Virus record (IMG/VR): IMGVR_UViG_3300042331_000239 | Location: 1 to 25,292 of that record | Direction: 5' to 3' (one strand) | From: a virus | Length of the DNA: 25,292 nucleotides | Shown here: piece after piece, positions 1-25,292 of the stretch | How positions within the stretch are numbered: position 1 is the stretch's first letter | Layout of the letters: each line of letters begins with the position of its first letter | Notes under the pieces: generated by a model | Told to the model about the DNA's origin: nothing | Databases searched by the model: none | The model's input: the letters and a program-made list of their open reading frames with translations, nothing else | Translations under genes and position numbers: made by a program

Positions 1-717
1 CAGCAGGTCAGGCTCGCCGCGCCGAAGCGCCCGCCTAGCTGCCTCCGCCCCCGCGTTGGCCCCGGCCCACAGACCTCCGGCCACCGTGTCGCCCATGTTC
101 GAGATGTTCGTCAGCGTTCCCTGCGCTCCGATCAGCGAGTACTGCGGGAAGTTCGCACCCATCCACGAGGAGTGCCGTTCCGGCTCGTTCTCACCAGAGT
201 CGTGGTAGTCGGAGGCGTCCAGCCACGAGGCGGCACGGTTGCGTGCCCGGTCCTGATCGCTCGCTCCCCCGGCCCACAGGTTCGGCCCGGCGTTGTAGTC
301 CACCTCGACCGGGAACCCCTCTTCGTCCTTGGCGTGCGTGTGCCCGCCCTCCGTCAGGTCGCGGATGTTGACGACGTTCTTTCGCCCGAGCGCGGCGTTG
401 AGCAGGTTGGCGTCCCGCATGCTCGCGTGTGCGTTCTGGTCCCCGGGGCCGAGCGCGTACCAGCTGCTGCCGGTCTTCTCGCTGACGGCATCCCTCTCCG
501 CAGGTGATATCCCGGGCGCTTGCCCAGCTGCGGAGTTGGCGATTGCGGAGTCCAGCTGCTCGACCAGCGGCAGGCGCTCTTCTGGTGTTCCCTCCAGCAG
601 GATGCGCGCAGCCTCGACCGGGTCAGCGTCGGGCAGTCGCTTGAGGACTACCTCTGCCAGCTTGCCCAGCATCCGCTGACGGGCATCGTCGATGAAGGCG
701 TCGTGGTCGTACTCCAT
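1..717 (-). CDS. Unknown phage protein, partial (C-terminus off left edge)
   Basis: This is an uninterrupted minus-strand frame of 239 codons from an ATG at 717-715 to the window edge, with no stop reached. I do not recognise the family. The N-terminal 80 residues are charged and probably helical (MEYDHDAFIDDARQ...). The middle is polar and rich in Asp, Asn and His. The last 45 visible residues are Gly/Ala-rich with a Leu/Ile/Met pattern, then Arg-rich, which could be an amphipathic or membrane-active segment; that is inference. It is the only clear gene on this strand and is transcribed away from the virion operon. There is no convincing Shine-Dalgarno site. Instead a hairpin with a CCATAAA loop lies directly before the ATG (717-734). 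The frame stays open further upstream, so the start is likely but not certain. Codon choice resembles the rightward genes. Confidence 0.75.
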   Translation of the reverse strand, partial: MEYDHDAFIDDARQRMLGKLAEVVLKRLPDADPVEAARILLEGTPEERLPLVEQLDSAIANSAAGQAPGISPAERDAVSEKTGSSWYALGPGDQNAHASMRDANLLNAALGRKNVVNIRDLTEGGHTHAKDEEGFPVEVDYNAGPNLWAGGASDQDRARNRAASWLDASDYHDSGENEPERHSSWMGANFPQYSLIGAQGTLTNISNMGDTVAGGLWAGANAGAEAARRALRRGEPDLL

Positions 718-734
718 ACGGGGTTTATGGCGTA
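717..734 (-). promoter_or_regulatory. CCATAAA-loop hairpin at the minus-strand gene start (element D)
   Basis: Read on the minus strand, TACG pairs with CGTA around the loop CCATAAACCC, and the ATG at 717-715 begins at the last base of the second arm. The core CCATAAA (730-724) is the same as in the elements at 7919-7925, 11345-11351 and 24683-24689. Whether it acts as DNA (promoter, operator) or RNA is not known. The stem is only 4 bp plus a possible G-U pair, so this copy is the weakest as a structure. Confidence 0.4.
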
Positions 735-747
735 CTCGCGGCAGCGC

Positions 748-767
748 GGGCCATAAGTCTCCTAGAC
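748..767 (+). promoter_or_regulatory. Degenerate CCATAA element upstream of the CAP gene (element E)
   Basis: GGCCATAA (749-756) lies 38 bp before the CAP-domain gene and is followed by GTCTCCTAGAC (757-767), a small palindrome that repeats the GTCTCC word found in the arms of the elements at 7907 and 24670. It faces the opposite way from element D, so the divergent spacer carries one copy for each direction. The core has CCATAAG instead of CCATAAA and the hairpin geometry differs, so membership in the family is tentative. Confidence 0.3.
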
Positions 768-793
768 CTTTGCCCCAAGCATCGAGGTGACTC

Positions 794-1237
794 ATGCGGC
801 TGACACTTGCCGCCCTGCTGTGCGTCGTCGCATCGCAGTTCGCGTTCGCGGAAAACCGCCTGATCCGCACCGAGTGCGATGGCAAGACCTGCCGTCGCGT
901 GACCATCGGTAGCGAGTGGGAATACCGGATCGTTGACCTCGTGAACGGCGAGCGTCGTCAGCGTGGCCTGCGCCCTCTCGCAGTCGCCGCGCCGCTGATG
1001 AACTTCGCCCGCTCGTGGAGCGGCAAGCAGGCCAACCAGCGCCGCATGTACCACTCCGGCGGGCCGTATGGCGAGAACGTGGCCTACGGTCAGCGCGACC
1101 CGGCGGAAGTCATGCGGGCATGGATGAACTCGCCCGGGCATCGCGCAAACATCCTCAACAGTCGCTACTCGACCATCGGCGTCGGCGTCGTCGTCGCTGC
1201 GAGCGGCCAGCCCTACTACACGCAAGTCTTTCGATAG
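794..1237 (+). CDS. Exported CAP-domain (SCP/PR1, YkwD-like) protein
   Basis: This is a 147-residue protein with a signal peptide (Met-Arg start, hydrophobic core at residues 3-18, likely cut after AFA at 19), so it is probably exported. Residues 45-147 form a compact CAP domain: an NGER-type opening at 51-54, GLRPL at 58-62, MYH with His87, GEN with Glu94, a helix with Glu105, and SPGHRANIL with His116, then IGVGV and YYTQVF at the end. The His/Glu/Glu/His set typical of CAP cavities is present. The bacterial YkwD-like branch is widespread, but the reaction is unsettled for most members. GAGGTGA at 784-790 supports the start. It is the first gene of the rightward virion block, so it may be released late in infection to act on the envelope, or be carried on the virion; that is inference. 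Two extra Cys (28, 33) could form a disulfide. Confidence 0.88.
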   Translation: MRLTLAALLCVVASQFAFAENRLIRTECDGKTCRRVTIGSEWEYRIVDLVNGERRQRGLRPLAVAAPLMNFARSWSGKQANQRRMYHSGGPYGENVAYGQRDPAEVMRAWMNSPGHRANILNSRYSTIGVGVVVAASGQPYYTQVFR

Positions 1238-1267
1238 TCCCCACCCTCACCCCAAGCGAGGTAGCCC

Positions 1268-2347
1268 ATGTCCGACGAAGAAATGCTGGACGACGAGACT
1301 CCCGAGAACGACTCCCCCGAGCAGGATTTGCCCGAGGTAGACGAACAGCCGGAGGTGACCGATGAGGCACCCGAGCAGGAGATCGAGGCACCAGCTGCCC
1401 CAAGAAGCCCATTCGATGCGTTTAAGTCTCTGCCTGACTTCCAAGGCGCTGACGAACGCACGATTGCGCAGCGTCTCTACCAATCTCTCGAACGAGAGAA
1501 ACAGGCAACGCACGCTCTCTCCCAGTACCAGCAACTCATGCCGGTCGCGCAGGAGTACCTCGCCAACCGACCCGAGTACGACAAGTGGCGTGCGGCGCAG
1601 CAGGCTCCCGCCCAGCCCGTAGCCCAGCCCCCGCAGAAGCAGGAGGACTCGTGGTGGAATCCTCCCCAGCTGCGGGACGCCTACAAGCGGTACATCGTCA
1701 AGGACGAGCATGGCCGCGACACCATCGCCACCGACGCTCCGCTGGACGCCCGGCACGCGATCACCGAGTTCTTTCAGTACAAGCAGGCGTTCGCGGAAAA
1801 GTTCCTCTCCAACCCGGAAGAGGCGCTCTCCCCGATGGTCACTCGTCTGGCGCAGCAGCAGGCGGAGCAGATCGTTCGCGGCCAGATGGAAGAGCAGGCG
1901 CGCACTCAGTACGTCGCGTCCATCGAGCAGGAAAACCGCGATTGGCTATACGACACAAACGGGAATGTATCACCCGAGGGTGCCGCGGCCAGAACATATA
2001 TCGAACAGGCAGCGTCCTTGGGCATTGCTTCACCGCAGGCCCGCTGGGACTACGCCTTGAAGATGGTCGAACGCGACCTTCAGACACAGGTTTTGGCGGC
2101 GCAGACAAGGACTCAATCCCAGCAGGCATTCCAGCAGCAGCTTGATCAGTTTGCTCCGGCGAGCGTGGTTCCCACCGCGCCTCCGCGACAGACGCAGGCC
2201 GAAGCGAACATGGACTACCTGCGACGAGCAGCTTCCCGAACCGCCAATCGAGCAGGTGTGACAACGAACAGCCCCGAAGCCGCACGCAAGGGGATGAGTT
2301 ATGCCGAGCAACTTCGCTCGCAACTTTCAGACGACGGGCTGATCTAG
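1268..2347 (+). CDS. Putative capsid scaffolding protein
   Basis: This 359-residue protein has a very acidic N-terminal 45 residues (runs of Asp/Glu with Pro), then a long Gln-, Ala- and Glu-rich, mostly helical body with coiled-coil character, and a small basic region at the C-terminus (about 310-340). This composition and its place directly before the major capsid gene are typical of phage scaffolds, which template procapsid assembly and are removed before packaging. No protease domain is visible. GAGGTAG about 5 nt before the ATG supports the start. The leader (CCCCAAGC then GAGGT then CATG) resembles that of the CAP gene upstream. The assignment rests on composition and order, not on a catalytic motif. 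Confidence 0.8.
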   Translation: MSDEEMLDDETPENDSPEQDLPEVDEQPEVTDEAPEQEIEAPAAPRSPFDAFKSLPDFQGADERTIAQRLYQSLEREKQATHALSQYQQLMPVAQEYLANRPEYDKWRAAQQAPAQPVAQPPQKQEDSWWNPPQLRDAYKRYIVKDEHGRDTIATDAPLDARHAITEFFQYKQAFAEKFLSNPEEALSPMVTRLAQQQAEQIVRGQMEEQARTQYVASIEQENRDWLYDTNGNVSPEGAAARTYIEQAASLGIASPQARWDYALKMVERDLQTQVLAAQTRTQSQQAFQQQLDQFAPASVVPTAPPRQTQAEANMDYLRRAASRTANRAGVTTNSPEAARKGMSYAEQLRSQLSDDGLI

Positions 2348-2375
2348 GTCAGCCACAGCACGAAAAGGAATGCAC

Positions 2376-3494
2376 ATGGCCAGTACTACTGATTGGGCGA
2401 GGGCTATCGGCACATCGCTGACGAACTACCTGCGGCAAGAGGAAATTGCAGTCCTCCGCAAGTTCCGCGTCCTCGCTTCTCTCGAAGCGAGCGGCAACGT
2501 GCTGACCAATCAGTCGGGCAGAGGCTTTTCGTGGGAGGTGAGATTTCGTAACCAGCCCGTGTCCGCGAACAACGGAGAGACTCCGCGGGTCTTCAGCCGC
2601 CAGAATCTCTGGAAGACGGCAAAGCTCGATTGGCGCGGGTATCAATGCACCGATGCGATCCTGCGACGGGAGATGTTGGAAAACCGCGGTCAGCAGGCGC
2701 TGATCAACGTCGCCGGGAAGATGAGCGCGCGGTTGCAGGAGTCGGTCGAGCAGCACCTCTCGCGTGAGGTCTACACCGACGGCGATGCCCCGGGCAACGA
2801 GCATCGGTTCTGCGGCCTCGACACGTTCACCGGCTACGACGGCACCGTGAACGTGGACGACGGCACGAAGCGCGCCGCCAACGCCGCGGACCCGTTCTGC
2901 TGGGCGAAGGACACCTACGCCGGTCTTTCGACCGAACTGGGTGCCGAGGCTGGCTCGCAGCTGGAGAAGGGCAGCTGGCCCAACGTGGCGTGCGATGAGT
3001 CCTACGACTACTACACGCCGATCCTCACAAATTACACCTCGACGTTCTTCAAGGGGGCCACGCCCACTTGGAAGGATCAGTGCGTCGAGGCGGTGCGCGA
3101 GGCGATTCATCAAACCAAAAGAAATGATTCTAAGGAATCCGCCATCGACCTCGTGCTTCTCGACCGTCGCATGTTCATCGACTACATGAACCGGCTCGAC
3201 TCGAAGGAGCGCACCATCGTCACGAAGACGAACGGTCTGAAGTCCTACGGGTTCAGCGATGTGTTCGAGCAGGACGGGGTCGAAATCTCGACGGAATATT
3301 CGGTTCCGACGGGCTGCGGCTACGGCGTCAGCATCGGCAACATGTACCTCCACTGCATGGAGTCGCAGCTGATCACCGCCGAGGGGCCGTACTTTAACCA
3401 GCACAACCAAGCTTACGAATACGTCGCTTCGGTTCTCGCCAACCTGCGCATGGTCAGTCCGCGCAACTTCTTCAAACTCGTCGCAGCCGCCTGA
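2376..3494 (+). CDS. Major capsid protein
   Basis: This 372-residue protein directly follows the scaffold and fits a phage major capsid protein in length and pattern: a helical N-terminus (TDWARAIGTSLTNYLRQEE), a strand-rich region at 45-90, a long helix near 95-130 and a C-terminal part ending ANLRMVSPRNFFKL. The family is probably HK97-fold, but I see no diagnostic motif for a subgroup. An ATG at 2370 is also in frame, but AAGGA touches it; the ATG at 2376 has correct spacing and is preferred. The protein has several Cys, including HRFCGLDTF and FCWAKD, which may be surface loops. An AT-richer patch at about 3110-3140 (aaaccaaaagaaatgattct) differs slightly from the surrounding codon use. 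Confidence 0.87.
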   Translation: MASTTDWARAIGTSLTNYLRQEEIAVLRKFRVLASLEASGNVLTNQSGRGFSWEVRFRNQPVSANNGETPRVFSRQNLWKTAKLDWRGYQCTDAILRREMLENRGQQALINVAGKMSARLQESVEQHLSREVYTDGDAPGNEHRFCGLDTFTGYDGTVNVDDGTKRAANAADPFCWAKDTYAGLSTELGAEAGSQLEKGSWPNVACDESYDYYTPILTNYTSTFFKGATPTWKDQCVEAVREAIHQTKRNDSKESAIDLVLLDRRMFIDYMNRLDSKERTIVTKTNGLKSYGFSDVFEQDGVEISTEYSVPTGCGYGVSIGNMYLHCMESQLITAEGPYFNQHNQAYEYVASVLANLRMVSPRNFFKLVAAA

Positions 3495-3512
3495 TCCTAA
3501 GAAAGGGAAACC

Positions 3513-4034
3513 ATGTCCTACACGTTCGACCCCGGGTTCAGCCGCGGCCAAGTCCTTGGCACCGTCTGGAACCACCCCATCGAGAAGACCGACCCCGCCG
3601 TCACGGGACGGTCGCAGGTCTTCACGAAGAAGCAGTTCACCGACGTTCACGCCAAGACGGGTGCGGTTCTCTCCAACGAGATCGTCACCTGCGTGGCCGT
3701 GCCGAACGACACCGGCGCTCCGGTCCTCCCGGGGGCCAAGCTGGTCGTCAAGGGCTACGACGGCGTGGTGGACGAGTACCTCCCCGCCGCTGGCTGCCCG
3801 GACAAGGAAGTGTTCTGGCTCGTGATCGACGGCCCGACGCAGCAGCCGCTGGGCACCCGCGTCTCGCTGGGCGTGAAGGGCACGCCTACGCCCCGGCTCG
3901 TCATCGACGCGAACGGCGACGAAGTCCCCGAGCCGTCCGGTAACCCCGATCAGTCCGGTACGACCGATCCGGTCGATCCCGCGCCGCCCGGTACGACCGA
4001 TCCGGTCGATCCCGCGCCGTCCGTTGACCCGTAG
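3513..4034 (+). CDS. Putative capsid decoration / head-stabilising protein
   Basis: This 173-residue protein starts 18 bp after the capsid gene, with AAGGG ahead of the ATG. Residues 1-130 are strand-rich with few helices, ending in a hydrophobic LGTRVSLGVKGT segment, consistent with a small beta-domain head protein. From residue 137 on it turns into a Pro/Asp/Thr-rich low-complexity tail containing an 11-residue repeat (GTTDPVDPAPP-type, two copies plus a partial third). A gene in this position often encodes a decoration or cement protein that sits on the capsid, and the extended acidic tail could project from the shell. That role is inferred from order and composition only. Confidence 0.55.
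   Translation: MSYTFDPGFSRGQVLGTVWNHPIEKTDPAVTGRSQVFTKKQFTDVHAKTGAVLSNEIVTCVAVPNDTGAPVLPGAKLVVKGYDGVVDEYLPAAGCPDKEVFWLVIDGPTQQPLGTRVSLGVKGTPTPRLVIDANGDEVPEPSGNPDQSGTTDPVDPAPPGTTDPVDPAPSVDP
3955..4019 (+). repeat. Two 32-bp tandem direct repeats, period 33 bp
   Basis: Positions 3955-3986 and 3988-4019 are identical 32-mers starting CCGGTACGACCG and ending CCCGCGCCG. The 33-bp period keeps the frame and duplicates 11 residues in the tail of the decoration-like protein. A diverged partial copy (CCGGTAACCCCGATCAGT) precedes them. The identity of the two copies points to recent slippage, so copy number may vary between relatives. Confidence 0.9.
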
Positions 4035-4059
4035 TGATCCCTGTCAGAAGGAGTCTGCC

Positions 4060-4284
4060 ATGCGTGGTTTCGTCTTTGCGCTGATCGCTCTCGTCGCCTT
4101 CCCGGTCGTGGCCGAGGAAGCCGCCAAGAACGCACGCGAACTGGGCGAGCAGGTGCATGTGATCAAGAAGAAGGCCCGCGCCGAAAAGGCTTCGGCCTAT
4201 CGGAAGTTCAAGGCCAAGAAACTGGACGCCCGGTCCAAGGCGTGGACGGCGTCGGAAGAGGCTGCCAGCAAAGCGGGCAAGTGA
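4060..4284 (+). CDS. Small exported Lys/Ala-rich protein
   Basis: This is a 74-residue protein. Residues 1-18 are a clear signal peptide or single membrane anchor (MRGFVFALIALVAFPVVAEE), with a plausible cut after VVA. The rest is a highly charged helix rich in Lys, Ala, Glu and Arg with no Cys, looking like a basic coiled coil. A longer reading from 4024 is possible, but AAGGAG at 4048-4053 points to the ATG at 4060, which also puts the hydrophobic segment at the N-terminus. The function is unknown. A secreted basic helix inside a virion gene block could be a lysis or envelope factor, or a DNA-compacting internal protein, but no family is recognised. Confidence 0.65.
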   Translation: MRGFVFALIALVAFPVVAEEAAKNARELGEQVHVIKKKARAEKASAYRKFKAKKLDARSKAWTASEEAASKAGK

Positions 4285-4310
4285 CCCCGGGGCGGTGGAG
4301 TGGCGCTGCC

Positions 4311-4337
4311 GGGCGGCTGGGGGAAACCTCGCCGCCC
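4311..4337 (+). promoter_or_regulatory. Stable GAAA-capped hairpin upstream of the 4361 gene
   Basis: GGGCGGC (4311-4317) pairs with GCCGCCC (4331-4337). Inside, after one bulged T, GGGG (4319-4322) pairs with CCTC (4327-4330) around a GAAA tetraloop (4323-4326). Eleven pairs with a GNRA-type loop make a stable RNA stem. Only two T follow, so a simple intrinsic terminator is unlikely. It may protect or space the downstream mRNA. Confidence 0.5.
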
Positions 4338-4360
4338 TTGGCGTAGATAGAGGACGGCCA

Positions 4361-4744
4361 GTGCCAAACATCAACCCTCTTCAAGACCTCCACACGTTCC
4401 ATTCGGGACAGTCCCCGAGCCAGAGTAGTTCCCGCAGTGTGAACTACGACTACACGGGGCAGGCGCTCGCCAACAAGTACGGCGAGCAGCTGGGCAGCCT
4501 GCGGGCGTCCCACAACCAAGCCTTGATGGACGACCCCCTGTCGGCCAGAGCCACCGGCTCGCGCATCCGCGACCTCCAACGCTACCTGTCCGCGTACAAG
4601 CGCGGCGGCAACCTTCCCGATCAGGAAGTCATCCCGGGCGTCCGCATCGACTCGCAGACGGAGTCGAACAACACCGGGGAATCCCGCGGCCCATCGTTCC
4701 AGTTCCACGACCCCATGCGCATGCACCTGCAAGCACAAAAATGA
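4361..4744 (+). CDS. Unknown small virion-block protein
   Basis: I prefer a GTG start at 4361 because GAGGA (4350-4354) lies 6 nt upstream, giving 127 residues beginning PNINPLQDLHTFHSGQ. An in-frame ATG at 4295 would add 22 residues but reads through the hairpin at 4311-4337 and lacks a ribosome site. The protein is polar, Ser/Gln-rich at the N-terminus, with a helical middle (LANKYGEQLGSLRASHNQALM, then RIRDLQRYLSAYKR) and a polar tail. The family is not recognised. Its stop overlaps the next gene in an ATGA, so the two are probably translated together and may form one structure. Confidence 0.6.
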   Translation: MPNINPLQDLHTFHSGQSPSQSSSRSVNYDYTGQALANKYGEQLGSLRASHNQALMDDPLSARATGSRIRDLQRYLSAYKRGGNLPDQEVIPGVRIDSQTESNNTGESRGPSFQFHDPMRMHLQAQK

Positions 4745-5271
4745 GCAACTACTACTCCCAGTACCAGATGGCCTCCAACGCCCCGCACCGCGGTGGCCTT
4801 CTCTCCGCCTTGACCGCCAACGCCGATGCAGCTGCCGAGAGCCGCATCGCCGCCAACCGGGCTGCGCGGGCCGAGGCAGCTGGCAGTCAGGCCGGATCGG
4901 CCAGCCTCCAGAACTACTCCCGCGGCGCGTCCGACCATCTCTACGACGAGGCCACCCGACAGCAGGCTCGTTCCGACAGCGCCTCCGGCCAGCTGGAGAC
5001 TATGGAAGGCTGGCGGCAGGCCGACCATGAGCGCGCCCTGCAAGCCGGTGCCAGCGACCAGCGGCAGTACGAAGCCGAGACGAAGCGCTATGTGTCCGAC
5101 AACGACCTCCGCGCGCAGGCCGGGTGGGCTAATGCCATCAACGGCATGGGCGGCGGCGGTTCGTCGGGTGGCGGTCTGGCGTCCTCCGGGTCGCCGGGGA
5201 TGCAGCTGTACGGTGCGAGCGGCCAGCGGATTGGCGGCACGCCGTTCTCGTCGTCGCTCCTGCGGAAATAG
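4741..5271 (+). CDS. Ala/Ser/Gly-rich putative internal virion protein
   Basis: This 176-residue protein overlaps the previous stop by ATGA. Residues 20-125 are a long Ala-rich helix with many Arg, Gln and Glu (coiled-coil like), followed by a Gly/Ser-rich linker at about 137-150 and a short polar tail. There are no Cys, signal peptide or membrane span. The composition resembles the protein at 24709-25113 (Ala-rich, helical, Arg-rich), though I cannot align them convincingly. Ala-rich helical proteins near head genes of short-tailed phages are often internal or ejected virion proteins; here that is inference. It is the last gene before the terminator at 5296. Confidence 0.55.
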   Translation: MSNYYSQYQMASNAPHRGGLLSALTANADAAAESRIAANRAARAEAAGSQAGSASLQNYSRGASDHLYDEATRQQARSDSASGQLETMEGWRQADHERALQAGASDQRQYEAETKRYVSDNDLRAQAGWANAINGMGGGGSSGGGLASSGSPGMQLYGASGQRIGGTPFSSSLLRK

Positions 5272-5295
5272 CCAGCGCGTGCTGGCAGCTTGGGG

Positions 5296-5333
5296 CCGAC
5301 CCGACAGGGACGCCTGTTGGGTCGGTTTCTGTT
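5296..5333 (+). terminator. Strong intrinsic terminator
   Basis: CCGACCCGACAGG (5296-5308) pairs with CCTGTTGGGTCGG (5313-5325) over 13 positions, with a single G-U pair, around a GACG tetraloop, followed directly by TTTCTGTT. This is a classic rho-independent terminator. It sits between the head genes and the packaging genes. The Shine-Dalgarno site of the next gene (GGAGGA, 5334-5339) begins right after the T-rich stretch. Confidence 0.85.
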
Positions 5334-5342
5334 GGAGGACAG

Positions 5343-5912
5343 ATGGGCCAGATGAAGATTTGCGAGGACTGTGGCGGGGAGCGTGAGGACACTCCCATCA
5401 ACTTCCCGGTGTTTCGGAAGCGCCGTCTGAAGTGTCTCTCTTGCGTGGTGAAGCGCCGTCGGATGGTGACCGAGCGCCGCAAGGAGCGCCGGGCGCGTGA
5501 GATGCAGCGCCTTGAGGACGACGCCGTTGACACCATGCTCGCCGGGGCTGCCCGCGGCGGCAGCGACATTCCCCACTCCGCGGAGTTGCTGGAGCAGGTG
5601 ATGCACTGCTTCGGGGGTGTCAACGGGTTCTCGAACCTGCTGATGAAAAACTACTTCGACTGTGCCCCCGGTGGGCCGCAGCGCACAAAGATTCTTGAAC
5701 TGATTACCAAGCTGGTGACCACCAACGCTTCGCAGGGCGGCTCGAAGAAGCCCTTGATGATGTGGAGCGAGGACGAGTTGAACGCCGAGTTGGACGCCCG
5801 ACTCCAGCAGGCGGTGGAGCAGTTCCTGCCCCATCAGGCTGCTGCGGCTCTCCCGGTGGTCGAGGAGATATCCCTTGAAACCCCTGCCGAACATTCCGAT
5901 ACAGACCAGTAG
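5343..5912 (+). CDS. Zinc-ribbon protein, putative small terminase subunit
   Basis: This 189-residue protein has two CxxC pairs near its N-terminus (CEDC at 7-10 and CLSC at 31-34), probably one zinc ribbon, followed by a strongly basic helix at 37-55 (KRRRMVTERRKERRAR) suited to nucleic-acid binding. The rest is helical and ends in an acidic tail. It lies directly before the large terminase and overlaps it by 38 nt, the usual place for the small subunit that recognises phage DNA. Known small subunits use helix-turn-helix or coiled-coil folds, so the zinc ribbon is unusual, and a different DNA-binding or regulatory role is possible. GGAGGA at 5334-5339 supports the start. Being placed just after a terminator, it probably needs its own transcript or read-through. 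Confidence 0.5.
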   Translation: MGQMKICEDCGGEREDTPINFPVFRKRRLKCLSCVVKRRRMVTERRKERRAREMQRLEDDAVDTMLAGAARGGSDIPHSAELLEQVMHCFGGVNGFSNLLMKNYFDCAPGGPQRTKILELITKLVTTNASQGGSKKPLMMWSEDELNAELDARLQQAVEQFLPHQAAAALPVVEEISLETPAEHSDTDQ

Positions 5913-7578
5913 CTTCACCAAGGAGCGACTGCGCGAACTACAGTCGGAACTCAACGAGCGCCGGATCGAGGCGCTTCGTCTCTACAAGCCGTCCCCGCAG
6001 CAGGAGAACGTCCATGCCTGCGCCGCCAGCGAAGTGCTGGTGTTGGGTGGAAATCGGTCGGGCAAATCGCTCTGCACATTCATTGAGGATGCTCGCGCCG
6101 CCACGGGGCAAGACCCGCACAAGAAGTACCCGGAGAAGGACGGCCTGCTGGTGATCGTCGGCAGGAACTGGTCACACATTGGTCTGGTGTGCGTGCCGTA
6201 CCTCCTGCGTGCCGGGGCGTTCAAGATCATCCGCGACAAGAAGACCAAGCAGTGGCGGGCGTTTGATCCCGCGCAGGACGCCGACCGCGCAAGCGAGACG
6301 AAGCCAGCCCCCCCGCTGATCCCGCCGCGGTTCATCAAGTCGATCAGCTGGGTGCTAAAGTCAGCTGGCTACTGCAACAACATCGAACTGCACAACGGCT
6401 GGCGGATTCAGTTCTTCTCAGCGGAGTCTGATCCTCCGCAGGGGTTCGCCGCCTCACGGGTGCATTTCGACGAGGACGTAGGGAACGACGCATGGCTGCC
6501 GGAAATGCAGGCCCGTCTTGCAGACCGCAAGGGGAAGCTGTGCTTCAGTGCCATGCCGCACTCGAAGTCCGAGACGTTGCTGGGCCTGTCGGAGCGTGCC
6601 GACCGGGCCGCGGAGTCTGGCGAGCCGAATCCGATCATCAAGAAGTTCACTCTCAGGTTTCTCGATAACGACCATATCGATGCGGAAGAAAAGGCCAAGG
6701 CCATCGCCCGTTGGTCTGCGCAGGGAGAGGATGTTCTGCGGATGCGGGCCGAAGGTGAGTTTGTCACCGACAGCGTCCTCGTCTACCCGGGTTTCACGAT
6801 GGCGGTCCACGGCATGTACCGCAAAGACCTGCCGAACGGTGCCAGCGTACCCGCCGAATGGACACGTTACGCGGCCATAGACCCGGGCCACGCCGTCACT
6901 GCCGTGCTGTTTATGGCGGTCCCCCCGGATTCTCAGACCCTCCTGATCTACGACGAACTGTACCTGCGGGGGTGCAACGCCGTCATGTTCGGGGAGAAGT
7001 TCGCAGCTGCCGTAAAGGGCCAGAATTTCCACCAGTTCATCATCGACATGCGGGGTGGCAGGCTGCGGGACATCGGCTCCGGGCGTCAGGTCGTGGAGCA
7101 GTACGTCGTCGAGATGCGCAAGCACGGCGTCCGGTCGCTCACGACCGGGTCCGGGTTCATGGCCGGGTGTGACGACATCGAGGCCAGAACTGGCGCGGTG
7201 CGGACAGCAATGCACATCCGCCCCAACGGCACCCCGAAGCTGCGTGTGCTGCGGGACAGCTGCCCCAATCTGGAGCGGGAACTCAAACGCTACCGGAAGA
7301 AGGTGACGTTCGTGAACGGGCTGTCGATGGTGACCGACACGCCGAACACGAAGGGCGAGGTGCATGCATGCCAGTGCATGGAGTACTTGGTCGCCTCCGA
7401 GCCGAAGTACGTTGCCGAACGAAAACAGCCCGATGATATGGCGACACCACAGTGGATAATCAAATACATGGAGCGCAAGGCACGCTCCACCCAAAGTAAC
7501 AGCATCTACTTGGGACCGCAGTCTGATCTCTCGACGCGCGAAATGGAGGCAGGTAATGGAATCGCAGAATGGGTCTGA
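5875..7578 (+). CDS. terL: Terminase large subunit (packaging ATPase-nuclease)
   Basis: This 567-residue motor protein pumps and cuts DNA during packaging. It starts with TTG at 5875, 7 nt after GAGGAG. The ATPase half has a Walker A motif GGNRSGKS at 58-65 and a Walker B-like stretch VHFDED at 196-201. The nuclease half has the expected acidic strands: AIDPGH with Asp336, and FIIDMRG with Asp391, in an RNase H-like arrangement. Length and domain order are normal for the family. The start lies inside the upstream gene and the end overlaps the next by 23 nt, so the packaging genes are translationally linked. A CCATAAA core occurs on the opposite strand inside this gene (6910-6916) and looks like chance. 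Confidence 0.95.
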   Translation: MKPLPNIPIQTSSFTKERLRELQSELNERRIEALRLYKPSPQQENVHACAASEVLVLGGNRSGKSLCTFIEDARAATGQDPHKKYPEKDGLLVIVGRNWSHIGLVCVPYLLRAGAFKIIRDKKTKQWRAFDPAQDADRASETKPAPPLIPPRFIKSISWVLKSAGYCNNIELHNGWRIQFFSAESDPPQGFAASRVHFDEDVGNDAWLPEMQARLADRKGKLCFSAMPHSKSETLLGLSERADRAAESGEPNPIIKKFTLRFLDNDHIDAEEKAKAIARWSAQGEDVLRMRAEGEFVTDSVLVYPGFTMAVHGMYRKDLPNGASVPAEWTRYAAIDPGHAVTAVLFMAVPPDSQTLLIYDELYLRGCNAVMFGEKFAAAVKGQNFHQFIIDMRGGRLRDIGSGRQVVEQYVVEMRKHGVRSLTTGSGFMAGCDDIEARTGAVRTAMHIRPNGTPKLRVLRDSCPNLERELKRYRKKVTFVNGLSMVTDTPNTKGEVHACQCMEYLVASEPKYVAERKQPDDMATPQWIIKYMERKARSTQSNSIYLGPQSDLSTREMEAGNGIAEWV

Positions 7579-7897
7579 ATTCACGCCCCCGGCTGTTGAA
7601 CTGGGGGACAAGGTTCTGTGGTTCGACAACCCGCTCAACCCGCAAGACCCGCGGATGGGATGGGTCAGCCGCCGCCCCGGCGCGAAGACGGTCTTCATCC
7701 TGACCTTCAGCGAGCAGCAGGGGTTCATCGAGAAGCCCAGCGTGCGCCACGCCGACGACCCCGGCTTGCAGGAAAGCGCCCCGTGGCGGCAGTGGGGCTG
7801 TTGGAAGGAACACCCCGAGACGGCGCTCCTAAAGAAGGTAGAGGGTCTTCTGCCCCAGCTGGTCGCCCTCCTCGCCCGCCAGAAGCGCGGCGAATAG
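7556..7897 (+). CDS. Unknown small protein between terminase and portal
   Basis: This 113-residue protein starts inside the end of the large terminase gene, with GGAGGCAGG ahead of the ATG. An N-terminal strand-rich part (VELGDKVLWFDNP, then TVFILTFSE) is followed by a Trp-rich loop (SAPWRQWGCWKEHP) and a C-terminal Leu-rich helix (LLKKVEGLLPQLVALLARQ). I do not recognise the family. Its place suggests a packaging accessory or head-completion role, but nothing in the sequence proves it. It is followed by the hairpin element that precedes the portal gene. Confidence 0.6.
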   Translation: MESQNGSEFTPPAVELGDKVLWFDNPLNPQDPRMGWVSRRPGAKTVFILTFSEQQGFIEKPSVRHADDPGLQESAPWRQWGCWKEHPETALLKKVEGLLPQLVALLARQKRGE

Positions 7898-7906
7898 CCG
7901 CCCCGC

Positions 7907-7940
7907 GTCGTCTCCGGCCCATAAAGCCGGTAGAGGAGAC
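7907..7940 (+). promoter_or_regulatory. CCATAAA hairpin covering the portal ribosome site (element A)
   Basis: CCGGC (7914-7918) pairs with GCCGG (7926-7930) around the loop CCATAAA (7919-7925). The outer arms GTCTCC (7910-7915) and GGAGAC (7935-7940) are also complementary, and GGAG is the Shine-Dalgarno site for the ATG at 7946. The element closely matches the one at 24670-24705, including GTCGTCTCC at the left. The structure would hide the ribosome site unless opened. It might equally be a promoter, as the T/GGAGA right half loosely recalls start sites of single-subunit phage polymerases. Confidence 0.6.
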
Positions 7941-7945
7941 TGTCG

Positions 7946-10036
7946 ATGGCAGAAGACATCGGTGAGGACAGCGGCAAGGCTATAGACACTTCGCCCCCCA
8001 AGCAGGCGAAGCTGCCTACGGACTCGCCGCTGCGGCCCATCGCAGCCAGCTGGCTCAAGAAGATCGCCGCCGCCAAGCGGGCCAAGACGGCCTTCGACTC
8101 TGACGCCCGGGAGGCGATGTACTTCTTCGACGGCGGAGCCAAGTGGTTCTTCGAGAACTCGAACCGCGGGCTGAACCTCATGTCCCGCCCGGCACCGGCC
8201 CCGGCGTTTCGTATCGTCGTGAACCGTGTGTTCGAGGCGGTCAAGCTGCTGGGGGCAGTCCTCTACAACCGCAATCCGGTGCGGACGGTCACGCCCCGGA
8301 GGTTCCCATCCATCTCCCCGGAGATGCTGGGGATCGACATGAGCCAAGTGGCGATGGACCCAATGACGGGCCAGATGATGCCACCGCCCGCCATGCAGAT
8401 GTTCACGCAGACGGAGCAAGCGGTTGCCCTCGAAGACGAGAAGCGCCGGATGCAGGCCAAGCTGCTGGAGGCGTACCTCAACTGGACGCCCCTTGAGAAC
8501 AACCTCAAGGCGCACGCGCGGAAGGGCATCGACGAGGCGATCATCAAGGGTGCTGGCGTCCTCTGGACGGAGGCGGTCGAGTACCCCAACGTGCCGCCAG
8601 CCGAGCCGACGATGGTTGTCGGATCGTTCATGGACAGCATCGACAACCTGCTTCTCGACCCGGACGCGCAGGTGATCGACGAGATCACTTGGTGCGCCAA
8701 GCGGTGCGTCCTGCCCATCGATCAGGTGGCGCGGATGTACGGACTCTCCCGCGACGACCTCAAGCCAAACCTCGAAAGCTACGACTCCGCCAGCCGTCAG
8801 AACGAGGATCGCTCGCTGGGCACCCCGAAGAAGCGCACCGGCAAGACCAACGACCTGATCACCTTCTATAAGATTTGGAGCAAGACCGGATTCGGGGACC
8901 GGCTGAAGGACGCCAAGAAGGAAGACCGCGGCGTGTTTGATCCCCTTGGGGATTACGCCTACCTCGTGGTGGCAGAGGGCGTCGAGTACCCCTTGAACGT
9001 CCCGCCCGAGAGCCTCAAGGAACAGACGGACGAAGACGGCCTGCCGCAGTCGCTGCGCACACGGGCGTCGTGGCCGATCCCGCTGTGGGCCGATCAGGGC
9101 GGCTGGCCGTTCGAGATGCTCGCCTTCCATCCGAAGCCCAACAGCCTGTGGCCCATCAGCCACATCAAGCCGGGCATCGGTGAACTCCGCTTCATCAACT
9201 TCGCGCTGTCGTTCCTTGCCACCCGCATCGGCGTCAGCTGCGAAACCATCGTCGGCGTGAGCAAGGCCGCGGATCAGGACATCAAAGACCAGCTGCTGGC
9301 TCCCAGCGAGCAGGGGTTCAAGATCGTCGAGATCAGCGAGGCGCTGGGGAAGTCGGTGAACGAGATCGTCAGCGTCTTCAACATGCCGCAGGTGAACCGG
9401 GACATTTGGGAGATCATCGCCGCGGTCACCGACATGTTCGACAAGCGCGTCGGACTCACCGAGTTGGTCTACGGGCAAACCAGAAATCAGCTGCGCAGTG
9501 CCAGCGAAGCGCAGGTGAAGCAAGACAACATGTCGATACGCCCGGATGACATGAGCAACGCGGTCGAGGATTGGATGAGTGCCTGCGCACGCAAGGAAGC
9601 GATGGCGGCTCGCTGGCTGCTCCAAGCCCGCGATGTAGCCCCGGTCCTTGGTCCGCTTGGGGCCGAGGCTTGGAACATGCACCTCAACGCAGCTGGCGGC
9701 GACCAGATGGGGTCCGTTGCACGCGAGTTCGACTACCGCATCGAGTCTGGGAGTGCGCGGAAGCCCAACAAGATGTACCGGCAGGAGCAGATGCAGAACG
9801 CTCTGCAAGTCCTTGGCCCCGTGTTGCAGGGTCTGATCCCGATGGGGATTGTCGATCCCTACAACGCGCTGCTCTCCGATTGGGCCGACTCGCTCGATCT
9901 CGACGCCACGCCATACCTACTGCCTCCCCCTCCTCCTCCTCCACCCCCTGCCGCTGCCCCCGGCCCCGACGGTCCTCCTCCACCTGCGGGCGATCCTGCG
10001 AGTGGCGCGGCAGGGGGTCCACCTCTCCCCGCCTGA
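7946..10036 (+). CDS. Portal protein
   Basis: This 696-residue protein follows the terminase and forms the ring through which DNA enters and leaves. The N-terminus is polar, followed by the usual portal pattern: a helical region with RIVVNRVFEAVKLLGAVLY (about 90-108), a hinge with DSIDNLLLDPDAQ (230-242), a beta-rich middle with YLVVAEGVEYPLNVPPES, a stem-like helix (GIGELRFINFALSFLATRIG), and a long C-terminal helical crown with VGLTELVYGQTRNQLRSASEAQVKQ near 510-535. The last 40 residues are a Pro/Gly/Ala tail with nine consecutive Pro codons (9923-9949). Length suits large podovirus-type portals. GGAGAC 5 nt before the ATG is part of element A. Confidence 0.88.
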   Translation: MAEDIGEDSGKAIDTSPPKQAKLPTDSPLRPIAASWLKKIAAAKRAKTAFDSDAREAMYFFDGGAKWFFENSNRGLNLMSRPAPAPAFRIVVNRVFEAVKLLGAVLYNRNPVRTVTPRRFPSISPEMLGIDMSQVAMDPMTGQMMPPPAMQMFTQTEQAVALEDEKRRMQAKLLEAYLNWTPLENNLKAHARKGIDEAIIKGAGVLWTEAVEYPNVPPAEPTMVVGSFMDSIDNLLLDPDAQVIDEITWCAKRCVLPIDQVARMYGLSRDDLKPNLESYDSASRQNEDRSLGTPKKRTGKTNDLITFYKIWSKTGFGDRLKDAKKEDRGVFDPLGDYAYLVVAEGVEYPLNVPPESLKEQTDEDGLPQSLRTRASWPIPLWADQGGWPFEMLAFHPKPNSLWPISHIKPGIGELRFINFALSFLATRIGVSCETIVGVSKAADQDIKDQLLAPSEQGFKIVEISEALGKSVNEIVSVFNMPQVNRDIWEIIAAVTDMFDKRVGLTELVYGQTRNQLRSASEAQVKQDNMSIRPDDMSNAVEDWMSACARKEAMAARWLLQARDVAPVLGPLGAEAWNMHLNAAGGDQMGSVAREFDYRIESGSARKPNKMYRQEQMQNALQVLGPVLQGLIPMGIVDPYNALLSDWADSLDLDATPYLLPPPPPPPPPAAAPGPDGPPPPAGDPASGAAGGPPLPA

Positions 10037-10049
10037 TCCTGCGAGAGCA

Positions 10050-10553
10050 ATGATCGCGCTGCACCCACAGCTGCTGGCGAAGAGGCTGCGCGCTGCCGAG
10101 CGCGAGCGGGAGCGTTACCACGCCAACCCGGAGGAGCAGCGTGACCGCAAAAGGCGGCGATACCACGAAAGCGCCGATGCTCGACGGATGCAGCGGTGCA
10201 AGGCGCTTCGTCGCCTCTACGGCGTGACGATGGAGCAGTACGAAGAGATCGTGCGGCGGCAGGGTGGTGTCTGCGCCATCTGCGGCGGCGTCGATTCGGG
10301 CAAGGCGTTGAGCGTCGATCACTGCCACGCCACCGGGCGGATTCGCGGAGCCTGCTGCGATCTCTGCAACCGTGCGCTGGGCCAGATGCACGACAACCCA
10401 ACTCTCTTGCGGCGGGCGGCAGATTATCTCGAACGGAACGGCGGGCACTTGGCTGGCATCCTTAAGGAGGGGTCTTATGAACGCAAACGATCCGGCGTGG
10501 GAAGAGATTCGCGAAGCAATCGCGGACGCCAACCCCGACGCGCTGCTGGCTGA
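10050..10553 (+). CDS. Endonuclease VII-type HNH resolvase
   Basis: This 167-residue protein matches the T4 endonuclease VII (gp49) family, which cuts Holliday junctions and branched DNA ahead of packaging. After a basic helical N-terminus (1-60) come CAIC with zinc ligands Cys75 and Cys78, the core SVDHCHATGRIRG with Asp90, His91 and His93, and CDLCNRALG with Cys103, Cys106 and the conserved Asn107, then a helix ending in ADYLERNGG. This is the canonical zinc-bound beta-beta-alpha-metal order. The start at 10050 is chosen because it is the first ATG after the portal stop; the ribosome site is weak (GAGAG). The last 28 residues are basic and overlap the next gene by 77 nt. Resolvase placement right after the portal suits a role in clearing branched DNA. 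Confidence 0.92.
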   Translation: MIALHPQLLAKRLRAAERERERYHANPEEQRDRKRRRYHESADARRMQRCKALRRLYGVTMEQYEEIVRRQGGVCAICGGVDSGKALSVDHCHATGRIRGACCDLCNRALGQMHDNPTLLRRAADYLERNGGHLAGILKEGSYERKRSGVGRDSRSNRGRQPRRAAG

Positions 10554-10770
10554 CGGTCTGGAGGGTGGCCTGATCGGCTACGTCGTCAACCACCACCACG
10601 CCAGCGTGGCCGTCTACGACATAGACAAGTGCATTGAAATCTTGGTCAACCGAGATGGCATGACCCACGAGGACGCCGAGGAGTTTCTGGAGTTCAACAC
10701 GCTTGGGGCGTATGTGGGCGAGAACGGCCCGCTGTTCATCAAGCGTCTCACCCCGCCGGAGGAAGCATGA
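10477..10770 (+). CDS. Conserved small phage protein, function unknown
   Basis: This 97-residue acidic protein starts at an ATG 6 nt after AAGGAGG (10464-10470), inside the end of the resolvase gene. Its core, with AVYDIDKCIEILV, GMTHEDAEEFLEFN and GAYVGENGPLFI, matches from memory a small protein seen in many phage and metagenome contigs, usually without a function. A likely alpha/beta fold has two helices and a final strand. The clear ribosome site and conserved pattern make the gene secure despite the long overlap. It is translationally coupled to the next gene through ATGA. Confidence 0.8.
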   Translation: MNANDPAWEEIREAIADANPDALLADGLEGGLIGYVVNHHHASVAVYDIDKCIEILVNRDGMTHEDAEEFLEFNTLGAYVGENGPLFIKRLTPPEEA

Positions 10771-11318
10771 CACTGGTGATACCCGAGGAGGTTCGGCGGC
10801 TGGGAGCCGAGGCCGCAGTGGTGTACTCGAACAGCATTCGGGCTGGTGGCACGCCAGCGTTCGCCCTGATGTGCGCCACGCAGACCCCTCCCGGCACGCA
10901 GGGGACAGACCGGACCCTGATGGAGGGGCGTTACGGCGGCGCGCACATGGACGCCCTGCCGGAACGTCAGGCTGCGTGGATGCTCCGCGAGGCCAAGGCG
11001 GCTGGGATCAGCACAAAGGGGAAGGTGTACCACGGCGGAATCGCTGATTCCCGCGGCCACCGTGATCCCGAGGCGTGGATCGATTCGGCAGCTGACATCG
11101 TCCGGGTCGCCAAGAAGCGTCGGCTGGAGGTGCGTGGTGCGGTGAATTACACGCCCCCGGAGCCAGCTGCCCCGCCCAAGAGCGTGGACATCAACCCCAA
11201 GCTGCTGGCCCAGCTGACGCGGCGGGAGATGGCCGAGAACCCGGGGCTGAAGAAGCAGGATGCCATCGAGCGCGTGAAGGACCGCCACGTTCCCCACTGG
11301 AAACGCAAGCCCCGCTAA
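10767..11318 (+). CDS. Unknown phage protein
   Basis: This 183-residue protein begins in the ATGA overlap with the gene before. Residues 45-120 hold a distinctive region (RYGGAHMDALPERQAAW, AGISTKGKVYHGGIADSRGH, DPEAWIDSAADIVRVAKK) rich in Gly, His and Asp, followed by a Pro-rich linker (TPPEPAAPPK) and a basic C-terminal helix. His and Asp residues could bind metal, but no known catalytic motif is recognised. It shares a transcript with the resolvase, so a DNA or head-maturation role is possible but unproven. Confidence 0.7.
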   Translation: MTLVIPEEVRRLGAEAAVVYSNSIRAGGTPAFALMCATQTPPGTQGTDRTLMEGRYGGAHMDALPERQAAWMLREAKAAGISTKGKVYHGGIADSRGHRDPEAWIDSAADIVRVAKKRRLEVRGAVNYTPPEPAAPPKSVDINPKLLAQLTRREMAENPGLKKQDAIERVKDRHVPHWKRKPR

Positions 11319-11332
11319 ACCTGCCGGTAATG

Positions 11333-11358
11333 CACCCCCGAAGGCCATAAACCGGGTG
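11333..11358 (+). promoter_or_regulatory. CCATAAA-loop hairpin upstream of the 11387 gene (element C)
   Basis: CACCC (11333-11337) pairs with GGGTG (11354-11358), and GG (11343-11344) pairs with CC (11352-11353), leaving CCATAAA (11345-11351) as the loop; five bases (CCGAA) are unpaired on the left. Unlike elements A and B, the ribosome site of the next gene (GGGAGGA, 11375-11381) lies outside, so hiding the ribosome site cannot be a universal role. It sits at the start of the tail-fibre block after a 68-bp gap. Confidence 0.5.
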
Positions 11359-11386
11359 AAGGCTCAACCGTACTGGGAGGACTGCC

Positions 11387-11701
11387 GTGGCAAAAATCGA
11401 GCGCAATTCCGGGTGCTTCCCGGTCAAGATCACATCCGATCCTGCGACTTCGCAGGTGATCCCGTTTGCGGCTGCCGCTGCGGCGATCTTCATCTGCACC
11501 GACGGTGGCGGGCAGGTCGAGTGGCATGTGGTCGCCAAGTCCGGTGACGACCCGGTCCCGCTGCTCGACCACAAGAACGCTCCGGTGGTCAGCGACGTTG
11601 CCGCTGGCAGCGCCGTCGAACTGCCGCCCGCCGTGTTCGCCGCCAGCTTCCTTGTGGGGTTGGGGACTGACTGCGAGGGAATCCTTTGCGTGAGCGGGTG
11701 A
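11387..11701 (+). CDS. Unknown small virion protein at the head of the fibre block
   Basis: This 104-residue protein starts with GTG, 5 nt after GGGAGGA (11375-11381). It looks like a small beta-domain: strands CFPVKITSD, QVIPFAAAAAAIFICTDG, VEWHVVAKS, VELPPAVFAASFLVGL and EGILCVS, with three Cys. There is no signal peptide and no recognised family. As the first gene after element C and directly before the fibre genes it may be a fibre-attachment or baseplate component; that is inference. Its stop and the next ATG are separated by one base. Confidence 0.6.
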   Translation: MAKIERNSGCFPVKITSDPATSQVIPFAAAAAAIFICTDGGGQVEWHVVAKSGDDPVPLLDHKNAPVVSDVAAGSAVELPPAVFAASFLVGLGTDCEGILCVSG

Positions 11702-11702
11702 C

Positions 11703-11858
11703 ATGCCCCACTCCCAAATCACCCTCGTCAACACAGAGGACTCGTCTGGGCCACCCGGCCCGCCGCCGACACCCAAGACTTACCGGATTCTTCAAGAGGA
11801 CGACGCACTGATCCTTGCCGAGAACGGCAACCCGCTGCGCAAAGAGCAGAACACCTAA
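11703..11858 (+). CDS. 51-residue unknown protein
   Basis: This is an intact short frame packed exactly between its neighbours: it begins one base after the previous stop, and the next ATG follows its TAA directly. The product is polar with a Pro-rich centre (SSGPPGPPPTPKTYRIL) and a helical end (DDALILAENGNPLRKEQ). Tight packing on both sides argues it is real. The IL-QEDD-ALILAENG stretch resembles short linker or capping segments, but no family is recognised. Confidence 0.55.
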   Translation: MPHSQITLVNTEDSSGPPGPPPTPKTYRILQEDDALILAENGNPLRKEQNT

Positions 11859-12710
11859 ATGCCCGACCAGAAAATATCCGCTCTCCCTGCCGGTGCAGTC
11901 ACCGCCGCAAGCATCCTGCCTGCGGTCAATGGCGGCGTCACGCAGAAGGTCACGGTCCAGCAGCTGCTCGACATCGTCGGGACGGTCGAAGGCCCGGCTG
12001 GCCCGGCTGGAGCGGCTGGCCCAGCTGGAGCGGACGGACAAGCTGGTGCCGATGGGCCTGCGGGTGCTGACGGCCCAGCTGGCCCAGCGGGCGCTGACGG
12101 CCCCCCGGGCGCGGATGGCCCGGCTGGCGTGGACGGCGAGTCGGTCACTGTCTTCGAGCAGGACACGACCCCGACCGCACTGCGCACGGGCGACCTGTGG
12201 CTTGAGCCTGTCACCGCATCGGCTGCTGGCAAGGGTGGCCTGACGCTTGCGGAGGTTGAGGCGGTTGTCGCTGACAGCCTCTCGAAGCTGCCGACGGGGA
12301 CCACTGGCGGTCTGACCTCCGCCGAGGTTCAAGACATCGTTGATGCGGCCATCGCCAAGCTGCCGCAGCCAGAGCCTGTCGTTGCTCCTCTGGGATGGCA
12401 GAAACTCACTGGGGCGACTGCATTTGGCGTGACAGTCAACGCATTTGCCAGAGCCTTCGGTGGGTCGATCCACATTCGCGGCACATACACTGCCCAGTTT
12501 GGCTTTCTCCCGGCCCAGAAGATTGCCGACCTGCCAGCCGGTGTGCCGCGCCCTGCCTTTGACTACACGGTGTTGGTCTTTGGAACCGAGGACGGATCAA
12601 CGGCTCCGCTTCCCGGCAAGTTGACCATCAAGACCAACGGCGAGTTGGCTCTGGACGCGCCGAACTGCAACACGGTCGTCTTCGACGGCATTTCAATCCC
12701 GGTGGAATAA
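11859..12710 (+). CDS. Collagen-like tail fibre / adhesin
   Basis: This is a 283-residue fibre. Residues 1-42 (KISALPAGAVTAASILPAVNGG, then KVTVQQLLDIVG) match an N-terminal motif I recognise from phage tail-fibre proteins. Residues 45-92 are 16 uninterrupted Gly-X-Y triplets. A GDLWLEP motif and two short TxAEV-type helices follow. Residues 173-283 form a beta-rich C-terminal domain ending VVFDGISIPVE, shared with the genes at 13067 and 13740. Collagen-like parts in phage fibres form trimeric rods, so this is probably a trimer with the C-terminal domain as tip. The start codon follows the previous stop with no gap and the end overlaps the next ATG by one base. Confidence 0.82.
   Translation: MPDQKISALPAGAVTAASILPAVNGGVTQKVTVQQLLDIVGTVEGPAGPAGAAGPAGADGQAGADGPAGADGPAGPAGADGPPGADGPAGVDGESVTVFEQDTTPTALRTGDLWLEPVTASAAGKGGLTLAEVEAVVADSLSKLPTGTTGGLTSAEVQDIVDAAIAKLPQPEPVVAPLGWQKLTGATAFGVTVNAFARAFGGSIHIRGTYTAQFGFLPAQKIADLPAGVPRPAFDYTVLVFGTEDGSTAPLPGKLTIKTNGELALDAPNCNTVVFDGISIPVE
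11991..12134 (+). repeat. Collagen-like Gly-X-Y tract, 16 triplets
   Basis: Sixteen consecutive Gly-X-Y triplets use mainly GPA, GAD and GAA units. The encoded DNA is repetitive (GCTGGCCC and CAGCTGG words), so length variation by slippage or recombination is likely. Pro sits mostly in the X position, so this does not depend on hydroxyproline in Y. Confidence 0.9.
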
Positions 12711-13063
12711 TGGCAGACGCCCTCAAACTAAGCGTATGGGACGGCAGCAAGTGGACGCCCGTTGCTGTTGGCGGCGGCGCGGCCCCCGACCTGCACATCG
12801 TGTCGGACGTTGAGCCGCCTCCCCCGGCGGAGATTGGCACGCTGTGGATCGATCCCACCGGCACCCCAGCTGGTGGTGCTGTCGGTTCGTTCGATGCGTC
12901 CACCCCGATCACCTACGACTCGCCGGAGATTGTGTCGCAGACGAACGGCGATCCAATCGGCCTGTCTCCAGACGGCCTGACGTTCCACCAGCCGCTCATC
13001 GTTGCGGCCATCCCCGTGGTTGTGAACGGCAAGCGATATCTCCTTCCACTCTGCGAGGAGTAG
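12710..13063 (+). CDS. Short fibre-family protein
   Basis: This 117-residue protein begins ALKLSVWDGSKWTPVAVGGG, a cap that recurs in altered form at the starts of the genes at 13740 (KQLYVKSNGQWVAALGGG) and 15373 (ALAYYWTGTKWEELSSGG). It also carries GTLWIDP, matching GDLWLEP and GDLWLGP in its neighbours. It lacks the shared C-terminal beta domain and ends with VNGKRYLLPLCEE. It could be an adaptor between fibres or a reduced relative of them. The start overlaps the upstream stop (TAATG). Confidence 0.65.
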   Translation: MADALKLSVWDGSKWTPVAVGGGAAPDLHIVSDVEPPPPAEIGTLWIDPTGTPAGGAVGSFDASTPITYDSPEIVSQTNGDPIGLSPDGLTFHQPLIVAAIPVVVNGKRYLLPLCEE

Positions 13064-13066
13064 GCA

Positions 13067-13750
13067 ATGCCCGCACCAGATCGAACCCCTCCCGCACAGC
13101 CGTACTCCCTTGCGATCAACCCGCTTCGGGGCATCGTGGGCTACTACTCCGCGGAAGAGACTGATGCCCTGCTGGCCGATATCCCGTCGGGCGCCGCGGG
13201 CGACCTCTCCGGGTACGCCAAGTCCGAAGACCTGCCCGCTGTCTATGAGCAGGCTGCGGAGCCTGTTGGCAAGGACGGCGACCTGTGGCTTGGCCCGGAG
13301 GTCGTTCCCGATGCCGCCCCCGTCACGCAGCCGTCGGTTGAAGTCCAGCCGCAAGCGAAGTCGATGACCGAGCCAGAGGTTCGGGAGATCGTCCGCACAA
13401 TGATCGCTGGTGGGAAAACTCCACCACCCGACTTCGATTGGACGCCTCTCGTGTCCCGGCAGGGGTCGGGCGTGATCGAAGCCAAGCAAACCAACGGTGT
13501 CCTCCTTCTCAGAGGCGAACTGGTTTTCACCTACTCGTCCCCGGGCACCTACACGACCGTCCGCACTCTCCCCGCCAGCTTGCCGAAGCCGCTGGTGGAT
13601 TGCAGCGCGGTGGTCACCGGCAAGGAAAACAAAGTCGCCTTTCGGTTTGTGTCGGTCACCCTGACCACTTCTGGTGACCTCAACGTGGTGGCGAGTGGCG
13701 GCAAGTTCACTCATGTCACATTCGACGGGATGATCGCCTATGTGTGCTAA
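13067..13750 (+). CDS. Tail fibre-family protein with the shared C-terminal domain
   Basis: This 227-residue protein has GAGGAG before its ATG. The N-terminal 60 residues are linker-like (YSAEETDALLADI), then GDLWLGP, then a polar linker, then a helix leading into PPPDFDWTPLV and a beta-rich domain ending VTFDGMIAYVC. That C-terminal part aligns by eye with the end of the 13740 gene (PPPDIDWTWMV...ATFSGIRW) and, more loosely, with the 11859 gene. A recent tandem duplication of the domain with divergence is the simplest explanation. The likely role is a host-binding tip or its chaperone. It overlaps the next gene by 11 nt. Confidence 0.7.
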   Translation: MPAPDRTPPAQPYSLAINPLRGIVGYYSAEETDALLADIPSGAAGDLSGYAKSEDLPAVYEQAAEPVGKDGDLWLGPEVVPDAAPVTQPSVEVQPQAKSMTEPEVREIVRTMIAGGKTPPPDFDWTPLVSRQGSGVIEAKQTNGVLLLRGELVFTYSSPGTYTTVRTLPASLPKPLVDCSAVVTGKENKVAFRFVSVTLTTSGDLNVVASGGKFTHVTFDGMIAYVC

Positions 13751-15371
13751 ACAGCTTTACGTCAAGTCAAACGGTCAGTGGGTTGCTGCTCTTGGCGGCG
13801 GCTCTGCGGACACTGCTGGACTCGCGACAGAGCAGTTCGTCACCGACGCTATTGCGGCCATCCCGGCAACGGACCTGACGGGTCTGGCTACCCTCACTGA
13901 CTTGAACGACGCTCTGGCTACGATCCCAGAGTCGGCCATTACCCTCCATGAGGGTGCGGTTCCTGACGCTGGGGCCGAAACGCCCAGTGCGCTGGACGAT
14001 GCCTTTTCTGTTCTGTCTGACGGCCTGCACTACTTCAAGGGCGTTGGCACCCTTGTGTCCATCACACGGCAGCAATACCAGACCACGATCACGCTCACCG
14101 GCCAATTGAGTTCCTTCGCCAAGATCGTCAAGTCGGAAGCGGGTCTGCCCACTCCCCAAAATCCGTCCATGATCGTCATGCAGACGGCTGAAGGCCAATG
14201 GCTCAAGCTGACCAGCGATGAGTTGAACAAGCCTTTCGGCAATCCCCAGAGGGTGGACATCTTCGCCCTGACCGGCGGCGGGGCTGACCTGACCAACTAC
14301 TACGACAAGCCGGAAGCCGATGATCGATACGCCCGGAAGGTAGACAACACGCAGAACTTCGTTGCCAACGCTGTGCTGGCGAAGGGCTACGCGTTCGGTG
14401 ACGCCGTAGGCCCAAACAATCCCGGCTTGGTCTACACCGATACCGGCGAAGGCTACGGCCCCCGCTTGGTGCTTGATACACCGGCTGGCGTGGAACTCAT
14501 CCCGTATCAGTCAGACTTTGAGCCGATCAAGGAGCGTCTGGCTACGCTGGAGAGCAAGACCGCTCCGACCGTTGACCTGTCCCCCTACATCACTCAGGTT
14601 GATGCCGACGCACGTTATGGTGCCCGCACCGCAGAAGCCGTGTCCCTCTTGCAGGTCCAGCTTCAATCAGTCTTCGATAGCATCTACACACGACCCGAAG
14701 CTGATGAACGGTACGTCCTCAAGTCGGACCTGACCGCAGTCTGGGCAACCAAGGCGGATGTGTTTGGGTACGTCGATACCAAGACCTACACGAAGGCTCA
14801 GGCCGACGCGAAGTTCCTGACGCTGGTCGATATTGGCATCCTCGTGCAGAAGGACGAACTGGCCCCGTATGCAAAGACGGCAGACACCTACACGAAGCCG
14901 GAAATCGACTCAAAGCTGGCGGTTATCAACCCGATTGCCTCGCCTTCGATCAACGATCCTGCCTTGGCCGCTTTCAAGAAGTCTGTGTTGGATGAGGTGA
15001 AGCTGATGCTTGTGGGTGGTACGAAAATGCCACCGCCCGACATTGATTGGACATGGATGGTGCGCATGGATGGGGCGAGGGAGTCTGTCTCTACCGAGAT
15101 TCAAGCGAGGATGATCGGTGGCTTCATCGAACTCAAGGGCACCCTGTCATTCGGTGCTGGCATCGGAGAGTGGGTTCCGCTGCGTCTGCCACCTCAGTTC
15201 CCGCTTGCAGAACTTGAATCGAAGTACGCCCTTGCCATGCGGCTTGTTGGCACGGCTGTCACCTACGGATTCTGCACGATTCACCAGAATAATCGTGACA
15301 TCAAAGTAAGTCCCGGTGCGAGATCGAACGAGGCAACATTCTCTGGCATTCGATGGAAGGCGGCTTACTGA
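13740..15371 (+). CDS. Long tail fibre with repeated heptad-like motifs
   Basis: This 543-residue protein starts CAKQLYVKSNGQWVAALGGG, the shared N-terminal cap. Between about residues 185 and 390 it has repeats typical of phage tail-fibre shafts: YYDKPEADDRYARK, YTRPEADERYVLK, TYTKAQADAKF and TYTKPEIDSKL, separated by coiled segments. The C-terminal 115 residues hold the shared PPPDIDWTWMV domain, ending TFSGIRWKAAY. Such shafts trimerise, and the last domain likely binds the host or caps the trimer. It overlaps the gene before by 11 nt and ends in TGAC followed by the next ATG one base later. Confidence 0.8.
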   Translation: MCAKQLYVKSNGQWVAALGGGSADTAGLATEQFVTDAIAAIPATDLTGLATLTDLNDALATIPESAITLHEGAVPDAGAETPSALDDAFSVLSDGLHYFKGVGTLVSITRQQYQTTITLTGQLSSFAKIVKSEAGLPTPQNPSMIVMQTAEGQWLKLTSDELNKPFGNPQRVDIFALTGGGADLTNYYDKPEADDRYARKVDNTQNFVANAVLAKGYAFGDAVGPNNPGLVYTDTGEGYGPRLVLDTPAGVELIPYQSDFEPIKERLATLESKTAPTVDLSPYITQVDADARYGARTAEAVSLLQVQLQSVFDSIYTRPEADERYVLKSDLTAVWATKADVFGYVDTKTYTKAQADAKFLTLVDIGILVQKDELAPYAKTADTYTKPEIDSKLAVINPIASPSINDPALAAFKKSVLDEVKLMLVGGTKMPPPDIDWTWMVRMDGARESVSTEIQARMIGGFIELKGTLSFGAGIGEWVPLRLPPQFPLAELESKYALAMRLVGTAVTYGFCTIHQNNRDIKVSPGARSNEATFSGIRWKAAY

Positions 15372-15372
15372 C

Positions 15373-16971
15373 ATGGCACTGGCATACTACTGGACGGGCA
15401 CGAAGTGGGAAGAACTCTCCTCCGGCGGCAGCACGCCCGGTCCCGCGGGTCCAGCTGGCCCAGCTGGCAAGGACGGGAAGGACGGCGCGGATGGAGCGCC
15501 GGGCCGCGACGGGGTCGATGGTGCGCCCGGTGCCCCGGGGCGTGACGGCGTGGATGGCGATGACGGAGCGCCGGGCAGGGACGGCGTGGACGGAGCAGCT
15601 GGCCGCGACGGTGTTGACGGGGACGACGGCAAGGATGGTGCCGCCGGAGCCAAGGGCGACAAAGGCGATCCCGGCCCGACCGTTGTTTCAGCCGACGCGG
15701 GGAACTTCGCCAAGCTGGGGACCGACGGCCACCTGATCGTCAAGCAGTCCGAACTGGACGACCGCTACGTCCTCGTCGCTGGCGACACCATGACGGGTCC
15801 GCTGGTGGTGACGGCGGCTCCGGGCAAGGAGGCCGACTGCCTCACGCTCCTGACCGACAGCGGCGACTTGCTGTACATCGGGGCCACCGAGAACCCCGGA
15901 ACGCTAGGGGCCGATGTTGTCATCTCCACGATCAACGGCGGCGTCCGCAGCACCCTCATCACTGGCACTGCCGCAGGGCAGCTTGTTCTTGGCGAGGACA
16001 GAGGGGAGCGGCTGGGGCGAGTGTTTGTGGACGAATCGCGGTACGGTTCCGCGTATTACGCGCGCACACAGTTCCAACTGCCAGCGGGCTTGTTTGTCCT
16101 GCCGGATGCCACATCTTCCCCGGGCATCAGCAATTTTTTTGCAGTGGCGTATCCGACCGTGCCGGTCGCGTCCGCTACCTCCGCAACTTCGGTCAGCGGT
16201 TTCTCCGCAATTTGCCTGCGAAATGCCGTGGCGGGCGATGCTGGTTCCATGTCAACAAACATAAACGGCATCGGGGTTCGTTACGGCCATAGCAACACCG
16301 ACGCCGCTTTCACCGGCTCAACGGTCAGCGTCTGTGGCATCCAGTTGCAGGGGGAAGTCCGAACCGGCACGGTCACGAACTACAGCGACATCCTGATTGC
16401 TACGACGGCAACCGGCGGGACGATCACCAACCCGCGCAACGCAATCCTGCAAGTAGACCCGGCTTCCCGCAGCGTGTTCTTGGGGCGGATGGGCATTGGG
16501 CAATACCCAAGTGCAACGCGGGCGTTGGACGTTACCGGCGACGTTCAGTTCATTGGCAATTTCACGGTCACCACTGGCACGACGGTCAGGTTCCCGGCCC
16601 GCACGGTCAACTCCGACTGCCTTGGGCCGCTCACCCTTGCCATCCGCAACACAGACACGACCATTGCCCTGACCGATGCCAGCCGGGCAATCCTCAACGC
16701 TAACACCACGGCGGGCACGACCACCTATACGCTGCCCGACAACACCGCCGCCCCGATACCGCTTGGGTCCGTCTTCCGAATCTACGACGTTTCGCGGCTG
16801 GGCACGACCGTCCTACAAGCCGCCCCGGGTGTTCAGCTTTTCTGGAGGACGGCCACCGGGACGCAAGCTGGCGGCGCGGCGGCAGCCCTGACGCTTCCCG
16901 GCGAAATCAACTTTGTTGAACTCATCAAGACCGGCGCGAACAACTGGTACGCATTCGGCAACACGTTCTAG
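15373..16971 (+). CDS. Collagen-like tail fibre with beta-helix-like shaft
   Basis: I place the start at 15373 (532 residues) because it gives the shared cap ALAYYWTGTKWEELSSGG and follows the previous stop by one base; an in-frame ATG at 15316 lies inside the upstream gene. Residues 23-100 are 26 Gly-X-Y triplets, rich in GRD, GVD and GDD. Then come SELDDRYVLVAGDTMTGPL, a known fibre motif, and a long Ser/Thr/Gly-rich shaft with no Cys-rich parts (residues 150-440). The C-terminal 90 residues (TLPDNTAAPIPLGS...NNWYAFGN) match the usual distal end of phage fibres. It is the last and second largest of the five fibre genes and the best candidate for the main receptor-binding fibre. Confidence 0.85.
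   Translation: MALAYYWTGTKWEELSSGGSTPGPAGPAGPAGKDGKDGADGAPGRDGVDGAPGAPGRDGVDGDDGAPGRDGVDGAAGRDGVDGDDGKDGAAGAKGDKGDPGPTVVSADAGNFAKLGTDGHLIVKQSELDDRYVLVAGDTMTGPLVVTAAPGKEADCLTLLTDSGDLLYIGATENPGTLGADVVISTINGGVRSTLITGTAAGQLVLGEDRGERLGRVFVDESRYGSAYYARTQFQLPAGLFVLPDATSSPGISNFFAVAYPTVPVASATSATSVSGFSAICLRNAVAGDAGSMSTNINGIGVRYGHSNTDAAFTGSTVSVCGIQLQGEVRTGTVTNYSDILIATTATGGTITNPRNAILQVDPASRSVFLGRMGIGQYPSATRALDVTGDVQFIGNFTVTTGTTVRFPARTVNSDCLGPLTLAIRNTDTTIALTDASRAILNANTTAGTTTYTLPDNTAAPIPLGSVFRIYDVSRLGTTVLQAAPGVQLFWRTATGTQAGGAAAALTLPGEINFVELIKTGANNWYAFGNTF
15439..15672 (+). repeat. Collagen-like Gly-X-Y tract, 26 triplets
   Basis: Twenty-six uninterrupted Gly-X-Y triplets include the unit GRDGVDG four times and GVDGDDG twice, with near-identical DNA between copies. 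Asp replaces Pro in many Y positions, so the tract is strongly acidic, unlike the GPA-type tract at 11991. Internal copies suggest growth by unequal recombination. Confidence 0.9.
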
Positions 16972-16980
16972 GAGTGAGTC

Positions 16981-17157
16981 ATGGCCGACGAGAAAGAAAA
17001 CGCTTGGGCGGATGAAATCCCCGATCCCGCCATCGCTGACGCGGAGTGGGAAGCAAAGATCGCCAAGGACAAAGCCGAGGCCGACGCCGAAATGGCTCGC
17101 ATGAACGCTTGGCTCAAAGAGCAGGAAAAGAACAACTACGGGATGCCGACTCCATGA
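16981..17157 (+). CDS. 58-residue acidic helical protein
   Basis: This short intact frame starts after AGGAGTGAG and ends in an ATGA overlap with the adaptor gene. The product (MADEKENAWADEIPDP, then a Lys/Glu/Ala helix and MNAWLKEQEKNNYG) is charged and probably one long helix. Its position next to the adaptor and clear start signals make it likely real. It has no recognised family and could be a small assembly factor. Confidence 0.6.
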   Translation: MADEKENAWADEIPDPAIADAEWEAKIAKDKAEADAEMARMNAWLKEQEKNNYGMPTP

Positions 17158-18116
17158 GTATCTACACCGTCACCGCGCACGACGCACTGGACTACCTCCT
17201 GCAATCGACCGGCGGCGGCGCGCAGGATCAGGAGCATCGTGTGCTTCGCTCTGCGATTCACCACAGCTACCGGGATGTGACCCACGCCAAGAGTTGGCTG
17301 TGGTTCGTCACCGAGTCGTCCGTCACCATCGTTGCGGACAAGAACACCTACCTGCTGCCGGTGGATTGCGTGGACATCGACGCGCTCACGCTCCCCGACC
17401 GCACCACAGTGACCTCCTACATCACGCCGACCGAGTGGGTGCGGCTGGAGCAGAACCGGCTCACTTTGGGAGAGCCGGTTTACTGGACGGTTATGAAAGC
17501 GACGGACCCCAAGGCTTACGACCGCTGGGAACTGCGCATCGCTGGCAAGCTGCCAGCTGGCACCGAACTGCGGTACACCTACCGCCGCCGCCCCAAGCCG
17601 CTGACGCTGATGGGTCAGGAGACGCAGTGCCGCACGGGCTACGCTGACGTTGCTGGCACCGATGTGACGGGAAAGAACACCGCATTCCCTGTCCGCAGCG
17701 TGGGTGCGATCTTCCGCGTTGGCACCCCGGCGAACTACCCCGAGCCGCTGTCGGGCATGTACCCCTACACGGCGCAGAGCAAGATCGCCGAGCGGGCCGA
17801 CGGAAACGGACTGACGCTCGAAGACGACATCGGCACGTTCACCGACTGCCGCTACGTCATCTCCGACCATCTCGACGTTAGCCCCAACATGTACACGGCG
17901 CTGCTCACCGGGGCGGAGTTGTGGCTGGCCCGGTTGCAGGGGAAGAACATCGAGGGTGCGGTCGGGCTGTACCAGCGCGACCTCAAGCTGGCGATGGAGC
18001 AGGACGTAGTCGCGCCCGTGTCTGGCCGACGCGCTCCATACGACCGCGTGCCCGACGCGACGAGTGCCACCTACGCCGGATCGTACTCGTCGCTTGGACC
18101 GGACCAAGGAGCGTAA
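17154..18116 (+). CDS. Head-tail adaptor (tail tubular protein A-like)
   Basis: This 320-residue protein starts in an ATGA overlap; an upstream in-frame ATG at 17046 is ignored because it lies within the previous gene. The pattern fits adaptors that sit under the portal in short-tailed phages: an early helix pair (HDALDYLLQSTGGG, VLRSAIHHSYRDVTHAKSWLWF), a strand-rich middle with SSVTIVADKNTYLLPVDCVDI and ELRYTYRRRPKPL, and a C-terminal helix (LLTGAELWLARLQGKN, AVGLYQRDLKLAMEQD). Its position directly before the nozzle gene is the same as in the T7-like order (gp11 then gp12). Family membership rests on pattern and order, not on a full alignment. Confidence 0.72.
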   Translation: MSIYTVTAHDALDYLLQSTGGGAQDQEHRVLRSAIHHSYRDVTHAKSWLWFVTESSVTIVADKNTYLLPVDCVDIDALTLPDRTTVTSYITPTEWVRLEQNRLTLGEPVYWTVMKATDPKAYDRWELRIAGKLPAGTELRYTYRRRPKPLTLMGQETQCRTGYADVAGTDVTGKNTAFPVRSVGAIFRVGTPANYPEPLSGMYPYTAQSKIAERADGNGLTLEDDIGTFTDCRYVISDHLDVSPNMYTALLTGAELWLARLQGKNIEGAVGLYQRDLKLAMEQDVVAPVSGRRAPYDRVPDATSATYAGSYSSLGPDQGA

Positions 18117-18119
18117 TCA

Positions 18120-18398
18120 ATGCTCCGCATCGCCAACTGGGGCGGCTTGCTCCCAAGCGTAAGCCCCTACTCAATGCCTCCCGGGGGAGCGCAGGAGCAG
18201 GTGAACTTCACGCTCGAAATCCCCGGCCAGCTGACGAGCCGGTCTGGCATGGCCCCGGTTACGTTCGCGCAAGGCACTCCCCCAGCTGCCACCATCGAGC
18301 AAATCTTTCCGGTCACGGGTCGCTACGGCGAGCCAAGCCGGGCGCTGATGATCGATTCGGCGGGCGGCATCCACTTCCTCTCCGGCGCAGGAACATGA
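18120..18398 (+). CDS. N-terminal segment of a split tail nozzle protein
   Basis: This is a 92-residue frame with AAGGAG before its ATG. The sequence SPYSMPPGGAQEQVNFTLEIPGQLTSRSGM looks like the usual beginning of short-tail nozzle proteins, which open with a segment in which P-G-A-A-x-x-x-x-N and a R-x-G-M element recur. The frame ends at TGA (18396-18398) and the large nozzle frame begins at 18400 in the +1 frame. It therefore looks like the first part of the same protein. It may be made as a separate chain through tight re-initiation (TGACATG) or joined by +1 frameshifting; see the finding. Confidence 0.6.
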   Translation: MLRIANWGGLLPSVSPYSMPPGGAQEQVNFTLEIPGQLTSRSGMAPVTFAQGTPPAATIEQIFPVTGRYGEPSRALMIDSAGGIHFLSGAGT

Positions 18399-18399
18399 C

Positions 18400-21321
18400 A
18401 TGCTCGTCCGCACACTGCCGACCAGTACACCGGCCACGGTAGCCGTTGGCGCGCACGGCTACGGCTACATCTTCACGGGCAACGGCAACAAGCCGCAGCG
18501 CGTCGATCTGACGGACGGCACCTGCGTGGACATGGGCATCCCTGCCCCGTCGGACCCGCCGTCCGTCACCCCAACCGGCGATCCGAAGCTGTATGTGGCG
18601 CGGATCGACGTTGTGGACGGCGGCAACATGTACCACGAGGCTCCGCGCGTGACGGTCGGCACGACGACCAACCGCGGGGCGGAGCCGTGCAAGGCGCGGG
18701 CTTATCTCCGCGGCAACGCCGTCTCCGAGGTCGTAGTGCTTGATCACGGCAGGGGGTTCGCCGGAACTCCCCCGGTTGCACTCAGCGACACGCACTCCAC
18801 CGGGGCGCAGCTGACAGCTGTCCTAGACACCACCGCGCCGCAGGACAGGATCACGGCGGTCGAGTCATCGCAGCCGTCCACTTACCCGTGCTTGCCCTTC
18901 TGGTCGCCTCTGGACAGTCAGGTTTGCGCCGGTTGGTACGGCAGCCAGTTTTGGGGCGACGGCCTGTCGTGGTCGATGGGTCTGCCCGACGGTCACACGA
19001 TAGCTTTTGCTGGCCGCAGGGGCAGGTTGCTGGACTTCGACATCACCACTGCTGGTGGCACTCCTGCGAAGGTGCGAGTCACTTTCGACACGGTGGCGGT
19101 CCCGGCCATCGGCGGTGCCAACGCTCCCGTATCGCCGCCCGTCATCGTTTGGTACTGCACCCGAATCGTCGAAACCCAGATCATCGACGGAGGCTCCGGT
19201 TTCACGGGGGCCGTAGAGGTTGTCATCGAGGATGGCGGTCGCGGCCCGAGCCTTGGGTGCTGCGGCAGCCCCGGGTGCAGCGAAGCTGGCCTGCCGCATG
19301 TGGTGCGACTGCTCACGCAGCAGGAGGCAGTGCTGCGGGGAGTGGCTTCCGCCACCACGCTCTACCCGATCAAAGAGATCACCGTCGCCAACGGCGGGCA
19401 GCAGTACAACGTGCCGCCGTCCGTCACCGTCGCCGGTGCCGGTGGTGCCTCGCTCACGGCGGAGGTGAAGGACGGGGCCATCACGGCGATCAAGATTCTT
19501 GACGGGGGTCTGTACGCCACGCCTCCCGATGTGCTGGCTATCGAGGGTGGTGCAACCGCCGTCGCCATCACGCGGCCCCACATCCGCGGCAAGTACGACT
19601 GCTTCTACCGCTATGTGGACGACACCCCTGCCTCGCGCGGTGGCCCGATACCTTCCAGCCTGTCGCCGGTCGCAACCGTGGACGCAGGCGATGGTGCGGG
19701 AGAACTCGTCTGGGCGGGCATCCCCGACACCATCACCGCGGGCGACCGGCAGCTGAAGGTGGAGTACTGGCGCACGACCTCAAACCAGAGTTACACGATC
19801 TACCGTGTGTACCAAGCCGGGGACGTTGGCTTCGTGGACGACCTGACCGACGCCGAGGTGACCGACTACGACCGCCCCGGGTATCTGGCAATGTCCATCC
19901 TTCTGCCCAACGGCGAACTGAATGCCAACCGATTCGGGGTGCCGCCGACAGACAGGTCGGTGACCGTCATGTATCAGGATCGCCTCTGGTACGCCTGCGA
20001 CACCAACGGAGACGAGCCGAACTCTCTTGGGTTCTCCGAACTCAACGAGCCAGAGTCCTGCCCGGATATCAACGAGATCATCCTCCAGACCAACGTCAAG
20101 GGCGACGACCACATCACGGCGCTGATCCCCTACGGCTCATCGCTGGGGATCATGCAGACACGCCACGCCTACCGGCTGTCTTATGTCTCACAGCCGATCA
20201 TCGATGCGAACATCCAGATCGCCGCGTTCCGCGGTTGCCTCAACCAGCGGTGCTGGGACGAGTATGAAGGCATCATCTACGTCATGGATAACGACGGGGT
20301 CTACGCCCTCGACCAAGGCGGTGCCGTCCAGCCGCTGTCGCTGGGCCTCGACCAGCTGTTCCGCTACCGGATCGACTTCTCGAAGTCCCGGTGGTTCAGC
20401 GTCGTGGCCGACCGCCGGGCCGGGTGCCTGCGCGTGAGCGTGCGCTATGACGACGATGGCCCCGGCGAGTACCCGACGCGGCAGCTGTGTTTCGGCTTCG
20501 ACGCCAAGGGCTGGTGGGAGGAGCGATATCCCACGCCGCTGGTCGGCGGGGCGAGCCTGCGGGGCATAGACGGCAACTACAGCTGCTTGTACGGGACCAC
20601 CGACGGCGCGGTGTACGCGCTGAACTCCGGCAACACCGATTACGCCGACGGGACGATCACCGACGTTACCGTGACCAATGCTGGCTCTGGGTACAGCAAG
20701 CCACCAGCGGTCACCGTGACCGGGGACGGGACAGGGGCGGTCATTGAGTCTGCCATCTCTCCTGACGGAACGCTGCTGGGGCTGTATGTGCGGCACGGCG
20801 GCTACGGCTACACGAACCCGCAGGTGGTCATCGCTCCGCCAGAGGACGGCACGACCGCCACGGCTACCTGCGTTGCCAGTGATGGCCCGGTCGGCACCCA
20901 CTGCTGGATCAAGACCGGCAACATGGAGTACCCCAACGACAGCCTCGCACCCCAGCCGCCCGACGGGTCGCGCAACGTCGCCATGCTCTTCACGCCGACG
21001 AACGGGCCGTGCGATCTCAAGCTGCGGATGTACTACAACAACTTGCCCTACCCGCGCGTCAACGTGGTCCGTCGCGACCGCGGGACGGGGGTTGTGCAGG
21101 ACGACCGGGAGCCAGCCACCACGCTCGACATGGACGCCGGGCGGCTTCCCGACAGCGTGTCCTCCGGCGTGTGCAGGGCGCTGTTCACCGAGAAGACCGT
21201 AGACGACTTCCGCGGCAACGACCGGCATGTGGCGGCGGAACTCTCCACTGTGCGTGGCGCAGCTGGCCGCGTCGTTATCCACCAGATCGACATGTTTGGC
21301 GTACCCACGCCGGGAGCCTGA
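18400..21321 (+). CDS. Tail nozzle-like protein (tail tubular protein B-like)
   Basis: This is a 973-residue protein, the largest here. It begins AHGYGYIFTGNGNKPQRVDLTDG and has propeller-like motifs through the middle (DRLWYACDTNGD, HAYRLSYVSQPI, GIIYVMDNDGVYALDQGG, GNYSCLYGTTDGAVYALNSGN), as expected for the nozzle that closes the tail tube. Inserted are beta modules of the type ITxVTVxNxGxGYxxPP followed by a second Gly-rich half, around residues 66-142, 255-280, 323-385 and 751-825. A Cys cluster (GCCGSPGCS, 286-294) sits in the third region. A C-terminal beta part (TLDMDAGRLPD...VVIHQIDMFG) ends it. It lacks the expected N-terminal segment, which is encoded separately at 18120. Confidence 0.72.
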   Translation: MLVRTLPTSTPATVAVGAHGYGYIFTGNGNKPQRVDLTDGTCVDMGIPAPSDPPSVTPTGDPKLYVARIDVVDGGNMYHEAPRVTVGTTTNRGAEPCKARAYLRGNAVSEVVVLDHGRGFAGTPPVALSDTHSTGAQLTAVLDTTAPQDRITAVESSQPSTYPCLPFWSPLDSQVCAGWYGSQFWGDGLSWSMGLPDGHTIAFAGRRGRLLDFDITTAGGTPAKVRVTFDTVAVPAIGGANAPVSPPVIVWYCTRIVETQIIDGGSGFTGAVEVVIEDGGRGPSLGCCGSPGCSEAGLPHVVRLLTQQEAVLRGVASATTLYPIKEITVANGGQQYNVPPSVTVAGAGGASLTAEVKDGAITAIKILDGGLYATPPDVLAIEGGATAVAITRPHIRGKYDCFYRYVDDTPASRGGPIPSSLSPVATVDAGDGAGELVWAGIPDTITAGDRQLKVEYWRTTSNQSYTIYRVYQAGDVGFVDDLTDAEVTDYDRPGYLAMSILLPNGELNANRFGVPPTDRSVTVMYQDRLWYACDTNGDEPNSLGFSELNEPESCPDINEIILQTNVKGDDHITALIPYGSSLGIMQTRHAYRLSYVSQPIIDANIQIAAFRGCLNQRCWDEYEGIIYVMDNDGVYALDQGGAVQPLSLGLDQLFRYRIDFSKSRWFSVVADRRAGCLRVSVRYDDDGPGEYPTRQLCFGFDAKGWWEERYPTPLVGGASLRGIDGNYSCLYGTTDGAVYALNSGNTDYADGTITDVTVTNAGSGYSKPPAVTVTGDGTGAVIESAISPDGTLLGLYVRHGGYGYTNPQVVIAPPEDGTTATATCVASDGPVGTHCWIKTGNMEYPNDSLAPQPPDGSRNVAMLFTPTNGPCDLKLRMYYNNLPYPRVNVVRRDRGTGVVQDDREPATTLDMDAGRLPDSVSSGVCRALFTEKTVDDFRGNDRHVAAELSTVRGAAGRVVIHQIDMFGVPTPGA

Positions 21322-21324
21322 CGC

Positions 21325-22158
21325 ATGGTGCTGACATACACAGCTGGCAAGCTGGAGCAGAGTTTGATCGAGGGGGGCGTTCCTCCCTTGGCGGCGAACT
21401 CCGCGATGAATGCCATCGGCAACTGCTCGATGCCGCTGGCTCACCGTGGGCCGTTCGCGCTCGACTACACCCCGCGGGACTACCGCACCGTCACACCCGA
21501 GTTGCGGAAATATCGCTTCCCAAACTTCGACTTCTCGCCGTCGGAGGGCGCGCGCATCGGCCCTCGCGGATCGGCACCCCGCGAAGAGGTGATCGACCCG
21601 GAGCCGCCACGCGAGCCGTATCAGGCGCGTCCTGTGTTCGACCCCGAGGACGGAGACGGCGGCGAGCAGCTGCGGGAGAATCTCGTTGGCGGGGAATTCA
21701 TCCGCGTTGACAAGATCGCCCGCAACCGGGTGATCAACCTCCGCTCGAACTTCCGCCGGATCGGTCAGTTCTGCCGGTTTGGCGCGTTCCAGATCAATGG
21801 CGGCTCGATCCGCACGGCAATCAAGCCCGGGTCCGAGCAGTACATCACGCTCGAAACCAAAGACGACGGAGCGGACATCGTGATCTCCGCCGGGCTGAAG
21901 GCGGTCAAGACCGTCCGGGTGATCACCGGGGCGAAGGTCGAGAACAACGCTCTGGAGTTTCTGTGCAGCAACGTGGTCGTCCTCAAGGAAGACGCCACCG
22001 CCAGCATCGTGATCCCACTGAAGAAGACCACCTACCTCACCGGGGGCGCTTTGGAAGCCAGTGGCCTGACGTTCCCGCGAGAGGCGACTCACTTCCTCGC
22101 CGGGACGACAGAGGCTGCCGACCCTGTCGTGATCGGCGCAGTGGACTGCGTGGTATGA
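21325..22158 (+). CDS. Unknown virion-associated protein
   Basis: This 277-residue protein starts three bases after the nozzle stop. The N-terminal 60 residues are mixed, residues 60-110 are Pro/Arg/Asp-rich and probably disordered (SEGARIGPRG, EPPREPYQAR), and residues 125-277 are a strand-rich domain (FIRVDKIARNRVINLRSNF, FGAFQINGGSIRTA, DIVISAGLKAVKTVRVIT, SIVIPLKKTTYLTGG). No known catalytic motif is visible. A location between the nozzle and the Cys-rich protein makes it a tail or fibre-collar component by context. It overlaps the next gene in an ATGA. Confidence 0.6.
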   Translation: MVLTYTAGKLEQSLIEGGVPPLAANSAMNAIGNCSMPLAHRGPFALDYTPRDYRTVTPELRKYRFPNFDFSPSEGARIGPRGSAPREEVIDPEPPREPYQARPVFDPEDGDGGEQLRENLVGGEFIRVDKIARNRVINLRSNFRRIGQFCRFGAFQINGGSIRTAIKPGSEQYITLETKDDGADIVISAGLKAVKTVRVITGAKVENNALEFLCSNVVVLKEDATASIVIPLKKTTYLTGGALEASGLTFPREATHFLAGTTEAADPVVIGAVDCVV

Positions 22159-24020
22159 GTCTCCTAAAGCAGGGCATGAACCTGTTGCGGAAGGGCGGCA
22201 GCCTGCGGCTGGCGGTGCAGGGTTGCATCGATGCGTGCTGCGTGAAGAAGTGGAAATGCACAACGGAGACGGAATGCGAGGAGTCCACCGCGGGCACCTA
22301 CGATACCGAGGCTGACTGCATCGCAGCTGCTCCGGTGGACTGCGGCCAGAAGTGGGCCTGCACGGCATTCGATGTGTGCGAGATATCTGCCGCTGGAATC
22401 TACACCTCCGAGGCCGACTGCCTCGCGGCAGCGTCGTTTGATTGCCGACTGAAATACAAATGCATCTCGACGACGGAGTGCGAGCTTTCGCACGATGGAA
22501 CCTACGATCCCGCTTTGGGAGGTGCCTACGTCCTCTGCGTGCAAAACGCCTACTACGAATGCGCCCCCAAGGGGTGGTCCTGCACCGCCTCTGACAAGTG
22601 CTACGAAACCGGGGGCGGCAAGTACACCTCCGAAGCAGCGTGCCTGTCGAACGCCCCAGCCGAATGCCCCGACTCCGGGGTTTGGCACTGCACTGCCCCG
22701 GATATGTGCGTGCAGTCCACTGTCCTTATTCCTGTGCCACCGGGTTCCGGCTCTGCCTACTACGGCCAGTACCCTAGCGAGGCCGAATGCTTGGATACGG
22801 CACCAATACTGTGCCCTGATCAGCGCCCGAACGACCCCAGCTGGCAATGCATCGGCAAGACCAACAGCCTTACCTACGACGGCACCTGCACGTTCGGCGT
22901 TCACCCGACCTTCGTCGGCGGCGTCCCGACGTTCCAGCAGTGCAATCAAGTTTTCCGATGCGCATTCATCTATGTATGCGTAACGGACACCGTTTGCGCC
23001 CCGGTATTCAGCACCCCGGAAACCGGATACGCGACAGAGTCGGAATGCCTTTCTAACGCGCCGACTAACTGCCCTGTTTGGGCGTGCGTCTCCGAGGCGG
23101 AGTGCGGCCCGCGGGCAACCGGCCTTTCTGGTTCGCAGGGGTACGCCAGCAAGGCCGACTGTGAGGCGTCGGGGTTGACGTACTGCCAGACGGTGGACTG
23201 CTGCAAGCGCGACTCCAACGACGGCCCCGAGTACGCCGTGCAAATCACGCGCGGAGAATGCCTCAAGCCGCAGCCGTACCCGGTCTACAAGCCCCTTGGT
23301 CATGTGCTGGCCGCGGGCGAGGTGTGCCCCGGCAAGTGGGAATGCACGCACGGCACAGGCTGCGAGCGCACCTACGTTGGCACGGGATACGACAGCGAGT
23401 TTGAGTGCCTCGTCAGCGCCGACACTGATTGCGACGGAAAGCCCGAGCCGACGGTCGAGTGCTGCTATTGCAGTGTTCTCACCCTGCGGTGCAACGTCGC
23501 CGCCCTGACCGCCAGCGCCTGCGAGAACGGGCCGTACCCCGGCATTCCGCCGTCCGAGCAAATGTTTGTATCAGGCAAGCCCGTATTCGACCCGCGCTGC
23601 GAATGCAACCTGCTTTACTCCCGACCGCAGAACGTCGCGCAAGGCGGGATTCGGTCTGTGGCGCGCTTGAATCGCGGTGGCGGATACGACCCCGGCAACC
23701 CGCCGGAGGTGCAGGTGCTAGGCAGGGGAAGCGGAGCCAAGGTACGGGCTGTGGTTGCCTTAGACGGGGGCGTTGAGGAACTGATTCTGGAGTCGCGCGG
23801 CAGCAGGTATTGCGTGCCGTGCGCTGGTTTTCCGCACCCGGGCGGCTGCGAGACAAACGTGGAACTGCTGATTGACCCGCCGCCGGGCTGGGGAGGGGAC
23901 GCCGGATCGCGGGCAACAGGGGACGCCGTCAGCACCCGGTGCGATTCGGCACAGGGCTGCCCGCCAGACATTATTTCCTCCACCGCCACGCCGCCTCGCG
24001 TCAGCCCGCTCGCACCATAG
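22155..24020 (+). CDS. Cysteine-rich tandem-repeat protein, putative adhesin
   Basis: This 621-residue protein starts in the ATGA overlap; the upstream in-frame ATG at 21963 lies inside another gene. By hand count it holds about 55 Cys, close to 9 percent. Residues about 32-430 are roughly ten units of 33-50 residues with the pattern W-x-C, 5-6 residues, C, a G-x-Y, then (S/T)EA(D/E)CL..A, a few residues and C. Units lengthen and drift toward the C-terminus. Residues about 497-575 hold one G-G-GYxxGxPP module like those in the nozzle, and the end is Pro/Ser-rich. There is no signal peptide, so disulfides could form only after release from the cell. Repeat-rich proteins of this sort are usually ligand- or surface-binding; a receptor-binding role is inference. 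No close family is recognised. Confidence 0.78.
   Translation: MSLLKQGMNLLRKGGSLRLAVQGCIDACCVKKWKCTTETECEESTAGTYDTEADCIAAAPVDCGQKWACTAFDVCEISAAGIYTSEADCLAAASFDCRLKYKCISTTECELSHDGTYDPALGGAYVLCVQNAYYECAPKGWSCTASDKCYETGGGKYTSEAACLSNAPAECPDSGVWHCTAPDMCVQSTVLIPVPPGSGSAYYGQYPSEAECLDTAPILCPDQRPNDPSWQCIGKTNSLTYDGTCTFGVHPTFVGGVPTFQQCNQVFRCAFIYVCVTDTVCAPVFSTPETGYATESECLSNAPTNCPVWACVSEAECGPRATGLSGSQGYASKADCEASGLTYCQTVDCCKRDSNDGPEYAVQITRGECLKPQPYPVYKPLGHVLAAGEVCPGKWECTHGTGCERTYVGTGYDSEFECLVSADTDCDGKPEPTVECCYCSVLTLRCNVAALTASACENGPYPGIPPSEQMFVSGKPVFDPRCECNLLYSRPQNVAQGGIRSVARLNRGGGYDPGNPPEVQVLGRGSGAKVRAVVALDGGVEELILESRGSRYCVPCAGFPHPGGCETNVELLIDPPPGWGGDAGSRATGDAVSTRCDSAQGCPPDIISSTATPPRVSPLAP
22248..23439 (+). 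repeat. Array of about ten Cys-rich protein repeats
   Basis: Units begin with a Trp or Tyr before the first Cys (KWKC, KWAC, KYKC, GWSC, VWHC, SWQC, FRC, VWAC, and KWEC) and end with a Cys about 33-45 residues later. The first two (KWKCTTETEC... and KWACTAFDVC...) and the fourth are the most regular; the middle ones carry insertions such as IPVPPGSGSAYY. DNA identity between units is low, so this is an old array rather than a recent duplication. Confidence 0.8.
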
Positions 24021-24029
24021 GAGGTTGCA

Positions 24030-24650
24030 ATGGTCACAGTGCCAATCGAGGTTCTGCACGCCGCTGCTGCCGCCCGACCGGACGGGTATCTGCGGGACAT
24101 GTTCGACCACGCCACCATCATTCACGAGGGGAACCGGGTCGCCGCTCTGGAGTTTGACGACAAGGTCTACATGACCTTGCGCCAGAAGTACTCCAGCGAA
24201 CGGCGCATCCTCCACGAGTGGGTCAAGCGCGATGACGGCGCTCTGGTCTGCCATTGGTGCGGCAAGGAGTTGCCAGCTGGCGAGATACCCGGAGTTGCCG
24301 TGTGTCCGCTCCTCGCTGCGACCCGACCGCTTGACACGAACATCAAGCCGCCACCGCCCAGCCCCGAGGAGCAAGACCCCATCGGGCCGGGGACGATCCT
24401 CTCGCAGTCGCTTGCGCTGATCGGCATCACCGCCTCCCCGACCTGCGGGTGTAAGCGCAAGGCCCGCCAGATGAACGAGTGGGGGCCAGACGGCTGCGAT
24501 GCCCACATGCCCGAGATTCTCGCCGGGCTGCGGGAGGAGGCAGAGCGCCGAAAGATGCCCTTCGTCGAGCCTGTCGCCCGGCTTCTCGTGCAGCGCGCCA
24601 TACGGGTTTCTCGCAAGAAAAAGGCAGCTGCCAAGGCCGCGCCCCGGTAG
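24030..24650 (+). CDS. Unknown protein with two Cys clusters
   Basis: This 206-residue protein has AGGAGG ahead of its ATG. It contains CHWCGKEL at about 74-81, a single CxxC pair, and later CGCKRKARQMNEWGPDGC at about 137-154, a CxC pair with a third Cys. Together these may form one or two metal sites. A Pro-rich linker (IKPPPPSPEEQDP) separates them, and the C-terminus is a basic helix (SRKKKAAAKAAPR), suggestive of nucleic-acid contact. I do not recognise the family, though the GCKRKARQMNEWG-GC stretch resembles motifs recalled from other phage contigs; that memory is weak. It is the last gene before element B. Confidence 0.65.
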   Translation: MVTVPIEVLHAAAAARPDGYLRDMFDHATIIHEGNRVAALEFDDKVYMTLRQKYSSERRILHEWVKRDDGALVCHWCGKELPAGEIPGVAVCPLLAATRPLDTNIKPPPPSPEEQDPIGPGTILSQSLALIGITASPTCGCKRKARQMNEWGPDGCDAHMPEILAGLREEAERRKMPFVEPVARLLVQRAIRVSRKKKAAAKAAPR

Positions 24651-24669
24651 TCGGAATCCTGCCTGATTT

Positions 24670-24705
24670 GTCGTCTCCCCGGCCATAAATCCGGTAGGAG
24701 ACGAC
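24670..24705 (+). promoter_or_regulatory. CCATAAA hairpin covering the 24709 ribosome site (element B)
   Basis: GTCGTCTCC (24670-24678) is perfectly complementary to GGAGACGAC (24697-24705). Inside, CCGG (24679-24682) pairs with CCGG (24691-24694) around the loop CCATAAAT, leaving TA (24695-24696) bulged. GGAG within the right arm is the only ribosome site for the ATG at 24709. This is the best-formed copy of the family and closely matches the one at 7907-7940. Confidence 0.65.
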
Positions 24706-24708
24706 GAA

Positions 24709-25113
24709 ATGGCTATCGGTGATTCCCCGCTGAACTACCAGACCGGAGTGCAGGTCGGAACCGCCGTTGGCAAGGACGGCGTCTTGAGCGGCCTGCTGCG
24801 GACGGGCACGCAGGCCGACCCGAACGTGGCCGCGTTCAGTCGCGCCATGTCGATGAACGACTACTCGCAGTTCGGGCGAGCCATCGACGCCACCAATGCT
24901 GACGCCCACATGGCGCAGCAGAAGGCGCGCTCCGAGGTCACCACGCAGGGCGTGAACAACCTCGCCCGCATCTACGGCGACTACGCCGAGCGTTCCAACG
25001 CCGCCACTGATCTCGCCGGTCAGGTGGGTGCCGCCAACGTCGGCTACGCAGGCGGCATGGCTGCGGCCCGCATCCGCGCCGCGCAGAACGCTAGACGGGA
25101 GAGGATGAGTTGA
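24709..25113 (+). CDS. Ala-rich helical protein, putative internal virion protein
   Basis: This 134-residue protein starts four bases after element B, with GGAG inside that hairpin as its ribosome site. It is polar, rich in Ala, Gly, Asn and Arg, and lacks Cys, a signal peptide and membrane spans. Residues 40-134 are probably helical (FSRAMSMNDYSQFGRAID, HMAQQKARSEVTTQ, YAGGMAAARIRAAQNARRERMS). Composition resembles the protein at 4741-5271. The gene is the first of a new unit running off the right edge, so ejection or internal virion proteins may follow; that is inference. Confidence 0.6.
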   Translation: MAIGDSPLNYQTGVQVGTAVGKDGVLSGLLRTGTQADPNVAAFSRAMSMNDYSQFGRAIDATNADAHMAQQKARSEVTTQGVNNLARIYGDYAERSNAATDLAGQVGAANVGYAGGMAAARIRAAQNARRERMS

Positions 25114-25292
25114 TCTCCTCCGACGCCAAACTCACGCCTGCTGTCGGCGCTCGTCCAGCCACTGGCGGCTTCGCTGGCAACAACTACACGGCGCAGTCCA
25201 CATGGACGCCGCCGCAGAGCATCTCCGCGAACTCAACCGGGGACGCTGTCAATAACCGCATGGGTCAGGCGTACATGATGGCCGACCCCCGT
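25110..25292 (+). CDS. Unknown protein, partial (runs off right edge)
   Basis: This open frame of 61 codons starts with TTG at 25110, overlapping the previous stop, with GAGG (25101-25104) 5 nt upstream. It continues to the window edge without a stop. The visible N-terminus is polar and Ser/Thr/Ala/Asn-rich with no signal peptide (ISSDAKLTPAVGARP...AQSTWTPPQSIS). Too little is visible to assign a family. Confidence 0.6.
   Translation, partial: MISSDAKLTPAVGARPATGGFAGNNYTAQSTWTPPQSISANSTGDAVNNRMGQAYMMADPR

Follow-up and report, generated by a model that had tools for sequence, protein, structure and literature searches.

The window, i.e., the whole stretch of DNA analyzed here, is a 25.3-kb viral contig (GC 64%) whose virion genes include one with a weak portal match, an SU10-type adaptor or head-tail connector (17046..18116, + strand; Pfam PF24175, E 9.8e-7), collagen-like fibre genes, and a 973-aa nozzle-like tail protein with GGxGY domains (18400..21321, +). 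The latter is followed by a conserved 277-aa gene (21325..22158, +) and then, with a start codon overlapping the stop of that gene (ATGA), by the gene for a Cys-rich protein, P0001 (22155..24020, +), in a position that we term the slot. Next comes a 206-aa partner gene (24030..24650, +), which is preceded by a ribosome-binding-like AGGAGG and codes for a C-terminal domain with the motif GIxxSPxCxCxxxAxxM. The adaptor and weak portal matches, together with the collagen-like fibre genes, support the description of the locus as a virion gene cluster in an earlier note made from the sequence letters. Among the fibre-like genes, which form a run on the + strand (11859-12710, 13067-13750, 13740-15371, and 15316-16971), the first and last contain collagen repeats, and the C-terminal parts of the middle ones are alike, of a PPPDxDWT type that looks duplicated (judged by eye). 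The virion module is bordered by a gene for a secreted-looking CAP-domain protein (794-1237, +; PF00188, E 4.7e-17).

The earlier note had described P0001 as a protein of 621 residues with about 55 Cys in ten units, lacking a signal peptide and resembling no described family that it recognized. The ORF translation indeed gives 621 aa and exactly 55 Cys, i.e., 8.9% of its residues as against 0-3.8% in the other genes listed in the window, and inspection by eye likewise revealed no apparent Sec-type signal. The count of units was a fair one: of the Cys-rich units that we recognized, about 3 are degenerate and 8 are clear, and the clear ones can be aligned with invariant C, C, Y, C, and C in the pattern [W/Y]xC-x5-C-x(13-27)-C-x7-C. 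As the same units were recovered by an HMM iterated across the relatives described below, with E-values down to 1e-12, they lie well beyond chance. Along the protein (all coordinates on the + strand), an N-terminal anchor (MSLLKQGMNLLRKGGSLRLAVQG) leads into a three-Cys cluster, C24-x3-C28-C29, of a kind common among slot proteins (22155..22241), with a helix predicted at residues 15-28 in a full-length AlphaFold2 (AF2) run. Thereafter follow unit 1 (aa 32-63; 22248..22343; recovered by the HMM and as a hairpin plus helix by AF2), unit 2 (aa 66-97; 22350..22445; HMM and AF2), unit 3 with an insert ahead of its third Cys (aa 100-136; 22452..22562; HMM), unit 4 (aa 141-171; 22575..22667; HMM and AF2), and unit 5 with a long loop (aa 176-220; 22680..22814; HMM). 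A degenerate unit with four Cys, discerned by eye (aa 230-269; 22842..22961), precedes units 7 (aa 272-306; 22968..23072) and 8 (aa 308-344; 23076..23186), both found by the HMM; a second such four-Cys unit, again by eye (aa 349-391; 23199..23327), precedes unit 10 (aa 394-426; 23334..23432; HMM and AF2). A Cys-rich stretch with seven Cys and no unit clear to the eye (aa 436-484; 23460..23606) then connects to a C-terminal GGxGY-type virion domain (aa 492-586; 23628..23912; phrog_438, E 5.7e-6; phrog_701, E 4.2e-5).

For the units themselves the absence of a described family holds: searches of Pfam, NCBIfam, PHROGs, and the PDB returned no acceptable match for them. PHROGs matched P0001 solely at aa 492-586, the GGxGY domain of virion proteins, which also occurs in the upstream 973-aa protein and is 33-41% identical in P0001 to cyanophage virion proteins. 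The NCBIfam search of P0001 retrieved nothing, and a PDB profile search gave one weak match (E 0.5). In the Pfam scan we found no zinc-finger family match and, with E up to 1, no YTV profile match; it gave just a sub-threshold match to DUF1482 (E 0.0067, under its cut-off), which we treated as chance. Among viral models, the units matched hypothetical proteins of giant viruses, but weakly (E 0.015 at best). With P0001 alone as the query, no whole relatives were recovered in viral contigs, and named phages matched the GGxGY part only. An AF2 model of two window units, computed with 20 aligned tandem units as additional input, displayed two hairpin-plus-helix units (mean pLDDT 89, pTM 0.54), each predicted to combine a β-hairpin and a helix that bear two Cys apiece. 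A Foldseek search of the PDB with this predicted two-unit fold found no match, such that the unit would represent a new small fold. The full-length model was poor (pLDDT 48), too poor for a fold search, with units 1, 2, 4, and 10 again predicted as hairpin plus helix.

We accordingly used the neighboring 973-aa tail protein as bait to find relatives and retrieved more than 100 viral loci (labeled L with a number below), almost all from metagenome-derived collections. In the first relatives that extended far enough, the nozzle-like and 277-aa genes were followed by a Cys-rich gene, in the position of the slot, in 10 of 10 cases. Later relatives added many further lineages with a Cys-rich slot gene, to a total of about 30 diverged lineages, as well as loci that are slot-less. 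Hence, the earlier suggestion that such a protein is unusual for a phage product does not apply within its group, across whose breadth the slot is repeatedly occupied by a Cys-rich gene, encoded among tail genes in a conserved position. The related phages without it show that the slot gene is not essential to this type of virion. In most slot-bearing loci, a CxC-containing partner domain is either fused to the slot protein or encoded by the ORF that comes immediately after the slot gene, and in the slot-less loci that we inspected the partner and slot genes are missing together; the partner gene shows weak zinc-ribbon and HNH-like matches.

The slot proteins range from 157 to 887 aa and from 11 to 93 Cys (n=35). 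In 34 of the 35, a three-Cys cluster of the C-x(0-5)-C-C type lies near the N-terminus, and this short anchor and cluster are followed by Cys-rich units or by other modules, e.g., GGxGY repeats in L039 and L036 or ATFNGSS-type repeats in L031, each after the same kind of three-Cys start. They thus combine a conserved N-terminal part with a swapped or diverged distal part, as do receptor-binding appendages. In the L028 slot protein (L028:11678-12775), which starts with CCCC, Cys makes up 81 of 365 residues (22%). Pairwise comparisons show that the slot gene mostly changes faster than the neighboring tail gene: slot and nozzle identities are 64 vs 97% for L085/L086, 69 vs 96% for L009/L010, and 64 vs 87% for L007/L010, and between the window and L003, L006, L007, and L012 they are 27-31% vs 50-60%. 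The pair L018/L027 is reversed, with 97% for the slot and 88% for the nozzle.

In a scan of species genomes, two Planctomycetota MAGs alone contained the tail protein. The partner domain or the units occurred in three Planctomycetota genomes, there on phage-like contigs; given these locations, the host is probably a planctomycete, as judged from a few MAG contigs that are possibly misbinned. An origin of the units as a common host domain is unsupported, for among host genomes they occurred in 1 of 392 Planctomycetota, on what is itself a phage-like tail protein. Two planctomycete genomes support the tail location independently of the main phage group. In one, lying outside that group, a CCC protein and a partner gene are encoded two genes after a tape-measure-like gene (L145:3966-4925, −); in another, a tail-hub-like protein contains three hairpin-plus-helix Cys units close to its C-terminus (L146:3441-5684, −). 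A tblastn search of named phages with the L089 tail protein found nothing, and our literature search retrieved no papers devoted to planctomycete phages; viruses of Planctomycetes are little described.

A further regularity emerged from the Cys totals, counted on a single representative of each 90%-identity cluster. After the first relatives had all proved odd, an odd total was written down as the prediction for new members. In the first parity analysis, 28 of 29 clusters had an odd total (p=5.6e-8; here and below, the parity p-values are optimistic, as the lineages are related), as against 15 of 28 for the neighboring nozzle protein as a control. Coarser clustering retained the pattern, with 24/25 odd at 60% and 12/13 at 40% (p=0.0017). 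Held-out members alone gave 16/18 (p=6.6e-4). With L058 (even) and L144 and L145 (odd) added, 30 of the 32 Cys-rich members are odd (p=1.2e-7), a count in which L020 and L052 rely on the removal of a fused three-Cys partner domain, under a trimming rule that was made with an eye to parity; untrimmed, it becomes 28/32 (p about 1e-5, hand calculation). Inclusion of the Cys-poor L036 (odd), L031, and L039 (both even) yields 31/35 for all members (p=1.7e-6); these three low-Cys proteins and L058, of which 3/4 are even, were added after the parity rule had been stated, and L031 is even only when its first possible start is not taken. The exceptions are hence L048 (36 Cys), L058 (14 Cys), and the Cys-poor L031 and L039. 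At the level of the unit, the Cys count is even in 62 of 71 non-redundant units, and of the units with a Cys-Cys doublet 18/19 have an additional Cys outside the doublet, vs 8/52 units without a doublet that have an extra one (Fisher p=8e-10, from units that are not independent, those of one protein being paralogous). Barring these four proteins, Cys residues are thus gained and lost together in pairs, as in disulfide-rich repeats. Between L003 and L005 all 77 of 77 Cys are kept, with 14% of the other residues differing.

On balance, we lean toward P0001 being a tail-attached, disulfide-stapled, receptor-binding appendage of a short-tailed planctomycete phage, a reading in which we infer each of the virion location, the disulfides, the attachment point, the receptor binding, and the host. 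The slot, the modular build, and the usually faster evolution relative to the neighboring tail gene all agree with the role of a tail appendage. Under this proposal, the protein would be anchored to the tail, beside the nozzle, by its conserved N-terminus and the three-Cys cluster there; the middle would be a string of hairpin-plus-helix units with two disulfides each (sometimes three in relatives), which as stapled units may form a stiff, protease-resistant stalk; and an exchangeable end domain, here of the GGxGY type, would together with the units contact the host surface. Phage tail fibres and spikes likewise have a conserved N-terminal anchor, a variable distal part, a location among tail genes, usually faster evolution, and the GGxGY domain, the one part of P0001 that matches virion and tail families; unlike them, P0001 is built of Cys-rich hairpin-plus-helix units that match no known fibre family. 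Similarly, the GGxGY virion domains (PHROG 438, 701, 19630, and 2885) account for P0001 aa 492-586, but these families cover only about 95 aa of it and the Cys units lie outside them. We found no described counterpart of an attachment appendage made of disulfide-locked, Cys-clasped units such as the sequences would imply. A slot family of this kind would supply a receptor-binding candidate for a host group with reported Cys-rich surface proteins.

Among the other explanations, the one that survives best, though we consider it unlikely, is that P0001 is a structural glue or decoration of the virion, in which intra- and interchain disulfides strengthen the tail or capsid with no part in receptor recognition. 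The slot does lie among structural genes, and an odd total leaves at least one Cys per chain outside intrachain bonds, which would permit interchain links. However, the spread of lengths from 157 to 887 aa, the swapped distal modules, and the usually faster evolution are typical of host-facing proteins.

Rather improbable, in our estimate, is a metal-binding repeat in which each unit holds zinc or another metal by four Cys, in the manner of Cys4 zinc fingers. The layout of a two-ligand hairpin followed by a two-ligand helix resembles that of the C2H2 finger, four ligands per unit would likewise keep Cys counts even, and phage proteins are synthesized in the cytoplasm, whose reducing character counts against the disulfide reading. 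Nevertheless, the likeness to the C2H2 finger is one of layout: the P0001 units are all-Cys with C-x7-C, gain extra Cys in pairs (up to six Cys per unit), and match no zinc-finger family. Moreover, in all seven window units that were parsed, the C-x7-C lies within a single predicted helix or at the helix end, where the two Cys of the motif should be too far apart to share one metal; the predicted secondary structure thus indicates, indirectly, that the four ligands would not reach a common ion. Of the earlier note's two options, disulfides are accordingly favored over a shared metal, given the parity, the paired gains, the Cys retention between L003 and L005, and the helical C-x7-C, and odd totals with paired gains would fit disulfide pairs plus an odd anchor. 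This parity across diverged relatives offers a simple argument for disulfides from protein sequences, testable by mass spectrometry. The disulfides of such an appendage are probably made only once the cell has lysed, for our search revealed no thiol oxidoreductase of phage origin: 18 related records contained no DsbA or thioredoxin family matches, which fits, and does not prove, the locking after lysis envisaged in the earlier note. If so, the slot family would show how a phage assembled in a reducing cytoplasm carries a heavily disulfide-bonded appendage.

A more speculative extension, which we regard as quite improbable, is that a functional thiol, free or interchain, underlies both the three-Cys anchor and the odd total; by it the appendages would be covalently cross-linked around the tail or exchange disulfides with Cys-rich proteins of the planctomycete wall; in the latter case attachment would amount to covalent thiol-disulfide docking. 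Planctomycete cell walls are reported to contain Cys-rich YTV proteins (PMC8567305). Like P0001, these are Cys-rich, and they belong to the cell surface of the probable host group; unlike them, P0001 has neither a YTV family match nor an obvious signal peptide, the likeness being one of Cys richness. They hint at a possible thiol-based interaction.

Least probable of all, and in our view highly doubtful, is a protein that is no part of the virion and works within the host cell or once released from it, e.g., an inhibitor or effector delivered at lysis, for which the indirect nature of the evidence for a virion location and the weak zinc-ribbon and HNH-like matches of the partner gene leave room, and against which stand the C-terminal GGxGY domain of virion proteins, the Cys repeats on the tail-hub-like protein of L146, and the constant position among structural genes.

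Finally, NPLP or NPFP forms the C-terminus of many slot proteins despite their different distal modules (L002, L003, L006, L007, L009, L010, L011, L019, L041, L042, L085, and L086); the C-terminus of P0001 is VSPLAP.
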